Shown: positions 1 to 64,000 of the stretch, one piece after another
Layout of the letters: every line of letters starts with the position of its first letter
Position numbering within the stretch: position 1 is the first letter of the stretch
The notes under the pieces: generated by a model
Seen by the model: only the letters and a program-made list of their open reading frames with translations
The model's database searches: none
What the model was told of the DNA's origin: nothing
Source of the DNA: Alphaproteobacteria bacterium
GTDB lineage: Bacteria > Pseudomonadota > Alphaproteobacteria > RF32 > CAG-239
Direction of reading: 5' to 3'
Assembly (NCBI GenBank): GCA_017528205.1
Contig: JAFXPE010000042.1
Location: 16,347 to 80,346 of the forward strand
DNA: 64,000 nucleotides
Program-made: the position numbers and the translations under genes

Positions 1-2
1 CG

Positions 3-623
3 AGCACCTTGGATTTGGCACGCCGATATTCCGACTTTTGCCCGCTTGGCAGTTTTGTCGCCGACCAAATGCGTGCGGCGGCAAAAGCCGATATTGCCAT
101 GCTTTCTACCGGATATCTGACGCATGCTCTGTGTTATGAAAAAGATAAAATCCTGACCATGTATAATTTGGAGCGGGTTCTTTCGGCGGAAACTCCGGTG
201 CAAACCGTCACCGTTTCAGCCTTGCAATTGAAAAGCGTTTTTAACAACGCCGTTCGCAACCGTTATACGCAACAATACGGCAACACGCGCTTTTTGCAAT
301 GTTCGCAAAATATTGCGCTAGTTTGCGCGCGCAATAAAGATAACAACGGTGAAATCAAGCAAATTTTTATTAATAACGAGCCGCTTTTTGATGACGAAGG
401 CAAGCCTTTACACCCTCAAGATGAGTACATTTGCGCTATTGATCCGTTTATCGGTTTCGGCGAGTTGGGGTTTGATACCCTTCGACCTTTGGATAAGGAA
501 ACTTTGATGAAAAACAACCAACTCGTGCGCATAAAAGACCTGATTTATAAAGCAGTTAAAGAAGCGGCAAACAAATATCCCGCCGGCAGTTCTTATCCGT
601 ATGCCAAAATGACCGACCTTTAA
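3..623 (+). CDS. 5'-nucleotidase family protein, C-terminal part (truncated by window edge)
   Basis: The reading frame is open to the left edge, so only the last ~207 codons are present. The visible part resembles the C-terminal substrate-binding domain of UshA-type 5'-nucleotidases: GSFVADQMRAAAKADIAML corresponds to the family's G-N-x-x-A-D-x-M-R...A-D-I-A motif, and a later stretch (SALQLKSVFNNAV) fits the helix that follows. These are usually periplasmic enzymes that hydrolyse nucleotides or nucleotide sugars. The metallophosphatase domain would lie upstream of the window, so catalytic residues cannot be checked. The gene converges with the gene ending at 628, only 4 bp away, and I see no separate terminator between them. 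Family assignment is by motif and domain position only. Confidence 0.6.
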   Translation, partial: STLDLARRYSDFCPLGSFVADQMRAAAKADIAMLSTGYLTHALCYEKDKILTMYNLERVLSAETPVQTVTVSALQLKSVFNNAVRNRYTQQYGNTRFLQCSQNIALVCARNKDNNGEIKQIFINNEPLFDDEGKPLHPQDEYICAIDPFIGFGELGFDTLRPLDKETLMKNNQLVRIKDLIYKAVKEAANKYPAGSSYPYAKMTDL

Positions 624-627
624 TCCG

Positions 628-1458
628 TTATTTGAAAATAGTGCGATACAAAATGTAAATGCGCTTTGGCAAATTCAGCTTCGGTTTCGGCGATATCACT
701 TCCCAACCGCGTTTTTGCATAATATCAAACAGCGCCCGAGTTTTATTGAGCATTAAGCGCAAAGGCAAAGTGCGTTTTTTCTCCATTTTGCTCAACAAAC
801 GCTCGGCCTTATTGAACCCGCTTTCCGCTTGCTTAGAAAGAATTTCACGCGCCTGCGGCAAATTCTTATCTTCTATCATATCGCGCGGTTCTTCAATTTT
901 TACACCGGCCTGCTTTAAAATCTCTTGCGGAATGTACATGCGGTTGCGTTTGGAATCTCCTTTAACATCACGCAAAGTACTGGTAATAAATACCGCATAC
1001 CCCAAACTCTTTGCTAACTCCTGATTGGCCCGCGGATGCTCCGGTGTTACAATCATCAACAGCAAATGCAGAGGCATAACCGCCATGCCGTCAACATATT
1101 GTTCAAAAACCTCGGCAGATGGCGAAAATTGCGTGTCACAGGCATCCAAAAACGCCGCCTGCAGAATTTTGCTCCACGCCGATTTCGGCAAGTCAAATCG
1201 AATGCAGTTTTTATAAATTTTGCGGCCGATATTGGTGGTCGGAACTTTTTTATCATAAATATTGTCCAACTCTTCTCGCCAAGTGTTCAACCAATCTTTT
1301 TTATCTTCCGGTGTCATATCCGAACGCAAAATGCTATCCAAATGTCGGCAAAACGCAAAAACCGTAAACACCGCCTCACGATTGGCTTTTTTTATGCCGC
1401 GCATGCACCAAAACAGCGACGGTTGCGAGCGTCTGACAATGTCTCCGAGTGATTGCAT
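628..1458 (-). CDS. squalene/phytoene synthase family protein
   Basis: This 276-residue protein is recognisable as a trans-isoprenyl diphosphate synthase of the squalene/phytoene synthase (HpnC/HpnD/CrtB) family. The N-terminus carries the usual SLFWCMRGIKK...AVFTVFAFCRHLDS helix pair, and the second Asp motif is intact in LRDVKGDSKRNRMYIPQEIL (D-x3-D). The first Asp motif, normally DDxxD, reads D-S-I-L-R-S-D, so one expected Asp is replaced. Known members condense two prenyl diphosphates for hopanoid or carotenoid synthesis. Some relatives (NDUFAF6 type) have lost that activity and act in respiratory complex assembly, so function is open. The start codon directly abuts the stop of the upstream gene (TAA-ATG) with an AAGGAAATGTA ribosome site inside that gene, indicating translational coupling in the trmFO operon. 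Confidence 0.75.
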   Translation of the reverse strand: MQSLGDIVRRSQPSLFWCMRGIKKANREAVFTVFAFCRHLDSILRSDMTPEDKKDWLNTWREELDNIYDKKVPTTNIGRKIYKNCIRFDLPKSAWSKILQAAFLDACDTQFSPSAEVFEQYVDGMAVMPLHLLLMIVTPEHPRANQELAKSLGYAVFITSTLRDVKGDSKRNRMYIPQEILKQAGVKIEEPRDMIEDKNLPQAREILSKQAESGFNKAERLLSKMEKKRTLPLRLMLNKTRALFDIMQKRGWEVISPKPKLNLPKRIYILYRTIFK

Positions 1459-2178
1459 TTACATTTCCTTTTGTTTAAGAGTTCGTTTGGGTATGATTAT
1501 AAACCAATATAGACTATACAAAAAAATATCAATTCGGTCAAGAAAATCAATTTGCGGCTGTTTATTATTAGAGCAACGTTGAATATCTAACTGCTGGCGG
1601 CGCAGCAATCCGGCCAGCTTGAATTTAAGGCGTTTGGAGTTGACAATCTCCAGCAAAACAAAGGCATTTTTCCAAAGGCCGACTAACTTTTCGTTTTGTT
1701 TTTTATCCGAGCGGGCGAAATTTTTGGGCCAGTCGGACTTCCATTCATTCCAATTCAAAAACATATCCAAAGACAACATTGTCGTCAGCGGCAAATACGC
1801 GCTCGGAGTTTCTTCGTTGAGCACGCACAACATACGCGCCGCCGGCGCCGTAAATTTGCCGACAACTTCCGCGATGCGGCTTTCCGAATCCGCTTTTTTG
1901 CTTGCGCTCAAATAACGCCAAGCCTGTATCGGCTCCAACAATAAATAAAGCGACAGATTTTCGGCCACAAAGGCTTTTTGCAAACGAGATAAAAGCGTAT
2001 TTTTCAACACAAAATCCTTGCGTACAGCGGTTTCCAAAAAATGCAGTTGTTCATTTTTGGTCGGTGCGTCAAAGAGATTGCCGCCAAAGCGTCGCCAGCC
2101 GGTTTCAAGATAGTGGCAATAATCCTGCCACAAAGCATAATACCGCGGTTGCAGTAAAATTTTGTAATCGTCAAACAT
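1459..2178 (-). CDS. conserved hypothetical protein, possibly a degenerate squalene-synthase relative
   Basis: This is a 239-residue, mostly helical protein without signal peptide or clear catalytic motif. It overlaps the end of trmFO by 8 bp and abuts the squalene/phytoene synthase-like gene downstream, so the three genes are almost certainly co-transcribed. The middle of the protein (an alternation of Leu-rich helices with VVGKFTAPAARMLCVLNEE around residues 105-125) is loosely reminiscent of the squalene synthase fold, but neither Asp-rich motif is present. That relationship is an inference from weak resemblance plus position. The C-terminal ~25 residues are hydrophobic and aromatic and may associate with the membrane. 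Confidence 0.55.
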   Translation of the reverse strand: MFDDYKILLQPRYYALWQDYCHYLETGWRRFGGNLFDAPTKNEQLHFLETAVRKDFVLKNTLLSRLQKAFVAENLSLYLLLEPIQAWRYLSASKKADSESRIAEVVGKFTAPAARMLCVLNEETPSAYLPLTTMLSLDMFLNWNEWKSDWPKNFARSDKKQNEKLVGLWKNAFVLLEIVNSKRLKFKLAGLLRRQQLDIQRCSNNKQPQIDFLDRIDIFLYSLYWFIIIPKRTLKQKEM

Positions 2179-3517
2179 CGGCCTTTTTCAACCACTCATC
2201 AAAGTCATTTAAGGCGCGTCGACAATACGCTTCTTTTCTGTCGGCACCTTTAATTTTGCGAAACTTGCCGTTGGCCGTTTTTTCGCCCTGTATGGTCGGA
2301 AACAGTCCAAAATTTATATTCATCGGCTGATAATCTCCGGTAGTGTCGTGCAAATGCTGCTGCATGGCGCCGGTTGCCGTGGTGGCCGGCGGTATTTTCG
2401 GATTTTTTCCGTTCAGTAAACAAGCGGCAAAATATCCGGCGAGCATTCCGACATCGGCACTTTCGACATAGCCCTCGCAACCGCTGATTTGTCCGGCAAA
2501 CATCACATTCGGTTGCGCTTTTAGCCGCAAATATTCATCAAGCAAAACCGGACTTTGAATAAAGGTATTTTTATGAATACCGCCTAGCCGAGCAAACTCG
2601 GCGTTTTCCAACCCCGGAATCAGGCGAAAAATGCGTTCTTGTTCGCCATATTTGAGCTTGGTTTGAAAGCCGACGATATTGCGCAATGTATCTTCTTTAT
2701 TATCTTGGCGCAACTGCACCACCGCATACGGTTTTTCTGTGCTGTGCGGATTGGTCAGTCCCACCGGTTTCATCGGCCCGAACAGCAAAGTATCAACGCC
2801 GCGCTCAGCCATAACTTCTATCGGCAGACAACCGTCAAAATAATTCGGAGTTTCAAAGTCGTGAAACGGCATTTTTTCGGCCGCCGAAAGTTCGCTCACA
2901 AAACGATAATACTCGTCTTTGCTCAACGGGCAATTAATATAATCAAACTTATCGCCCTTGTCATAACGCGACTGATACCAAGCCTTATCAAAATTTATGC
3001 TGTCCTTATACACTACCGGTGCAATGGCATCATAAAACGAAAGCGATTGATGATTGATTTTTTGCAAAATGGCCTTAATAAACTCGCCTCCGGTCAACGG
3101 TCCGGTGGCAATTATGGTTAAAGGAGCATCTGCGGCCGGAAATTCGGTAACTTCTTCGGCAATTATTTCAATTTGCGGATGGTTTTGCAGTTTTTCGGTT
3201 ATATAAGCGGAAAAACCGTTACGATCCACGGCCAAAGCTCCTCCGGCCGGCACTTTACAAGCATCGGCAGCTTCCATAATAAGCGAACCGAAACGCCGCA
3301 TTTCTTCGTGCATTAAACCCACCGCATTATGCTCAAAATCATCGGAACGCAGCGAGTTGGAACAAACCAATTCCGCAAACTGCGGATTTTTGTGCGCCGG
3401 CGAAAATTTATGCGGCTTCATATCCGTCAATTTAACATTTATGCCGCGACGCGCCGCCTGCCATGCGGCTTCTGCTCCGGCCAAACCGGCGCCGATTATG
3501 TGCAAAACCTTATCCAT
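2171..3517 (-). CDS. trmFO: methylenetetrahydrofolate--tRNA-(uracil-5-)-methyltransferase TrmFO
   Basis: TrmFO uses methylenetetrahydrofolate and FADH2 to make ribothymidine at position 54 of the tRNA T-loop. The 448-residue protein has the family's usual length. It opens with the FAD dinucleotide-binding motif (IIGAGLAGAEAAWQAARRG), followed by the characteristic ELVCSNSLRSD block near residue 50 and a second nucleotide-binding segment in the last third (MFAGQISGCEGYVESADVGMLAG). It is the first gene of a three-gene minus-strand operon with the 239-residue protein and the squalene/phytoene synthase relative. A divergent exported-protein gene starts at 3635, so the 118-bp gap carries both promoters. 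Identification is secure. Confidence 0.96.
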   Translation of the reverse strand: MDKVLHIIGAGLAGAEAAWQAARRGINVKLTDMKPHKFSPAHKNPQFAELVCSNSLRSDDFEHNAVGLMHEEMRRFGSLIMEAADACKVPAGGALAVDRNGFSAYITEKLQNHPQIEIIAEEVTEFPAADAPLTIIATGPLTGGEFIKAILQKINHQSLSFYDAIAPVVYKDSINFDKAWYQSRYDKGDKFDYINCPLSKDEYYRFVSELSAAEKMPFHDFETPNYFDGCLPIEVMAERGVDTLLFGPMKPVGLTNPHSTEKPYAVVQLRQDNKEDTLRNIVGFQTKLKYGEQERIFRLIPGLENAEFARLGGIHKNTFIQSPVLLDEYLRLKAQPNVMFAGQISGCEGYVESADVGMLAGYFAACLLNGKNPKIPPATTATGAMQQHLHDTTGDYQPMNINFGLFPTIQGEKTANGKFRKIKGADRKEAYCRRALNDFDEWLKKADV

Positions 3518-3634
3518 TATTTACCCTTTCGGTTTGTAATCTATTTGCTTTTTCGACGCTTGTAAACAACAAAATTAAATCTTTTTTAAATCAAATCCGC
3601 TATTATGTCGGCAATAATATGGGTGAGAATCGGT

Positions 3635-4534
3635 ATGAACGTACAGAAACTTATTTTTTCGGTGTTGTTGGTTTGCGGACTTATGTCCGTTAACGCCGTT
3701 TGCGCGCGCGCCGATGATGTATCGCAACCGGCGCCGAATATTTCTGAAGTAAATGATGAAGAAACCTTAAGCGATTTCATTCAGCAGGCGCAGGGACAAG
3801 AGCGTGAAAATGAAGCCATTGCCGAAGATGCTGAGGCCGAAAAAAAAGAAACCGGAAACTGGATAAGCGACTGGGTTAAAAAGGGCTCGCAAGCCTTGAA
3901 TCCCAAACCGAAAACCGTTGTACCGGTAAAGCGTTCCAACGCCTCGGTGTTTGACATTTCCGGCATTATGTTGCGCATGGACCGACCGCAGGTGGAAGAT
4001 GCCATGCAAAAGCGCGGTTATAAACGCGTTTCCGCCGTTATGGAAATACCTAATTTTATTCGCTGGCGTTATGAAGAATTGTGCCGCAACAACAATATTG
4101 TCGGCTATGAACGCCTCAACAATTGCGTTACAACTCTGGCCAAAAAGAACAATTATCAATTTGTGGAACAGCTGATGTTCAGCAATTTTCACACCAAAGA
4201 GACTATCCACGTTTATTTCACCAGTAACTTCACCGGCAACAAAGTTTATCGGGTAGAATATCAAACCGAAGCGGCAAATATTAAGGGCTCGGGAGCCAAA
4301 GCCGAGTATTTGCGCAACTTAAAGATTTTCGATTTTTGGAAGAAAATAAATCAAAAATACGGTGTGCCGGATAACAAAACGCAGGTAATCTGGGGATTGG
4401 GCGAAAATAAACCGAGTCTGCAGGCTTCTACCGGTCGTTTGGTGTTAAACGATCCGATGCTGTTGGAGTTGGATTATTCCCGAATGGCGCGTGAAGACCA
4501 AAAGTTTATGAACACCGCGGTTTATACTTTTTAG
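3635..4534 (+). CDS. exported protein of unknown function
   Basis: I place the start at the ATG at 3635, where GGGTGAG sits 7 bp upstream. This gives a clean signal peptide (MNVQKLIFSVLLVCGLMSVNAVCARA). An upstream in-frame ATG at 3605 would bury that signal. The mature region begins with an acidic, Glu-rich linker to about residue 85, followed by a folded domain of ~200 residues (DISGIMLRMDRPQVEDAMQKRG onwards) that I cannot assign. It contains few cysteines and no transmembrane segment, so a periplasmic or outer-membrane-associated protein is likely. It is followed after 9 bp by the ChpT-like gene, whose ribosome site overlaps this stop codon, so the two are probably one operon. Confidence 0.8.
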   Translation: MNVQKLIFSVLLVCGLMSVNAVCARADDVSQPAPNISEVNDEETLSDFIQQAQGQERENEAIAEDAEAEKKETGNWISDWVKKGSQALNPKPKTVVPVKRSNASVFDISGIMLRMDRPQVEDAMQKRGYKRVSAVMEIPNFIRWRYEELCRNNNIVGYERLNNCVTTLAKKNNYQFVEQLMFSNFHTKETIHVYFTSNFTGNKVYRVEYQTEAANIKGSGAKAEYLRNLKIFDFWKKINQKYGVPDNKTQVIWGLGENKPSLQASTGRLVLNDPMLLELDYSRMAREDQKFMNTAVYTF

Positions 4535-4543
4535 GAGCAAATC

Positions 4544-5149
4544 ATGACCTATACCAATACCGAATTGACCGAAATAATTTCCACCCGCACTTGTCATGAT
4601 TTAATCGGCAACATCGGCACGCTGAAAAACGTTATGGAATTTATCGGTGAGGACGGCACGGTAGATAGCGAAACCCGCACTTTGTTGGAAACGGCATCAA
4701 CACTTTTAAACGCCAGACAAAAGTTCTTTCGAATGGCGTTCGGTATTACCACTCAGGCGCAAAATGTTGAAGAATTAAAAGAGCTGTGCGAAAATTATAT
4801 TGCCACCATCGGCACTCGCGGACATCCGATTGCACTTGATTTTCAGGGAGTTTCGTCGCAACTTTCCAAGTTGGTATGCCTTTGCGTTATGGTGGCATCC
4901 GATGTGTTTATCAAAAGCGGCAAAATTGCCTTAAGCATAAACAAGCAAAACATCACTCTGCACGCCGAAACCGATTTCAAGTTCCGAGAAAGCGAAATTG
5001 CCACCTACCAAAGCATTATTCAGGGGCAAAAACCGACCGATAACATTTCGCAATATGCGCAGCTGATTTATTTGCGCGAGTTGCTTGGCGAAGATGTGCC
5101 GATGAAATTGAGCGCCAGCGAAAATGAAATGACCTTGGTTATCGGTTAG
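4544..5149 (+). CDS. chpT: ChpT-like histidine phosphotransferase
   Basis: The N-terminal helix contains STRTCHDLIGNIGTLKNVMEF, which matches the RLCHDLVGPxxAxxNGxE phosphoacceptor motif of alphaproteobacterial ChpT. His18 is the predicted phosphorylated residue. ChpT is a dimeric pseudo-histidine-kinase that passes phosphate from the hybrid kinase CckA to the cell-cycle regulator CtrA and to CpdR. The remaining ~130 residues are consistent with the degenerate ATPase-like domain of the family, and total length (201) fits. The start follows TAGGAGCAAATC, and the gene sits 9 bp after an exported-protein gene. Neither CckA nor CtrA is in this window. The family call rests on the motif and length. 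Confidence 0.8.
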   Translation: MTYTNTELTEIISTRTCHDLIGNIGTLKNVMEFIGEDGTVDSETRTLLETASTLLNARQKFFRMAFGITTQAQNVEELKELCENYIATIGTRGHPIALDFQGVSSQLSKLVCLCVMVASDVFIKSGKIALSINKQNITLHAETDFKFRESEIATYQSIIQGQKPTDNISQYAQLIYLRELLGEDVPMKLSASENEMTLVIG

Positions 5150-5164
5150 TGATATCAAACAAAT

Positions 5165-5659
5165 TTAACGGAAATTTTTATATTTTTGCAAATCGTCGAC
5201 AAGTTTCTCCTCTGAGGTTTCGATAATCTTTCGACTTTCCGGCAGAATGATGCACATGCCATTGCACTTTTCCATTACAAACATATCCAAACACTCAAAA
5301 CAAGAAATAAATAAACTGTTTTGCAGATAAGCTTTTTGCAAATATATGCCTTGCAATTTATCAAATTTAAGTCTGGCATCAATAACAGCCTGACGATGTT
5401 TGCTCACCGGACAATCGGCGCCGAACCAAACGATTTTCTTTTGCGGAGTGTCAAACAGCTCTTTAAATTTGCTTTCGGTTTGCGCCGTATACAATTCTTC
5501 CGGCAAAGTAGCAATTTTAGGTTTGGTATAGTGCAAAATCGCAATCGCGGCAACCGTAAAAATTATAACATATTTCACCAGCGTCCGCAGCGGATTTTTC
5601 GGTGCCGGTGCGTTAGGATCGCGAATCTGTTTATCTTTTACTTGTTGAAGTGAAGGCAT
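5165..5659 (-). CDS. single-span membrane protein with a possible thioredoxin-like domain
   Basis: This 164-residue protein has a charged N-terminal tail, one transmembrane helix at about residues 27-44 (LVKYVIIFTVAAIAILHY) and a ~115-residue domain predicted to be periplasmic. The domain contains IVWFGADCPVSKHR, which recalls the strand and redox-active turn of thioredoxin-like proteins, but only the first Cys of a CxxC is present. Other cysteines lie in SCFECLDMF and EKCNGMC. I would not claim oxidoreductase activity. The start is supported by GGAGAGACA just upstream. It converges with the ChpT-like gene; the 15-bp gap contains no obvious terminator. Confidence 0.7.
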   Translation of the reverse strand: MPSLQQVKDKQIRDPNAPAPKNPLRTLVKYVIIFTVAAIAILHYTKPKIATLPEELYTAQTESKFKELFDTPQKKIVWFGADCPVSKHRQAVIDARLKFDKLQGIYLQKAYLQNSLFISCFECLDMFVMEKCNGMCIILPESRKIIETSEEKLVDDLQKYKNFR

Positions 5660-5700
5660 TGTCTCTCCGATTACTTGTTATAAATTTTTTTGTTGAACAC

Positions 5701-5888
5701 ACGCCAAAAAAATGCGGATGATGAGGCAGATAGAAAAAGGAGGTTCTGCGCAACCTACCCATCCACCTAAAAAACGCGGCTGACGTATGTAAATACGAAG
5801 AAGGATTTTTCCGCAGTGTACCACACGCCACAAAAACGCGGCTGATGAGGCAGATAGAAAAAGGAGGTTCTGCGCGGTGTACAAAGTG
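5701..5888. repeat. three imperfect tandem copies of a ~62-bp unit
   Basis: The stretch 5660-5936 holds no convincing gene. Instead a unit of about 62 bp occurs three times, beginning near 5701, 5765 and 5825. The outer two copies are nearly identical over ~50 bp (shared core GATGAGGCAGATAGAAAAAG), whereas the middle copy keeps only the ends (AAAACGCGGCTGA...GAAGAAGGA). The spacing of the outer copies is 124 bp, not a multiple of three, and the translated copies fall in different frames. This argues against a coding repeat despite an open minus-strand frame across it. Confidence 0.7.
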
Positions 5889-5936
5889 GTACATAAGCAG
5901 AATCTCCTTTGATTAGCTGGCCATCAGACGCGTTTT

Positions 5937-6575
5937 TTATTGCGCGTTGATGAGGTGAATCTCAACTCTTCTATTTTGCGCCCTGCCCTCTTCGGTGGCA
6001 TTACTGGCAATCGGCTGTTTTGAACCCATTCCGACGGCGTACAACCGAGAACCGGCTACCCCACGCATTGCTAAATAGTTGGCCACAGTCGTTGCCCGGC
6101 GTTGCGACAACGGATCATTAATTTTATCATTGCCCGTACTGTCGGTATGGCCGATAATCTGTAACTTGGTTTTATCATATTCTTTAGCAACTTCCGCCAC
6201 CGAATCCAAAGCTGCATTGGCCGAAGTTTTCATTACGTCGTTATTGGTATCAAAGGTAATACTGTTCGGCATAATCAAGCGAATATTATCGCCGTCACGA
6301 GCAACCTGCACACCGGTTCCGGTCAGCTTCTGGCGCAATTTGCTTTCCTGAACATCCATATAACCTCCGGTGGCCGCACCTGCCGCTCCGCCGATACCGG
6401 CACCGATAAGCGCACCCTTTTCTCCGCCGACTAACGCGCCGACACCTGCACCGAGTGCCGCACCGATACCTGTACCCCATGCGGTTTTAGCTACCTTGCT
6501 TTCTCCTGTATACGCATCGGTGGCACACGCATTAAGCATACATACGCCGATTAAACAAATTAAAATCTTTTTCAT
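5937..6575 (-). CDS. OmpA-family peptidoglycan-binding lipoprotein (YiaD/Pal-like)
   Basis: The start at 6575 follows AAGGAGAAAGAA and produces a lipoprotein signal (MKKILICLIGVCMLNAC, lipobox LNAC), giving 212 residues. A longer in-frame start would lie inside valS and lacks a signal sequence. Residues ~25-80 form a glycine-zipper region (repeated GxGxGxGALVGG and GAGIGGAAGAATGG), often membrane-inserting. Residues ~105-210 are an OmpA C-terminal domain with LQIIGHTDSTG and LSQRRATTVANYL plus the final QNRRVEI that binds diaminopimelate in peptidoglycan. The protein should anchor the outer membrane to the cell wall. It lies 10 bp after valS, its ribosome site overlapping the valS stop, so it is likely co-transcribed. 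Confidence 0.93.
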   Translation of the reverse strand: MKKILICLIGVCMLNACATDAYTGESKVAKTAWGTGIGAALGAGVGALVGGEKGALIGAGIGGAAGAATGGYMDVQESKLRQKLTGTGVQVARDGDNIRLIMPNSITFDTNNDVMKTSANAALDSVAEVAKEYDKTKLQIIGHTDSTGNDKINDPLSQRRATTVANYLAMRGVAGSRLYAVGMGSKQPIASNATEEGRAQNRRVEIHLINAQ

Positions 6576-6585
6576 TTCTTTCTCC

Positions 6586-9222
6586 TTAAAAATTTGCAAT
6601 TCGCGCCAAAGCTTCTTCAACTTTAGCCTTATTTTCCAGCGCCTCCGCCTGACGGCGTTTTTCTTCAGCCACAACTTTGGCCGGCGCCTTGGCAACAAAC
6701 TCTTGATTGCCGAGTTTACGAGCATATCCGTCCAAGTTTTTATTCAAGGTTTCCAACTCTTTGTTGAGCCGTGCACGCTCTGCCACAAAATCAACAACTC
6801 CCTTGAGCGGAATTAAAATCGTAGCGTCACGACAAACCGTCTGTACCATGTCTTTGCTGATTTCGGTATTGCCAAGCGGCGCCAATTTTTCCAATCGAGC
6901 CAAATTGCAAATAATATTACTTTGCGCAATCAGCGTCGACAAATCGCCATCGGAGGCTTTAACGTATGCCGTAAGTTTTGCCACTGCCGGCAAGTTCATC
7001 GCCGCACGTAAAGAGCGGACGGCAGAAATAAATTCAACCGCTCTGTCAATCACGCGTTTGTCTTCTTCACCGAATACCTCGTGTTGCGGCCATTCCGCTT
7101 TAATCAAATCAACTTCCCGCGTTGTCAGATTATTCCACAACTCAGTTGTAACAAACGGCATAAACGGGTGCAAAATTATCAAAATTCTATCCAAAATCCA
7201 AGCGGATGTTGCTCTTGTTTCGTTGATTTTTTCAGCATTATTGCCATAAAAAATCGGCTTGGTCAATTCGATATACCAATCGCAGAAAGTACCCCAAACA
7301 AACTGATATACCGCATTTGCCGCATCGGAAAAACGATAGTTGTTCAAATTATCGGTAACATTCTTGGTTGCTTCTTTGGCTTTGGCAACAATCCACTTAT
7401 TGATAGGAAATTTGACATTTTTAACATCAAAATCTTTTACCGAATAGCATTCGTTCATTTCGCAAAAACGCGCAGCATTCCATAATTTTGTGGCAAAATT
7501 GCGATACCCTTGAATACGCGAATCTGATAAGTTAATGTCACGTCCCTGAGTCTCTGAAGACGCCATGAAAAAGCGTAAAGCGTCGGCACCATATTTTTCA
7601 ATTGTTTCCATCGGGTCAACGGTATTGCCTTTGGATTTGCTCATTTTACGGCCTTGTTCATCACGAACTAAACCGTGAACATAGCACTTTTTGAACGGTA
7701 CACGCTTCATCATATACATACTCATCATCATCATTCTGGCCACCCAGAAGAAGATGATATCGAATCCCGTAACCAAAACCGAAGTCGGATAAAATGTTTT
7801 CAAATATTCGGTTTGCTCCGGCCAACCCAAAGTTGAAAATGCCCACAAACCGGAAGAAAACCAAGTATCCAACACATCGGTTTCACGACGCAATTCAACG
7901 TGCTTGCCATAATGCTTGTCGGCCGCCGCCTGCGCCTCTTCTTCATTTTCTTCGCAGAAAATTGTTTCATCCGGTCCGTACCAAATCGGCATCTGATGTC
8001 CCCACCACAACTGACGGGAAATACACCATGGCTGAATATTGTTCATCCATTCGAAATAAGTCTTTTCATAAACCGCCGGCACAAATTCCATTTCCTTATC
8101 ATGAACGGCTCTGCGTGCTTCCACCGCCAATTTCGGTGCATCAACAAACCATTGATCGGTCATATACGGTTCAATTACCGCACCGCTTCTGTCGCCGTAC
8201 GGAATCACCATCGGGTGTTCTTCAATTTTTTCCATCAAGCCGAGTTTTTCCAACTCTTCAATGGTTTTAACGCGGGCCTCTTGCGTGGTCATTCCGGCAT
8301 AAGGCGTATTTTCGTTTAAGGTCGCGTTCGGGTTCAAAATATTAATCATCGGCAAATTATGACGTTTGCCAACCTCAAAGTCGTTAAAGTCGTGAGCCGG
8401 CGTAATTTTAACCGCACCGGTTCCCTTTTCCGGATCGGCATGGTCATCAGCAATAATCGGAATAACTCTATTGGCAATCGGCAAAATGCAGTTCTTGCCG
8501 ATAAGATGCTTCAATTTCGGATTATCCTTGGAAACCGCAACCGCCGTATCGCCGAACATGGTTTCCGGACGAGTGGTAGCAATATGGATAAATTCGTTCG
8601 GGTTATCTTCCAACGGATACTTGTAATAATACATTTTGCCGACTGTTTCCTTTTGTACCACTTCCAAATCGGAAACCGCTGTTTCTAATGCAGGATCCCA
8701 GTTTACTAACTTTTTGGCTTTATAAATCAAGCCGTCTTTATAAAGTGAAACGAAAATCTTGCGAACCGCACGAGACAAACCTTCATCCATAGTAAAGCGT
8801 TCGCGACTCCAATCACACGAAGCGCCTAAGCGGCGTAGTTGTTTGCAAATTGTGCCGCCGGATTGTTTTTTCCATTCCCAAACGGTTTCGATAAACTTTT
8901 CGCGACCTAAATCGTGACGTGTCAGGCCTTCTTTTGCTAAATTGCGTTCGACCACCATTTGCGTGGCGATACCGGCGTGATCTGTTCCCGGTTGCCATAA
9001 CACTTTTTTGCCCAGCATACGATTGTAGCGAATTAAAATATCTTGCAAAGTGTTATCCAACGCATGTCCCATATGCAAAACGCCGGTTACGTTCGGCGGC
9101 GGAATCACAATGGCAAATGCCTCTTTATCTGAACGCATATCCGGTTGAAACACACCGGAATTTTCCCATTTTTCATAAATTTTTTCTTCAAAATCCTGCG
9201 GATTATAATTTTTTTCTAACAT
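6586..9222 (-). CDS. valS: valyl-tRNA synthetase
   Basis: This class I synthetase charges tRNA-Val and edits mischarged threonine. The 878-residue product has all landmarks: PPPNVTGVLHMGHAL containing the HIGH-type signature near residue 45, the CP1 editing domain, the KMSKS loop (GRKMSKSKGNTVDP) near residue 525 and a C-terminal coiled-coil arm (LNKELETLNKNLDGYARKL). I prefer the ATG at 9222, which has GGAAAG upstream; an ATG at 9234 lacks a ribosome site. It follows the PopZ-like gene after about 65 bp, an order known from many alphaproteobacteria. Confidence 0.96.
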   Translation of the reverse strand: MLEKNYNPQDFEEKIYEKWENSGVFQPDMRSDKEAFAIVIPPPNVTGVLHMGHALDNTLQDILIRYNRMLGKKVLWQPGTDHAGIATQMVVERNLAKEGLTRHDLGREKFIETVWEWKKQSGGTICKQLRRLGASCDWSRERFTMDEGLSRAVRKIFVSLYKDGLIYKAKKLVNWDPALETAVSDLEVVQKETVGKMYYYKYPLEDNPNEFIHIATTRPETMFGDTAVAVSKDNPKLKHLIGKNCILPIANRVIPIIADDHADPEKGTGAVKITPAHDFNDFEVGKRHNLPMINILNPNATLNENTPYAGMTTQEARVKTIEELEKLGLMEKIEEHPMVIPYGDRSGAVIEPYMTDQWFVDAPKLAVEARRAVHDKEMEFVPAVYEKTYFEWMNNIQPWCISRQLWWGHQMPIWYGPDETIFCEENEEEAQAAADKHYGKHVELRRETDVLDTWFSSGLWAFSTLGWPEQTEYLKTFYPTSVLVTGFDIIFFWVARMMMMSMYMMKRVPFKKCYVHGLVRDEQGRKMSKSKGNTVDPMETIEKYGADALRFFMASSETQGRDINLSDSRIQGYRNFATKLWNAARFCEMNECYSVKDFDVKNVKFPINKWIVAKAKEATKNVTDNLNNYRFSDAANAVYQFVWGTFCDWYIELTKPIFYGNNAEKINETRATSAWILDRILIILHPFMPFVTTELWNNLTTREVDLIKAEWPQHEVFGEEDKRVIDRAVEFISAVRSLRAAMNLPAVAKLTAYVKASDGDLSTLIAQSNIICNLARLEKLAPLGNTEISKDMVQTVCRDATILIPLKGVVDFVAERARLNKELETLNKNLDGYARKLGNQEFVAKAPAKVVAEEKRRQAEALENKAKVEEALARIANF

Positions 9223-9286
9223 TTTTCTTTCCATTGTTAAATTGTTGCGCGTAATTGACTGATTTAAAAGGGAGGAAGAAACCTTT

Positions 9287-9583
9287 TCAGGCTTTGTTTT
9301 CTTCCTTTACGCGCACTCGACCGACCTCAAGGGAGTTCGACTTAAAGTAATTTCTGTATTTTTTCATCATTTTTTTGGCCACGTCATCAAAGCTCCAAAC
9401 GCCGAGTTTATACGGTATATCCTCGCGTTTTACCAGCATTTTTTTAGATAATACGAACACCTCATCTTCCGTTTTTTTTGCCGGATAAAACGATTTGAAA
9501 TAAGCCTTTCTTTCTTTTTCCATAATCGCTTCACGGATGCTTTTTAAGATGTCATCCATTGACGCTTCTTCGGTATTATTCAT
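9287..9583 (-). CDS. short PopZ-like (DUF2497) protein
   Basis: The N-terminus contains EEASMDDILKSIREAIMEKE, the hallmark of DUF2497 proteins, whose best-known member is the polar organising protein PopZ of Caulobacter (typical motif S-M-E-E-I-L-A-S-I-R). Position directly upstream of valS is the usual place for this family in alphaproteobacteria. At 98 residues it is shorter than typical members. The proline-rich acidic linker is missing and the C-terminal oligomerisation helices are replaced by a basic segment (VAKKMMKKYRNYFK). It may therefore be a reduced form with altered scaffold function. The ATG at 9583 is chosen because the longer frame starts with a TTG that overlaps the upstream intergenic region. 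Confidence 0.7.
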   Translation of the reverse strand: MNNTEEASMDDILKSIREAIMEKERKAYFKSFYPAKKTEDEVFVLSKKMLVKREDIPYKLGVWSFDDVAKKMMKKYRNYFKSNSLEVGRVRVKEENKA

Positions 9584-9704
9584 AAATTCACGCCCCAAAT
9601 TCGAATCTAACTTAGGGCATATTAACAAAAGATATTTGATTTCGCAACAATTTTTATCTGCTTATTCCAAGAAAAAACAGGCAATTGAAACGATGGCAAT
9701 TTTG

Positions 9705-9733
9705 TTGACAATATCCGTGAATTTTGCTACCTT
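9705..9733 (+). promoter_or_regulatory. predicted sigma-70 promoter of the serpin gene
   Basis: TTGACA at 9705-9710 is a perfect -35 hexamer. It is separated by exactly 17 bp from TACCTT at 9728-9733, a reasonable -10. Transcription would start about 25-30 bp before the serpin start codon at 9768. Confidence 0.65.
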
Positions 9734-9767
9734 AGCCATGCTTTATATTTTGAGGGAGTGTTTAAGT

Positions 9768-10961
9768 ATGTTTTGCAAATTATTTCGTTTGTCGGTCGCA
9801 TTCTGCTTTTGTTTGCTAACCTTTTTTCCGCAAAGTTCGCGTGCTGCCGAAAATTCCTCAGTAAGCGACGAGCAATTAAACCTGTCGCTTCATCTGTTGA
9901 AAGCTAAAATGAAGAATGCCAAGGGAAATTTTGTGTTGTCACCAATGTCAGTATACATGGCTACTGACCTGTTGGCAAACGGTGCCGGAGGAGAAACTTT
10001 GAAAAAATTGCAAAAGTTGATTTTGAGCCCTCTCGGCAATGTGTCTTTGACCGAAATCAACCAGGCAATAAGCGAATATATGCAAAACCTTTCGCCGGCG
10101 ATTAAAATCAATAATTCGGTGTGGGGCAATGATTTCCGACCGGAATATATTCAATCGGTTGAAGCTTTGGGAGCAGAATCGCACGATTTGCCGCAAAACA
10201 CGCAAACCATTAACGAATGGATAGAGAATAAAACTAAAGGTAAAATCAAAAATGTTTTGCAACCTCAAGCCACGGATATCGGCGACTTTTATTTGGTCAA
10301 TACGGTTTATTTTAATGATAAATGGGAAAATATTTTCGTTAAACAAGCCACCAAACTCAAACCTTTCTACGATTTAGATGCCGCAAAGCCGACATCAGTT
10401 TATATGATGTACAATTACAACGGAGCCGAATATTACGAAAATGATAAGTTTCAGGCCATCAGAATGCGGTATCAACGTTACGGTAAAGTTCGTGCCAATC
10501 ATATCGACATTATTTTGCCGCGCGAAGGAATCGATTTCCGAAAATTTGTTAGTTCGTTGAAATTGCAAGAATTAAAAGTGCCTTATAACAGTTATGATGA
10601 CAGCAATATAGACGTGAGAATCTATCTTCCGCGTTTTGAAGTGAATTACAAAACTCCGTTGAATGCTTGGTTTAAGGCCGGAGGGATTCCGCTTTTTCGA
10701 GAGGATAATCCCGACCTTTCGGCAATGAGCAACATCCCGCATTATGTTAAAAACATTATTCATCAAGCCAATATCAGAGTTGATGAAGAAGGTACCGAAG
10801 CGGCGGCCGCCACAGTTTTCGAAGGAGCAGCTTATGGAGCGATGATGCCTCGGGAAAGACAAGAAAAAATATTCAATGCCAATCGGCCGTTTATTTTTAT
10901 TTTGAACGACGGCTTGTTCATCGGTGCATTTATTAAGGGAGGCAGGTTGGAGGCAAAATAG
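9768..10961 (+). CDS. secreted serpin (serine protease inhibitor)
   Basis: Starting at the ATG at 9768 (GAGGGAG upstream) gives a 397-residue protein with a signal peptide (MFCKLFRLSVAFCFCLLTFFPQSSRA) and a complete serpin fold of normal length. Diagnostic segments include NFVLSPMSVYMATDLLANGAGGETLKKL, TINEWIENKTKGKIKNVL, LVNTVYFNDKWE and the C-terminal FNANRPFIFILND. The reactive-centre hinge EEGTEAAAAT is canonical for inhibitory serpins, so loop insertion should work. Counting from the hinge, P1 falls on Tyr in FEGAAY-GAMMP, suggesting chymotrypsin- or elastase-like targets, though that register is an inference. Export suggests action on host or competitor proteases, or protection of the envelope. 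It lies alone on the plus strand between the PopZ-like and tolC genes. Confidence 0.94.
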   Translation: MFCKLFRLSVAFCFCLLTFFPQSSRAAENSSVSDEQLNLSLHLLKAKMKNAKGNFVLSPMSVYMATDLLANGAGGETLKKLQKLILSPLGNVSLTEINQAISEYMQNLSPAIKINNSVWGNDFRPEYIQSVEALGAESHDLPQNTQTINEWIENKTKGKIKNVLQPQATDIGDFYLVNTVYFNDKWENIFVKQATKLKPFYDLDAAKPTSVYMMYNYNGAEYYENDKFQAIRMRYQRYGKVRANHIDIILPREGIDFRKFVSSLKLQELKVPYNSYDDSNIDVRIYLPRFEVNYKTPLNAWFKAGGIPLFREDNPDLSAMSNIPHYVKNIIHQANIRVDEEGTEAAAATVFEGAAYGAMMPRERQEKIFNANRPFIFILNDGLFIGAFIKGGRLEAK

Positions 10962-10990
10962 AAATGCCCGAACAAGTCGGGCATTTTATC
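10962..10990. terminator. bidirectional terminator between serpin and tolC
   Basis: A perfect 10-bp stem (AAATGCCCGA at 10962-10971 and TCGGGCATTT at 10977-10986) with a 5-base loop follows directly on the serpin stop codon. A/T-rich flanks on both sides let it serve the convergent tolC gene as well. Confidence 0.85.
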
Positions 10991-11007
10991 TCTTTTAAAG
11001 CTGTTTA

Positions 11008-12369
11008 CTAATCGTCAATCGATAAGCTCAACCACTTACCTCTGGTGTTGCGATAAGTAGCCTCGGCATCGTAATAATTTACGTTTAAGCCGAGTTTTTT
11101 AGCCGTCAATTTTCCCATAGATTGCAACAAGTGTAAACCGGAAACGTAATAATCGTGACGTGCCTTAACTTCATTAACTTGAGAAATCAATAAAGTCTGA
11201 TAAGCATTCAGCACATCCAAAACCGTGCGGTTTCCTAAAGATTCTTCTTTTTGCGTGCCTTCCAAAGCAATAGCAGAAGCCTTAACTTGTTCACTGATGG
11301 AAGCGATGCTTGATTTGTTTGCCTGCATTGTTGCCCAATTAGCCGTAATTCCGGAAACAACCTGACGTTCAGCTTCTCGCAACTTTTCTTGGGCTTCCCA
11401 ACGTTGATATTTACTCTTGCGAATGTTGGCGCGAGTCGCACCGCCGGTATAAAGAGGCACATTCATATTTACCGTATATTCCGTACTGTAAGTGGAAGGA
11501 TCACGTCCGGTAAAAGTAGAAGTTTTGCTGCGACCGGTTGTGGCATTAAATGTTACTTCCGGCAACAAAGCGCCTTCTTTGCTTTTAACGTTATATTTGG
11601 CGGCTTTGAGCGCCTTTTGGGCCGCGATTAAGCTGTAGTTGTTTTCTTTGGCATATGCCATGGCTTCATCCACTTCGGTCGGAAAATACTTTTGCAGATT
11701 TTCCGGAAAGTGAACATCCTCCGGCAACTTGCCGACAATTCGCATATAAGTATCACGCGAGGTGGCCAAATTGCCTTCTGCCGAAACCAATTCCGACTGC
11801 GCTTGCGCATAACTGGCACGCGATTGTGCCACATCGGTACGCGTAACTTCGCCCACATTGTAACGTGCCATAGTTTCATCAAGTTGCTTTTTCAAAAGAT
11901 TTTCATTATTTTTCTGTAACTTGACAATTGCTTCATCACGCACCACATCTAAATACGCTGCAGATGCATCCAACAACACTTCCTGCTCCACCGCATACAA
12001 GTTGGCAATTCCGGCCTTAGCCCTATGGTCTGCCGCCTTTACGCCGTTATAAGTTTGGCCACCGCTGAAGATTGACTGTTGCACCATACCTTTATACTGC
12101 TTGGTATATCCGTCTCTTGTCGGATTGCCAACAGTGTGTGAGTGGCTGTCACCATAGCTGGCACCGACGCTGACTGTCGGCAAGAATCCGGAACGCGCCA
12201 AAGCCGCATCTTCGTTGATTGCACCGCTGCTTGCCCGTTGTCCGTGCAAAGTAGGATTGGTGTTATAAGCGTCCGTCATGGCATCAAAAATCGTTTCCGC
12301 CGTTGCCGGAAAACTTATCAACAAGCTGACCGTTGCGGTTAAAATCAAAGTCAAGTTACTGTTTTTCAT
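11008..12369 (-). CDS. tolC: TolC-family outer membrane efflux/secretion channel
   Basis: The 453-residue protein has a signal peptide (MKNSNLTLILTATVSLLISFPATA) followed by the two-fold repeated TolC architecture: helical hairpins and beta segments such as LARSGFLPTVSVGASYGDS, DVAQSRASYAQAQSELVSAEG and, in the second half, EGALLPEVTFNATTG and NRTVLDVLNAYQTLLISQ. TolC trimers form the outer-membrane exit duct for type I secretion and RND efflux. In many alphaproteobacteria tolC lies next to the PopZ-like gene and valS, as here, except that a serpin now separates them. AAGGAAAGAG upstream supports the start. The partner pump or ABC exporter is not in this window. Confidence 0.93.
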   Translation of the reverse strand: MKNSNLTLILTATVSLLISFPATAETIFDAMTDAYNTNPTLHGQRASSGAINEDAALARSGFLPTVSVGASYGDSHSHTVGNPTRDGYTKQYKGMVQQSIFSGGQTYNGVKAADHRAKAGIANLYAVEQEVLLDASAAYLDVVRDEAIVKLQKNNENLLKKQLDETMARYNVGEVTRTDVAQSRASYAQAQSELVSAEGNLATSRDTYMRIVGKLPEDVHFPENLQKYFPTEVDEAMAYAKENNYSLIAAQKALKAAKYNVKSKEGALLPEVTFNATTGRSKTSTFTGRDPSTYSTEYTVNMNVPLYTGGATRANIRKSKYQRWEAQEKLREAERQVVSGITANWATMQANKSSIASISEQVKASAIALEGTQKEESLGNRTVLDVLNAYQTLLISQVNEVKARHDYYVSGLHLLQSMGKLTAKKLGLNVNYYDAEATYRNTRGKWLSLSIDD

Positions 12370-12557
12370 TACGTTCTCTTTCCTTTTTCGTGTTTATAAA
12401 GCATTTTATAAAACAATTTCAAAAAAAATAAATGATAAGTTAAAAGTTATCTTCAATTTATAAATAATAGTGCTATATTGTTAAATAAATTTCAATCTAT
12501 TTCAAATATATTTCGGTACAAACCGGTATGTTTGCAAAATATTATGGGAGATAAATT

Positions 12558-15020
12558 GTGAAAGAAAATAAAAATACGGTCAACGAAGTCGACTACGCCA
12601 GATTAAAGCTCTCTATCGAGCACTACATTAAATATTTTATCGGCAAGCGCACTTGCGAAATCACCAAAGAAGAAGCCTTCACGGTTATAGCTCTTGCCGT
12701 GCGGGAATTTGCCATGGATAAAATGTATGAAACCATTGCTCGCTACAATGTAGTAGGTTCAAAACGCATTTATTATCTTTCCATTGAATATCTTATCGGG
12801 CGCTCGCTCGAAAATAACCTCTATAACTTGGGGCTGTATGATATTTTAAAGGAAATTAAAATTGACGGTTGGCCGGATTTGTCGCTGGAAGAAATTTTTG
12901 ACGCCGAGTATGATCCGGCACTCGGTAACGGCGGTTTGGGACGCTTGGCGGCCGATTATTTGGACTCCATGGCTTCGCTCGGTATTCCGGGGTTCGGTTA
13001 CGGCATCAACTATCAATTCGGACTGTTTAAGCAAAAATTTGAAAACGGATACCAAATAGAGCAAGCCGACAGTTGGTTGGAAGAAAATTCACCGTGGCAA
13101 TTTGCCCGCTATGACCGTACGGTTACCATTCCTATCGGCGGCCATGTCGAAATGTATACCAAACCGAACGGCAAAGTCGGATATATTTGGGCCGACACGC
13201 ATAGATTGTACGGCGTGCCGTACGATTTTCCGATTGTCGGATATGACGGCAAGTCGGTAAACTATTTACGCCTCTTCTCAGCCAAAACTGATGAAGAGTT
13301 GGATTTGAACATCTTCAACAGCGGCGGCTATATGGAAGCAGTGCGTGATAAAATTCGCACCGAAACCATTTCTAAAGTGTTGTATCCGTCGGATAACGTA
13401 ATTTCCGGCAAGGAATTGCGTTTAACTCAGCAATATTTCTTCGTTTCTTGCGCCATTCAGGACATTATTCGGCGTTTTATGGAAAAAAGCAACGATTTCA
13501 ATAAACTTCCGGATTATGTCTGCATTCAACTTAATGACACACATCCGGCATTGGCAATTGTGGAGCTTATGCGTCAACTTTTGGATGTTTACAATCAGGA
13601 ATGGGACGACTCTTGGAATATTGTTACCAAAGTTTTTGCCTACACCAACCACACTCTGTTGCCGGAAGCTTTGGAAAAATGGAGCAGCAATATTGTCGGG
13701 CGCATTTTGCCGCGTCACTTGCAGATTATATACGAAATCAATCGCCGCTTTATGGAATTTGCACGTAGCAAGTTCGGTAACGATTCATACAAACTCGGCA
13801 AAGTGGCAATTGTTGACGGCGAAGGCGATGCACAGGTTATTCGCATGGCGAATCTGTCGATTGTCGGCTCGTTCTCAGTTAACGGCGTGGCTAAGTTACA
13901 TTCCGAATTGGTGAAAAATTCATTAGTGCCGGAATTTTATGAATTGTGGCCGGAAAAATTCCGCAACGTTACCAACGGTATTACTCCGCGTCGCTGGCTG
14001 TTGCACGCCAATCACCCGTTAGCACAACTAATTTGCGATAAAATCGGTAAAGATTGGATTGTCAACCTTGATTTGTTGCGCTCACTCGAAAAATATACGG
14101 AAGACAAAACTTTCATTAAGCGTTTTCGAGAAATCAAACGCACCAATAAAAAGCGTTTGGTACAAAATGTTTATAAAGCCACACGCATTATGGTTAATCC
14201 GGACAGTATGTATATTGTTCACGCCAAGCGTATTCATGAATACAAGCGTCAGTTGATGACCATTTTACAGGTTATTGGCGATTATTTGGCTTTGGTTAAC
14301 GACCATGTGCGTCCGATTCATGCAAAAACTTATATTTTTGCCGGTAAAGCCGCACCGTCTTATTCTTTGGCTAAACTCATCATTAAGTTGATTAACAATG
14401 TGGCCGAGGTTATAAACAATGATCCGCGAGTTGACGATTTGCTCAAGGTGGTGTTTATCCCGGATTATAAAGTATCGGTTGCCGAATATCTGATTCCGGC
14501 GGCGGATTTAAGTTGCCAAATTTCCACGGCCGGATTTGAAGCTTCGGGAACCAGCAATATGAAATTTGCCTTAAACGCGGCCATGACCATCGGCACTTAT
14601 GACGGCGCCAACATTGAAATCAGAGAAGCCGTGGGAGCCGAAAACTTTTATTTGTTCGGCTTAACCGAAGATGAAATTCGGCGTCGGCGCATGACATACA
14701 ATCCGCGCGAAATATATGAAAATTCCGAGTATATTAAGCGCATTTTGAACGCCGTAAATTCCACCATGTTCGCCGATGCAAATTATCCGCAACAGTTCAG
14801 TCCGATTATTGATTTGCTCTTGAATAGCGACTACTATTTCATTTTGGCGGATTTGGAAGACTTTAATAAGACCCTTCATCAGGCAGAAAAAGATTATTGC
14901 GATAAAGACGCTTGGGCCAAGAAAGCCTTGCTGAACGTGGCGCGTATCGGATATTTTTCAAGCGACCGCTCGGTTATGGAATATGCCAAAGATATTTGGA
15001 ATTTAAAGCCGGTGGAATAA
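12558..15020 (+). CDS. glgP: glycogen/starch phosphorylase
   Basis: Glycogen phosphorylase releases glucose-1-phosphate from alpha-1,4-glucans using pyridoxal phosphate. The 820-residue protein is of normal length. It begins with a GTG preceded by GGGAG. Clear family blocks include EYLIGRSLENNLYNLGLYD, DPALGNGGLGRLAADYLDSMASL, KVFAYTNHTLLPEALEKWS, NVTNGITPRRWL and the PLP-lysine region STAGFEASGTSNMKFALNAA. No other glycogen gene (glgA, glgB, glgC, glgX) is adjacent; the gene stands alone between the tolC promoter region and a terminator. The ~188-bp upstream gap is AT-rich and shared with divergent tolC. Confidence 0.97.
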   Translation: MKENKNTVNEVDYARLKLSIEHYIKYFIGKRTCEITKEEAFTVIALAVREFAMDKMYETIARYNVVGSKRIYYLSIEYLIGRSLENNLYNLGLYDILKEIKIDGWPDLSLEEIFDAEYDPALGNGGLGRLAADYLDSMASLGIPGFGYGINYQFGLFKQKFENGYQIEQADSWLEENSPWQFARYDRTVTIPIGGHVEMYTKPNGKVGYIWADTHRLYGVPYDFPIVGYDGKSVNYLRLFSAKTDEELDLNIFNSGGYMEAVRDKIRTETISKVLYPSDNVISGKELRLTQQYFFVSCAIQDIIRRFMEKSNDFNKLPDYVCIQLNDTHPALAIVELMRQLLDVYNQEWDDSWNIVTKVFAYTNHTLLPEALEKWSSNIVGRILPRHLQIIYEINRRFMEFARSKFGNDSYKLGKVAIVDGEGDAQVIRMANLSIVGSFSVNGVAKLHSELVKNSLVPEFYELWPEKFRNVTNGITPRRWLLHANHPLAQLICDKIGKDWIVNLDLLRSLEKYTEDKTFIKRFREIKRTNKKRLVQNVYKATRIMVNPDSMYIVHAKRIHEYKRQLMTILQVIGDYLALVNDHVRPIHAKTYIFAGKAAPSYSLAKLIIKLINNVAEVINNDPRVDDLLKVVFIPDYKVSVAEYLIPAADLSCQISTAGFEASGTSNMKFALNAAMTIGTYDGANIEIREAVGAENFYLFGLTEDEIRRRRMTYNPREIYENSEYIKRILNAVNSTMFADANYPQQFSPIIDLLLNSDYYFILADLEDFNKTLHQAEKDYCDKDAWAKKALLNVARIGYFSSDRSVMEYAKDIWNLKPVE

Positions 15021-15037
15021 CATCGTAAAGACATAAC

Positions 15038-15075
15038 AAAAAAAACGGTCACCTAAACGGCGGCCGTTTTTTTAT
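15038..15075. terminator. terminator downstream of glgP (and lon)
   Basis: An A-run and ACGGTC arm near 15040-15050 pairs with GGCCGTTTTTTT at 15062-15073, with one non-Watson-Crick pair, then a T-run on the plus strand and, in reverse, on the minus strand. It lies between convergent glgP and lon. Confidence 0.75.
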
Positions 15076-15090
15076 GCTTAATATTATATA

Positions 15091-17439
15091 CTATGCCGAT
15101 TTTTTCTTGCGCAAAGCAATATCCAAAACTTCGGCCGCGGTAGAAACCGGAATAATCGTCATTCCATCTTTTACATTATCCGGAATTTCTGCCAAATCCT
15201 TAAGATTTTCCTTTGGAATTATCACGGTTTTGATGCCGCCGCGCAACGCCGCCAACAGCTTTTCCTTTAAGCCGCCAATCGGCAGAACGCGTCCTTGCAA
15301 CGTAATTTCTCCGGTCATCGCCACATCGCTTTTAACCGGCGTTTTGGTAAATACCGACACCAGCGTGGTGTACATGGCAATACCGGCCGAAGGTCCGTCT
15401 TTTGGCGTTGCCCCTTCCGGAACGTGAACGTGAACATCTGTTTTATCAAATATTTCCGGTTTAATTCCCAGCTCTTTAGAATGTGAACGTACCACAGAAT
15501 ATGCCGTTTCAATAGACTCTTTCATTACGTCGCCCAACTTTCCGGTTTGAGTAACTTTACCCTTGCCCGGCATATCGACCGCTTCGATAAACAATATATC
15601 GCCGCCGACTTCAGTCCAAGCCAAACCGGTAGTAACTCCGATATGGTCCTGCTTTTCGGCCTCACCGTAGCTAAAGCGACGTACTCCTAAATATTTATCC
15701 AAGTTTTTCGGTGTTACCTTAACTTTGATACATTTGCCTTTTTCCAGCAAAATTTCCTTGGTGGCTTTGCGGGCGATGGTAGCCAGTTCGCGTTCCAAAT
15801 TGCGCACTCCGGCCTCTCGCGTATAATAGCGAATAATATCACGAATGGCCTCATCGGTTATTACCAACTCGGAGCATTGAACGGCATTTTCATCAAAAAC
15901 TTTGCCGATTAAATGGCGCTTGGCAATCTCGACCTTTTCGTCTTCGGTATAACTCGAAAGCTGAATAATCTCCATTCTATCCAACAACGGACGCGGCATA
16001 TTCAGCGAATTGGCCGTGGTAACAAACATAACATCGGACAAGTCATAATCCACGTCAAGATAATGATCTTCAAAGGTGTTGTTTTGCTCCGGATCCAACA
16101 CTTCAAGCAAGGCCGAGCTCGGATCTCCGCGCCAATCGCTGCCGAGTTTATCTATTTCATCAAGCAAAAACAGCGGATTGGTCACACCGGCTTTTTTCAT
16201 AGATTGCAAAATCTTGCCCGGCATGGCTCCGATATAAGTGCGACGATGTCCCCTTATTTCAGCCTCATCACGCATACCGCCCAACGAAGCGCGCACAAAC
16301 TGACGATTGGTGGCTCGGGCGATGGATTTGCCCAGCGAAGTTTTACCCACGCCCGGAGGGCCGACCAAGCAGAGAATCGGCGCTTTTAAGTGTTTGGAAC
16401 GTGATTGCACCGCCAAATATTCAACAATTCGCTCTTTGACTTTTTCCAGTCCGTAATGGTCTTCTTCCAAGACCTTGATAGCCTGTTCCAAATCTTTGTT
16501 CAGCTTTGTTTTTTTATCCCACGGCAAATCCAAAAGCCAATCAAGATAATTGCGTACGATTGAGCTTTCCGGCGAATTTTGCCCCATACTACGCAGTTTT
16601 TTCAGCTCCGAAAGGGCTTTTTCGCGTGCTTCTTTGCTGAATTTGGTGGCATTTATGCGTTTCAGATATTCATTGTTTTCATCTTCTTCGCCGTGATTCA
16701 ATTCTTTTTGAATCGCTTTCATTTGCTCGTTGAGATAATATTCTTTTTGGCTTTTTTCCATTTGCTTTTTAACACGGTGTTTGATTTTGTCTTCGACTTC
16801 AATCACCATCATTTCCGTGTCTATAAGCTGCAGTATTTTATCGAGCCGTTCCTGCAAATTGCCGGCTTCGAGCAGAAATTGTTTATCTTCCGTTTTCAGC
16901 GACAGATGTGAGGCAATGGTGTCGGCCAGCTTATCGTATTCGCCGATTTGCTTAACCGACTGAATAACATCGTACGGAATTTTTTTATTGATTTTAACAT
17001 ATTCTTCAAATTGGCTGACCACCGCGCGCGCCCACGATTCCAAAGATTTTTTGTCGGTTGCGGTCTGCGGATAGCTTTCAATGGTGGCAGAAATATAAGT
17101 TTTGTTATCGCGAAACGAAGTGATTTTGATGCGCTCCAGCCCCTCCACCAACAACTTTATCGTGCCGTCTGGGAGTTTAAGCATTTGCAAAACATTTCCG
17201 AGAGTTCCCACCTTATACAAATCCTTGGCCGAAGGTGTTTCCACCTCTGCCTTTTTTTGCATAACCAAAACAATTTTCGAACCCTTGTCATTGGCCTTTT
17301 GCACGGCTTCTATCGATTTATCGCGGCCTACGAATATCGGCACAATCATTTTCGGATAAACCACCACGTCGCGCAACGGCAAAACCGGCAACATTACCGG
17401 TGTTTCGGCTGTTTTTTCTTCCGTTTTCTGCTCTTTCAT
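15091..17439 (-). CDS. lon: ATP-dependent protease Lon
   Basis: Lon degrades misfolded and regulatory proteins in the cytoplasm; in alphaproteobacteria it controls, for example, CcrM and DnaA. The 782-residue product contains the N-terminal substrate domain (VMLPVLPLRDVVVYPKMIVP), an AAA+ module with Walker A GPPGVGKTSLGK and Walker B PLFLLDEIDKLG, and the C-terminal Ser-Lys protease domain with the catalytic serine in PKDGPSAGIAMYT and lysine in PIGGLKEKLLAAL. Length and motifs are typical of bacterial LonA. It is monocistronic; the convergent glgP shares its terminator. No heat-shock element was recognised upstream. Confidence 0.97.
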   Translation of the reverse strand: MKEQKTEEKTAETPVMLPVLPLRDVVVYPKMIVPIFVGRDKSIEAVQKANDKGSKIVLVMQKKAEVETPSAKDLYKVGTLGNVLQMLKLPDGTIKLLVEGLERIKITSFRDNKTYISATIESYPQTATDKKSLESWARAVVSQFEEYVKINKKIPYDVIQSVKQIGEYDKLADTIASHLSLKTEDKQFLLEAGNLQERLDKILQLIDTEMMVIEVEDKIKHRVKKQMEKSQKEYYLNEQMKAIQKELNHGEEDENNEYLKRINATKFSKEAREKALSELKKLRSMGQNSPESSIVRNYLDWLLDLPWDKKTKLNKDLEQAIKVLEEDHYGLEKVKERIVEYLAVQSRSKHLKAPILCLVGPPGVGKTSLGKSIARATNRQFVRASLGGMRDEAEIRGHRRTYIGAMPGKILQSMKKAGVTNPLFLLDEIDKLGSDWRGDPSSALLEVLDPEQNNTFEDHYLDVDYDLSDVMFVTTANSLNMPRPLLDRMEIIQLSSYTEDEKVEIAKRHLIGKVFDENAVQCSELVITDEAIRDIIRYYTREAGVRNLERELATIARKATKEILLEKGKCIKVKVTPKNLDKYLGVRRFSYGEAEKQDHIGVTTGLAWTEVGGDILFIEAVDMPGKGKVTQTGKLGDVMKESIETAYSVVRSHSKELGIKPEIFDKTDVHVHVPEGATPKDGPSAGIAMYTTLVSVFTKTPVKSDVAMTGEITLQGRVLPIGGLKEKLLAALRGGIKTVIIPKENLKDLAEIPDNVKDGMTIIPVSTAAEVLDIALRKKKSA

Positions 17440-17540
17440 ATTGTTTTTCTTCCCACATTATAAATAATCTTTATATTATATAGGACAGCTTTTGCCCTTC
17501 TACAATAGCAGGAACATTTTTTTCCCAAAAAATTTTGCTT

Positions 17541-18455
17541 TTATTTTCCGTGAACGTTAATTTCTTCAAGTCTGGCGGCGGCGAATTTATCAATTTTAGC
17601 GCCGGCTTCTTCTGCCGCTCTGGTCAGCAATTTACGCAACAAGTTATCGGCAATTTCCTGTTCGTCGCTATCTGCCGCAAACAAAATAAAGTGAGTTTGC
17701 CGAGCCGTCAGCGGCGTAAAATCATCCATAGTGCGCGAAACCACATCGAGTTCCACCTGCATCTGCATTTTGTGATTGCTGTTGTCTATCTCGTCCACTT
17801 CGGCTTTCAACAAGCGCGGTGTCACCACATAATCCGCCAAACCGGCATCATCGGTAACATAAAAATATTCGCTGTGTGAAAAAAGTCCGGTGAGCAAATC
17901 ACGATAATGGTCGGTGTCTTCGCCGTTCCAAAAATTCATCGGCCGCACAAACAAAAGCTTTTTTTCCGTTAAGTCAGACGGCTTGAACATTGCCTGTTCT
18001 TTTACTTTTTCGGCAACTTCTACCACCTGTGAAGCCGCCATATCGCTATCCCGATATTCGGTAATCAGCTGCGCCAAATTATCGGTGGTCATCTCCACCG
18101 CGGCTTGCAGTTTAACGCAAACCCGACCGGCGTCTTCCAGAGTTACCGTGTGTTTGGCGCCTACCATATATTCATCTATAATGCGATAAGAAATCAAATC
18201 GAGCGCGTTGGTGCTTAAACCAGGATAGCGTTTCTGAATAACGGCCGAAAGTTTTACCGCCGCCAAAGATGCCTTATCCACGGCGCGATTTTCGGCAGTT
18301 TTGGCGTCGTCTCCCGCACGTCGTTCATCACATGCGTCGGCAGACACTTTTTCCGAGATAAGTCCCTCTTCTGCCGCCCAAAGCGGTGTTAAATCAAGTC
18401 CCAACAATAACGCTATAAGTCCGCAAAGCGGCTTTTTTCGGTTTATTACCACCAA
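17541..18455 (-). CDS. exported protein, possibly LpoB/FlgT-like fold
   Basis: I choose a TTG start at 18455: GGGAG lies 7 bp upstream, and it overlaps the upstream lipoprotein gene by only 10 bp. An ATG at 18494 would extend the overlap and place extra polar residues before the signal. The product (about 304 residues) has a signal peptide (KKPLCGLIALLLGLDLTPLWA) and an Ala-rich helical segment (DDAKTAENRAVDKASLAAVKL) like that seen in FlgT/LPP20-type proteins. A later alpha/beta region (KKLLFVRPMNFWNG...ADYVVTPRLLKAEVDE) resembles the LpoB/CsgG-type fold that binds envelope machines. These resemblances are inferred, not proven. Both genes of the pair share the alpha/beta domain, suggesting related partners. 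Confidence 0.65.
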   Translation of the reverse strand: MVVINRKKPLCGLIALLLGLDLTPLWAAEEGLISEKVSADACDERRAGDDAKTAENRAVDKASLAAVKLSAVIQKRYPGLSTNALDLISYRIIDEYMVGAKHTVTLEDAGRVCVKLQAAVEMTTDNLAQLITEYRDSDMAASQVVEVAEKVKEQAMFKPSDLTEKKLLFVRPMNFWNGEDTDHYRDLLTGLFSHSEYFYVTDDAGLADYVVTPRLLKAEVDEIDNSNHKMQMQVELDVVSRTMDDFTPLTARQTHFILFAADSDEQEIADNLLRKLLTRAAEEAGAKIDKFAAARLEEINVHGK

Positions 18456-19189
18456 CTTCTGTCTCCCTGAGCCTGATGAATGATTTCGCTCCATTCACCG
18501 AACAAACTTCCGTCTTTATTTTTCAAATACAAGTCAAATTTAATGGCCGGAACGGTTTTGGTGGCCGTGTCATACCAGTCGGCCGAACAATTTACCAAAT
18601 AATCGGCCTCGGCTTTATTATCAACCAAAGTTATGTTTTCCATATCGGCAAAGCGTTTTTTCAAAGTGGCGGTGCCTTTATCCATACCGCCCGGCAAATC
18701 ATCGGAGCGACGTTCTTCATCATCTATATAAATTTTGATGGCGCCGACGGTTTTGTAAAATGCCTCCGCTTCGGTTAACATGGAATTTACCGTTCTGTTG
18801 GCGGAAATAACGTAAATTTCCGGTGCATCAGGCACTATCGGTTCGTCATCGTCAAACAAAGTAAACTCGTCGGCGGTGTCGCAACACGGACGTTTCTTTT
18901 TGGTTTTGGCCGTTTCGATTACGCGCGGTTTCAACACCATCGGCTCGCAATTCGGTTGACCGCAAGACGAAGAACAAGGCATAGCCAAAGCCGCCGGCAC
19001 TTCAATCGGTGCCGTTTGCACAAATTCCATCGGTTCGGTTTGCAATATTTCGCCTGTCTCCGGTGCGGCAATCATCGCCGTCTCCGGCGCCGCAACCACC
19101 GGATTTGGTTCTATATTTTTACAATTTCCGAACGGACAGGCACAACCGGTCAGCAGTGCCAATGTTCCGAATATCAGCGTTTTTCTCAT
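18446..19189 (-). CDS. lipoprotein, possibly LpoB-like
   Basis: A lipoprotein signal (MRKTLIFGTLALLTGCACPFGNC) is followed by a ~110-residue low-complexity region rich in Pro, Ala and Glu with several cysteines (PCSSSCGQPNCEP, KKKRPCCD). The C-terminal ~115 residues form a compact domain with YVISANRTVNSMLTEAE, LKKRFADMENITLVDNKAEADYLVNCSADW, reminiscent of LpoB-type activators of penicillin-binding proteins (linker plus globular domain on an outer-membrane anchor). The assignment is an inference from domain layout. The final codons (GDRSWW) overlap the start of the next gene, so the two are translationally coupled. Confidence 0.7.
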   Translation of the reverse strand: MRKTLIFGTLALLTGCACPFGNCKNIEPNPVVAAPETAMIAAPETGEILQTEPMEFVQTAPIEVPAALAMPCSSSCGQPNCEPMVLKPRVIETAKTKKKRPCCDTADEFTLFDDDEPIVPDAPEIYVISANRTVNSMLTEAEAFYKTVGAIKIYIDDEERRSDDLPGGMDKGTATLKKRFADMENITLVDNKAEADYLVNCSADWYDTATKTVPAIKFDLYLKNKDGSLFGEWSEIIHQAQGDRSWW

Positions 19190-19321
19190 CTTCGTCTCCT
19201 TATCGACTCTTTTGCGGTATTATGCAACAATTTACCTTAAAAATACCTTAATATTTCAAAATATTACTTGAATAACCCCGAAAAAATCTTTACATTCGGT
19301 TCAGGGAGCGGAGATTTTCTG

Positions 19322-19765
19322 ATGTTATTGACCTTTCTAGCTGTTTTGGCGCCGTTGTTGGCGCTGGTTCGTCCGTTACAACGCAATGCTTTTTTTGTGA
19401 TATATTTTGCGCTGATGATTTTGTCGGCATACATTACGGAATCTTATTTTTTTCGGGTTGCCCCGTTTTATCACAAAGCCTTTTTGCTGTTTATCGTTTA
19501 TCATCTGTTTTTTATTAATCTTGTCACTTTTTTGGCTTACGGAGTTGATAAACGAGCGGCGGTGCGCGGTGCGTGGCGGGTGCCGGAAGCCCAATTGCAC
19601 ACGTTGGAATTTTTGGGCGGTTGGATTGGTGCGTTTTTGGCGCAAAAAATTTTTCGGCACAAAACACAGAAAAAAAGCTACCGCGTTATGTTTTGGCTGA
19701 TGCTTGTTTTGCAAATTGCCGCGGTTTATATTATTTTGCACTATTTGAAATTGATTAACTTTTAA
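19322..19765 (+). CDS. DUF1294 family inner-membrane protein
   Basis: The ATG at 19322 has GGAG eight bases upstream; a TTG at 19268 is less likely. The 147-residue product has about four hydrophobic helices. Between the third and fourth is the DUF1294 signature: YGVDKRAAVRGAWRVPEAQLHTLEFLGGWIGAFLAQKIFRHKTQKKSYR, in which the order DK-A, R-x-P-E-x-x-L-H, GG and RHKT-K-x-x-x-R is diagnostic. The function of DUF1294 is unknown. It is followed after 10 bp by the DUF4139 gene, which has an AAGGAG ribosome site, so the two are probably co-transcribed. Confidence 0.85.
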   Translation: MLLTFLAVLAPLLALVRPLQRNAFFVIYFALMILSAYITESYFFRVAPFYHKAFLLFIVYHLFFINLVTFLAYGVDKRAAVRGAWRVPEAQLHTLEFLGGWIGAFLAQKIFRHKTQKKSYRVMFWLMLVLQIAAVYIILHYLKLINF

Positions 19766-19775
19766 GGAGAATATT

Positions 19776-21242
19776 ATGCGTTTGGGTTTATTACTTGCTC
19801 TTTTTACCGGTGTCGCCGGAGTGGCAAATGCCGATTCGATTTTGCTGAAAAATGACAACAATGCGTTATCACTCAGCATTTATAATCAAAATCTGGCGTT
19901 GGTGAAAGATATTCGTTCCGCCGATTTGCAAAGCGGTATGAATGAAGTTGTTTTTGACGGTGTGCCGCAACAAATTCAGGCCGAAACCGCCATTATTTAC
20001 GGTGACAATATTCGGGTAAGCGAACAAAATTACAGCTACAATCTGATGTCGTATCACAACTTTATAGCCCGCTCCATCGGGCAAAAAGTAAAAACCGTAC
20101 GCCAGAATCCGACCACCGGAGAAAATATTTACGAAACCGCAACGCTTATCGGCGAGGCCGGCGGAACTCCGATTTTGCAATTCGATTACGGTATCGAATC
20201 TAACTTTCCGGGCAGAATCGTGTTTGAGCAAATACCGGTCGGCATGAGCAATCAGCCGATGTTAACTGCCAAACTTAAGGCCGACAAAAGCGGTGAGCAA
20301 AATCTTTATTTGGCTTATTTAACCGGCGGCTTAAGTTGGAAAACCGATTATGTGGCCAATGTTCGCTCCGATAAAAAACTCGATTTAACCGGTTGGGTTA
20401 CCATTAACAACGAATCGGGTGTAGATTATGAAAAGGCCAAGATTCAGCTTATTGCCGGAGACGTAAATATCGTTCGTCCGCGCATGATGGCCCGCGGCGG
20501 CATGATGATGAAATCCATGGCTCTTAATGCCGTCATGGAGGACAGCATGGAACAAAATATCGAGCCGGAAAGCCTCAGCAGCTACGAGCTTTATACTTTG
20601 CCGAACATGACCACCATTAAAGACAAGCAAACCAAACAAGTTGCCTTGCTTGAAAAAAATGATGTGACTTATGAAAAAGAATTTAATTTGATGATGCCGA
20701 TATATTTTGATGACGGCATCAGCGAGTTTGAAAAACGGCATCCGTCGATTACTTATGTGATTAAAAACGAAGCCGCTTCAAACTTGGGCATTTCTTTGCC
20801 GGCCGGCACCATGCGTTTTTATAAAAACGACCAAAGCGGCAACCTGCAATTTATAGGTTCCGGCAACATCAACAACACCGCCAAGGAAGACACTTTGCGC
20901 TTGCATTTGGGTGACGCGTTCAACATTTCCGTCAGCGGCAAAGTACAAAAGAAGAGCCAAAAAGAAAGAGCCCGTGAGTTGTTGCCTAACGGTCGTTGTT
21001 ATGATGTTCAAACCGTTAAAACTTACGATGTGGAAATTACGGTAAACAACGCCGAAGACGCCGACAACACCATTATTTTGAGCCAACATCTTCCGCACGA
21101 GTACGAAATTGTCAAAGAAAGCGTAAAAAGCACGGAAGAAAAGGCCTCGCAACGCAAATGGAAAATGGAAGTTGCCAAGAACAGCAAGGAAAAACTGACA
21201 TATACGGTGAATATTATTTTGCACTACAATGATTGCAACTAA
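19776..21242 (+). CDS. exported DUF4139 domain protein
   Basis: The 488-residue protein has a short signal peptide (MRLGLLLALFTGVAGVANA) and a long beta-rich body that matches the DUF4139 layout: an N-terminal LSIYNQNLALVKDIRSADL segment, a central LAYLTGGLSWKTDYVANV (the conserved W-x-x-x-Y block) and a C-terminal beta-sandwich (YVIKNEAASNLGISLPAGTMRFYK...KTYDVEITVNNAEDADNTIIL). Bacterial members are periplasmic or surface proteins of unknown function. There is a Met-rich insertion (RPRMMARGGMMMKSMALNAVMED) at ~230-255. Position behind DUF1294 suggests an operon. A strong hairpin terminator follows. Confidence 0.85.
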   Translation: MRLGLLLALFTGVAGVANADSILLKNDNNALSLSIYNQNLALVKDIRSADLQSGMNEVVFDGVPQQIQAETAIIYGDNIRVSEQNYSYNLMSYHNFIARSIGQKVKTVRQNPTTGENIYETATLIGEAGGTPILQFDYGIESNFPGRIVFEQIPVGMSNQPMLTAKLKADKSGEQNLYLAYLTGGLSWKTDYVANVRSDKKLDLTGWVTINNESGVDYEKAKIQLIAGDVNIVRPRMMARGGMMMKSMALNAVMEDSMEQNIEPESLSSYELYTLPNMTTIKDKQTKQVALLEKNDVTYEKEFNLMMPIYFDDGISEFEKRHPSITYVIKNEAASNLGISLPAGTMRFYKNDQSGNLQFIGSGNINNTAKEDTLRLHLGDAFNISVSGKVQKKSQKERARELLPNGRCYDVQTVKTYDVEITVNNAEDADNTIILSQHLPHEYEIVKESVKSTEEKASQRKWKMEVAKNSKEKLTYTVNIILHYNDCN

Positions 21243-21258
21243 TTCCACGACTTTGTTT

Positions 21259-21312
21259 CAAGTGCTTTTAAGGTTGTTGCCGGACAAGAATCATAAAAGC
21301 ACTTGATTTTTT
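21259..21312 (+). terminator. long-stem terminator after the DUF4139 gene
   Basis: CAAGTGCTTTTA (21259-21270) and TAAAAGCACTTG (21294-21305) are perfect 12-bp inverted repeats around a 23-base loop, followed by ATTTTTT. The loop is longer than usual for an intrinsic terminator. Confidence 0.7.
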
Positions 21313-21353
21313 AAGCTAACTTGCTATGATGCGGCAGATTTGAAAGGCGAAAA

Positions 21354-22799
21354 ATGACGGATAAACCGCAAATAGAAGATTTAAGCGGAGATAAATATAA
21401 GTACGGCTTTACGACGGAAATTGAAGCCGATACGGCTCCGTGCGGCTTAAACGAAGACATTATCCGCCTGATAAGCGCCAAGAAAAATGAGCCGGAATGG
21501 CTGTTGGAAAGAAGGCTGAAGGCTTATCGCCATTGGTTGACTATGAGCGAACCACACTGGGCTAAGTTAAAATATGATGCCGTTGATTTTCAGGCGCTGA
21601 GCTATTATGCCGCGCCCAAACAAAAGGCTAAGCCGAAAAGTTTGGAAGACGTTGATAAAACCTTGCTCGATACTTATAACAAGCTCGGCATTCCGCTCAA
21701 AGAACAGGAAGCGCTGTCCGGAGTAGTGGCGGTTGATGCGGTGTTTGACAGCGTGTCGGTGGCCACAACTTATCGGGCCAAATTGGCGCAATCGGGGATT
21801 ATTTTTTGCTCGATTTCCGAGGCGGTAAAAGAACATCCGGAGCTGGTGCAAAAATACTTGGGTTCGGTAGTACCATACACCGATAATTTTTACGCCTGCC
21901 TTAATTCCGCGGTGTTTACCGACGGCTCGTTTGTGTATATTCCGAAAGGGGTTAAGGCGCCGATGGAACTTTCCACTTATTTTCGCATCAACGCCCAAAA
22001 CACCGGACAATTCGAGCGCACGCTGATTGTGGCCGAAGATGACAGTTATGTTTCGTATTTGGAGGGTTGTACGGCGCCGCAACGCGACGAAAATCAGTTG
22101 CACGCCGCTATTGTGGAAATTGTGGTGATGAACAACGCCGAAGTTAAATATTCTACCGTGCAAAACTGGTATCCGGGCGACAAAGACGGTAAAGGCGGCG
22201 TTTATAACTTTGTGACCAAGCGGGCGGCTTGTCGCGGTATTAATTCCAAAGTTTCGTGGACACAGGTAGAAACCGGCTCGGCCGTAACTTGGAAATATCC
22301 GTCGTGCATTTTGCAGGGCGATAATTCGGTCGGCGAATTTTATTCGGTGGCCATCACCAACAACCGTCAACAGGCGGATACCGGCACCAAAATGATTCAC
22401 TTGGGCAAAAATACCCGATCCAAAATTATATCCAAAGGCATTTCTGCCGGATTTTCCAACCAAACATATCGCGGCTTGGTGGATATAGCGGCCAACGCCA
22501 AAAACGCCAGAAACTATTCGCAATGTGACAGCTTGCTTATCGGCTCGACTTGCGGCTCGCACACCGTGCCGTATATCCGTAACCGCAGTAAATCAGCGGT
22601 TTTGGAACATGAGGCAACCACTTCGAAAATCAGCGCCGAACAGCTTTTTTATTGCCAACAACGCGGCATTAAGGAAGAAGAAGCCGTCGGCCTGATTGTG
22701 AACGGTTTCTGCAAAGAAGTTATGCAAAAATTACCGATGGAATTTGCCATCGAGGCCGGAAAACTTATCAATATCAGCTTGGAAGGAAGCGTCGGATAA
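21354..22799 (+). CDS. sufB: Fe-S cluster assembly protein SufB
   Basis: SufB is the scaffold of the SufBC2D complex on which iron-sulfur clusters are built. The 481-residue protein has the usual length and sequence blocks: [93 protein letters not shown] and, near the C-terminus, [18 protein letters not shown] carrying the conserved cluster-assembly cysteine. The start follows AAAGGCGAAAA. The stop overlaps the sufC start by one base (TAATG), so the genes are coupled. Confidence 0.96.
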
Positions 22800-23566
22800 T
22801 GACTCAAAAGTTGCTTGAAATAAAAGATTTATACGCCGGAGTGGCCGAAAGCGGCAAAGAAATTATCAAAGGGCTTAATTTGACGATTAACGCCGGAGAA
22901 ACTCATGCCGTTATGGGACCAAACGGCGCCGGAAAATCCACACTTTCTTATGTGTTGACCGGCAAGCCGGATTATGTTGTTACCGGCGGCAGTATGCGGT
23001 TTGCGGAACACGATTTGACCGCGCTCAAACCGGAAGAACGCGCCGCACTCGGCATCTTTTTGAGTATGCAGGCGCCGGTTGAAATTCCGGGAGTGACAAC
23101 GCAGAATTTTTTGAAGCACGCCATCAATGCGCAACGTAAATATAATAATTTGCCGGAACTTGACGCGGCGGAATTTTTGAAATTGTTGCGCTCGGCCGCC
23201 AAAAATTTTGACATCAGCTCGGAAATGCTCAAACGCGAAATCAATGTCGGATTTTCCGGCGGCGAAAAAAAGCGTTTGGAAATTTTGCAACTGAGTTTGT
23301 TGCAACCGAAATTGGCCATTCTCGACGAAGCAGATTCCGGCTTGGATATTGACGCCTTGAAAATCGTGTCGCAGGGCGTAAATCAATGGCACACCAAAGA
23401 AAACTCACTGTTGATTATTACCCATCATCTTGATTTGTTGCGGCAAATCAAGCCGGATTTTGTACATATTTACGCCGACGGAAAAATTATTAAAACCGGC
23501 GATATGGCGCTGGCAGAGGAACTGGAAACTTCCGGATATAAAAACTATTTGGATGCGGCAAAATGA
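22799..23566 (+). CDS. sufC: Fe-S cluster assembly ATPase SufC
   Basis: SufC is the ABC-type ATPase that drives conformational change in the SufBCD scaffold. The 255-residue protein shows Walker A GPNGAGKST, the SufC-type signature FSGGEKKRLEILQ, Walker B LAILDEADSGLDIDAL and the H-loop TH in LIITHHLDLL. There is no transmembrane domain, as expected. It overlaps sufB by one base and sufD by four (ATGA), consistent with tight stoichiometry in one operon. Confidence 0.97.
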   Translation: MTQKLLEIKDLYAGVAESGKEIIKGLNLTINAGETHAVMGPNGAGKSTLSYVLTGKPDYVVTGGSMRFAEHDLTALKPEERAALGIFLSMQAPVEIPGVTTQNFLKHAINAQRKYNNLPELDAAEFLKLLRSAAKNFDISSEMLKREINVGFSGGEKKRLEILQLSLLQPKLAILDEADSGLDIDALKIVSQGVNQWHTKENSLLIITHHLDLLRQIKPDFVHIYADGKIIKTGDMALAEELETSGYKNYLDAAK

Positions 23567-24804
23567 ATTTAAATGTTGACGGTGAAAATATTTACGGCGC
23601 TGACATTCCTTGGCTTTATGCTTTAAGGAAAAAGGCTCGCGATGCGTTTGTTAAAAACGGTTTGCCGACGGCCAAAACCGAGGCTTGGAAATATTCTTAT
23701 CTGCCGAGCGGAATTTTGGACGAGTTTACAATCGCCGCGGAACCGCATCATTGCGACGGGCATTGTCACGAAAAAGAATCGTTGCCGTTTGATTGTCGAC
23801 AAATAAAATTCTGCAACGGCAGTTTGGAACATATTGCGCACGATTTGCCGCGCGGCGTGATGATTATGCCGCTGATTGAGGCTGTGGAAAATGCCGAAAT
23901 AAAGCCGTATTTGAATAAATCGTTTGCGGTCGGCGAATTTCCGTTTGCCGATTTAAATACCGCCCTTGCCGAGCAGGGTTTGTTTATCGTAATCGGCAAA
24001 GAAACCGAGTTGCAAGAGCCGATTTATATTCATTATCATCAGCACGAAGGCGCGCCGAAATTAAATAACATACGTAACGTAATTGTGCTGGAAAAAGGTG
24101 CCAAAGCGACAATTATCGAAGATTTTGATGCCAAGGAAGATGCGCATTATTTTAACAATATCGTTAATGAAATTTATGTCGGCACCGATGCGTTTTTGCA
24201 ACATTACACTCGCCAAAACGAGGCCGCCGAGGCGCGTCATGTGGCGCTGAACAGCGTGGCGGTTAAGGCTGGCGGACAATATCGCGATTTTGTTGTTCAT
24301 AACGAATGTTTATATGCACGCAGCGAAAGCTATGTCTGCTTGAAACAGGAAAATGCCTCCGCCGAAATCAACGGAGCATATCGTCTGCAAAACAGCGGGC
24401 ATAGCGACATTACCAGCAATATCCGCCATTTGGCACCACACACCTTTTCCGATCAGTTGGTTAAAGGCGTGCTGGACGGTAAGGCTCACGGGGTGTTTCA
24501 GGGACAAATTCATATTGCACCAAATGCCCAGCAAACCGAGGGACGGCAACTGCATCGCGCTTTGGTATTAAGCGACGGCGCCGAAGTTGATTGCAAGCCG
24601 GAATTGGAAATCTTTGCCGATGACGTAAAGTGTTCGCACGGCTCCACTTGCGGCGATTTAGATGCCGAACAGCTCTTTTATATGCAATCGCGAGGCATTG
24701 CTCTTGACGACGCGCGGCAAATATTGATTGCGGCTTATTTAAACGAAGTTTTCGGCAAAATAGAAGACGTTGCCGTTGCCGAGTGGTTGAAATCTATTTT
24801 TTAA
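23563..24804 (+). CDS. sufD: Fe-S cluster assembly protein SufD
   Basis: This 413-residue protein is the SufB paralogue that completes the scaffold and is needed for iron acquisition. Identifying blocks are the N-terminal GLPTAKTEAWKYSYLP segment, the beta-helix core, GVFQGQIHIAPNAQQTEGRQLHRALVLSDGAEVDCKPELEIFADDVKCSHGSTCGDLDAEQLFYMQSRGI, and the C-terminal helix. The KCSHGSTCG block includes the His implicated in cluster assembly. A His/Cys-rich stretch (EPHHCDGHCHEKES, residues ~65-80) is an unusual insertion that could bind metal. Genes for SufS, SufE/SufU and a suf regulator are not adjacent. Confidence 0.95.
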   Translation: MNLNVDGENIYGADIPWLYALRKKARDAFVKNGLPTAKTEAWKYSYLPSGILDEFTIAAEPHHCDGHCHEKESLPFDCRQIKFCNGSLEHIAHDLPRGVMIMPLIEAVENAEIKPYLNKSFAVGEFPFADLNTALAEQGLFIVIGKETELQEPIYIHYHQHEGAPKLNNIRNVIVLEKGAKATIIEDFDAKEDAHYFNNIVNEIYVGTDAFLQHYTRQNEAAEARHVALNSVAVKAGGQYRDFVVHNECLYARSESYVCLKQENASAEINGAYRLQNSGHSDITSNIRHLAPHTFSDQLVKGVLDGKAHGVFQGQIHIAPNAQQTEGRQLHRALVLSDGAEVDCKPELEIFADDVKCSHGSTCGDLDAEQLFYMQSRGIALDDARQILIAAYLNEVFGKIEDVAVAEWLKSIF

Positions 24805-24814
24805 AATCGGCTTT

Positions 24815-25477
24815 TTAATAAAACATAAATTCCAAAGCATTGTGTCTTTCATAGCGACACGCACGCACCGCGGCTTCTTTGAGCATGACGCCGTCTTTAT
24901 AACATTGCAAAGCGCGTTTTTCCTGAGTCGGCGGTGTAGATTTACAGCTATTGTAATTAACTTCATCGGTAATTGCCTGATTTACCGCTATCGCGATGTA
25001 GCCGGAATCCGCCGATTTACCCCACGCATACGAAGCAAGGGTAATACACGCCTGCCGCGGAATCGAATCAAAACGAATAATAAACGCGCCGCGGTCGCGG
25101 CTGTTGTATTTGTTGCCCACCCGAACATTAATGTTGCCTTTGAAAACATTTTTATAAGTATAAGGCGTTTTGATGGCGCCGTGATTATCGCGAACAAACA
25201 TATCGTTGCTCACAACGCCTGTATTGGCCAGCACATTGTTGATTTCTCCTATGGAATATCCCAAACTGGAATAATTGATTTGCGCCACAAATGTGGTTTG
25301 CAAACGCACCACCATTCGCATAATTTGGTCAACGGTTTTATCCACACGCCATTTTTCCAAAGCCTGAGAAAAACCGTAAAAGCCGACAACCGACAGAACG
25401 GCGATTATGGCCAATACGCCAAGCATTTCTATCATTGAACGACCTTTTTCATTGTTTTTCATAGGCTTCGATTCCAT
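24815..25477 (-). CDS. pilin-like protein with type IV prepilin-type leader
   Basis: After a short basic leader the protein reads GRSMIEMLGVLAIIAVLSVVGFYGF, a class III/IVb-type prepilin leader: Gly at -1, Met at +2 instead of the usual Thr or Ser, Glu at +5, then a hydrophobic helix. The ~190-residue remainder has paired cysteines (RQACITLAS, NSCKST, LQCYKDG, RACRYE) typical of disulfide-stabilised pilin heads. A second protein with the same leader is at 52416-52994. PilS/PilV-type pilins of conjugative and adhesive pili share this leader. No pilus assembly genes are nearby. Start at 25477 or at the in-frame ATG at 25462 cannot be separated. It converges with sufD, 10 bp apart. Confidence 0.8.
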   Translation of the reverse strand: MESKPMKNNEKGRSMIEMLGVLAIIAVLSVVGFYGFSQALEKWRVDKTVDQIMRMVVRLQTTFVAQINYSSLGYSIGEINNVLANTGVVSNDMFVRDNHGAIKTPYTYKNVFKGNINVRVGNKYNSRDRGAFIIRFDSIPRQACITLASYAWGKSADSGYIAIAVNQAITDEVNYNSCKSTPPTQEKRALQCYKDGVMLKEAAVRACRYERHNALEFMFY

Positions 25478-25546
25478 TTAAATTCAGGCTCTTTTCCAAT
25501 GTAACCCTTTAATCATAAAAAAAGGTTAATTTTTTAAGGTAAATTT

Positions 25547-26026
25547 TCAGAGCGGATTTGCGTTTTGTTTAATTCGCTCCAACGCACGATATAACGCCGG
25601 ACGCATAAACTTGCCCTGCCAAATTCCGCGCTTGCCGAGTTGGGCATTTTGTTCGGATTTGGCATATTTTTCATCGCGATAAGTCATGGCCCAGCCGGCG
25701 GCAACCATCGCCTCGTTAAGCGAAACCTCGCCGGCAAAACATTCGCAAATGCGGCGATGATAAATATCTTTTTGCTCTGCGCAATCGCAACGAACATTTC
25801 CGCTGCTTAACAAACTTTGCAAATATTGCAAGGCCTGTTCGCCGCAAGCGTATTCTTTGCCCGATGCCGAATAACAATGCTGATAAAGCTCCGGTGCATC
25901 AATGCCGTCTAAGCGAATGCGCTCGTCGTTTTGTTCAAGCGAATCACCGTCAATCGGATAATAATTTCCGGCAACGGCCAGGCGGCAACACATCACACTC
26001 AAAATAACCAACAACCTTAACAACAT
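25547..26026 (-). CDS. secreted thermonuclease-family (SNase-like) nuclease
   Basis: The 159-residue protein has a signal peptide (MLLRLLVILSVMCCRLAVAG) and a staphylococcal-nuclease fold: PIDGDSL, RIRLDGIDAPEL (equivalent to the R35 and E43 active-site strand), YHRRICECF (equivalent of R87) and SLNEAMVAAGWAMTYR. Six cysteines suggest disulfides in the periplasm or outside. Such enzymes degrade extracellular DNA or RNA for nutrition or defence. The gene stands alone, with ~130 bp to the next divergent gene. Confidence 0.88.
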   Translation of the reverse strand: MLLRLLVILSVMCCRLAVAGNYYPIDGDSLEQNDERIRLDGIDAPELYQHCYSASGKEYACGEQALQYLQSLLSSGNVRCDCAEQKDIYHRRICECFAGEVSLNEAMVAAGWAMTYRDEKYAKSEQNAQLGKRGIWQGKFMRPALYRALERIKQNANPL

Positions 26027-26160
26027 AACTTTACCCTGCTCTGCTTTCAGTTTACATTATGCAAATTTTTTGCGCAATCATTATTTTTATTTACTTTTCT
26101 TTCATATAATCCTGATATTGTAACCTAAGATTATAGTCTTATTTTACTAAAGGTATCGCG

Positions 26161-27387
26161 ATGTTAAAAAAATTAGGATTCCTCTCTGTTTTAGGTCTGT
26201 GCATAGTCGGCACATCGGCGGCACAGGCTCAGTTTGCGCCGGCGAAAATGCCGACGTCGGTTATTGTTTGCCGCTCAAAGCAATGTGCTCCGGCAAAAAT
26301 ATCCATGTCTAAAGAATATATTTTTAACACCATTTTGCATATGCTCGACAGCAATGCCCGCAAAAAGGCGCTGATTTGCGAAGCAAACGCCGCCACCCAT
26401 TCTTGCACCGAACAGTTTGTTTCCGTGCCGATTACGGTAGGTGTTGCTCCGGCTTATATGTATGTTGATGACGTGAAAATTACCGACGTTTCGATGAGCC
26501 CGCAAAACACCATGGCGCTTAATTTGGTTTTGAACTGGCATGTTAGTTACAACGGACAAACTCCGGTTTGTCGCCCGAGCAAAACTTTGCTGTATGCCAA
26601 AGACGTCAACAACATCATTATGGAAGACAACGGTTATGCCTGCCGCATGACCACCGTCGGCGTTACCTCGATTAAAACCATGATTGCCATTGATTATGTG
26701 GATATTGATTACGGTTATATCGGCGGCTTTTATTCCATCGGTTTGTCCGGTCCGGCTTATGGCGGCGGTAACGGTTATATGATTTTAAGATTGCCGAATG
26801 ACATAGCCAATGAGGCGGCCGATTTTACCGTGCCGGAAACTCATGCGCTTGTTCACACCAACGCCCACGCCGTAGAAAAAGCCTCGGCACCGGCTCCGTC
26901 AGAAACAGTTAATTACATGTCGTTACCTGCGGGAGCTCCGGTTGCTTTGCCGCCGCAAGCCGCAGTTAATGCCCAATATCTGTATGATGCCAACACCAAA
27001 CAATTTATTCCGCTTCCGGTAGCTCCGGTCAGCATTCCGGTTCCGCAACCGCAAAACGGTGCACCGGTACAGGAGGCAACCGTAACCGATGACGGTCGGG
27101 CTCCGGCTCCGAATGTCAGCACGATTATTCGCTACAATCATCCGGCTAAACAGTATGATGAAAAGAAAGAAGTCGAGCGCATTCGTGCCGAGCGTGATGC
27201 TCGCAAAAAGGCTTATATGCGCAAAGATATGAAAGACAAGGCCATTTTGGAATCGGAAGACGGCACCAACTTCGGCGGTGTTCAGGTATTTCCGGTGTCG
27301 GCCGCTTATGATAAGCCGAAAGCTTCTACGGCACCTAACCTGCAAGACGCACCGCGCAGTGCGGTTGAAAGCAGACGCTTTCAATAA
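26161..27387 (+). CDS. exported Pro/Ala-rich protein of unknown function
   Basis: This 408-residue protein has a clear signal peptide (MLKKLGFLSVLGLCIVGTSAAQAQ) and a start supported by AAAGGTATCGCG. The first ~200 mature residues form a Cys-containing beta-rich domain (VIVCRSKQCAPAKISMSKEYIFNTI) and end in a Gly/Tyr-rich stretch (DYGYIGGFYSIGLSGPAYGGGNGY). A proline-rich linker follows (APVSIPVPQPQNGAPVQ), then a charged helical tail (EKKEVERIRAERDARKKAYMRKDMKDK). I recognise no family. Layout suggests a periplasmic protein that reaches across to another envelope component. A strong terminator follows. Confidence 0.78.
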   Translation: MLKKLGFLSVLGLCIVGTSAAQAQFAPAKMPTSVIVCRSKQCAPAKISMSKEYIFNTILHMLDSNARKKALICEANAATHSCTEQFVSVPITVGVAPAYMYVDDVKITDVSMSPQNTMALNLVLNWHVSYNGQTPVCRPSKTLLYAKDVNNIIMEDNGYACRMTTVGVTSIKTMIAIDYVDIDYGYIGGFYSIGLSGPAYGGGNGYMILRLPNDIANEAADFTVPETHALVHTNAHAVEKASAPAPSETVNYMSLPAGAPVALPPQAAVNAQYLYDANTKQFIPLPVAPVSIPVPQPQNGAPVQEATVTDDGRAPAPNVSTIIRYNHPAKQYDEKKEVERIRAERDARKKAYMRKDMKDKAILESEDGTNFGGVQVFPVSAAYDKPKASTAPNLQDAPRSAVESRRFQ

Positions 27388-27414
27388 CGTTTTCAGGTTG
27401 CGTTAAATACTAAG

Positions 27415-27441
27415 AATCGCCTGTTCGCAGGCGATTTTTTA
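27415..27441 (+). terminator. intrinsic terminator after the exported-protein gene
   Basis: Perfect 9-bp stem AATCGCCTG/CAGGCGATT around a TTCG tetraloop, followed by TTTT. Its downstream arm plus T-run (GCAGGCGATTTTTTAT, 27427-27442) is repeated at 27557-27572 on the other side of the palindromic element at 27448-27543. Confidence 0.9.
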
Positions 27442-27447
27442 TTTACT

Positions 27448-27543
27448 GTCATTCTGAGGTGCAAATAACAATGCTTATTTATTACCCCCAAGGCCGCACA
27501 GCGACTAACGGGATCCTCACGTCGCTCCGCTCCTCAGGATGAC
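27448..27543. repeat. GTCATTCTGAG-type palindromic intergenic element, copy A
   Basis: A 96-bp element starting GTCATTCTGAG and ending CTCAGGATGAC, the two ends being imperfect inverted repeats. The interior carries GGGATCCTCA. It sits between two convergent genes and is flanked by a 16-bp direct repeat (27427-27442 and 27557-27572). Related copies are at 35687-35794 and 39748-39851, and single ends are at 37917 and 38333. Confidence 0.75.
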
Positions 27544-27568
27544 GAGTATAAAATTTGCAGGCGATTTT

Positions 27569-28123
27569 TTATATATCGGCGTTTGCGATTTTTTGATAAA
27601 TTTCGTCAGCATTCATACGGCTTAGCGAATCTGCAGTCAACTCTAATTTTTGCCATATCTCAACGCTTATCTCCGGTTTTTTGATAACCTGCACACTAAA
27701 GTTTTCGGCCAGCATTTCATTTTTATTTTCGGCCGTCAGCAGACACACTTCACCGGCACCCAAGAACGGTAATCCCAGTTTTTCAACCACCGGCAAATGT
27801 GTCACAAAATGATAATACGCAACCTCGTCATCGGTATATGCCAACAGTTTGTTCAAAAAGCTTTGTATGGCAAATTTTGAGGCACTTTCTTCTAAATCTT
27901 GTGTGCATAAAAGGTGTTCGGTTTGCATTCCCAAAGCTTCAAAACGGGCGGTTTCAACGGCGCGTTCCAACGGCGAATGATATACCGTTGAGCATTTCGG
28001 CAACCACGATTTGAGCGCTCTGCCGGTCAAAAAAGCCACAATCATATCTTCGCGCTCGATTGCCGTGTCGCTGCCGTAACGCTCGTGTCGCCCGAAGCTG
28101 AGATAGAATTTATTTTGCGGCAT
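27569..28123 (-). CDS. histidine phosphatase family protein (SixA-like)
   Basis: The 184-residue cytoplasmic protein shows the histidine-phosphatase signature in the modified form LSFGRHERYGSD (R-H pair of the LxRHGE motif), the downstream VYHSPLERAVETARFEALG (matching S-P-L-x-R-A-x-x-T-A) and a second His in HFVTHLPVVEKLG. SixA-type members remove phosphate from phosphohistidine proteins, others act on metabolites; the substrate here is unknown. The gene overlaps the end of terC by 14 bp and closes the long minus-strand run that begins at 33354. Its stop codon lies inside the direct repeat that flanks element A. Confidence 0.75.
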   Translation of the reverse strand: MPQNKFYLSFGRHERYGSDTAIEREDMIVAFLTGRALKSWLPKCSTVYHSPLERAVETARFEALGMQTEHLLCTQDLEESASKFAIQSFLNKLLAYTDDEVAYYHFVTHLPVVEKLGLPFLGAGEVCLLTAENKNEMLAENFSVQVIKKPEISVEIWQKLELTADSLSRMNADEIYQKIANADI

Positions 28124-29090
28124 CCGGCTGAGCCTTTTTAAACACCGACAGCAAAATACCTCCGGTCAACAAGCCCAAAGTTACGGCCAAAGATTGCCAT
28201 TCATGAACTTCAATGCCGAAATATTTGAGGAATATTTTGCAGCCGATGAAAATTAAAATTATCGAAATCGCCGGCTTCAAATATGCAAATTTTTTGATAA
28301 TCGCCGCCAACAAAAAATACAGCGCGCGCAAGCCCAAAATGGCGAAAATATTACTGGTATAAACCACATAAATATCGGTGGTTACCAAAAAGATTGCCGG
28401 AATGGAATCAAGCGCAAAAACAACGTCCATCAGTTCAATCGTCACCAAAGCAAAAAACAGCGGTGTAATGCAGTGCTTGCCGTTTTCTTTCACAAAAAAG
28501 TGCTCGCCGTGAAGTTCATGCGTTACATGAAACATTTTGGAAACCAGTTGATAAACTTTGGTATCACGGATATCGCGCTCCTCATCTTCTTTCATACACA
28601 GCATCTTGATACCGGTATAGATAAGAAACGCGGAGAAAATGTATAAAATCCAGTTAAAGCGCACCACCAAGGCATCGCCAATTCCTATCAGTACGCCGCG
28701 CATGACAAGAGCTCCCAAAATACCCCAAAACAGCACGCGATGTTGGTATTTTCCCGGCACTCCGAGGGCGGCAAAAACCATTGACATCACAAAAATATTA
28801 TCCATAGATAAGCTTTTTTCCAGCAAATATCCGGTAAAATAGTCCATACCTTTTTCCGCTCCATCTTCAATCCAAACAAAGGCACCGAACAACACCGCAA
28901 CGGCAATGTAAGCAATACAAATCCAGAGAGTATGCCAAAAATGCGGCTCTTCATTTTTACGATTAAACCAAAACAAATCGGCCGCCAACAACAACACTAC
29001 CGTAATCCCGAAGCAAGTCCACAACCAAAACGGTGATAAGGCTTGGTGCGAAGAAGAGAAAAAGCTTAGCAAAGAATTCAAAGTTTCCAT
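28110..29090 (-). CDS. TerC/Alx-family membrane protein
   Basis: Start at 29090 overlaps the galE stop (TAATG) and has GGAAC eight bases upstream. The 326-residue protein has about nine transmembrane helices and the conserved acidic motifs of TerC: EKSLSMDNIFVMSMVFAALGVP and IELMDVVFALDSIPAIFLVTTDIYVVYTSNIFAILGLRALYFLL. TerC/Alx proteins export Mn2+ or help metalate exported proteins; some confer tellurite resistance. An insertion of charged residues (MKEDEERDIRDTKVYQLVSKMFHVTHELHGEHFF) forms the usual cytoplasmic loop. It is in an operon with galE and the phosphatase. Confidence 0.93.
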   Translation of the reverse strand: METLNSLLSFFSSSHQALSPFWLWTCFGITVVLLLAADLFWFNRKNEEPHFWHTLWICIAYIAVAVLFGAFVWIEDGAEKGMDYFTGYLLEKSLSMDNIFVMSMVFAALGVPGKYQHRVLFWGILGALVMRGVLIGIGDALVVRFNWILYIFSAFLIYTGIKMLCMKEDEERDIRDTKVYQLVSKMFHVTHELHGEHFFVKENGKHCITPLFFALVTIELMDVVFALDSIPAIFLVTTDIYVVYTSNIFAILGLRALYFLLAAIIKKFAYLKPAISIILIFIGCKIFLKYFGIEVHEWQSLAVTLGLLTGGILLSVFKKAQPDAAK

Positions 29091-30064
29091 TATTTTTGTT
29101 CCATATTCCAAACTGTTTGTATAATTTCATCAATATTTGTGTAACGCGGTTGCCAATTCAGTATTTTTTTTGCCAATTCATTGCCGGCAAAAACTTCAGC
29201 CGGATCACCGGCACGGCGCGGAGCAAATTCGTAACGCACCTTGCGACCGGTTACGCGTTCCACCGCGGAGATTATTTCGAGCACGGATAAGCCTTTTCCC
29301 GTACCTAAATTTATAGCATAAGAACAAGGTTCTTCAAGCAATTTTTTGATTGCCGCAACATGCGCCGACGCCAAATCTTCAACATGAATGTAATCGCGCA
29401 AACAGGTGCCGTCGGGAGTGTTGTAGTCATTACCGTAAATCAGCAATTTATCCCGTTCGCCTTGCAAAACGTCCATAATTATCGGCAACAAATTGTGCGA
29501 ATTTTTTTCCTTGCCTTTGATTGAACCGTCGGCGGCATATCCCACAGCATTAAAATACCTTAGCGCAATATAATGAAAGTCCTTCAGGCGGCTGTACCAC
29601 TCCATCAAACGCTCTATTTCCAGCTTAGTAAAGCCGTAAAAGCTGAGCGGTTCAAGCTGATGTTTTTCATCTAAAGGCGTATATTCCGGCGTTCCGTAAA
29701 CCGCAGATGTTGAAGAAAACACCACGTTTTTAATTTTGTTTTTCAGCATGGCATTAAAAATATTGACCGAGCCGATGATATTATTTTGGGCATAAAGCTG
29801 AGGATTTTCCATTGATTCTCCTACCGCTTTTTTGGCCGCCAAATGAACAACGGCATCGTACCCTTCGACCATTGTCGCATTCAATTTTGCCTCATCCAAA
29901 ATATCTCCCTCAACAAATTTTGCATCGGCAAACAGATTGCAACTCTGTCCGGTAGAGAGGTTATCATAAACCGTTACTTTAAAATTTTCTTTCAAGAGTG
30001 CTTTAACAACGTGGCTGCCGATATATCCGGCTCCGCCGATTACCAAAACTTTTGCTAATGACAT
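29090..30064 (-). CDS. galE: UDP-glucose 4-epimerase
   Basis: GalE interconverts UDP-glucose and UDP-galactose with bound NAD. The 324-residue protein has the Rossmann motif GGAGYIGSHVVKALL, VVHLAAKKAVGESMENP, SSTSAVYGTP and the catalytic YGFTKLEIERLMEWY (Y-x3-K), plus DYIHVEDLASAHVAAI. It supplies galactose donors for surface polysaccharides. It starts 53 bp after the ICMT-like gene with a GGAG ribosome site and overlaps terC by one base. Its position after the radical SAM cassette may be coincidental or may indicate a sugar head-group step. Confidence 0.95.
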   Translation of the reverse strand: MSLAKVLVIGGAGYIGSHVVKALLKENFKVTVYDNLSTGQSCNLFADAKFVEGDILDEAKLNATMVEGYDAVVHLAAKKAVGESMENPQLYAQNNIIGSVNIFNAMLKNKIKNVVFSSTSAVYGTPEYTPLDEKHQLEPLSFYGFTKLEIERLMEWYSRLKDFHYIALRYFNAVGYAADGSIKGKEKNSHNLLPIIMDVLQGERDKLLIYGNDYNTPDGTCLRDYIHVEDLASAHVAAIKKLLEEPCSYAINLGTGKGLSVLEIISAVERVTGRKVRYEFAPRRAGDPAEVFAGNELAKKILNWQPRYTNIDEIIQTVWNMEQK

Positions 30065-30117
30065 TATTTTCTCCTTGCTGTTCCTTATAGCGCAAAATCA
30101 CAAATTGTAAAGACGAA

Positions 30118-31104
30118 TTACTTAATTTTGCATTTTCCGGCGCATTTCTGCAACAATACAAAGCACGGACAGAGATGATATTTTTCATACACCCACATGC
30201 ACGGGCAATTCCACTTCAAACCATATAAACACATCGCCGCAATCAGATAGTAAAAATATAAAAATGCCGGCCAGACATATAATCCGAGCAAGCCGAAAAT
30301 CAACAACATTCCCGACTTGGAGCGATAGGAAAAAGCCACTTTTTCCGGCATAAAAGCATAACCGAAATAAAGGTGTAGGAAAGATAAAATTATCACTACC
30401 GATAAACTAATTTTTTGCATCGTCAAAAAATAAAGCAATATGCTTACCAACACTACACGCACCGCTAACGAACAGAATCCCGAAGTCGTTACCGTCAACA
30501 TCCGCACATTTTGCCGATACAACTCATAATCCGGATTTTTCTTTATCAACTGTTTTTCCTCATCACGCGCCCGAATAATCATCAGCGGCAAAAACACCGC
30601 ACAAACCAATCCCAGAGTAATCCAGTTGAACATCATCAAGCTTGCGCCCCAACACCACATTAAAAGCGAGGCATACATCGGATGACGTGCCAAGGCATAT
30701 GCTCCGGTTGTTTGCAGTTGATGTCGGCTTTTTATTTCAATGCCGTCAGACCACAAAAGCCCGATATCAGCTTTGGCTTTAAGGTGCCAAATCAACCCGA
30801 AAATCACCCCAAGCGAGCCGAAAATAAAGAAAACGTATTGCCCTATCGAATCGGTTAGCGGAAACTGACCTATGGATTTGTTCCAAAATATAAACAACAC
30901 CAACACGCACAAAACCATTTCCCGAGTAGAAAAGAAGTGGTTAATCGTCAAATCCGTGGCTTGCGGATGTTTTTGATATTGCCGAAACTTTAACAGTACC
31001 GCTGCCAACAAAATAATACCGGTAATATAAATCAGGCTCATTCCCCAAAGATACAGTTGTGAATTGACAGATTTTTCAGCAATTATTTGCAATTGTTCCC
31101 ACAT
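30118..31104 (-). CDS. isoprenylcysteine methyltransferase (ICMT/PEMT)-like membrane protein with Cys-rich tail
   Basis: The 328-residue membrane protein has about eight hydrophobic helices. Residues ~130-205 carry the ICMT/phospholipid-methyltransferase signature: TTGAYALARHPMYASLLMWCWG (family pattern G-P-Y-x-x-x-R-H-P-M-Y) and, later, ARDEEKQLIKKNPDYELYRQNVRM (E-E...Y-x-x-Y). These enzymes methylate lipids or prenylcysteines using S-adenosylmethionine. The last ~30 residues are Cys-rich (NCPCMWVYEKYHLCPCF, then KCAGKC) and may bind metal, which is unusual for the family. GGAGAAGAATAA supports the start; the gene overlaps the Lgt-like gene by 29 bp. Confidence 0.78.
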   Translation of the reverse strand: MWEQLQIIAEKSVNSQLYLWGMSLIYITGIILLAAVLLKFRQYQKHPQATDLTINHFFSTREMVLCVLVLFIFWNKSIGQFPLTDSIGQYVFFIFGSLGVIFGLIWHLKAKADIGLLWSDGIEIKSRHQLQTTGAYALARHPMYASLLMWCWGASLMMFNWITLGLVCAVFLPLMIIRARDEEKQLIKKNPDYELYRQNVRMLTVTTSGFCSLAVRVVLVSILLYFLTMQKISLSVVIILSFLHLYFGYAFMPEKVAFSYRSKSGMLLIFGLLGLYVWPAFLYFYYLIAAMCLYGLKWNCPCMWVYEKYHLCPCFVLLQKCAGKCKIK

Positions 31105-31726
31105 TTATTCTTCTCCATAAAATACAAGCAAAAATCGGTATAAAAATCAGCGCCGACCATTGATAAACCGTCAAGTTCAACCATATCCGCGGCTCAATAC
31201 GCACAAATTCCGCCGCAAAGCGCATTATAAGATACCCCAGCATATAAAGCGGAAACAATAAATCAATGCGTTTAGTGTGACAGTAAAACCAATACAACGC
31301 TCCGGCGGCCATAAATTGAAACGCACTTTCCGCCAACTGTATAGGTATAATAAAATGCCCGCCGCAACAACCGTTCAAATAGCAACCTATTTTGCCAAAT
31401 CCGATTGCCACCGCTAAAGGTATTATAAATATGCCGCCGTAAGAATTGCCTTGCTGATGTAAAAAATATTTGTAGAGATTTATGGCAATAAAAGCTCCCA
31501 GCAAAGCCCCCATAACACTCTTATTGGCTATAACCAAAGCGGAAGCAAGTCCGTAAGAAAGCAAAATAGGTATTTTGGCTCCGATGATAACTCCCAAAGC
31601 CAATACTATATAAATGTTTGAAGATATACTTGTTTTCGGTTTCGGCATACGAAGCTTTTGCATCACCAAGCCGCCGCACAATATCCCAATCAGCAAGCAT
31701 ATTGTATATTCCGGATTCATAACCAT
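31076..31726 (-). CDS. prolipoprotein diacylglyceryl transferase (Lgt)-like membrane protein
   Basis: This 216-residue protein has ~6-7 hydrophobic helices and resembles Lgt, which moves diacylglyceryl from phosphatidylglycerol to lipoprotein cysteines. The clearest block is IGFGKIGCYLNGCCGGHF, matching the G-R-I-G-x-F-x-N-G motif, followed by IPIQLAESAFQFMAAGALYWF and a late FAAEFVRIEPRIW (E-x-x-R). It is shorter than true Lgt (about 260-290 residues), lacks the N-terminal periplasmic arm, and the motif Arg is Lys. Its place in the radical SAM cassette suggests it handles another lipid substrate. It abuts the upstream 104-residue gene with no gap. Confidence 0.75.
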   Translation of the reverse strand: MVMNPEYTICLLIGILCGGLVMQKLRMPKPKTSISSNIYIVLALGVIIGAKIPILLSYGLASALVIANKSVMGALLGAFIAINLYKYFLHQQGNSYGGIFIIPLAVAIGFGKIGCYLNGCCGGHFIIPIQLAESAFQFMAAGALYWFYCHTKRIDLLFPLYMLGYLIMRFAAEFVRIEPRIWLNLTVYQWSALIFIPIFACILWRRINVGTIANNC

Positions 31727-32041
31727 CTATCCGAAAAACAGCAAACAGGTGGCAATCGCCAAAATTACCAATGCGGCCTTTGCGCCGTAATTGCGGGTTG
31801 TTCTAAAAAAAACAAAGAAAACCAGCAAAGTCAAAATACCAACCAAAATTGACATAGGTGTAGCACTACTGCTTCCCCAACCGATTGCACCGGTAAAACA
31901 CGCTCCGAAAAGCAACATCGGTGCTAACAGCATAGTGATGATAAAGCCGAGAATTTGCCTGACAATAAACCAACCGTCGATTTTTTTTACCATACTGTTT
32001 CCCGTATTGTTAAATTCATCTTTTTTGATTTCTTCTACCAC
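31727..32041 (-). CDS. small membrane protein of unknown function
   Basis: A 104-residue protein with two to three hydrophobic segments (VRQILGFIITMLLAPMLLFGACFTGAIGW, then MSILVGILTLLVFFVFF and AALVILAIATCLLFFG) after a charged N-terminus. I recognise no family. It begins with GTG inside the last codons of the radical SAM gene (AAGGAAAAATATC before GTG), an overlap of 7 bp, and ends flush with the Lgt-like start. Such close packing indicates co-translation and a role with its neighbours, perhaps as a membrane anchor or lipid-handling subunit. Confidence 0.75.
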   Translation of the reverse strand: MVEEIKKDEFNNTGNSMVKKIDGWFIVRQILGFIITMLLAPMLLFGACFTGAIGWGSSSATPMSILVGILTLLVFFVFFRTTRNYGAKAALVILAIATCLLFFG

Positions 32042-33354
32042 GATATTTTTCCTTTCAAGGCATTATGCACACAAAACGGCACCACTTTGCCGTTGCCGAC
32101 CGCTACACCGGTACAGCATTTTCGCGCGCGTTCCCAATCAAAATTGTCGATATCCATAAAGTTTTTTACCACAATACGAATAATTTTCATATCCTTATGG
32201 CAAGAGCCATCGCCGTTGGCAAAATCTTTCAATTTTCGCAAAATTTCCGTACTGCCGAAAATTCGGCCCACAAAGCAATCGCAGACATTGTGGCGCATGT
32301 ATTCCAAAATGGTTTTATCAAACGCAATCCGGTTGGAAATTTGCTGTTTACATTTGGTAAAATCAATATAATCGCCCAACGAATAAACCTTATCACCTTG
32401 GCAAAACAAAAAGCCCAAACTTGTACAATTCTCATGCGAACAAGGTAGAGGAATAATATCCTGATAACGCATATAGCCGCTTTGAGCCATCGCCAGCAGT
32501 ATGTCTTCCTGCATAACGGTTGGGACCTGAGAATCAAGCGCACTCCCTACTTTGGTTAAACGCTGAAAAGTTATGCCGGAAATATGCTTGGTGCGAATCG
32601 CCAATTCCATAATTTGAGGAATCTGCGTCAGATTATTTTGATATACCGTTACCGCCAGACACATTTTGATTTCGGCGGCATTTAACTTGGCGATAATTGC
32701 TTCTTTTTCGGCCAACAATTTACGACCGCGCAGGGTTTGGTAAACCTTGTCATCAAAGCCGTCAAACTGCAAATAAACTTCTATGCGGTCGCGGTGTCCT
32801 TTGAGATATTGAAAAATACGCTCGTCAGTCAGCAAATTTAAACCGTTGGTATTGATTAAAATGCGCCCGATATTGTAACACAGCGCAATATCCAACATAG
32901 CCAGCAAATTCGGATGCAGCAAACATTCACCGCCGGAAATTTGCAACACGTCCAATTTTTGATTTTCCACCGTCAGCAAAGTAGCAAGACGATTTTTAAA
33001 TTCGTCGACCGAAATATGTTGCGACGACTTCTGCCCAAAATAACAAATCGGGCAAGCCATATTGCAACTTTCGGTAATTTCTATTAAGCCGGTGCATATA
33101 TGTTGGCGATGCTTATTACACCAACCGCAGTCGGCACCGCAATTGCCGTTATACGTACAAACCGGTGTAAATTCTTTGCCTTTAACATCAAAAGTTTTAT
33201 CAAAAAAGCGCTTGGCATCTTTGGCAATTTGAGTAACAAAATGCCCGTGTTGCGGACAATCTTTATACAAAAACACGTCTTTTCCGACTTTTTCTTTATA
33301 TGCCGGAACAGTTTGCAAACATATCGGACAGATAGCTTCGGTTTTTGTTTTCAT
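32035..33354 (-). CDS. radical SAM protein of the MJ0619/tetraether-synthase (Tes)-like family
   Basis: The 439-residue protein has the radical SAM cluster motif ESCNMACPICYFG (C-x3-C-x2-C) at ~95-107. It is preceded by an N-terminal Cys-rich module (CPICLQTVPAY, DCPQHGHF, CTYNGNCGADCGWC) and followed by a second Cys-rich region (PCSHENC, FCQGDK, KCKQQ, CDCF, CHKD, CCTG). That plan matches the MJ0619 family, whose archaeal member Tes joins lipid chains by C-C bond formation using auxiliary iron-sulfur sites. Bacterial relatives are uncharacterised. Here it is the first gene of a four-gene cassette with small membrane, Lgt-like and ICMT-like proteins. AAGAG upstream supports the start. Substrate is inferred to be a membrane lipid. 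Confidence 0.82.
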   Translation of the reverse strand: MKTKTEAICPICLQTVPAYKEKVGKDVFLYKDCPQHGHFVTQIAKDAKRFFDKTFDVKGKEFTPVCTYNGNCGADCGWCNKHRQHICTGLIEITESCNMACPICYFGQKSSQHISVDEFKNRLATLLTVENQKLDVLQISGGECLLHPNLLAMLDIALCYNIGRILINTNGLNLLTDERIFQYLKGHRDRIEVYLQFDGFDDKVYQTLRGRKLLAEKEAIIAKLNAAEIKMCLAVTVYQNNLTQIPQIMELAIRTKHISGITFQRLTKVGSALDSQVPTVMQEDILLAMAQSGYMRYQDIIPLPCSHENCTSLGFLFCQGDKVYSLGDYIDFTKCKQQISNRIAFDKTILEYMRHNVCDCFVGRIFGSTEILRKLKDFANGDGSCHKDMKIIRIVVKNFMDIDNFDWERARKCCTGVAVGNGKVVPFCVHNALKGKISW

Positions 33355-33429
33355 CAGCTCTTTTAATAAAATAGTAATCTGCTCTTAGGAATACCATACT
33401 ATATTAAAATCGGCTTAAAATTATACCCA

Positions 33430-33438
33430 TTATCCACA
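33430..33438 (+). promoter_or_regulatory. perfect DnaA box between the radical SAM gene and dnaB
   Basis: TTATCCACA is an exact match to the consensus DnaA box. It lies in the 168-bp divergent intergenic region, 85 bp before the dnaB start. A single site fits transcriptional control by DnaA rather than an origin. Confidence 0.6.
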
Positions 33439-33522
33439 GCAAAAAAAATATTTCACTACACAAAAAATGCGGATTATTTATAACTGACTGCAATACTTAA
33501 TCTCTATGAACGAAGGCGAAAA

Positions 33523-34995
33523 ATGGAAAAACCGGATATTGCGAAATTACCGAAAAATATTGAGGCGGAACAAGCTCTTATCGGAGCACTGTTGGCCAAT
33601 AATAAGTTTTATGAAAAAATTGCCGACATTTTGAAACCCGAGCATTTTGCCGATTCTACCCACCGCAAAATTTTTGAGGCGATAAGTAAGCTTTTGCAAA
33701 AAGAACGCACCGCCGATGTCATTACTCTCAAAAACTATTTTGAGCAGGAAGGAACGCTTGAACAAGTCGGCGGTTTTCCGTATTTGGTTAAACTGGAAGA
33801 AAGCGCCTCGCCGCTGACTAACGTTGAGCATTATGCGCAATTTATTTATGACCGTTATCTGCGGCGCGAGCTTATCAATACCGGCTACGAAATCATCAAC
33901 AGCGCAATGGAAGAGAATCTCGATGTTTCAGCCACCGAGCAAATCAGTCAAGCCGAGCGCTCGTTATACAACTTGTCCGATATGGGCGATGCTCAGGGCG
34001 GATTTATTGACTTTGAAAAAGCACTGACTTCTTCTATTTCGGTTATTCAAAAAGCTTATCAAAAAGGCGGACGTATTTCCGGTGTGCCGACCGGCTTAAA
34101 TCAGCTTGATTATAAAATCGGTGGTTTGAACGACTCGGATTTGATTATTCTCGCCGGCCGTCCGGCCATGGGAAAAACCGCGTTGGCCACCAATATTGCC
34201 TACAATGTGGCAGATTTTTTCTCGCGCGATAAAAATACTCCGGCGGATAAACGCGGCGTGGCTTTCTTTTCGCTCGAAATGTCGGCCGATGAATTGGCGG
34301 CGCGTATTTTATCCAGCACCATTCAAATTTCCAGCCATAAAATGCGGGTGGGTGATTTGGACGAAGCCGAATTTATGCGAATCGCCGGTGCGGCGCGCGA
34401 ATTGGCCAACATTCCGCTGTATATCGACGATACGCCGGGCGTCAGCATCAACGCCATTCGCTCGCGGGCACGGCGTTTGAAACGCACCAAAGGCTTAGGC
34501 CTGATTGTGATTGACTATATTCAACTTATCGGCGGTACCGGCGATAAAAAGAGCGAGGGCAACCGTGTGCAAGAAGTTTCGGAAATTTCCCGCGGCTTGA
34601 AAATTCTGGCCAAAGAGCTGAAAATTCCGGTTATTGCCCTGTCGCAACTTAACCGCAGCGTCGAGTCGCGTGAAGATAAACAACCGCAAATGTCCGACTT
34701 GCGCGAATCCGGTTCCATCGAGCAAGATGCCGATATCGTAATGTTCGTGTTCCGCGAAAACTACTACATTCACAATTCGGAGCCGAAACGCGGTGAAAAC
34801 GAATCGGAAGAGGCCTTTAACAAAAAACATGCCGAATGGGAAATTCGCGACCGCAACACCGCGCATCAGGCTGAGGTGATTATCGGCAAACAACGCCACG
34901 GTCCGACCGGTTCGGTTAAACTCGGTTGGGACGGCGAATACACCCTGTTCCGCAATTTTGCCGAAGACGAAAGGTTGCCGGAACAACATGGATAA
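33523..34995 (+). CDS. dnaB: replicative DNA helicase
   Basis: DnaB is the hexameric helicase at the replication fork. The 490-residue protein has the N-terminal domain (KNIEAEQALIGALLANNKFYEKIADIL), linker helix and RecA-like core with Walker A in LAGRPAMGKTALATNIA, FFSLEMSADELAARILS, Walker B LIVIDYIQLI, and SQLNRSVESREDKQPQMSDLRESGSIEQDADIVMFVFRE. An acidic insertion (EPKRGENESEEAFNKKHAEW) is present near the C-terminus. A start with AAGGCGAAAA upstream is clear. Its stop overlaps the next gene's start by 8 bp. Confidence 0.96.
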   Translation: MEKPDIAKLPKNIEAEQALIGALLANNKFYEKIADILKPEHFADSTHRKIFEAISKLLQKERTADVITLKNYFEQEGTLEQVGGFPYLVKLEESASPLTNVEHYAQFIYDRYLRRELINTGYEIINSAMEENLDVSATEQISQAERSLYNLSDMGDAQGGFIDFEKALTSSISVIQKAYQKGGRISGVPTGLNQLDYKIGGLNDSDLIILAGRPAMGKTALATNIAYNVADFFSRDKNTPADKRGVAFFSLEMSADELAARILSSTIQISSHKMRVGDLDEAEFMRIAGAARELANIPLYIDDTPGVSINAIRSRARRLKRTKGLGLIVIDYIQLIGGTGDKKSEGNRVQEVSEISRGLKILAKELKIPVIALSQLNRSVESREDKQPQMSDLRESGSIEQDADIVMFVFRENYYIHNSEPKRGENESEEAFNKKHAEWEIRDRNTAHQAEVIIGKQRHGPTGSVKLGWDGEYTLFRNFAEDERLPEQHG

Positions 34996-35374
34996 AAAAG
35001 ATTGGCAAAAAATTTTGGATGAAAAATGGGAAGCAATTTGCGATAATTGCGGCAAGTGTTGTTTGATGACGCTGGAAGATGAAGAAACCGGCGAAATGTA
35101 TCATACCGATATTTTGTGCCGCTACTACGATTTGGAAAATAGCCGTTGTACGGTTTATGAAAAGCGTTGCGAAATTGTGCCGAATTGCCTGAAATTAACG
35201 CCGGAAAACGTCGACAAGTTGCCGTTTATGCCCAAAACCTGTGCTTATCGTCGGCTTTTTGAGGCCGGTTTTAAGCCGCAACCGCTGAAACCGATAAAAG
35301 GACGGGTGGTGAGCGAAACCGAAGTGAAGTTTGCCGATTTGGAAGACCACATTGTGGATTGGGATGATTTATGA
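34988..35374 (+). CDS. YkgJ/YcgN-type cysteine-cluster protein, copy 1
   Basis: The start at 34988 (GGAAC upstream) gives 128 residues. The family signature is ICDNCGKCC near residue 20, then ILCRYYDLENSRCTVYEKR, VPNCLKL and PKTCAYRRL: eight conserved cysteines that in YkgJ/YcgN proteins are proposed to bind a zinc or iron-sulfur cluster. Function is unknown in any organism. It overlaps dnaB upstream and the GIY-YIG gene downstream by 4 bp (ATGA). A divergent paralogue lies at 35811. Confidence 0.88.
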   Translation: MDKKDWQKILDEKWEAICDNCGKCCLMTLEDEETGEMYHTDILCRYYDLENSRCTVYEKRCEIVPNCLKLTPENVDKLPFMPKTCAYRRLFEAGFKPQPLKPIKGRVVSETEVKFADLEDHIVDWDDL

Positions 35375-35661
35375 TTAAACAACCTTGTGTTTACATTTTA
35401 GCCAGTCAAAAGAACGGTACTTTATACATAGGAGTAACTTCCGACTTATTAAAGCGTGTGTACAAGCATAAAAATGATATGCAGGGTACTTTTACGAAGA
35501 AATATAATGTAAAAATGCTCGTTTATTACGAAATGTATGATGATATGGCGGAAGCAATTAAACGCGAAAAAGTATTAAAAGGATGGCGCAGAGAGCGAAA
35601 AATTGCGCTGATTGAGAAAAATAACAGAGAATGGATTGACTTGTATGACAGTTTGTTTTGA
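35371..35661 (+). CDS. GIY-YIG nuclease family protein, copy 1
   Basis: A 96-residue single-domain protein: PCVYILASQKNGTLYIGVTSDLLKRVYKHKND contains the GIY-YIG pair as VYI...LYIG, with the catalytic Arg in LLKRV and EAIKREKVLKGWRRERKI downstream, where the Glu and Lys/Arg complete the site. It is of the UPF0213/YhbQ-like size. It overlaps the upstream YcgN-like gene by four bases. A palindromic GTCATTCTGAG element starts 25 bp after its stop. Homologue at 37937-38227. Confidence 0.88.
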   Translation: MIKQPCVYILASQKNGTLYIGVTSDLLKRVYKHKNDMQGTFTKKYNVKMLVYYEMYDDMAEAIKREKVLKGWRRERKIALIEKNNREWIDLYDSLF

Positions 35662-35686
35662 ATTTTATAAAAATTCATCAGAATTC

Positions 35687-35794
35687 GTCATTCTGAGCAA
35701 ATGCGAAGAATCCATTTCGTCCTTAAAGACGAAACAACGCCACGGGCGTTGCTGGATCCTTCACAACGGCACTGACGTGCCTGTTCAGGATGAC
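35687..35794. repeat. GTCATTCTGAG-type palindromic element, copy C
   Basis: A 108-bp element with ends GTCATTCTGAG and TTCAGGATGAC. The interior has AAGAATCC and its partner GGATCCTT, plus two short hairpins (TTCGTC/GACGAA near 35717-35732 and CAACGCC/GGCGTTG near 35735-35751). It lies between a GIY-YIG gene and the second YcgN-like gene and ends 16 bp before the latter's start codon. No flanking direct repeat is seen. Confidence 0.72.
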
Positions 35795-35810
35795 GCTAGC
35801 GGAGAAAAAC

Positions 35811-36317
35811 ATGAGTAATGATGATTACATAATAAACGAATCGTATGATCCGCAAGCACGAGTCGATGAATTTCAAAAGCTGGAACCGGAATTTTGGAAG
35901 CGCAAAAAGCTGGAAGAAATGAACAAAGACGAGTGGGAAGCTCTTTGCGACGGTTGCGGCAAGTGCTGTTTGAACAAAATCGAAATCAAAGGAAAAATCA
36001 GATTTACCAACGCCCATTGCCGATTTTTGGACTGTCAAAGCTGTTTGTGCAAAATATACGAACACCGCTTTGAAGTGGTTGACGATTGCCGCGACATTGA
36101 CTTAAACGCCGTGCGCGAAAAACCGCGTTGGTTGCCGAAAACCTGCGCCTATTGGCTTTTGGATAACGGTTACGATTTGCCTGCGTGGCATCCTCTGATT
36201 ACCGGCAAAGCCGCCAGCGTGGTAGAATCCGGAAATTCCTTATCCGGCCGAGAATTGATAAACGAAACAAAGGTTGATGACTATGAAAATTACATTGTTG
36301 ACTGGCAAGACCTTTGA
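35811..36317 (+). CDS. YkgJ/YcgN-type cysteine-cluster protein, copy 2
   Basis: Beginning at the ATG at 35811 (GCGGAG upstream), the 168-residue protein has the same Cys signature as copy 1: LCDGCGKCC, HCRFLDCQSCLCKIYEHR, VVDDCRDI and PKTCAYWLL, and ends in the same NYIVDWQDL. It differs by an extra ~35-residue charged N-terminus and a C-terminal insertion (SVVESGNSLSGRELINET). This one more closely resembles full-length YcgN (UPF0260). It overlaps the downstream metallopeptidase by 35 bp. The two copies probably arose by duplication, with the GIY-YIG gene and element C now between them. Confidence 0.85.
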   Translation: MSNDDYIINESYDPQARVDEFQKLEPEFWKRKKLEEMNKDEWEALCDGCGKCCLNKIEIKGKIRFTNAHCRFLDCQSCLCKIYEHRFEVVDDCRDIDLNAVREKPRWLPKTCAYWLLDNGYDLPAWHPLITGKAASVVESGNSLSGRELINETKVDDYENYIVDWQDL

Positions 36318-36993
36318 TATTTCGGAAGCCGTCGGTATGGATATAAAAGTCGTGCCGGCACGCTCTAGCCGCAAACTTACGCTGAAAATAGATGAAAAAG
36401 AGCGCGTTCCCGTGCTTTCCGTGCCGCGGTTTTGTTCGCGTAAGCACGCCGTTGAGTTTGTTAACGAGCATATGGATTGGATAATAAAATCCTTAAATAA
36501 ACTTCCGGAAGTTCGTTATTTTGAAAACGGAGAAACTTTTTTGCTTTTCGGGCAAAACGTTACGGTAAAACATTGTCCGGAAGCCAGGCGCGGTGTTTGG
36601 CTTGAAAACGATTTTCTTTGTGTTTCGGGTGCCGAGGAATTTGTGCATCGTCGGGTTAAAGATTATATCAAAAAACAGGCGGCCGAAAGGTTTTATGCAC
36701 AATCTTATGAAATGGCGCAACAAATCGGCTGCAAACTTATCGGAGTCAGCATTAAAGACACCAAATCTCGTTGGGGAAGTTGCTCTACGCTCAATCATAT
36801 CAATTACAGCTGGCGAATTGCTTTGGCTCCCGATTATGTGATTGATTATTTGATGGCGCACGAGGTTTCACACCTCAAGCATCACGACCATTCCGACGAA
36901 TTTTGGGCCTGTGTCGCCACTTTGTGCCCGGAATGGAGCCGCGGCCGAATCTGGTTAAAACGGCAAGGAAAAACCTTATATGCATATAAGTGA
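36283..36993 (+). CDS. YgjP/M48-type zinc metallopeptidase
   Basis: The 236-residue cytoplasmic protein belongs to the YgjP-like (DUF45/WLM-related) metallopeptidases. It shows KDTKSRWGSCST, INYSWRIALAPDYVIDYLMAHEVSHLKHHDHSDEFW, with the HExxH zinc site HEVSH and downstream His and Asp/Glu, and a typical RGRIWLKRQG end. The biological substrate is unknown. I choose the ATG at 36283 because AAAGG is well spaced; the ATG at 36277 is too close. The start lies inside the end of the upstream YcgN-like gene. Confidence 0.88.
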   Translation: MKITLLTGKTFDISEAVGMDIKVVPARSSRKLTLKIDEKERVPVLSVPRFCSRKHAVEFVNEHMDWIIKSLNKLPEVRYFENGETFLLFGQNVTVKHCPEARRGVWLENDFLCVSGAEEFVHRRVKDYIKKQAAERFYAQSYEMAQQIGCKLIGVSIKDTKSRWGSCSTLNHINYSWRIALAPDYVIDYLMAHEVSHLKHHDHSDEFWACVATLCPEWSRGRIWLKRQGKTLYAYK

Positions 36994-37063
36994 GCACAAG
37001 GTTATATAGCGCAAAGTCTTAACGAATCGTGAACAGAGGCGAAAATTGTTTAAGAAAAATATC

Positions 37064-37092
37064 TTGACTTATGATATTTATCGTCCTAAAGT
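37064..37092 (+). promoter_or_regulatory. predicted sigma-70 promoter of the porin-like gene
   Basis: TTGACT (37064-37069), a 17-bp spacer and TAAAGT (37087-37092) lie 56 bp before the start codon. The -35 is close to consensus; the -10 is moderate. Confidence 0.5.
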
Positions 37093-37148
37093 ACGATTGT
37101 TACAATACGAAAGTATATTGTTGTCAACAAGTAATAAAGGAATTTAAT

Positions 37149-37748
37149 ATGAAAAAAATTTTGTTATTAGCTGGTGTTGCCTGCCTGTTTAGCGCTAACG
37201 CAGACGCAAAAATTAACCAGTATGTTTCCGGCAAATTGTCTTATGATTTTAACAGAGTTAACTTCAAAGATCATGATTACAACGATGCTGAAATCTATCG
37301 TGACAAACTTAACAAGGAATTGTTTGGTACTCACATTGCTTACGGTCTTCGTGCCGGTTATGTTCGTGGTGAAGTTGAATTGAACAACTCTCGCGACATT
37401 AAGCGCAACTGGACATCTGAGTTTGAACACTTCAGACTGTATAAGCATTCTTTCATGGCTAATGCTTACTTTGATTACTTGACCTGCACACCGTGGACAC
37501 CGTATGTTGGTGCCGGTATCGGTCTTTCTCACTTGAAGGCTGACTTCGGTGAAACAGGTAAGTCTGCAAACAACTTGGCTTGGCAAGTTATGGCTGGTTT
37601 GGCTTATGACATAACCTCTAACTGGACAGCTGATGTTGGTTATCGTTATGCTGACTTAGGTCGTGTTCGTAAGAACTATGGTTCGGGCGTTGCTAAAGTA
37701 ACAGCTCGTGATCATGAAATTATGGCTGGTGTTAGATACAACTTCTAA
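37149..37748 (+). CDS. outer-membrane beta-barrel protein (OmpW/P44-like porin family)
   Basis: The ATG at 37149 follows AAAGGAATTTAAT and opens a signal peptide (MKKILLLAGVACLFSANADA). The 199-residue precursor is an eight-strand beta-barrel by alternation: INQYVSGKLSYDFNRVNF, THIAYGLRAGYVRGEVELN, SFMANAYFDYLTCTPWTPYVGAGIGLSHLKADFG, LAWQVMAGLAYDITSNWTADVGYRYADLG, and EIMAGVRYNF with a final Phe, the outer-membrane insertion signal. It resembles the opacity/P44/Msp2-type family common in alphaproteobacterial pathogens. Its codon use is markedly restricted (mostly GGT, GCT, AAC), unlike neighbours, consistent with high expression. A strong promoter and terminator bracket it. Confidence 0.88.
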   Translation: MKKILLLAGVACLFSANADAKINQYVSGKLSYDFNRVNFKDHDYNDAEIYRDKLNKELFGTHIAYGLRAGYVRGEVELNNSRDIKRNWTSEFEHFRLYKHSFMANAYFDYLTCTPWTPYVGAGIGLSHLKADFGETGKSANNLAWQVMAGLAYDITSNWTADVGYRYADLGRVRKNYGSGVAKVTARDHEIMAGVRYNF

Positions 37749-37773
37749 TTTCCGACACACGAGAATAATGAAA

Positions 37774-37804
37774 GACGACGCTTTATTTGAGCGTCGTTTT
37801 TTTT
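37774..37804 (+). terminator. intrinsic terminator after the porin-like gene
   Basis: ACGACGCT (37775-37782) pairs with AGCGTCGT (37790-37797) around a 7-base loop, followed by a run of seven T's. Confidence 0.9.
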
Positions 37805-37916
37805 GTGGTGAAGAACATTGCGAATCTTCTATTGTTATTAAGAATCTGTTTTTGGCAGAACTGCATAACCTCTAATACTCGACAAATTGTATGGGATCTT
37901 GACGGCGACTACGCGC

Positions 37917-38345
37917 CTCAAGATGACATTGATATATTATTTTGTGATAGAATCGTATAAATCATTCCAGTTCGGATTAAATCTGCATATCAAATCTATC
38001 TTTTTTATTTTTCTAAAAAGTTTAAGCTGCTTTTCTCTTGAAATGGCAGATATTTCATCTTCATAAATTTCGAAATAAACCAGTTTATGTACTTTATATT
38101 TTGAAGAAAAACCTTCTATGATGTCATTTTTGTGTTCCCACACTCTTCGTATGAGATTGTTTGTTACTCCGACATACAGCGTAGTATTATTTTCATTTGC
38201 CATTATGTATACGTACATCGTTTTCATATCCGAATAATAGAACAATAATAACGTCAGGTCAATGAAACAAATTACACAATTTTATTAAATTTTTGCGTCA
38301 TTTTTCGGTTTTATAAAAAAACAATATATCTTATGTCATCTTGAG
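37917..38345. repeat. 13-bp inverted repeats framing the second GIY-YIG gene
   Basis: CTCAAGATGACAT at 37917-37929 and its exact reverse complement ATGTCATCTTGAG at 38333-38345 enclose the second GIY-YIG gene (37937-38227). Both are variants of the GTCATTCTGAG ends seen elsewhere, pointing outward from the gene. A diverged partner end for the left copy may exist near 37808-37850 (AAGAATCTG, CGAATCTTC), so part of this is a decayed palindromic element. Confidence 0.65.
37937..38227 (-). CDS. GIY-YIG nuclease family protein, copy 2
   Basis: The 96-residue protein (ATG at 38227; a TTG at 38245 is less likely) shows MYVYIMANENNTTLYVGVTNNLIRRVWEHKNDIIEGFSSKYKVHKLVYFE with VYI and YVG as the GIY-YIG pair, the catalytic Arg in LIRRV, and AISREKQLKLFRKIKKIDLI. 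It is homologous but clearly diverged from copy 1. It stands alone in the accessory zone, with a GTCATCTTGAG-type end 7 bp beyond its stop and another on its 5' side. Confidence 0.88.
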   Translation of the reverse strand: MKTMYVYIMANENNTTLYVGVTNNLIRRVWEHKNDIIEGFSSKYKVHKLVYFEIYEDEISAISREKQLKLFRKIKKIDLICRFNPNWNDLYDSITK

Positions 38346-38525
38346 CCCTTTATGGGCGTAAAGATATCATAGTGCAAAGTTGCGGGTGGAGAATATGTAA
38401 TGTTCCTCTCTGATAATAGTACATTTCGATAATGTTACAAAAACGTAATTTTTTGTGTGTTGCAACACCGTGCAAAATACGCTAAATTGCATGGCAGTGA
38501 TAACTTTTAACAAGGAAATGAAAAT
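38228..38525. other. 298-bp AT-rich intergenic region
   Basis: I see no coding potential. It holds the right-hand inverted repeat (38333-38345) with its neighbouring CCCTTTATGGGCG, and an AT-rich stretch before the DegT gene. The DegT start at 38526 has AAGGAAATGAAAAT upstream. No certain promoter hexamers were recognised. Confidence 0.5.
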
Positions 38526-39686
38526 ATGACAAATAAACCAAGCGATCCGATTTACTTATTTGACTGTGCCACCACACAAAAAAGAATCGGTCAGGAAAAA
38601 TTTTTAGACGCTTTTAAAAACATTTTAAATCACGGCGCATATTGCCAAGGTCCGGAAACCAAAGAACTGGACACCAAGTTGGCTGAATATGCCGGAACCA
38701 AATATTGCTCCACCTGCGGCTCGGGTACCGATGCTTTAACTTTGGGCTTGATGGCGTGGGATGTTAAACCGGGTGATGCCGTGTTTGTATCTTCGTTTAC
38801 GTTTGTGGCTTCGGCAGAAGCTCCGGTTTTGCTCGGCGCAACACCAATTTTTGTAGACTCCGATCCGAACACTTACAACATGGATCCGGAAGATTTGAAG
38901 CGCGCTATTGCAACCGTTAAGGCTGAAGGCAAATTAAATCTTAAGGCCGTAATTGCGGTAGATATTTTCGGTTCGCCGTGCAACTACGACGAAATCATGA
39001 AAATCGCTCACGACAACGGTATGAAAGTTATGTCTGACTCTTGCCAGAGTTTCGGCTCGGTATATCACGGCCATAACGCCGGCTCGATTGCCGATATGAG
39101 CGCAACTTCGTTTTATCCGACCAAACCGCTCGGCGGTTATGGCGACGGCGGTGCGGTTTTCTGCAACTCCAATGAAGAAAACGAACTGGTTAAATCTTGC
39201 CGCGTTCACGGTATGAGCCCTGAAGACCATTATGATAACGTACGCTTGGGTATGACCGGCCGTATGAACTCTTTCCAAGGTGCGGTTTTATTGTTGAAAC
39301 TCACCGAATTTAAGCAAGAGTTGGAAAACAGATATCGTGTTGCTTCGCGCTATGATAACGAACTGAGCAGCTATTACGGCAAACAGAAGATTTTAGATAA
39401 CTGCCGCTCGGCTTATGCTCTTTACACCATTCATTGTGAAGATCGCGACGAATTGATGACATATTTGAAGGCCAATGGTATTCCGTGCGGTGCATATTAT
39501 CCGCGTCCGGTTAACACTCAAACCGCTTATGCAAAATGGAACACTCGTCCGTTGCCGGTTTGCGAAAAACTTTCGAAAACCGTATGCAGTATTCCGATGA
39601 CGCCGTATTTGACTGACGAACAGCTCGATTACATCATCGAGAAGATGAACGAATTTGCGGCACAAAAAATGAACAAAGCCGCATAA
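38526..39686 (+). CDS. DegT/DnrJ/EryC1-family sugar aminotransferase
   Basis: The 386-residue PLP enzyme shows GAYCQGPETKELDTKLAEYAGTKYC, CGSGTDALTLGLMAWDVKPGDAVFVSSFTFVASAEAPVLLGATPIFVDSDPNTYNMD, DSCQSFG (PLP-ring Asp and Gln) and the Schiff-base lysine in SFYPTKPLGGYGDGGAVF. Members transfer amino groups onto keto-sugar nucleotides for surface polysaccharides. It is monocistronic with a terminator duplicated around a palindromic element behind it. The exact sugar cannot be deduced; other sugar-nucleotide genes are not adjacent, though galE and glycosyltransferases are elsewhere in the window. Confidence 0.93.
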   Translation: MTNKPSDPIYLFDCATTQKRIGQEKFLDAFKNILNHGAYCQGPETKELDTKLAEYAGTKYCSTCGSGTDALTLGLMAWDVKPGDAVFVSSFTFVASAEAPVLLGATPIFVDSDPNTYNMDPEDLKRAIATVKAEGKLNLKAVIAVDIFGSPCNYDEIMKIAHDNGMKVMSDSCQSFGSVYHGHNAGSIADMSATSFYPTKPLGGYGDGGAVFCNSNEENELVKSCRVHGMSPEDHYDNVRLGMTGRMNSFQGAVLLLKLTEFKQELENRYRVASRYDNELSSYYGKQKILDNCRSAYALYTIHCEDRDELMTYLKANGIPCGAYYPRPVNTQTAYAKWNTRPLPVCEKLSKTVCSIPMTPYLTDEQLDYIIEKMNEFAAQKMNKAA

Positions 39687-39708
39687 TTTGCAGGTTTTTG
39701 ACTCCTCA

Positions 39709-39738
39709 ACAGCCGATAGCAATATCGGCTGTTTTTTT
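39709..39738 (+). terminator. terminator of the DegT gene, first copy
   Basis: ACAGCCGATA/TATCGGCTGT 10-bp stem with GCAA loop, then seven T's. An identical hairpin occurs at 39863-39891. Confidence 0.9.
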
Positions 39739-39747
39739 GTGAGATGC

Positions 39748-39851
39748 GTCATTCTGAGGGAGTAAAACGACCGAAGAATCTACTTCAATACTTTAACTTA
39801 TCGCATTTTGCACGGCGCCTAACGAGATTCTTCGCTGGTGCTCAGAATGAC
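39748..39851. repeat. GTCATTCTGAG-type palindromic element, copy B
   Basis: A 104-bp element with perfect 11-bp terminal inverted repeats GTCATTCTGAG and CTCAGAATGAC. Subterminal GAAGAATC and GATTCTTC also pair. It lies between two identical terminator hairpins (39709-39738 and 39863-39891). I see no open frame of any length inside it. Confidence 0.8.
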
Positions 39852-39862
39852 GAGCTGTTCCG

Positions 39863-39891
39863 ACAGCCGATAGCAATATCGGCTGTTTTTT
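39863..39891 (+). terminator. second copy of the DegT terminator hairpin
   Basis: The stem, GCAA loop and T-run of the 39709-39738 hairpin are repeated exactly here (29 bp), on the other side of element B. Confidence 0.85.
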
Positions 39892-39965
39892 ATAACAAAA
39901 TCTTAATGCAAAAGGTAAATAATTGTGCTACAATATAATTATTAAGTATCTATACGAGGTATTCA

Positions 39966-41234
39966 ATGACTGATGTTTCAAAACAGGCTGCTGACTTGCA
40001 GACAAAATACGGATTCGATGTGGTATATGACCCTAAATCTAATATGTACAAATTGTATCAGGGTAAAAATGACCTGATTTTAAGCGAACGCGAAATTGAT
40101 TTTGATACATGGAATGACTCTCACCTTGATGATATGGGCGAAAAATTCTCCGAAAATACAACTATTGAATATAAAGATGTAGATTTATGCTCCGCTCTGC
40201 ATAATGATGAGTTACTGTATTCTGCTGCTTATGACGGAGAAAATCATGTATTGGTTTATAACTATAAAATGGATGAGAACAATCGTAATGAATGTGTGCA
40301 GATGTTTATAGAAAAATATAAACTAAGTGAAGAAGAAGCCAAGAAGAGAGTTGAATTTTTTACCGAAAAATCCAACCCTACTTCACTGTTTTCACTTATT
40401 GAACACGAAATGGCTCACTTGGAAGACGATAAAAGCCACGGCAACCGCCAATTTGATTTGCCACCGAAATATATGGCTAAACTTAATATGATGACTGAAG
40501 TAAAAGCGAATCTGGTACAAGCAGGACTGGCTCTCGATATGTATAAAGCAACCGGTGATGTGAAATATTTTGATAACTTGGTGGCTATTGATACGAAAGA
40601 ACTGCAAAAAACATTATCAGAAAATCCGAATATGGAAAATAAGGAGGCATATGTCGCCAAATATGTTAATGACAAATGGCTCGAAACACATAACCAGTCC
40701 AGGTACGACGAAAAAACGCAACAAACATTTACAACCCCATACAGCCAGCAGGCATTTTGGAGTTCTGTTCCGATTGCTAATGATTATCCGGTTTGGGCAA
40801 CAGAAGAAAATCCCAACACAATCAACCAATATCACGAACGAGTCGACGCTATGTTTGAAAATATTGTGGGATTGGGTGACGTACGGAAATATGTAACTCC
40901 TGATTTTGAATTAACTGACGGGGTTAAACAAGAACTTGCCAAACATAATATAATCCGTACAGAAGCCCTAAAAAAAATTATGTGTCAGGATGCGCAAAAC
41001 GCCGAGAAATACGCAAAAAACCTTAAGGCTTATTTTAATAGAGTAAAAACGGTTGATGCTGATGGCGTGCGTACACCTGAAGAAGTGGCAATGCTTGATG
41101 AATACATCAAAAATTCCATACAACGATACGATGCAGCACACGCCTCGCCTATACCACAGGCCGAAAAAACACCCCAAAAAGGGTCTGATTTTACCACCAT
41201 CTCGGCGATAAAAAAAAGCCGTGGAGGTCGCTAA
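39966..41234 (+). CDS. unknown cytoplasmic protein with an HExxH motif (possible metallopeptidase)
   Basis: A 422-residue protein without signal peptide or membrane segment, starting after GAGGTATTCA. I recognise no family. Around residue 141 is SLIEHEMAHLEDDKSHG, which has the HExxH zinc motif (HEMAH); some 32 residues later TEVKANLVQAG contains a Glu with the E-x-x-A/N spacing of a third gluzincin ligand. That would make it a zincin-type peptidase, but this is inferred. The N-terminal ~90 residues are acidic and beta-rich; the C-terminal third is helical and ends with a basic KKSRGGR tail. It lies in the accessory zone with the macro-domain gene convergent to it and shares a hairpin terminator with it. 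A secreted-effector role is possible but unsupported by a signal. Confidence 0.7.
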   Translation: MTDVSKQAADLQTKYGFDVVYDPKSNMYKLYQGKNDLILSEREIDFDTWNDSHLDDMGEKFSENTTIEYKDVDLCSALHNDELLYSAAYDGENHVLVYNYKMDENNRNECVQMFIEKYKLSEEEAKKRVEFFTEKSNPTSLFSLIEHEMAHLEDDKSHGNRQFDLPPKYMAKLNMMTEVKANLVQAGLALDMYKATGDVKYFDNLVAIDTKELQKTLSENPNMENKEAYVAKYVNDKWLETHNQSRYDEKTQQTFTTPYSQQAFWSSVPIANDYPVWATEENPNTINQYHERVDAMFENIVGLGDVRKYVTPDFELTDGVKQELAKHNIIRTEALKKIMCQDAQNAEKYAKNLKAYFNRVKTVDADGVRTPEEVAMLDEYIKNSIQRYDAAHASPIPQAEKTPQKGSDFTTISAIKKSRGGR

Positions 41235-41238
41235 TACC

Positions 41239-41325
41239 CTATTCTATAAACAAACCATAATTAGGAATGCGGGCGAATTTTTCCTTTAAATGCTGATAAG
41301 CAACAGATATCTGCTTAAATTTTTA
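41239..41325 (-). pseudogene. detached 3' fragment of the J-domain gene
   Basis: Read on the minus strand this stretch encodes KFKQISVAYQHLKEKFARIP followed by NYGLFIE and a stop, 27 codons that match the last codons of the intact J-domain gene at 42128-42718 in all but four positions. A stop codon precedes the match and there is no start, so it is a remnant. DNA similarity also covers the segment, with scattered substitutions. It lies 5 bp after the HExxH gene. Confidence 0.85.
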
Positions 41326-41332
41326 TGTAAAA

Positions 41333-41371
41333 AGTAAGGAGCAATGCTTCAAGCATTACTCCTTACTTTTC
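41333..41371. terminator. large bidirectional hairpin between the HExxH and macro-domain genes
   Basis: AGTAAGGAGCAATGCTT (41333-41349) pairs with AAGCATTACTCCTTACT (41351-41367), one mismatch in 17, followed by T's. It can end transcription from both convergent genes. Confidence 0.85.
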
Positions 41372-41378
41372 GTATTAC

Positions 41379-42026
41379 TCAGGCCTTGCTGAACTCAAGC
41401 CCCATTCCATGCAACCAAGCCACCGGATCAAAGATTTTCTGTCCGACTTCGAACTTACAGTCGCGAAAAGAATCGTCAGATAACACCTTCTCAGCCGGCT
41501 TTGTAGATGTCTTATATGCACACAGCACAACCTCTTTCACTATGGTAGCACCGCATACTCGAGAAAAGGCATCAATCGCACCGATAATGGCGCGAGCACT
41601 TTGCTCTTGTGTCAGGCTTCCGATGATACCGGTACCAAGCTCAGGAACCGCAATGCGACGAATCGTGGCATATGGTCTCTGATTGCAATCGCAGACGATT
41701 TTGTAAACTGATTTAAACACAGCTGCAAACTGCTCTTCCGCAGGTACACCTACCGTAACGACATGGCCGAGGAACAACTTGTCGCGTCCACTTTCAGTCA
41801 GGAGTGCATCACCATACGCAAACGGCTTTTGCTGAGCACGTTTGTCATACACTTCCAGTCCTTTGCCTAAACCTCGACGAGCACAAGCACCACCGACACC
41901 GCCGTATGACGCGCAATTGTTAAACTCAGGAACAACGATGCAATCAACAAGTTCACATGTTACATCGTCCTCAACGATTTTTACGTTGATTCCTCCTAAC
42001 TTTAAAAGTCCTACTTTTTTTTCCAT
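41379..42026 (-). CDS. macro-domain protein (ADP-ribose-binding family)
   Basis: A 215-residue protein with a macro-domain core: VKIVEDDVTCELVDCIVVPEFNNCASYGGVGGACARRGLGKGLEVYDKR (family pattern D-x-T...D-A-I-V-N-x-x-N...G-G-V-x-x-A), AYGDALLTESGRDKLFLGHVVTVGV, and RRIAVPELGTGIIGSLTQEQSARAIIGAI (the second ADP-ribose loop G-T-G-x-x-G). The Asn of the usual V-N-A-A-N segment is replaced (VVPEFNNC), so hydrolase activity is uncertain although ADP-ribose binding remains plausible. Domain of ~175 residues plus C-terminal tail. It lies between a fragment and an intact copy of the J-domain gene's end, pointing to insertion of this gene. The start is fixed by the first ATG; no strong ribosome site was seen. 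Confidence 0.78.
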   Translation of the reverse strand: MEKKVGLLKLGGINVKIVEDDVTCELVDCIVVPEFNNCASYGGVGGACARRGLGKGLEVYDKRAQQKPFAYGDALLTESGRDKLFLGHVVTVGVPAEEQFAAVFKSVYKIVCDCNQRPYATIRRIAVPELGTGIIGSLTQEQSARAIIGAIDAFSRVCGATIVKEVVLCAYKTSTKPAEKVLSDDSFRDCKFEVGQKIFDPVAWLHGMGLEFSKA

Positions 42027-42127
42027 AATAAAAATATCTAACTAACTAAATTTCATACTTATTATGTCTGATTTTGTCAAATTAGTCAAGTCAATTCCGT
42101 TATTTTCGGTATAGAATCGGCAAAACG

Positions 42128-42718
42128 CTATTCCTTAAACAAGTCGTAATTCGGAATGCGGGCGAATTTTTCTTTTAAGTGCTGATAAGCTTCGGAGATT
42201 TGTTTGAACTTTTCTTCGGCCGCCGAATCCTCTTTGTTGATGTCGGGGTGATACTTTTTAGCCATTTTCTTATATTGTTTTTTCAGGGTTTCCGGCGTTA
42301 TGTCGCGGATATCCATTTCCAGCGTACGAATATAGCGGCGTTCTTCCACCGTAAAATAAATGCCGTCGCCGGAATATTCGCGATTGCCGTCAGACGGATT
42401 ATCGTAGCCGTCATCAAAAAATGCCGCCTCTTCCCACAAATCATAGCCGAATTGATAGCGAACTTTGGACTTGAAACGATGATAAAAACGCTTTTTATTT
42501 TTGTTTTCATCTTCATCAACATAACCGTCAGCATAGTAGTTCCATTTTTGGTTATATTCTTCCACATGCTTTAAGCAAAACCAATAATAATCCTTTAAAC
42601 TGCGGTCTTTCGGGGCGCGATATTCGCCCTTTTCTTCACAGCCTGGATGGTCGCAGATATGAATAAACTTACCTTCGTTTTGCGGTGCATAATATTTTCC
42701 GGCGCGTTTCTTTACCAT
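42128..42718 (-). CDS. J-domain (DnaJ-like) protein
   Basis: I choose the ATG at 42718 (MVKKRAGKYY, TGGGACGAA upstream); the longer frame to 42805 would enter the mutM leader. The 196-residue product has an N-terminal Cys/His region (HICDHPGCEEKGEYRAPKDRSLKDYYWFCLKHVEEYNQKWNY) that may bind metal, then a C-terminal J-domain: DITPETLKKQYKKMAKKYHPDINKEDSAAEEKFKQISEAYQHLK with the HPD motif. Such proteins recruit and stimulate DnaK. The layout is known in alphaproteobacteria, usually beside mutM-like housekeeping genes. It is divergent from mutM. Confidence 0.9.
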   Translation of the reverse strand: MVKKRAGKYYAPQNEGKFIHICDHPGCEEKGEYRAPKDRSLKDYYWFCLKHVEEYNQKWNYYADGYVDEDENKNKKRFYHRFKSKVRYQFGYDLWEEAAFFDDGYDNPSDGNREYSGDGIYFTVEERRYIRTLEMDIRDITPETLKKQYKKMAKKYHPDINKEDSAAEEKFKQISEAYQHLKEKFARIPNYDLFKE

Positions 42719-42837
42719 TTCGTCCCAAATTTTTGTTTCAAACCGATTTATCAGTTTAATCCTGTTTATAAATAATGGCAAGAAGTTTGCAATCTGTTTC
42801 AGCAAATTATATGATTATGCCAGAAAAGGAGAATCTG

Positions 42838-43677
42838 ATGCCGGAATTACCAGAGGTCGAAACCATTAAAAATACCGTTGCGCAATACGCCAAAGGGGCG
42901 CTTATTACCGACGTTCAAGTGCGCCAGCCGCGCTTGCGCGAATTGATACCCGCCGATTTTGCCGAGCGAATCCGTGGCGCACGAATTGTCGATTTGCGGC
43001 GAATCGCCAAATATATGCTGATGGATTTGGATAACGGACTGACTATTATCTGGCATTTCGGGATGAGCGGAAAAATCAAAACCGCAACTTCCGTTCCGGC
43101 GAATCCTGATAAGCACGACCATTTGATTATGGCAACCGATAAAGGTGCTATAATTTATAACGACACCCGACGTTTCGGTTTGGTAACGCTTACCGAATCC
43201 GCCAAACTTTTGCAACATCATTGTTTTGCCCATATCGGGCTCGATCCGTGGGACGAGCGGTTAACCGCCGATTATGTGGCGCAAAAGTTTAAAAACAAAA
43301 AGTGCGCCGTCAAATTATCTTTGCTCAATCAGGAAATTATTTGCGGAATCGGCAATATTTATGCCTCGGAAATACTTTATCGGGCGCGAATCCGGCCGGA
43401 TAGAGCAAGCGAATCGATAACCGCCGCGGAAATCAACGAAATTATCAAATATACGCGAATGATTTTGGAAGAAGCCATCAAAGCCGGCGGCTCCACCATT
43501 CACGACTATCGCCGCCCCGACGGGGATACGGGGCATTTTCAGCAACACCATTGCGTTTACGATAAAACCGGCCAACGTTGTCCGGATTGCCGTTGCAACC
43601 TTGAAAAAACAAAAGGAATCCGCAAAATAATTCAGGGCGGACGCTCAACCTTTTATTGTCCGGTTTTACAAAAATAG
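42838..43677 (+). CDS. mutM: formamidopyrimidine-DNA glycosylase
   Basis: The start at 42838 is fixed by the catalytic N-terminal Pro-Glu (MPELPEVETIKN) and an AAGGAG site. The 279-residue enzyme removes 8-oxoguanine. It shows HDHLIMATDKG, YNDTRRFG, LLNQEIICGIGNIYASEILYRARIRPDR and the C-terminal zinc finger HHCVYDKTGQRCPDC...GGRSTFYCPVLQ. Unusually, the last zinc Cys (normally CPxCQ) is Leu, leaving CPVLQ. It begins the alphaproteobacterial mutM...rpsT-dnaA block and is followed after 9 bp by an exported-protein gene. Confidence 0.95.
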   Translation: MPELPEVETIKNTVAQYAKGALITDVQVRQPRLRELIPADFAERIRGARIVDLRRIAKYMLMDLDNGLTIIWHFGMSGKIKTATSVPANPDKHDHLIMATDKGAIIYNDTRRFGLVTLTESAKLLQHHCFAHIGLDPWDERLTADYVAQKFKNKKCAVKLSLLNQEIICGIGNIYASEILYRARIRPDRASESITAAEINEIIKYTRMILEEAIKAGGSTIHDYRRPDGDTGHFQQHHCVYDKTGQRCPDCRCNLEKTKGIRKIIQGGRSTFYCPVLQK

Positions 43678-43686
43678 GAGTTTGAA

Positions 43687-44052
43687 ATGAAATATTTGTA
43701 CTTAACCGTTTTAGCTTTGTTATTGAGTTTTTCGCCTTTGGTTCACGCGGAAGAGTTTGTCGAAGGCATGGAAGATGTGCCGTTGCTGAGCGGTATGCAA
43801 CAAATTTCGCAAGATGATATTTCTTTCGGTAACGAAGAAACACGTTTGATTGAGGCTTATTTTAACACCCAAAAACTCAAATTTAAGCAAATTGCCGACT
43901 TTTACAGCGAATCGCTGCCGCAATTGGGGTGGATTTATCAAGGGAATCGGGGCGACAGTCTGCTTTTTTATCGCGAAGGAGAAACCCTTGAGGTGGTAAA
44001 AGAATCCGCTTCACCGCTGATTGTGCGAATCACGGTCAAAACAAAACCGTAA
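43687..44052 (+). CDS. small exported protein of unknown function
   Basis: The 121-residue protein has a signal peptide (MKYLYLTVLALLLSFSPLVHA) and a ~100-residue mature domain. It includes DVPLLSGMQQISQDDISFGNEETRLIEAYFNTQKLKFKQIADFYSESLPQLGW, a pattern seen in small alphaproteobacterial proteins encoded just before rpsT. No catalytic residues or cysteines are apparent. It starts 9 bp after mutM (AGGAG at the mutM stop), so it is co-transcribed. Confidence 0.8.
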   Translation: MKYLYLTVLALLLSFSPLVHAEEFVEGMEDVPLLSGMQQISQDDISFGNEETRLIEAYFNTQKLKFKQIADFYSESLPQLGWIYQGNRGDSLLFYREGETLEVVKESASPLIVRITVKTKP

Positions 44053-44078
44053 AAAACAAAAAAAATATAAAAATTTAG

Positions 44079-44108
44079 TTGACTTTCCCCTGTTCTCGTG
44101 GTTATAAC
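44079..44108 (+). promoter_or_regulatory. predicted sigma-70 promoter of rpsT
   Basis: TTGACT at 44079-44084 and TATAAC at 44103-44108 with an 18-bp spacer lie 52 bp before the rpsT start. Confidence 0.6.
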
Positions 44109-44160
44109 ATTCAACAGAGTAAATTTTATATTAACACTTTTTTAAATAGGAAGAAAAAAT

Positions 44161-44421
44161 ATGGCCAATCATAAGTCGGCAAAAACGAGAATTGTACATA
44201 ATAATAAACGCGCCCAAATTAACGGTGCGCGCAGAAGTCGTGTCAGAACTTTCGTAAAGAAGGTTTTGGCTTTGGTGGCAGCTAATGATAAAGAAGGCGC
44301 AACAGCCGCTTTCAAAACTGCCGAGAGTGAAATGATGAGAGCCGCTCAAAAGGGCGTATTCAAAAAGAACATGGCTTCGCGTACGGTTTCTCGTTTAGCA
44401 CAAAAAATCAAAGCTCTTTAA
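44161..44421 (+). CDS. rpsT: 30S ribosomal protein S20
   Basis: S20 binds 16S rRNA during early 30S assembly. The 86-residue basic protein begins MANHKSAKTRIVHNNKRAQIN and continues with helical KTAESEMMRAAQKGVFKKNMASRTVSRLAQKI, as in all S20 proteins. It lies immediately upstream of dnaA, as in other alphaproteobacteria. AGGAAG is upstream and a terminator follows. Confidence 0.97.
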   Translation: MANHKSAKTRIVHNNKRAQINGARRSRVRTFVKKVLALVAANDKEGATAAFKTAESEMMRAAQKGVFKKNMASRTVSRLAQKIKAL

Positions 44422-44444
44422 TTTTAAGACTCTGTAAAATTTAA

Positions 44445-44490
44445 AAAACGCAAATTGATACCTTTGGGTTTCAGTTTGCGTTTTTTTGTT
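44445..44490 (+). terminator. terminator after rpsT
   Basis: AAAAACGCAAATTGA pairs with TCAGTTTGCGTTTTT around a short loop (one mismatch in 12), ending in a long T-run. Confidence 0.8.
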
Positions 44491-44616
44491 GTGAATCAAT
44501 TAGTTATACCGCAATCGTTTAAAAAAACGTTGTCAAGTTATTTAATTGCAATGTTCTCAAAATGTTCTATTGAAATTATAAATTTTAGCTGTTAATAATT
44601 TATTTACATTTTCACG

Positions 44617-44790
44617 TGGGGGTGAACGGCAATCTGTGTGAGCGCCTCCCCTATATATAAGGTGAAACGGATAACTTTTCCGAAACGGATAAGACCTTCG
44701 GGTTGTGCGCACAAAAACAGTAAGTCGCCACTCAGCGGTGTGATAATAAGTCGCCGACCAGAGGGTGCCGAAAAGGAAAAGGTGCGATGG
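44617..44790 (+). other. structured GC-richer region upstream of dnaA
   Basis: The 440-bp gap between rpsT and dnaA has an AT-rich first part (44490-44612) and a distinct GC-richer segment here, 70-245 bp before dnaA. It contains inverted arms (TGGGGG and CCCCTA around 44617-44653), the short hairpin CGGATAACTTTTCCG, the direct repeats GAAACGGATAA (44664 and 44682) and TAAGTCGCC (two copies near 44721 and 44748). No reading frame is convincing. It may be an untranslated leader RNA, a protein-binding array or part of an origin; I cannot tell which. Perfect DnaA boxes are absent. Confidence 0.4.
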
Positions 44791-44862
44791 TAAAAAAAAT
44801 CAATTAAAATGTTGCCACCGCGTATTCGTTTTGTGGGTTAACTGTATTTACGGACGGGAAAA

Positions 44863-46293
44863 ATGGCTCAAGAAGCAATAATAAATGAAGATTTATCTAT
44901 AAACAGTCAGTGGGAAGAAGTTTGCGGACAACTGAAAACCGAGTTCGGTCAAACTGCTTTCGACAGCTGGCTGAAACCGTTAAGCATCAGTTCGTTTAAT
45001 GATGGTGTTTTGCGCATCGGTGCGCCGACCGCATTTATGAAAAACTGGGTTATTACTCATTATTCTGACAGAATTCACCGCATTTGGGAAAGAAAGAATC
45101 CGGACATTAAAACCATTCAAGTGGTGGTCCAAAGCATGTATAACTCTCCGGAAGCTACCGGAACACAACTGAGTTTCCGCGGCGGGGACGATTCTTTGAC
45201 CAAGCGCATTAAAATTTCTCCGACACCGCAAAAAATGTATGAAGTGGCAAACAACTTCGGCGGTGCCGACGCGTTGGCTTCCAAATTAAATCCGGCTTAT
45301 ACTTTTGAAAATTTCGTGGTGGGCAAAACCAATGAGTTTGCTTATGCCGCGGCACGCAAAGTTGCCGAATCCAAAAGTGTATCGTTTAATCCGCTGTTTT
45401 TATATTCCGGCGTGGGGTTGGGCAAAACTCACCTTATGCACGCGGTTGCACAGCATATTAAACAATGTGACCCGGAGCGTACGGTGGTTTATATTTCGGC
45501 CGAACAGTTCCTTTATAAATTCGTGAATGCGTTGCGCTATAAAGATACCGACGCTTTCAAGGAACAATTCCGCTCGGTTGATGTGTTGATGATTGATGAT
45601 GTTCAATTTTTGGCCAACAAAACCAAAACTCAGGACGAATTTTTCTATACCTTTAATTCATTGATTGAAAGCGGCAAACAAATAATTTTATCTGCCGATA
45701 AGTCGCCGAACGATTTGGACGGCATAGAGAATCGCTTAAAATCGCGTTTAAACAGCGGTTTGGTGGCAGATATTATGCCGGCGGATTTTGATTTGCGACT
45801 CGGTATTCTATACAAGAAAGCCGAACAACTCGGGATTACGCTGCCGGAGAATGTGGCCGAATTTTTGGCGCAAAAGATTTCTTCCAGCATTCGCGAGTTG
45901 GAGGGATCGCTTAAACGAATCGCCGCTCATTCTATGTTGCTTTCCGGTCATGAAATCACATTGGATATGACGCAAGACGTGTTGAAAGATATGTTGCGCT
46001 CAATCGACCGCAAAACAACCATTGATGAAATTCAGAAAAAGGTGGCGGAATACTTTAATATTTCGGTCAAAGAAATGCAGTCTTCGCGCCGTGCTCGCAA
46101 CGTGGCTCGTCCGCGGCAGATTGCCATGTATTTGGCTAAACAGCTGACTTCGCGCTCGTTGCCGGAAATCGGCCGCAAATTCGACCGCGACCACACCACG
46201 GTTATGCACGCCGTACGCAAAGTCGAAGAATTGGTGTTGGAAGACGCTTCTATGGCGGAGAGTGTTGAGGCTTTGCGCAGAACGTTAGAATAA
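44863..46293 (+). CDS. dnaA: chromosomal replication initiator protein DnaA
   Basis: DnaA opens the origin. The 476-residue product has domain I (WEEVCGQLKTEFGQTAFDSWLKPLSI), AAA+ with Walker A YSGVGLGKTHLMHAVA and Walker B DVLMIDDVQFLANK, the arginine-containing IENRLKSRLNSGLVADI and C-terminal domain IV with DRDHTTVMHAVRKVEEL, the DnaA-box-recognition signature. Length is usual for alphaproteobacteria. Start follows GACGGGAAAA. It lies 88 bp before dnaN. Confidence 0.97.
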   Translation: MAQEAIINEDLSINSQWEEVCGQLKTEFGQTAFDSWLKPLSISSFNDGVLRIGAPTAFMKNWVITHYSDRIHRIWERKNPDIKTIQVVVQSMYNSPEATGTQLSFRGGDDSLTKRIKISPTPQKMYEVANNFGGADALASKLNPAYTFENFVVGKTNEFAYAAARKVAESKSVSFNPLFLYSGVGLGKTHLMHAVAQHIKQCDPERTVVYISAEQFLYKFVNALRYKDTDAFKEQFRSVDVLMIDDVQFLANKTKTQDEFFYTFNSLIESGKQIILSADKSPNDLDGIENRLKSRLNSGLVADIMPADFDLRLGILYKKAEQLGITLPENVAEFLAQKISSSIRELEGSLKRIAAHSMLLSGHEITLDMTQDVLKDMLRSIDRKTTIDEIQKKVAEYFNISVKEMQSSRRARNVARPRQIAMYLAKQLTSRSLPEIGRKFDRDHTTVMHAVRKVEELVLEDASMAESVEALRRTLE

Positions 46294-46381
46294 AAAAGCT
46301 GTTGAAGATTCGTTTTTAAACTTCTTCTTTAAATGCAATTTTGGTAACGTAAACATAACATTAACAGTAAGGTTGAAGATA

Positions 46382-47500
46382 ATGAAATTTACAATTGAAA
46401 AAGCTGTTCTATTAAAAACGTTGGGACATGTGCAGAATATTGTGGAAAAGCGCAATACCGTACCGGTTCTTTCCAACGTTCGCATTGAGGCTGACAACAA
46501 CGGTATCAGCTTTAAGGCAACCGATATGGATACGGAAATTACCGAAGTTGTGGACGCCAAAATTTTAGAAAACGGTGCGATTACAGCTCCGGCGCATATG
46601 ATGTATGACATTGTGCGCAAGCTTTCTGATGGCGCCGATGTGGAATTGACTTATCCGGATGAAAAAGAGCAATTGAAAATATCTTCCGGTCGTTCGGAAT
46701 TTTCACTTCCGACCATCGGTGTAGAAGATTTTCCGGCAATTTCTGCCGATACTCTGCCGACTAACTTTGAAATGAAGCGCGATGAACTGAAAGATGTGAT
46801 TGATCGCACGCAGTTTGCCGCTTCTACAGAAGAAACCAGATATTATCTGAACGGCTTATACATTCATCCGAAAGACGAAGGCGAAACCAAAGTATTGCGC
46901 ATTGTGGCCACCGACGGTCACCGTTTGGCTTGCGTAGAAAGTCCGTTGCCGCAGGGTGCGGAAAATATGCAGGGAGTCATTCTGCCGCGCAAAACCGTGG
47001 GCGAAATTCGCAAATTGCTTGATGATACGGCGGCCGAATCGATTAAAATCGCCCTCTCCGACAGCAAAGTTCGCTTTACGATGGAAGATGTTACGTTGGC
47101 TTCAAAGTTGATTGACGGTACATATCCGGATTATGAACGGGTTATTCCTACCGGCAATAACAAGATTTTGGAACTGAGCGTTAAGAATTTGGCGACTGCG
47201 GTTGACCGTGTGTCGGTGGTGGCGGAAAGAACACGCGCCATTAAGATGATTGCCAACAAAAATCATGTGATTTTAACCACTTCCAGTCCGGATTTGGGGA
47301 GCGCGATTGAAGAAATCGAAGCGGTGTATGACAACGAATCGTTGGAAATCGGGTACAATTTCCGCTATTTGTTGGATATACTTTCCGAAATCAGAGGAGA
47401 TACGGCGCGTTTCAGTTTCAAAGACAGCTCATCGCCGTCAGTTATTCACGATACCTCCGATTCCAGCGCAATTTATGTATTGATGCCGATGAGAGTTTAA
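46382..47500 (+). CDS. dnaN: DNA polymerase III beta subunit (sliding clamp)
   Basis: DnaN is the ring that tethers the polymerase to DNA. The 372-residue protein shows the three repeated clamp folds, e.g. NTVPVLSNVRIEADNNGISFKATDMDTEI, EETRYYLNGLYIHP, IVATDGHRLACVESPL and the closing IYVLMPMRV that contains the hydrophobic binding pocket. The ATG at 46382 (MKFTIEK) with AAGG upstream is the family's usual start. recF follows after one base. Confidence 0.97.
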   Translation: MKFTIEKAVLLKTLGHVQNIVEKRNTVPVLSNVRIEADNNGISFKATDMDTEITEVVDAKILENGAITAPAHMMYDIVRKLSDGADVELTYPDEKEQLKISSGRSEFSLPTIGVEDFPAISADTLPTNFEMKRDELKDVIDRTQFAASTEETRYYLNGLYIHPKDEGETKVLRIVATDGHRLACVESPLPQGAENMQGVILPRKTVGEIRKLLDDTAAESIKIALSDSKVRFTMEDVTLASKLIDGTYPDYERVIPTGNNKILELSVKNLATAVDRVSVVAERTRAIKMIANKNHVILTTSSPDLGSAIEEIEAVYDNESLEIGYNFRYLLDILSEIRGDTARFSFKDSSSPSVIHDTSDSSAIYVLMPMRV

Positions 47501-47501
47501 C

Positions 47502-48716
47502 GTGGGCAATTTAGATTTACAGCTCCATGAATTTACAAAATTAAAGTCAGGTGTTAAACGCCTGACTTTAACTGATTTCAGAAATTATAAAAGTCTGCGC
47601 CTGAATACCGACATCGCGCCGATAATAATTACCGGCGAAAACGGTTCGGGCAAAACCAATATTTTGGAGGCGGTTTCTTTTTTGACACCGGGCAGAGGCC
47701 TGCGCGGTTGCCGACTGGCTGACATTAAGCGAATCCGCACTTTAGAAGATGATGATACCCCGACGTCAACCTCGTGGAGCGTGGCCGCCGATATTTTGAA
47801 AAATGACGAGGAATACACCATCGGAACGGCTTTACAAAGCTCCGAGCGTGAAGATGGCGAATCCGACGACGAGGCGCGCACCTATACTTATGATCGGCGA
47901 ATTGTAAAAATTAATCAGCAAAAAATAACTCAGCAGGCCGAACTCGGCAAGTATATTTCTGCCATTTGGGTTACGCCGCAGATGGACCGTTTATTTTTGG
48001 GCGGCACGCAACCGCGTCGTAGTTTTCTTGATCGCTTGGTTTATGCTTTTGATTTGGAACACGCCAAGCGTTTGGCCAATTTTGAGCACCTGTACCGCCA
48101 ATGGTATATGCTGATAAAATCCGGCAATTACGACGCTCGTTGGCTGAAGTCGATTGAAGCCGATATGGCTTCGTTGGGGGTGGCTATTGCCGCTGCAAGA
48201 CGTGAACAAATCGCGCGTTTGAATACGTTTATCGAACAGGAACCCGACGATATTTTTCCCGATGTGCGCTTGGAACTCGACGGCACCATCGAAAAAATGT
48301 TGGATGCAAAATCGGCATTGCATGTGGAAGACTATTATGTGGAGAATCTGGCCAAACAGCGCAATAACGTTTTGTATAACGACTCGGTTGACGGAGTTAA
48401 CCGCACCGACTTTAAGGTTTATTTTCAAAAAAAAGGTATGCCGGCCGATTTATGTTCCACCGGCGAGCAAAAAGCTTTGCTGATCAGCATTATTTTGGCA
48501 CAAACAAAATGTCAGATTTTAAACAAAGGCTTTGCGCCGATTTTGCTGTTGGATGAAGTCACCACTCACTTAGACGATAAAAAGCGCGATGCCTTGCTGG
48601 ATAAAATTCGCAACTTAAATTTACAGGCTTGGATAACCTCAACCGAACCGCAGAATTTTAATCTTTTGCGTGGCGAAGCTCAATTTTTTGAACTTGCCGA
48701 CGGTCGTGTATTTTAA
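47502..48716 (+). CDS. recF: DNA replication and repair protein RecF
   Basis: RecF loads RecA at single-strand gaps. The 404-residue SMC-like ATPase has Walker A TGENGSGKTNILEAVSFL, the conserved RRSFLDRLVYAFD and the signature plus Walker B segment CSTGEQKALLISIILAQ...PILLLDEVTTHLDDKKRD. The start is GTG, one base after the dnaN stop. An acidic insertion (EREDGESDDEARTY) near residue 125 lengthens a loop. No gyrB follows; the region switches to minus-strand glycosyltransferases. Confidence 0.95.
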   Translation: MGNLDLQLHEFTKLKSGVKRLTLTDFRNYKSLRLNTDIAPIIITGENGSGKTNILEAVSFLTPGRGLRGCRLADIKRIRTLEDDDTPTSTSWSVAADILKNDEEYTIGTALQSSEREDGESDDEARTYTYDRRIVKINQQKITQQAELGKYISAIWVTPQMDRLFLGGTQPRRSFLDRLVYAFDLEHAKRLANFEHLYRQWYMLIKSGNYDARWLKSIEADMASLGVAIAAARREQIARLNTFIEQEPDDIFPDVRLELDGTIEKMLDAKSALHVEDYYVENLAKQRNNVLYNDSVDGVNRTDFKVYFQKKGMPADLCSTGEQKALLISIILAQTKCQILNKGFAPILLLDEVTTHLDDKKRDALLDKIRNLNLQAWITSTEPQNFNLLRGEAQFFELADGRVF

Positions 48717-49715
48717 TTAGCGACTGCCATATTTTTTACGCAACTCCTCGCCGCTGAGATGTAAAATATCTTGGCTTCGTTCATAGCTGATATCAGTTTT
48801 GTAACGCTCTACATCTAATTCAGGTATCAGAAGTTTTAACAGCCTGCGGGCTTCTCGCAAATATGCATCCAATAAATCGTCTCGGCATGTTCTGACTCCA
48901 ACCATTGCTTCGCGCACCAAATACTCTAAATAGGCGTATTTATGCTCGTCAAAGCAATTATTCTGCTTATAAACTTCCTTTACCTTGTCGCAAATGATCA
49001 AAAGATGAAAAATATTTTCGTTCCTATTCTGACTTATGGCTTCGGTGTGCTTACGATAGCAATAGAGATAATCTTCTAAAACATATACGTTATCTGTAGC
49101 GAGATATGTTTGCGCACTAAATAAATGATCTTGAGCTTGCATTCTATCCATAAACTGAAAATTATACTTTCTGTACCAATCTGTTCTGAACAGTTTACCC
49201 CATGCTTGCATCGGATACCGAGTAGGATTAAGATGATGCCGAATATTTTTAAAATGTGTTTTGCTGAAATTACCCCATTCCTGAATATTAAAAATTTTGG
49301 TAAAAGTCGGAGCTGTCAGATATTTATCCCAAAGATATTGAAAACCGTTGAATACGAAAATATCAATAACCTGCTCTTCTTTTTGCAGCACCTCTATAAA
49401 TTTTTGATATGCGCCGAGTTGTAGCCAATCATCCGAATCGATAAAGGAAAAATAATCACCGGTCATTACAGCCATACCGCTGTTTCTGGCTCCGCTCAAT
49501 CCCTGATTTTCTTGAGTTATGATTCTGATTCTTTTATCTTTTTTGGCATAATCGGCCAATATTTTTGCCGAACCATCAGTTGAGCCATCATTAACACAGA
49601 TAATTTCCAAATTTTCATAAGTTTGCAAAATAATCGAATCCAGACAACGCGATAAATATTTTTCCACGTTGTAAACCGGTATGATTACGGAAATTTTGAT
49701 ATTTTCTTTGTTCAT
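48717..49715 (-). CDS. family 2 glycosyltransferase, tandem copy 1
   Basis: GT-A fold glycosyltransferase of 332 residues: KISVIIPVYNVEKYLSRCLDSIILQTYENLEIICVNDGSTDGSAKIL, GLSGARNSGMAVMTGDYFSFIDSDDW (nucleotide-sugar and metal site). It transfers a sugar to a growing surface polysaccharide. The first ~100 residues are nearly identical to those of the next gene, and the remainder is clearly similar, with differences concentrated after ~150 where acceptor specificity is set. It is the third gene of a coupled operon (TAATG overlap). It converges with recF with no gap. Confidence 0.93.
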   Translation of the reverse strand: MNKENIKISVIIPVYNVEKYLSRCLDSIILQTYENLEIICVNDGSTDGSAKILADYAKKDKRIRIITQENQGLSGARNSGMAVMTGDYFSFIDSDDWLQLGAYQKFIEVLQKEEQVIDIFVFNGFQYLWDKYLTAPTFTKIFNIQEWGNFSKTHFKNIRHHLNPTRYPMQAWGKLFRTDWYRKYNFQFMDRMQAQDHLFSAQTYLATDNVYVLEDYLYCYRKHTEAISQNRNENIFHLLIICDKVKEVYKQNNCFDEHKYAYLEYLVREAMVGVRTCRDDLLDAYLREARRLLKLLIPELDVERYKTDISYERSQDILHLSGEELRKKYGSR

Positions 49716-50719
49716 TAAAAATGCAAACTCCGATATTTTTCACACAAAGCATCTGCCGACATTGTCAGCATATCTTCACTCAAGCGAAAATATTGTTCTT
49801 TTTTGTAGCGCTCCGAATCGAGTTCATCCACCACAGGTTTAATTCGTTGACGTACAGCCTGCAAATATTCTTCTCGTAGGGATTTATCACAGTTTTTCAA
49901 AAAAGAAATACCTTCGCGCAACAAATATTCCCAATAAGAGAAAATGCTTTGTTTGTAAAAATTATGTTGCAGATAAACCTTTTTAACTTCATCCGCAATT
50001 TTTAAGAAATCAAATATTCTTTCATTTGAAGCATAGCTTACACTTCCGGACAACTGGCGATAACAATAAAGATAATCTTCCGTGATGTATAAATTATCGG
50101 CGGAAAGATAAGTTTGCGCGCTGAAAAGGCGATCTTCTCCAATCATCCCGTCCATAAATTGAAAATGATATTTTTTATACCAAGCGGTTCTGTAAATTTT
50201 ATCCCATACAGCCATGGTGTTATACAAAGGATTTTTATGGGTGCGAATATTTTTGAAATGCGATGCGGTAAAATCGCCCCAATCTTGTATGTTATAAACT
50301 TTAGTAAAGGTCGGAACATTTATGGGAGTATCCTGAAAATAACGTAACCCGTTAAACATAAAAATATCAATAACCTGTTTTTCTTTTTGCAGCACGTCTA
50401 TAAATTTTTGATAGGTTCCGAGTTGTACCCAATCATCCGAATCGACAAAAGTAAAATATCCGCCTGTCATTGCTACTATACCGGTATTTCTTGCTACACT
50501 TGCGCCTTGATTTTTTTGGTCGATAATTCTGATTCTTTTATCTTTTGCGGCATAATCGGCCAAAATTTTTGCCGAATTGTCGGTTGAACCGTCGTTAACA
50601 CAGATAATCTCCAAATTTTCGTAAGTTTGTAAAATAATCGAATCCAAGCAACGTGGCAAATATTTCTCCACGTTATAGACCGGTATAATTACGGAAATTT
50701 TGATATTATCTTTATCCAT
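49715..50719 (-). CDS. family 2 glycosyltransferase, tandem copy 2
   Basis: A 334-residue paralogue of the previous gene with the same start (MDKDNIKISVIIPVYNVEKYL), NDGSTDNSAKIL and TFVDSDDW. Its middle part (WDKIYRTAWYKKYHFQFMDGMIGEDRLFSAQTYLSADNLYITEDYLYCYRQ) parallels the first copy. Tandem duplication followed by divergence of acceptor recognition is the likely origin. It overlaps both neighbours by one base. Confidence 0.93.
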   Translation of the reverse strand: MDKDNIKISVIIPVYNVEKYLPRCLDSIILQTYENLEIICVNDGSTDNSAKILADYAAKDKRIRIIDQKNQGASVARNTGIVAMTGGYFTFVDSDDWVQLGTYQKFIDVLQKEKQVIDIFMFNGLRYFQDTPINVPTFTKVYNIQDWGDFTASHFKNIRTHKNPLYNTMAVWDKIYRTAWYKKYHFQFMDGMIGEDRLFSAQTYLSADNLYITEDYLYCYRQLSGSVSYASNERIFDFLKIADEVKKVYLQHNFYKQSIFSYWEYLLREGISFLKNCDKSLREEYLQAVRQRIKPVVDELDSERYKKEQYFRLSEDMLTMSADALCEKYRSLHF

Positions 50720-51672
50720 CAGACTATATTCTCCAAATACATAGCCTTAAAGCTTTCATAATTGACATTTTTTATGTCGCGCATAAACCAATAAAGGTCT
50801 TCTTTACGCAAAACATTAAAGTCGTATTGACTGAAATCTTCATTTATAAATTCTTTTTTCATCTGCTCAAACAACGCCTCTTTTTGCTCGTTCGGTGCTT
50901 TCATTATTTCCAGCCACATGCCGCGCATTTTATGGTAAATATAGGCAGTCTTGTATTTATCATACGCATTATATTTGCGGAGCAACTCCAAATTAGCTTG
51001 TTCTTCCGCAAGCGCATCGGTTATTTTTATATCTTGAGGCATCATATGACAGCCGTAAAGGTTGTTCAAATCATACGATATTTTTTTGGCCTTAAACAAA
51101 CATTCCAAGAAAAACGTTTCGTTAAACGGTAAAAAATCAACTTTTTTCAAAAATTCGCGTTTATAAAGCTTAGCCCACGGTGCAAGATAGAGCCGAAACA
51201 AGAGCCAGGCCGGCATATCGTTGATATCAAACACTTCTTTTCGGATGAATTTTTCCGGTTTAATCTGGTATGTCGGCAACACATCGAAAGTTAAAGCATT
51301 AACTATGGCACAAGGAGAATATACCAAATCAGTATCATATTTGCGGATATTGTCCCACAGCCGTCGCAGGCACCCCTGACCGATATAGGCAAAAGTTGTG
51401 CCGTTCATAAAATAAACGTACGGAGAGGTCGCATTTTCTGCCCCGATGCGACAACAATCTATAATATTCAGCTTTTTATCCGACTTAATGCTTTTTACCC
51501 GTTTATCAAACTTTGTATATCGGTCAATTAAATCAACAGTTTTATCGGTTGAGGCATTATCAACAATAATGATTTCGGTATCTTGCAACGATTGCACAAA
51601 CACACTCAATAAGAGCGCATCTAAGTTATTTACGCTGTTTTCCGTCGGAATAACAATACTGATTTCAGCCAT
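50719..51672 (-). CDS. family 2 glycosyltransferase, third gene of the cluster
   Basis: The ATG at 51672 (MAEISIVIPTENSVNNLDALLLSVF) has AAGAGG upstream and fits the fold better than a start at 51789. The 317-residue protein has TEIIIVDNASTDKTVDLI but an altered third motif (VYFMNGTTFAYIG where DxD is expected), so activity cannot be assumed. It is more diverged than the other two and is first in the operon. All three likely act on one cell-surface glycan. Confidence 0.85.
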   Translation of the reverse strand: MAEISIVIPTENSVNNLDALLLSVFVQSLQDTEIIIVDNASTDKTVDLIDRYTKFDKRVKSIKSDKKLNIIDCCRIGAENATSPYVYFMNGTTFAYIGQGCLRRLWDNIRKYDTDLVYSPCAIVNALTFDVLPTYQIKPEKFIRKEVFDINDMPAWLLFRLYLAPWAKLYKREFLKKVDFLPFNETFFLECLFKAKKISYDLNNLYGCHMMPQDIKITDALAEEQANLELLRKYNAYDKYKTAYIYHKMRGMWLEIMKAPNEQKEALFEQMKKEFINEDFSQYDFNVLRKEDLYWFMRDIKNVNYESFKAMYLENIV

Positions 51673-51890
51673 ATTACCTCTTTTAACCTCCTCAACAGGT
51701 GATAAACTCTGCATTTTTGCCGGTTCCGAAATATAAGGCAATCCGACTATTTCGAATCTATTATATATGTGAAAAATGTCAAGCAACATAATTAAATGCC
51801 AAATTCTCCGGCTGTGTATTTTAAACTTGTCATTTTGGTGCGAATCTTATATTATATCCTAAAATTACCAATATTTAATTCTCTACAATT

Positions 51891-52289
51891 ATGCTAAAAA
51901 TCGACATTTTGTTTTTGATTGCCGTGATTGAGGTTGGAGAACTGAGCAATTTTACCCTTGAGGAGTTGTCGGAATTCTGGGCGGCATTGACTGTCTGCCG
52001 TGATGACAAGGAGTTTTTCGCCTTATTTAACGCCAAAGAAAAGAAAGCGGTTATCAATGCACTTAACCAAGTGGAAACTGAGTTGAGACACCGCCACAAG
52101 GAGCCGGTCAACTTTTTTCAGTTGATGCAGGAAAATCCGCTGAAAGTCGAGTTGTATCTCAAGGAATTTTCTTTGGAAAATTTGCTTAGTCTGGAAGCAG
52201 ACCTGAAAGAGTTTGAAAAATCCGCTATTGTTGCCGATTTTCTAAAGCTGATTCGCAAGCAGATTTATCGAAGAGTACCCGTGTCTTAA
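51891..52289 (+). CDS. hypothetical protein, helical and acidic
   Basis: A 132-residue helical protein (FTLEELSEFWAALTVCRDDKEFFALFNAKEKKAVINALNQVETELRHRHKE...FSLENLLSLEADLKEFEKS) with a short hydrophobic N-terminus (MLKIDILFLIAVIEVGELS). I recognise no family. No strong ribosome site precedes the ATG. A good terminator follows and overlaps the stop, supporting that it is a real gene. Confidence 0.55.
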   Translation: MLKIDILFLIAVIEVGELSNFTLEELSEFWAALTVCRDDKEFFALFNAKEKKAVINALNQVETELRHRHKEPVNFFQLMQENPLKVELYLKEFSLENLLSLEADLKEFEKSAIVADFLKLIRKQIYRRVPVS

Positions 52290-52318
52290 AAAGGAGAAAC
52301 AAAAAGTTTCTCCTTTTT
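52288..52318 (+). terminator. terminator after the 132-residue gene
   Basis: AAAAAGGAGAAAC and GTTTCTCCTTTTT form a perfect 13-bp stem with a 5-base loop at 52301-52305. Confidence 0.88.
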
Positions 52319-52415
52319 AATTTGATATTAAGGCTGTGGTGCTATATATTTTTTCATAATTGACGAGATTTCTTATCTTTGTTATTATTGTAAAAACAAC
52401 TGTGGGAGAAAAACT

Positions 52416-52994
52416 ATGAAAATAAACGAATCCGGCCGTTCGATGATTGAAATGCTTGGCGTGTTGGCTATTATCGGCGTGCTTTCCGTCGGCGGTATTG
52501 CCGGATATTCCAAAGCTATGGCTAAACATAAAATCAACAAAACCGTTGATCAGATAACGCAAATTACGGCCAGCACCCGTGCTTTGTTCACCGGACACAA
52601 AAATTATATAGCGCTGGGTGCCAACCAAGATAACCAATTTAAACTCATCAAAAAAGCCCATTTAGTGCCGGATGAAATGTTGGAATTAAAAGCCGATGGA
52701 ACAATAGATAAAATTCTTAACGCTTATGCCGGAAATGTTACTTTTGCGGTTGCTGATAAAAAATCCGGTAGTGGTGATAATAAAGCATTTAAATTAACAT
52801 TTACCATGATTCCGATGTCGCCGTGTATTGATTTGGTTACTCAAGATTGGGGTAATCGTTCCACTTCCGGATTAATCGAATTGCAAGTAAATGACAGTAG
52901 TGATCATAAGAAAAACCGGTTTTTCACTATCGGTGAAGCCATTGCGGCTTGCACCAAAAAGACCGATAACAGTATTTCATGGACTTTCTATTGA
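52416..52994 (+). CDS. pilin-like protein with the same leader as the gene at 24815
   Basis: The 192-residue protein starts after GGGAGAAAAACT with MKINESGRSMIEMLGVLAIIGVLSVGGIAGYSKAMAKHKINKTVDQI. The leader (G at -1, SMIEM) is cut by prepilin peptidase. The mature domain has two cysteines that probably form a C-terminal disulfide (MSPCIDLV and AACTKK). The hydrophobic N-helix is almost identical to that of the pilin-like gene at 24815-25477, whereas the heads differ. It is monocistronic with its own terminator; no pilus machinery is adjacent. Confidence 0.85.
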   Translation: MKINESGRSMIEMLGVLAIIGVLSVGGIAGYSKAMAKHKINKTVDQITQITASTRALFTGHKNYIALGANQDNQFKLIKKAHLVPDEMLELKADGTIDKILNAYAGNVTFAVADKKSGSGDNKAFKLTFTMIPMSPCIDLVTQDWGNRSTSGLIELQVNDSSDHKKNRFFTIGEAIAACTKKTDNSISWTFY

Positions 52995-53012
52995 TATCAC
53001 ATATTTAACAGC

Positions 53013-53044
53013 AAAAAGCTCCCGAAAAATCGGGAGCTTTTTTT
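53013..53044. terminator. bidirectional terminator between the pilin-like gene and eno
   Basis: AAAAAGCTCCCGA pairs with TCGGGAGCTTTTT around a short A-rich loop; T-runs occur on both strands. Confidence 0.9.
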
Positions 53045-53061
53045 GATTTTGAGTCAGACGA

Positions 53062-54351
<1,290 letters not shown>

Positions 54352-54440
54352 CTATTCAATATATTTAAGTGTTGGCTATAACTTAATTTATTTTTAACGA
54401 TTGTCAAGCTAAATCACGGATTTTGGTGCTGGAAGCTCGC

Positions 54441-54480
54441 AAAAAAAATAAGGCTCCGAAAACGTTGTGTCTTCGGAGTT
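54441..54480 (-). terminator. terminator of the four-helix membrane protein gene
   Basis: CTCCGAA and TTCGGAG (54454-54460 and 54472-54478) form a stem extended by G-U pairs; on the minus strand it ends in a run of T's. Confidence 0.75.
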
Positions 54481-54486
54481 TGAAAG

Positions 54487-54879
54487 TTAAATAAAGTAAT
54501 AAATGAACAGCGAGAACAGCGCCAGAGCCTCAAAAGCAACCGAAAAGTTCAATGCACTGCGCGCCTTAAGATACTGCTTGTCAAACTGCAGCGGCAAGAG
54601 GGAAAATTTTTTACATGCCGACAAAAGCAAAGTAATCATCAGCAGATTCAGCAGCAAATGCCCGCCCAAAATTGTCGGCGCCAACCAGCTGAAACCGACG
54701 TTTAACAGCGGTATTCCACTCAAAATAATAACCAGAGTCAATGCGCAATACGCATAGCTAAGACCGCCTACAACCATCTTTAGCGGCTGTTTTTCGTAAT
54801 ACCTGCCGGTAACAATTCCCACAAAAAACGACAGAGAAATCACCGCCAGCATCTCCAAGGTAATAATTATATGCACCAT
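54487..54879 (-). CDS. small four-helix membrane protein of unknown function
   Basis: The 130-residue protein has four hydrophobic helices (MVHIIITLEMLAVISLSFFVGIVTG, MVVGGLSYAYCALTLVIILSGIPLL, LGGHLLLNLLMITLLLSAC, FSVAFEALALFSLFIYYFI). No conserved catalytic residues are recognised. It stands alone with its own terminator, divergent from dCMP deaminase with ~140 bp between. Confidence 0.7.
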   Translation of the reverse strand: MVHIIITLEMLAVISLSFFVGIVTGRYYEKQPLKMVVGGLSYAYCALTLVIILSGIPLLNVGFSWLAPTILGGHLLLNLLMITLLLSACKKFSLLPLQFDKQYLKARSALNFSVAFEALALFSLFIYYFI

Positions 54880-55019
54880 ACTTATTGAAAATTAATAAAT
54901 AAACATCTTCTTTAACCTAACGTTATTTTCGCGGGTTGTCAACAACCCCTTGATAATTATTTGATATCGAAAATTTTTTTATATATTATGACAATGTTGA
55001 TAATTTATTGGAGTGTTCT

Positions 55020-55481
55020 ATGTTTTCGGAAAAATGGAATTATCGCTTTTTGGAGTTGGCCGAGTTGATTTCCACTTGGTCGAAAGATCCGTCCACTAAA
55101 ACCGGCGCAGTTGTGGTGGGACCTGATAAAGAAATTCGCGCCACCGGCTATAACGGCTTTGTCCGCGGAGTTACCGACGGCGTGCCGGAACGCTTGGAAC
55201 GCCCTACTAAATACGACTTTTTTGAACACGCCGAACGCAACGCCGTATTTAATGCTTGTTTGACGGGAACTTGCCTTAAGGGCTGTACCATATTTTGCAC
55301 TTTAACGCCTTGCACCGATTGCGCCCGTGCCATTATTCAGGCCGGTATTAAAGAGGTTGTTACCTATGAATACAAATCCGATGTTAACGACCCGAAAAAT
55401 ACTTGGCGCGACAAGCTCAGATATTCGGCCGAAATGTTTGAAGAAGCCGGTGTCAAATATACCGAACTGCCTCGAAAATAA
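55020..55481 (+). CDS. deoxycytidylate (dCMP) deaminase family protein
   Basis: The ATG at 55020 has GGAG seven bases upstream, giving 153 residues. Zinc-site motifs are FFEHAERNAVFNA (H-A-E) and TLTPCTDCARAII (P-C-x-x-C), and TKTGAVVVGPDKEI and GYNGFVRGV are the usual substrate segments. It deaminates dCMP to dUMP for thymidylate synthesis; close relatives in phages and bacteria use other cytidine nucleotides. It is monocistronic. Confidence 0.9.
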   Translation: MFSEKWNYRFLELAELISTWSKDPSTKTGAVVVGPDKEIRATGYNGFVRGVTDGVPERLERPTKYDFFEHAERNAVFNACLTGTCLKGCTIFCTLTPCTDCARAIIQAGIKEVVTYEYKSDVNDPKNTWRDKLRYSAEMFEEAGVKYTELPRK

Positions 55482-55572
55482 TTTTAGAACTATTCTCTTG
55501 AACGTCTTTAAATATGCTTAATCGGCAATATATAAGTACCGATTATGATTGTAACATTTAGGGAGATTAGAG

Positions 55573-56199
55573 ATGAAAATTCTCATTGCGGACGATCACG
55601 CTTTGTTTCGCGACGGGTTGGCTTTGCGCTTGGAAGAAATTGCCCCCGAAGCCATAATTTTACAGGCGGCAAGCTATTCGCAAGTGTTTAAAATTTTGAA
55701 TAACGAATCGCAAATAGATGTGTTGATTTTAGATGTGGAAATGCCGGATATGCCTTGGCTGGAAAGTCTTAAACAAATTCATGACGTTTCGCCCAAAACC
55801 AAGGTTATCGTGGTTTCGGCCTCCGAAGACAGTCGAACCATTCGCACCATTTTGGCCACCGGCGTGCGAGGTTATATTCCCAAACGCTCGGAAGCCAAAG
55901 TTTTTAATAATGCGCTGAAGCTGATTATTGAGGGCGGAAGCTATGTGCCGCCGAATTTGATAGACAACGCGCCGCTGAACGCTTTGAGCGGACGCAACAT
56001 CGGGGTAAAAACTTTAACCACGCGGCAATCGCAGGTTTTGGACCTGATTGCACAAGGAAAATCCAATAAGCAAATCGCTTATGATATGGGGGTTTCGGAA
56101 TCGACGGTTAAACTGCATATCAATGCCCTGTTGCGCTCGCTACACGTCAGCAACCGCACTCAAGCCGTGATTACGGCGCAGAAAATCGGGCTTATTTAG
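55573..56199 (+). CDS. NarL/FixJ-family response regulator
   Basis: The 208-residue regulator has a receiver domain (MKILIADDHALFRDGLALRL; acceptor Asp54 in LILDVEMPD; Lys in GYIPKRSEAKV) and a C-terminal LuxR-type helix-turn-helix (LTTRQSQVLDLIAQGKSNKQIAYDMGVSESTVKLHINALLRSLHVSNRTQAV). No sensor kinase is adjacent, so the signal is unknown. It begins after GGGAGATTAGAG. It overlaps convergent rlmN by 8 bp. Confidence 0.95.
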   Translation: MKILIADDHALFRDGLALRLEEIAPEAIILQAASYSQVFKILNNESQIDVLILDVEMPDMPWLESLKQIHDVSPKTKVIVVSASEDSRTIRTILATGVRGYIPKRSEAKVFNNALKLIIEGGSYVPPNLIDNAPLNALSGRNIGVKTLTTRQSQVLDLIAQGKSNKQIAYDMGVSESTVKLHINALLRSLHVSNRTQAVITAQKIGLI

Positions 56200-57268
56200 C
56201 GGCGTCTTCCTGATCTTTTTGGGATTTAAGCTGACCGCAGGCCGCCAAAATATCCTGGCCGCGTGCCACTCTTATCGGAGCGGCGTAGCCGGCGTTTTCC
56301 AACTCTTTGGCAAAGGTGTGCACCCGATTGTTGGAGCTGGGACGAAACTCGCATCCCGGCCACGGATTGAACGGAATCAAATTGAAACTGGCACGCAAAT
56401 GATATTTTTTCATCAGCGCAATCAACTCATGTGCACACTCAAGCGAATCGTTGATATGGTCAAGCATCAAATATTCAAAAGTGATGTAGCGGCTACCGTC
56501 ATTGCCCTGATATTCCTGACATGCCGTCAGCACTTCTTCCAACGGATAACGCTTGTTAATCGGCATAATTTGCGAGCGCAACTCGTTATTCGGCGCGTGC
56601 AACGAAATCGCCAAACGCACTCCGGTTTCTTGCAAAGCGCGTACGATATTGGGCGCAATTCCCGAAGTAGACATGGTAATCCGACGCCGCGAAATGGCTA
56701 TGCCGTCGCCGTCGGTTAAAATATTAAGCGCCTTGATGGTATTTTCTAAGTTGTGTAACGGCTCACCCATACCCATTACCACAATGTTGGAAAGATAGCG
56801 GGTTTCATTGGTCGGACTCGGCCATTCGCCGTAGGTATCGCGCGCCACCATAAATTGGCTGACAATCTCTCCGGCCGTCAAATTGCGCGTCAGCTTCTGG
56901 CTTCCGGTATGGCAAAACTTGCACCCGACGGCGCATCCCACTTGAGTGGAAATACAAACCGCACCCCTATCCTCTTCCGGAATATAAACCATTTCCACTC
57001 GTTGGCCATCGGCAAATTCCAACAGCCATTTACTGGTTTTGTCGCTGGAAAGCTGACGGGTAACGATTTTAGGTCGCGTAATGGTAAAATTTTCTTGTAA
57101 TTTTTGGCGCAATACTTTGGAAAGATTGGTCATCTTTTCAAAATCGGTCTCGCCGAAATAATACAGCCATTGCCACAGCTGTTTAACACGAAAAGGCTTT
57201 TCCCCGATATCGGTCAAAGCCTTTTGCAATTCTTCTCTGGTCAGACCTATAAGTTCGGTTTTTGCCAT
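56192..57268 (-). CDS. rlmN: dual-specificity RNA methyltransferase RlmN
   Basis: RlmN methylates C2 of A2503 in 23S rRNA and A37 in some tRNAs by a radical SAM mechanism. The 358-residue enzyme has CISTQVGCAVGCKFCHTGS (C-x3-C-x2-C), VVMGMGEPLHN, and the C-terminal methyl-carrier cysteine in ILAACGQL, and FNPWPGCEF. Start is clear. ialB lies just upstream, the stop and start sharing position 57268, and this pair is common in alphaproteobacteria. Confidence 0.96.
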   Translation of the reverse strand: MAKTELIGLTREELQKALTDIGEKPFRVKQLWQWLYYFGETDFEKMTNLSKVLRQKLQENFTITRPKIVTRQLSSDKTSKWLLEFADGQRVEMVYIPEEDRGAVCISTQVGCAVGCKFCHTGSQKLTRNLTAGEIVSQFMVARDTYGEWPSPTNETRYLSNIVVMGMGEPLHNLENTIKALNILTDGDGIAISRRRITMSTSGIAPNIVRALQETGVRLAISLHAPNNELRSQIMPINKRYPLEEVLTACQEYQGNDGSRYITFEYLMLDHINDSLECAHELIALMKKYHLRASFNLIPFNPWPGCEFRPSSNNRVHTFAKELENAGYAAPIRVARGQDILAACGQLKSQKDQEDAAK

Positions 57269-57777
57269 TATTTTTTCTTACATTTGGCGGAAATTGTCTG
57301 ATACGCGTTGGAAAATCCTTTTAAAGAATAAGTATCTTTGGTTGCCGTGCCGCGGCTGGATTTGCCATCAACAATCATCCGGCTTCCACGCTTCATGGCT
57401 GCCACAACTTTTTGGTCTTCCGTGCTGTTAATCATCCAACCTTTGTCATTTTCGGTAAAGGTATTACTAAAAGTTTGAGTACCTATTTTGATTACCAACG
57501 GCGCTTTGGAGTTATATGTGTAACCGGCCACAAAGCTGACTTCGTCAAAAGTTTTTTCAGCCGGACGGTGAGTTACAACCGTATAAATGTCGCCGCGTTT
57601 ATTATATTTACCCTCGTCTTTTTTCGGCGAAGATGCCATATAACAAACCAATCCGTTGGCATCTTGATATGCCCATGCGGTCCAATCTCCGTATTCGCCC
57701 AAAAGCTGAGGTTGTCCGGCAGCCATAACCGAGGTTGCAAACAAAACTCCGCAAATAACCAAAAAATATTTCAGCAT
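57268..57777 (-). CDS. invasion-associated locus B (IalB) family protein
   Basis: The ATG at 57777 has AAGGAAAAACAT upstream and opens a signal peptide (MLKYFLVICGVLFATSVMAAG). The 169-residue protein is IalB-like: GEYGDWTAWAYQDANGLVCYMAS (family G-x-W...W...C-Y), VTHRPAEKTFDEVSFVAGYTY, and the end YQTISAKC with a cysteine. IalB was named in Bartonella for erythrocyte invasion, but members are widespread in non-invasive alphaproteobacteria, so host invasion should not be assumed. Confidence 0.88.
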   Translation of the reverse strand: MLKYFLVICGVLFATSVMAAGQPQLLGEYGDWTAWAYQDANGLVCYMASSPKKDEGKYNKRGDIYTVVTHRPAEKTFDEVSFVAGYTYNSKAPLVIKIGTQTFSNTFTENDKGWMINSTEDQKVVAAMKRGSRMIVDGKSSRGTATKDTYSLKGFSNAYQTISAKCKKK

Positions 57778-57874
57778 ATGTTTTTCCTTTTTCATTAAAA
57801 TTTGCTTGGATTATATAAAAAATTTGTATATAAACTATTAAAATTTCATAAAAAGAACAAGAGGTTTTTTTGCC

Positions 57875-59095
57875 ATGTTTAAACCGGAATATCTGGATAT
57901 GTCTAAAATCGTTCATTCGGCAAAGGTTGTGCGCCTTTTTGATGCTGTTGAAGAACAAGGAGGTATAATCAGATTCGTCGGCGGTGCGGTGCGTGATACA
58001 CTGGCCGGATTAAGCGGATTTGATTTGGACTTGGCAACCAATCTTTCGCCGGACGAATTAACTGAAGCCTGCCAAAACAACGGGCTGAAAACAATTTCCA
58101 TCGGCTTAAAACAAGCAACTGTGGGGGTGCTGATTGATGAAGAAGTGCTGGAAGTTGCCTCTTTGCGCCGTAGTGTTAAAGACGAATCCGGACATTATCA
58201 AATAGAGTTTACCGATGATTGGGAAGCCGATGCCGCACGCCGTGACTTAACCATCAACGCCGTTTATGCCGACCTGAAAGGTAACGTTTTCGATTATTAC
58301 AACGGTATTGATGACTTAGAAGCCGGAATCGTGCGTTTTATCGGCAATCCGGAAGAACGAATCGAAGAAGACAATTTGCGTATTATGCGTTTTTTCCGTT
58401 TTTATGCCCGTTTCGGAAAAACAGATATGGATAAAAACGCGCTGGCGGCTTGTGTGAAACTTAAAGACACTTTACGCAACGTGGCAATCGAACGCGTGCG
58501 TGACGAGCTCTTCAAGCTGTTGATTGCACCTAAGGCCGCACCGACTATGAAAATTTTGTTTGATAACGATATTTTGAGCTTTTTCTTGCCGAAATCAACT
58601 CATCTCGACGCCTTACAACGTCTGGCCAAATTGATTAGCGACGCGCAGTACGAAGGCAATTTTTTGCGACGGTTGTTTGTGCTTTATCAGCCAAGCGCCG
58701 CAAAAGCGGAAAATTTAGCCAACACTTTGCGCTTTACTAAAAAGCAAAAAGAAACTTTTGTGAGCTGGGCCAAAATAGATTTGCATCCGGAAAATATTAT
58801 GTCGGCGCAATCGCGGCAAAACTTTATTTACCGTTACGGTAAGCAATTTTGCATTGATAAAGTGCTCATCGGGGCGGCAATTTACGGTTATGAAAACATC
58901 AATGTCACAAAATTGCTTAAAGAAATAGAAGATACGATAGTCCCGATTTTTCCGGTTCGCGGGCGCGATATTGTTAATGCCGGCATAACCGGTGATCGCA
59001 AAATCGGCAAAATTTTGGATAAACTCGAGCGACAATGGATTGATTCCGATTTTAAGATGACACGTGACGAACTCTTAAAAATGATAGCAGATTAA
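57875..59095 (+). CDS. cca: CCA tRNA nucleotidyltransferase
   Basis: Adds or repairs the CCA end of tRNAs. The 406-residue class II nucleotidyltransferase shows RFVGGAVRDTLAGLSGFDLDLATN (G-G-x-V-R-D and D-x-D metal ligands), DDWEADAARRDLTINAVYADL and RIMRFFRFYARFG. Length is typical of alphaproteobacterial Cca/PcnB family proteins; a poly(A) polymerase is less likely given the short C-terminus. The AGAGG upstream supports the start. A terminator follows. Confidence 0.9.
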   Translation: MFKPEYLDMSKIVHSAKVVRLFDAVEEQGGIIRFVGGAVRDTLAGLSGFDLDLATNLSPDELTEACQNNGLKTISIGLKQATVGVLIDEEVLEVASLRRSVKDESGHYQIEFTDDWEADAARRDLTINAVYADLKGNVFDYYNGIDDLEAGIVRFIGNPEERIEEDNLRIMRFFRFYARFGKTDMDKNALAACVKLKDTLRNVAIERVRDELFKLLIAPKAAPTMKILFDNDILSFFLPKSTHLDALQRLAKLISDAQYEGNFLRRLFVLYQPSAAKAENLANTLRFTKKQKETFVSWAKIDLHPENIMSAQSRQNFIYRYGKQFCIDKVLIGAAIYGYENINVTKLLKEIEDTIVPIFPVRGRDIVNAGITGDRKIGKILDKLERQWIDSDFKMTRDELLKMIAD

Positions 59096-59098
59096 AAG

Positions 59099-59124
59099 AA
59101 AACCCTCCGCTTGGAGGGTTTTTG
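59099..59124. terminator. terminator after cca
   Basis: AACCCTCC and GGAGGGTT form a perfect 8-bp stem with GCTT loop, followed by TTTT. It can also serve the convergent minus-strand gene. Confidence 0.88.
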
Positions 59125-59145
59125 TTGTACAAACATTTTGCAGTT

Positions 59146-59868
59146 TTATTTAGGTTGCTGCTTGGCCTTTATTTTTTCAACAACTCCCGGCGTAACATCA
59201 ATTACATAATTGGTATTGACCGCCACCGACTTGTTGATAAAAATTGTCGGAATGTTGTTTTCGGTAGCATATTCCGCCAAAGCTTCATTGATTTGCTGCA
59301 ATGATTCCTGCATGGCGCGAGAATAAGCTTCCAATAAATCATCCCGTTTCATTTGCAACGGTTTCAAAGTCAGGTTCAGCATTTTGGCCTTTACCGCCTC
59401 GTCTTTAATGGACTTAATGGTGGCCTGAGCATCTTTAACCTGTGCATCTAACTCGTTTATGTCTTCTTCAAATTTTTGATTGGCATCTTTAACACCGGTG
59501 TTTTGAACCGCTTCATCCATATTAAAAATATAAATTCTGCGGTTGTTGTCCACATTTTGCGATACAGTGTTTTCTACCTTGGAAACATGCTGTTCCAAAA
59601 CGGAAATGCGATTTGCCAAATTATTGTTGCGACAATACAAAACTACGCTGGCAATAATCAACGCCGAAGTAGCCACAAGCCAAGCCAGATTTTTCTTTTC
59701 TTCGCCAAAGCAAAACTTCTTGCCGATAATTTCGACCTTTTCCGGTGCAACAACCGGCTCTTCGACTTCAGATTTTATTTCGGTTTCAATAACTTCGGTT
59801 GCGGTTGTTTCCGACGTTGTTTGGTCTTCTACCATAATTTTATCCTGTTTTTTTGTTTTATGTGCCAT
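59146..59868 (-). CDS. membrane-anchored Skp/OmpH-like chaperone candidate
   Basis: A 240-residue protein with a Thr/Glu-rich cytoplasmic N-terminus, one transmembrane helix at ~59-77 (NLAWLVATSALIIASVVLYC) and a periplasmic coiled-coil (residues ~85-200). It resembles Skp/OmpH: RRIYIFNMDEAVQNT, long helical arms, then NNIPTIFINKSVAVNTNYVIDVTPGVVEKI, the usual return strand. Skp binds unfolded outer-membrane proteins. The gene directly follows the giant trimeric autotransporter on the same strand, so it may be a dedicated, inner-membrane-tethered chaperone. Start follows AAGGAATACATAA. The family call is by fold pattern. Confidence 0.72.
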   Translation of the reverse strand: MAHKTKKQDKIMVEDQTTSETTATEVIETEIKSEVEEPVVAPEKVEIIGKKFCFGEEKKNLAWLVATSALIIASVVLYCRNNNLANRISVLEQHVSKVENTVSQNVDNNRRIYIFNMDEAVQNTGVKDANQKFEEDINELDAQVKDAQATIKSIKDEAVKAKMLNLTLKPLQMKRDDLLEAYSRAMQESLQQINEALAEYATENNIPTIFINKSVAVNTNYVIDVTPGVVEKIKAKQQPK

Positions 59869-59886
59869 TTATGTATTCCTTAAAAA

Positions 59887-59916
59887 GATATAGGGAGAGA
59901 AGTCCCTCCCTATATC
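59887..59916 (-). terminator. hairpin between the autotransporter and the Skp-like gene
   Basis: GATATAGGGA and TCCCTATATC form a perfect 10-bp stem, followed on the minus strand by a run of T's and the Skp-like ribosome site AAGG. It may partially terminate transcription so that less chaperone than adhesin is made. Confidence 0.75.
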
Positions 59917-59931
59917 CGGATTTATATTTAA

Positions 59932-62900
59932 TTAAAAGGAGTAGGTTACACCCATACGATATCCTGCGTCGCGGCTGTTACCCCAAGCCACACCGGCATT
60001 GAGCATCAAGTTGTCGGTTATGTGATGGAAACCACCGACCGCAACTGCGCCGTGTCCGCTGTATGCGCCTGTGCCGAGCGAGAGTGAAGTGTTGCCGTGA
60101 GCACGCGGGTTCGGTACCAAGGCCGACATTGCTGCCATGGATGCCATTCCGGCGCGTACTTCATGATGCAACTCTTTCAAGTCTCTCCATGTGGTATTCA
60201 CGGCTCCTGACAACTGATACATATCTGCATCCAATACTCTGACTGCATCAGTCAAGTTGCCGGCATCAGAAACAAGGAAGGTTCCTTTCAAATCTTCAAT
60301 GTTACCGACTGCCGCGTTAACCGCCGCAATGTTGGCGTTAACAGTCTTGGTTGCGCTAACACCGTTAATTAAGTTTTCACCTAAATCAGCGGCCGTACCA
60401 ATATTAGACGCAACCTGACTGATGGTGCTGGCAATGTTGCGGTTTTGAATTGCCGCTTCATCGTAGTTAACCGACATGGTATTGGTAATATCCTTACGAT
60501 TACCGATAGCCGCGTCAATAGCAGTCAAGTGTTGTTCAACCGTAGTACCGCTGGCCAGGTTGCCGTTGTATTTGCTACCTAACTTGGTGGCTAAGCCGTG
60601 AATTTGTCCCAAAGTACCGTCGAGGTTATTCAAAGCCTCAACCACGCTCTTCGGAGCATTTTCAGCCGTAGCTTCTTTGCCATTGGTTAAATTCTTCAAA
60701 TCTAACGACAAGTTCTTCAAATCACCGATAGCCGCGTTAACCGAAGCAATATTCTTGTTGACGCTGTTTTCGGCGCTGATACCGTTGGCTCCGTTACCGG
60801 AAGCATCAACACCCAGATCCTCAATCGTGCCGATATTGCTGTTAACTTGCTCAATTGCACCTGAGAGCGAATCTGCTGAAATTGTGCCGTAAGTTACCGC
60901 CTTGTCATTGCTGATTTGGGCAGACCACTTACCGTCTTGATCAAATTCTCCTCCCATACCGGCTTCAACATTGGCTGCCAGCGAGTTCATAGCTTTGGTC
61001 AAATTATCTTTATCGCTGATGGCGTTGTGTGTCAAATCGCCCATATCACCGATGTTATCCGCGTTTTGAGCCACTTGAGCATCAACTGCCGCCATGTCGG
61101 TAGCCACAACACCGGTATTGGCGTATCTGCCGTTAACTCCGGCCACATTACCTAAGGCGATATCAATCTTATCAAACGCATCGGTTACATTATCACCACT
61201 GGCAACTACATTTTCGTTAGTAAATGTTCTGTCGCCGATGGCATCGTTCAACGAGCCTAAGTGGTCAGCAACTGTTGCCTCACCGTCAGCACCCTTGCTC
61301 GAGAGGTTAGCACCGGTCAATCCGGCCGCATCACCAACCGTGGCATTTATGGTAGCTACCGTAGCCACAGCCTTATCGGCATCAGCGTAGTCCGATGTTA
61401 CCGGTTTCGTACCGGTGTCAATCTTGTTGACCACATTCTCGCCCAACTTCAAGCTGTTTTTAAATTCACCGCTCAAAGCGTCGATATTACCGCCGGCAAT
61501 CGTAACCTTGCTTTCGCCGCTGCCGACTTCAACCTTTTCACCGAATGTACCGGTCTTGGCTTCAATACCCTCAACATCGATAGCATCTGCGGTTACTTTA
61601 CCGTTACCGATAATAACCTGTTTGCCGTCACTGCCGGTGGTGGTAATCACGCCGTCGGCAATCTCAACTTTTGTATTGTCGGCACCGGTTGAAGTGATTG
61701 AGCCATCTTTGCCGAGTGTTACGTTTGTGCCGTCTGTCGAGCCGACAACCACACTCTCACTGGCCGTAACCGTACCATCATCTATCGTAACGTGCTTACC
61801 GTTGGCATCGCCGAAGGTAGCCGCACCGTCAACCTGCAAGTCGCCGTGCGCCGTAATATTTCCGGTAGCTTCAATATTGCCATTTGCAATTGCAACCGTG
61901 TCATCACCCGTACCGATGGTAGCAGACGTATCAATCTGCGCCGTCTTAGTTTCAACAGCATCTGAGGTTACCTTACCGTCAGCTTCAATGTTGCCGTCGG
62001 CAATCTTAACTTGCGATTCTCCTTCTTTGCCGATAGTCGCCGAGCTGTCGATTTGTGCCGTCTTAGTTACAACTTCAGAAGACGATACCTTACCGTCGGC
62101 ATAAACATTACCGTTCATTATGGTAACTTGTTTGCCGTTTTCGGTTCCGATATTTGCCATGCCGTCAACTTGCAGATCGCCATGCGAGGTCATATCTCCG
62201 GTAGTCTCAACGCCACCTTCGGAGATAGTTACCTTGTCGGTTCCGTCACCGATTTCGACTTTGCTCTTACCGCCTTCGCTAAAGTCTGAAGTTACGGTTA
62301 TACCGAACTCTTTGTTACCGTATGTATCTTTCGAACCGATAACAATTGTTTGCTTGCCGCTATCATCGTTATCAATCTTGATACCGCTCGAACGCTTAGT
62401 GTTATCATCAGCCGTCAACAATTCAATGATTTCGTTCTGATTATCGATATCCAAACCGCTCTTAACATCACCGTTGTCTCTTTCAGCACCGAGATTTATC
62501 TTCTGATTTATGGCATCCATATCCAAAGCGGTTTTGTCGCCATTATCCTTTTGAGCGGCAATTTCAACTGTTCTGCCTTCGGTGTCGATTTTAGCTCCGG
62601 CAATCAACTCTTCGCTGCTGCCAACGCTTTGTGTCTTACCAATGGTTATGGTCTTGGCTTCATCGCCGATAACCATATCTGCCGGAATGTGATTGCCCTG
62701 TTCGTCAACAGTGTAACCGGCAAGTTTGCTGTCGGTGTACGCCTTGGCTTCCTCTATAGCATCGCCGGATGCTTCGTCGATCTTGGTATTCAGACTTGCT
62801 AACTTGGTAGCCACATCGTCTCCAATTATTTGTGTTACACTTGCTACATTTCCGACAATCTTATCTATGCTCATCAGATTCATGGCAACAGTGTTGTCTG

Positions 62901-64000
62901 CGCTAAACGGTTCTGCCGTGATGTTCACACCGGAGGTTATCGTGCCGATAATCTCACCTAAGTGTTCAACATTGTGCGTTAAGGTTGCACCGGTCGATTT
63001 ATCTATGTTGGCATATGTATTGTTATCCCAACCGCCGATGAGGCTTTGCAAGTCAGATATATTTCCGGCGTTGGTTGCAATCTTGCTCGCAACGGTGTCA
63101 CCTGCAGCCCAACCGCTGGTGTCGCCAATCTTGTCGCCCAAGTTCTCAATGTTATCCGCCAAACTCAAGTTTGCATCCACATTTTTATGACCGGCTTCAA
63201 GCGTACCGACATCTTCGGCAACATCAACAATCGCCTTATCCAGACTCTGCATATTTTGTGAAATGCTCATACCGGTATCGAGATGTTCAAGCGAGCCGCT
63301 GGCATCAAATGTACCAATCTTATCGCCCAAATCTTCAACATTGGCGGTTAAGCTCTTGCGCTGGTCAATGTTATCATGCGAAGTGGTGGTATCCCAACTA
63401 CCAACATGATTTTTGAGGATCTCAATTTCACCACTGCCCGAATCTATCATACCGTGCAAGCTCGTCAACTTGGTGGCCACATCACCGCCGGTAATCTTGC
63501 CGGCGCCATTGGCGTCAGACAAATTACCAATCATGGTATCTAACTTCTCTAAGTTCTTGGCTACCGTGTTGTCGGTGGTGTTAAACGCACCGCCGTTGAT
63601 GTTACCCTTGGTCTGAGCCGTCGGCTTCATCTCGCCCAACTTATCGTCAAGAGTAGACATATCCGCCGCAATATCATAAACTTGCGAATCCAAAGCACCA
63701 AGTTTGCCTGCAACATCTGTGGCATTACCCATATAGTGTCCGGTTGCACCGGCGATATTGCCAAGCGTGGTATTTATGGTGCCGATACTGTCGGTATTGT
63801 TCTTAGTTTGAGTGTCAACCGCGCTGATTGCCGCTACCAAATTGCCGGCATTCTTCGCGTAGTTGGTATTTGCCAACTCGCTCATAGTACCGATATTGCT
63901 TGTATTGGTGGCAATATTGCTTTCAGCAGTATCCATACGACCTTCAAGTGAATCTATATCGCCCTCAGCCGTACCCATACGAGTAGTCAAAGCGCTGATA
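59932..64000 (-). CDS. trimeric autotransporter adhesin (YadA-like), C-terminal part (truncated by window edge)
   Basis: The frame is open to the right edge; over 1,350 residues are present and the signal peptide is outside. The end is a YadA-type membrane anchor: LPNPRAHGNTSLSLGTGAYSGHGAVAVGGFHHITDNLMLNAGVAWGNSRDAGYRMGVTYSF, with four beta strands and a final Phe. Before it is a coiled-coil of TAA type with repeated NIG/NLG-x-L modules (e.g. VNANIAAVNAAVGNIEDLKG). A central beta-roll-like region (~residues 480-870) has tandem ~35-residue repeats such as VKIADGNIEADGKVTSDAVE and TAQIDTSATIG. The N-terminal 470 residues return to coiled-coil repeats (IENLGDKIGD, VEDLGDKIGT). It would project as a trimeric surface fibre. 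Internal near-identity of repeats favours copy-number change. Confidence 0.92.
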   Translation of the reverse strand, partial: ISALTTRMGTAEGDIDSLEGRMDTAESNIATNTSNIGTMSELANTNYAKNAGNLVAAISAVDTQTKNNTDSIGTINTTLGNIAGATGHYMGNATDVAGKLGALDSQVYDIAADMSTLDDKLGEMKPTAQTKGNINGGAFNTTDNTVAKNLEKLDTMIGNLSDANGAGKITGGDVATKLTSLHGMIDSGSGEIEILKNHVGSWDTTTSHDNIDQRKSLTANVEDLGDKIGTFDASGSLEHLDTGMSISQNMQSLDKAIVDVAEDVGTLEAGHKNVDANLSLADNIENLGDKIGDTSGWAAGDTVASKIATNAGNISDLQSLIGGWDNNTYANIDKSTGATLTHNVEHLGEIIGTITSGVNITAEPFSADNTVAMNLMSIDKIVGNVASVTQIIGDDVATKLASLNTKIDEASGDAIEEAKAYTDSKLAGYTVDEQGNHIPADMVIGDEAKTITIGKTQSVGSSEELIAGAKIDTEGRTVEIAAQKDNGDKTALDMDAINQKINLGAERDNGDVKSGLDIDNQNEIIELLTADDNTKRSSGIKIDNDDSGKQTIVIGSKDTYGNKEFGITVTSDFSEGGKSKVEIGDGTDKVTISEGGVETTGDMTSHGDLQVDGMANIGTENGKQVTIMNGNVYADGKVSSSEVVTKTAQIDSSATIGKEGESQVKIADGNIEADGKVTSDAVETKTAQIDTSATIGTGDDTVAIANGNIEATGNITAHGDLQVDGAATFGDANGKHVTIDDGTVTASESVVVGSTDGTNVTLGKDGSITSTGADNTKVEIADGVITTTGSDGKQVIIGNGKVTADAIDVEGIEAKTGTFGEKVEVGSGESKVTIAGGNIDALSGEFKNSLKLGENVVNKIDTGTKPVTSDYADADKAVATVATINATVGDAAGLTGANLSSKGADGEATVADHLGSLNDAIGDRTFTNENVVASGDNVTDAFDKIDIALGNVAGVNGRYANTGVVATDMAAVDAQVAQNADNIGDMGDLTHNAISDKDNLTKAMNSLAANVEAGMGGEFDQDGKWSAQISNDKAVTYGTISADSLSGAIEQVNSNIGTIEDLGVDASGNGANGISAENSVNKNIASVNAAIGDLKNLSLDLKNLTNGKEATAENAPKSVVEALNNLDGTLGQIHGLATKLGSKYNGNLASGTTVEQHLTAIDAAIGNRKDITNTMSVNYDEAAIQNRNIASTISQVASNIGTAADLGENLINGVSATKTVNANIAAVNAAVGNIEDLKGTFLVSDAGNLTDAVRVLDADMYQLSGAVNTTWRDLKELHHEVRAGMASMAAMSALVPNPRAHGNTSLSLGTGAYSGHGAVAVGGFHHITDNLMLNAGVAWGNSRDAGYRMGVTYSF

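Follow-up and report, generated by a model that had tools for sequence, protein, structure and literature searches.

What does a cassette make that joins a Tes-like radical SAM enzyme, an Lgt-like protein, an ICMT-like methyltransferase and a small membrane protein? Its families point to lipids, and the question is whether the lipid stays free or is attached to a protein. We examined this in the window, by which we mean the whole 64,000-nucleotide stretch of alphaproteobacterial DNA that was analyzed. In our preferred reading, to which we give a probability of about 0.5, the cassette encodes a lipidation pathway: the Lgt-like enzyme would lipidate the cysteine of the small protein, and the radical SAM enzyme would alter the lipid chains. 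The preliminary description of this DNA had listed four minus-strand genes, and the open reading frames contain them:

32035..33354, minus strand: Tes-like radical SAM gene, 439 aa (open reading frame call; Pfam Radical_SAM and Zn_ribbon_HMPTM)
31727..32041, minus strand: small membrane protein gene, 104 aa, candidate substrate (GTG start overlapping the radical SAM stop)
31898..31900, minus strand: Cys48 codon of the small membrane protein, candidate lipidation site (LLFGAC motif; matrix score)
31076..31726, minus strand: gene of the Lgt-like integral membrane protein, 216 aa (Pfam LGT)
31358..31396, minus strand: signature region GKIGCYLNGCCGG of the Lgt-like protein, residues 111-123
30118..31104, minus strand: gene of the ICMT/PEMT-like membrane methyltransferase, 328 aa (Pfam ICMT and PEMT; RHPMY and EE motifs)
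30163..30207, minus strand: CPC-x9-CPC Cys tail of the ICMT-like protein, residues 300-314 (aligned proteins)

The radical SAM and small protein genes overlap by 7 bases, the small protein and Lgt-like genes abut, and the Lgt-like and ICMT-like genes overlap by 29 bases. The motifs reported earlier can also be read in the sequence: C97-x3-C101-x2-C104 with a Cys-rich module on each side, a Lgt-type IGCYLNGCC motif in the third gene with Lys112 in place of the motif Arg, and an ICMT/PEMT motif (both Pfam families are matched) with a Cys-rich tail in the fourth.

The four-gene set is missing at the same spot in most close relatives of this bacterium. A genus trait was rejected, none of 25 other genomes of the genus having a full-length match; two same-genus genomes (G016 and G020) give weak partial matches over the radical SAM core only. 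Related sets occur across several distant bacterial phyla, so that the cassette is not a chance grouping, and the conserved co-occurrence at issue in the preliminary description was indeed found in other genomes, neighbours included. One carrier is the cultured Mangrovibacterium marinum (L069), whose locus combines radical SAM, ICMT-like and Lgt-like genes with one for a small GTC protein. The phages searched gave no match to the cassette, while a plasmid search matched 10 records, 6 of which were analyzed. Viral contigs gave 28 weak matches. A search of the open-licence literature returned no paper that connects an Lgt paralogue and a small membrane protein with a radical SAM protein.

The enzymes of the cassette

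The radical SAM protein is predicted to adopt the Tes fold over its full length, including the ribbon and two auxiliary cluster domains. Its ribbon ligands are C9, C12, C33 and H36, and its radical SAM cluster ligands C97, C101 and C104; alignment to Tes would assign C72, C76 and C79 (with H82, H85 and C87) to the N-terminal cluster and C413, C414 and C428 to the C-terminal one, and further Cys lie at C305 and C310. The likeness to Tes (MJ0619) noticed earlier is thus borne out by alignment and structure prediction; membership in Tes proper fails on score (160.6 bits vs the NCBIfam cut-off of 450) and on the labile Met439 of Tes, at whose place two alignments put K397. The best NCBIfam match, over the full length, is TrsS, with 237.3 bits and a cut-off of 490. 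Lys occupies the Met439 place in all 19 proteins of a close set, and among 102 relatives the residue is T in 56, K in 24 and M in 14. Cys of the C-terminal cluster are partly missing in many relatives (C413 in 62/102, C428 in 69/102). Because cluster Cys are partly lost and 14 of 102 proteins keep Met, one chemistry need not apply across all relatives. Coupling of lipid chains as in Tes is a candidate activity of the window protein.

A tree was drawn from 102 radical SAM proteins out of 104, L025 and L022 being too short; the method was a quick one, branches are long and no true Tes is included. On this tree the presence of an Lgt neighbour changes 16 times, against 21 when shuffled: loci with an Lgt neighbour are clustered, yet do not form one clade. 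A plain methanopterin role, taken from the HMPTM name, was rejected, since fold and Lgt partner indicate lipids. Neither a pterin family nor signal peptidase II is found among the ten recurrent neighbour families scanned by representatives (F5-F12, F14 and F17; F13 was left out), which are a subset of all neighbours.

The third protein belongs to Pfam LGT (66.7 bits, cut-off 24.9) and has the Lgt fold in its predicted structure, but a housekeeping role was rejected, as the genome encodes another, normal Lgt. The catalytic His103 of Lgt is replaced by Met72, and His is found at this place in none of 22 aligned cassette Lgts. Lys112 and Cys115 stand for the signature residues Arg143 and Asn146; in the same 22 proteins the former place holds R in 13, K in 8 and S in 1, Lys being a feature of the window clade, and the latter C in 20 and N in 2. 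In E. coli Lgt, H103 is reported as essential and suggested to be the base, and R143K as inactive (PMC4728403). The E. coli residues Y235, R239, E243 and R246 are kept in the window protein as Y165, R169, E173 and R176, and the Y165 and R169 places are conserved in 22/22. The fourth protein belongs to Pfam ICMT (41.4 bits, cut-off 24), and at 69 bits misses the NCBIfam cut-off for isoprenylcysteine methyltransferase (160 bits); its CPC-x9-CPC tail is shared by 8 of 12 aligned ICMT-like proteins, the window's included. Prenylated protein partners of ICMT are a eukaryotic theme.

The small protein and its Lgt neighbour

The small membrane protein has no Pfam match above cut-off. Its Cys48 ends the first hydrophobic stretch in the motif LLFGAC, 20 residues past an Arg, and is predicted to be placed outward. 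It scores 15.8 with a matrix for such cysteines, whereas none of 88 other small membrane open reading frames of the window exceeds 2.1. Its F-G-A-C departs from the lipobox [LV][ASTVI][GAS]C in the Phe at -3 and the Gly at -2.

Small single-Cys membrane proteins co-occur with the Lgt neighbour when the matrix, trained on set 1, is tested on held-out loci without a greedy choice of reading frame. This is the result on which we rely; the test loci had no part in training the matrix, but its design was not blind, since it followed the failure of other detectors and a reading by eye of the proteins of sets 2 and 3. Set 2 includes 17 of 18 Bacteroidota places (the remaining one, of G419, belongs to set 1) and 6 of the 10 plasmid matches; set 3 takes 36 of 49 places (set 1 contained the G418 locus, 5 fell within covered regions and 7 weak ones were left out), and L205 was removed as a near-copy. 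Strict preset detectors of a Cys after a helix, fixed on the first 80 loci, gave p values of 0.19 and 0.16 on held-out set 2. A relaxed detector, made after set 2 had been seen, gave 0.0007 on that set and 0.64 on held-out set 3, where its choice of the longest reading frame left 6 adjacent ones with Lgt. Significance on held-out loci thus comes only from the relaxed detector on set 2 and from the matrix, and all p values overstate independence, the loci being related. Of 35 held-out loci with Lgt, 12 have no such small protein, and in another, L165, the sole positive resembles an ordinary lipoprotein. Conversely, 19 loci of set 1 lack an Lgt neighbour, and small Cys proteins are still present in 3 of these that have room for them (L019, L030 and L072).

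A free lipid or a lipidated protein

A small-protein kind with one conserved Cys tracks the Lgt-like neighbour, which suggests that the lipid acceptor is a protein. The Cys of the small membrane protein would receive its lipid from the Lgt-like enzyme, as a putative thioether-linked diacylglyceryl. Radical chemistry by the radical SAM enzyme would alter the chains, either on the lipid ahead of attachment or on the conjugate afterwards, and the ICMT-like enzyme would methylate the lipid head group or the product. The order of these steps is itself conjectural. The small protein would remain uncleaved, as a lipidated membrane protein. Several observations go against this model. The want of H103 in 22/22 aligned proteins and the Lys at the R143 place in the window clade speak against it. 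So do the residue before the Cys, which is most commonly Thr (23/59), unlike a classic lipobox, and a charge balance that is not one-sided: charge is more positive before the Cys than after it in 33/59 small proteins and the reverse in 15/59, and the nearest downstream charge is K or R in 27/59. The preset detectors were non-significant, and held-out Lgt loci without the small protein, as well as Cys proteins without an Lgt neighbour, also count against it.

The preliminary description had favoured a free chain-linked or head-group-modified lipid. The radical SAM enzyme would then couple phospholipid acyl chains like Tes and the other two enzymes would change head groups, with the small protein in an accessory role. 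We consider this unlikely: although it accords with the Tes fold and shared metal ligands, with the ICMT/PEMT family of the fourth gene, with an acyltransferase/AMP-binding/MFS fusion (family F6) that 6 of 80 loci carry in the vicinity of the set (4 of them close to it) and with the proposal that bacterial Tes homologues make branched GDGTs, it leaves the recurrent single-Cys proteins unexplained, Lys replaces the labile Met439 and the score is well short of Tes (161 vs 450 bits). The earlier reading holds for the Tes likeness, the conserved neighbours and a lipid-related role, which family membership supports; its free-lipid product is unsupported, and it gave the small protein no role. Maturation of a RiPP-like peptide, in which the radical SAM enzyme would cross-link or change the small hydrophobic protein and the Lgt-like and ICMT-like proteins would act later or in export, seems to us quite improbable. 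It draws on the structural matches next after Tes, which include the peptide-modifying enzymes SuiB and SkfB, and on the small hydrophobic gene products encoded beside the radical SAM enzyme, often in tandem. We give very little weight to a redox or metal role, in which the small protein's Cys, the Lgt-like Cys motif and the CPC tail would serve as metal ligands or electron carriers and the cassette would process a metal or thiol compound, a function that related systems of the Trs type may have. The Cys-rich motifs of the third and fourth genes and the weak SaoE- and SO_0444-like efflux proteins (57-65 bits; SaoE cut-off 325) beside Chloroflexota and Bacillota relatives are set against a small protein with one conserved Cys and no ligand set, lipid-site R239 and Y235 kept in 22/22 Lgt-like proteins, and efflux-like genes (family F16) in only 4 of 80 loci.

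Lipidation of the small protein would also bear on branched GDGTs, the temperature-proxy lipids that bacterial Tes homologues have been suggested to make (PMC8941075, PMC11868695); 456 such homologues are listed in PMC8941075, and PMC11868695 gives 110 of 684 Planctomycetota MAGs with one. Of the held-out Tes-like proteins that reach at least 400 bits with our own profile, 15 of 17 from set 2 have an Lgt-like neighbour, as do 16 of 22 from the Planctomycetota set, and many of these loci also encode a small single-Cys membrane protein. This suggests a protein-linked lipid, although the proteins may differ from those counted in the two papers. Such a lipid would, if real, put Tes-type chemistry to a new use and define a new family of small lipidated proteins, and some bacterial genes proposed for membrane-spanning lipids could then have another function. 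A broader proposal, which we hold to be doubtful, is that of a lipidation route outside Lgt-LspA-Lnt, spread over at least seven bacterial phyla. In it, a His-less Lgt paralogue and a radical SAM enzyme of Tes fold would put a chain-coupled or otherwise remodelled anchor on the Cys of a small uncleaved protein, yielding a membrane-spanning or doubly anchored proteolipid and explaining many of the bacterial Tes homologues proposed as brGDGT makers.

Likeness to known systems

The window's radical SAM protein shares with Tes (MJ0619, PDB 7tol/7tom) its full-length predicted fold, the ribbon ligands with identical numbers, the N-terminal cluster Cys, the radical SAM motif, and the CC and C of the C-terminal cluster. 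It differs in having K397 for the labile Met, in its extra C87 and C305, and in being bacterial and adjoining Lgt-like and small membrane genes. With the TrsS radical SAM (seleno)protein it aligns over the full length, without reaching the cut-off; the relatives L135 and L137 lie beside a methyltransferase resembling DVU_1556 (136 bits in L135 and 132 in L137, with a cut-off of 155) and have no Lgt neighbour. The Lgt-like protein has the fold of E. coli Lgt (5azb) and equivalents of Y235, R239, E243, R246 and G154, but is shorter, lacks His103, and has Lys for Arg143 and Cys for both Asn146 and Glu151. The fourth protein keeps the core of ICMT (protein-S-isoprenylcysteine O-methyltransferase), with RHPMY and EE, to which an extra membrane part and the CPC-x9-CPC tail are added. 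Finally, the small proteins resemble a lipoprotein signal peptide with lipobox in the succession of positive charge, hydrophobic helix and Cys, and depart from it in that Thr mostly precedes the Cys, hydrophobic helices often flank it on both sides, and it often lies near the C-terminus.

The cassette and its place beside dnaB

The preliminary description placed four minus-strand genes in the window, and the positions of the open reading frames bear this out:

30118..31104, minus strand, ICMT/PEMT-like methyltransferase (gene 4)
31076..31726, minus strand, Lgt-like membrane protein (gene 3)
31727..32041, minus strand, small membrane protein of 104 aa (gene 2)
32035..33354, minus strand, Tes-like radical SAM protein (gene 1)

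The families named there were all recovered by Pfam (Radical_SAM with an HMPTM zinc ribbon, LGT, and ICMT/PEMT), gene 2 reaching the cut-off for no Pfam family. Present as well are the motifs it had listed: CX3CX2C, IGCYLNGCC, the Lys that replaces the motif Arg, and the Cys-rich tail of gene 4. In the close family of gene 4, the ICMT core is followed by an extra C-terminal region, which ends in CPC-x9-CPC in 8 of 12 aligned proteins, including that of the window.

No full-length match to the radical SAM protein was found in 25 other genomes of the genus (weak partial matches in 2). DnaB was detected in 22 of 23 genus genomes, that of the window included. Among the 21 others, dnaB is directly adjoined by galE, with no cassette, in 16 and by terC in 2, the view being cut or different in 3; the cassette is therefore a separable unit between dnaB and galE, which we infer was gained horizontally. 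The gap between dnaB and the start of the cassette is 168 bases (33355-33522), and that between dnaB and galE in a relative is 165 bases, as if the cassette had captured the promoter of galE and left that gene downstream. Other genes also lie near dnaB:

34958-35374, Cys-rich protein, downstream of dnaB
35790-36317, related Cys-rich protein (about 35% alike), downstream of dnaB
35371-35661, small ORF between the two
37937-38245, second small ORF, near the first, opposite strand

Matches to both Cys-rich proteins recur beside dnaB in genus relatives; the two small ORFs we take to be GIY-YIG-like (nuclease).

Distribution and gene neighbourhood

The radical SAM protein had 294 matches, the best 120 of which were listed, and 80 genome loci, out of a larger number, were retained as set 1. 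The nearest relative among the matches listed is 77% identical; the closest 19 of 80 loci (42-77%) belong to Alphaproteobacteria, Elusimicrobia, Kiritimatiellae and bacteria without a group name. At E 1e-40 or better, and counting genomes already known, a close profile matched 6/385 Alphaproteobacteria and 9/198 Elusimicrobiota, and a wider profile 18/198 Bacteroidota and 36/199 Planctomycetota.

Within 5 kb and on the same strand, 61 of the 80 loci have an Lgt-like gene and 18 have an ICMT-like one; clustering places 13 of the latter among the 19 close loci. In several Lgt-less loci the sequence stops near the radical SAM gene. Seven had room: a cassette-type Lgt lies outside the locus in four bacterial genomes and slightly past the 5-kb limit in L050, and none was found in the two archaeal genomes. 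In these five bacterial genomes it scores 225-281 bits, versus 47-109 for their other Lgt matches, and next to one detached gene (L276) is a small GTC protein of its own. At least two Lgt matches occur in each of 9 bacterial genomes (11 genomes tested), and likewise in that of the window.

Most of ten further families that recur as neighbours have ordinary functions, such as kinase, sulfatase, RuvB and oxidoreductases. An oligopeptide-type ABC ATPase is found in 5/80 loci, and a lipid-type fusion enzyme in 6/80, 4 of them close, for example:

L009, 11273-14707, MFS/acyltransferase/AMP-binding fusion

Permease-like proteins adjoin the radical SAM gene in L029, L041, L051 and L054; the two scanned (L029, L051) weakly resemble SaoE/SO_0444 efflux proteins. 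Four Planctomycetota loci (G861:C132, G966:C15, G882:C299, G940:C218) carry adjacent Tes-like radical SAM paralogues with no Lgt neighbour.

A single cysteine in the small membrane proteins

Gene 2 had been given no role in the preliminary description. Related loci have small ORFs next to the radical SAM and Lgt-like genes or in between. These ORFs diverge strongly among phyla, and ten that were sampled all stayed below the Pfam cut-offs; their common feature is a single Cys ending a hydrophobic helix. The motifs include FGTC, MTC and VGTC, FFLTCLG and others in Planctomycetota, SGGC and PSGAC in paired proteins of other Alphaproteobacteria, GLGICGG in Bacteroidota and VGVCTGLNP on a Mycobacterium plasmid; in gene 2, LLFGA precedes Cys48. 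Going upstream from the Cys, one meets K or R as the first charge in 54 of 59 sequence segments, which by the positive-inside rule predicts an outward-facing Cys; charge balance over a wider region is for this orientation in 33/59 and against it in 15/59.

In the 80 loci where the pattern was first seen, 49/71 adjacent versus 4/84 distant small membrane ORFs were positive. Preset detectors failed on the held-out sets, namely set 2 (Bacteroidota loci and plasmid matches) and set 3 (Planctomycetota loci). A position matrix trained on the 59 segments from set 1, and devised after the proteins of both sets had been read, so that these were held out in training only, gave the results below.

Position matrix on the two held-out sets (threshold for positives, score 0)
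AUC: set 2, 0.77 (p 1.4e-6); set 3, 0.81 (p 1.1e-4)
ORFs beside the Lgt-linked set: 17/35; 11/15
Distant ORFs: 5/97; 3/59
Loci with an Lgt neighbour: 13/18; 10/17
Loci without an Lgt neighbour: 0/5; 0/18
Loci with versus without an Lgt neighbour: combined Fisher p 1.5e-7

The p values are weakened by this post-hoc design, by the kinship of loci, by one positive locus (L165) that rests on an apparent ordinary lipoprotein, and by the Lgt-less loci, most of which hold more distant radical SAM proteins (at least 400 bits in 2/5 and 6/18). Gene 2 itself scores 15.8; among the window's 88 other small membrane ORFs, the highest score is 2.1.

Proposed function and known systems

Three features suggest that the lipid donor or acceptor is a dedicated one: where the Cys sits, its link to an Lgt neighbour, and the altered Lgt active site. 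A form of Cys lipidation is the likeliest function. The Lgt-like enzyme would couple a lipid to the Cys, the Tes-like enzyme would change a lipid or the conjugate, and the ICMT-like enzyme might methylate the head group or the product; of this pathway, the gene association alone is what has been observed.

Our search of open-licence papers returned none on a set of radical SAM protein, Lgt paralogue and small membrane protein. For bacterial Tes homologues, brGDGT synthesis has been proposed, without a biochemical test (PMC8941075, PMC11868695). Tes-like radical SAM genes lie beside a methyltransferase gene on haloarchaeal plasmids (L137, L138), where DUF547 and peroxiredoxin-type genes also adjoin, and on an M. 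vanbaalenii plasmid (L135), where CcdA and a disulfide oxidoreductase do; the methyltransferase of L135 and L137 is DVU_1556-like. These sets are possibly Trs-type redox systems, and may bear on the Halobacteria whose Tes homologues occur without GDGT production. These mycobacterial and haloarchaeal relatives have the methyltransferase and no Lgt as neighbour.
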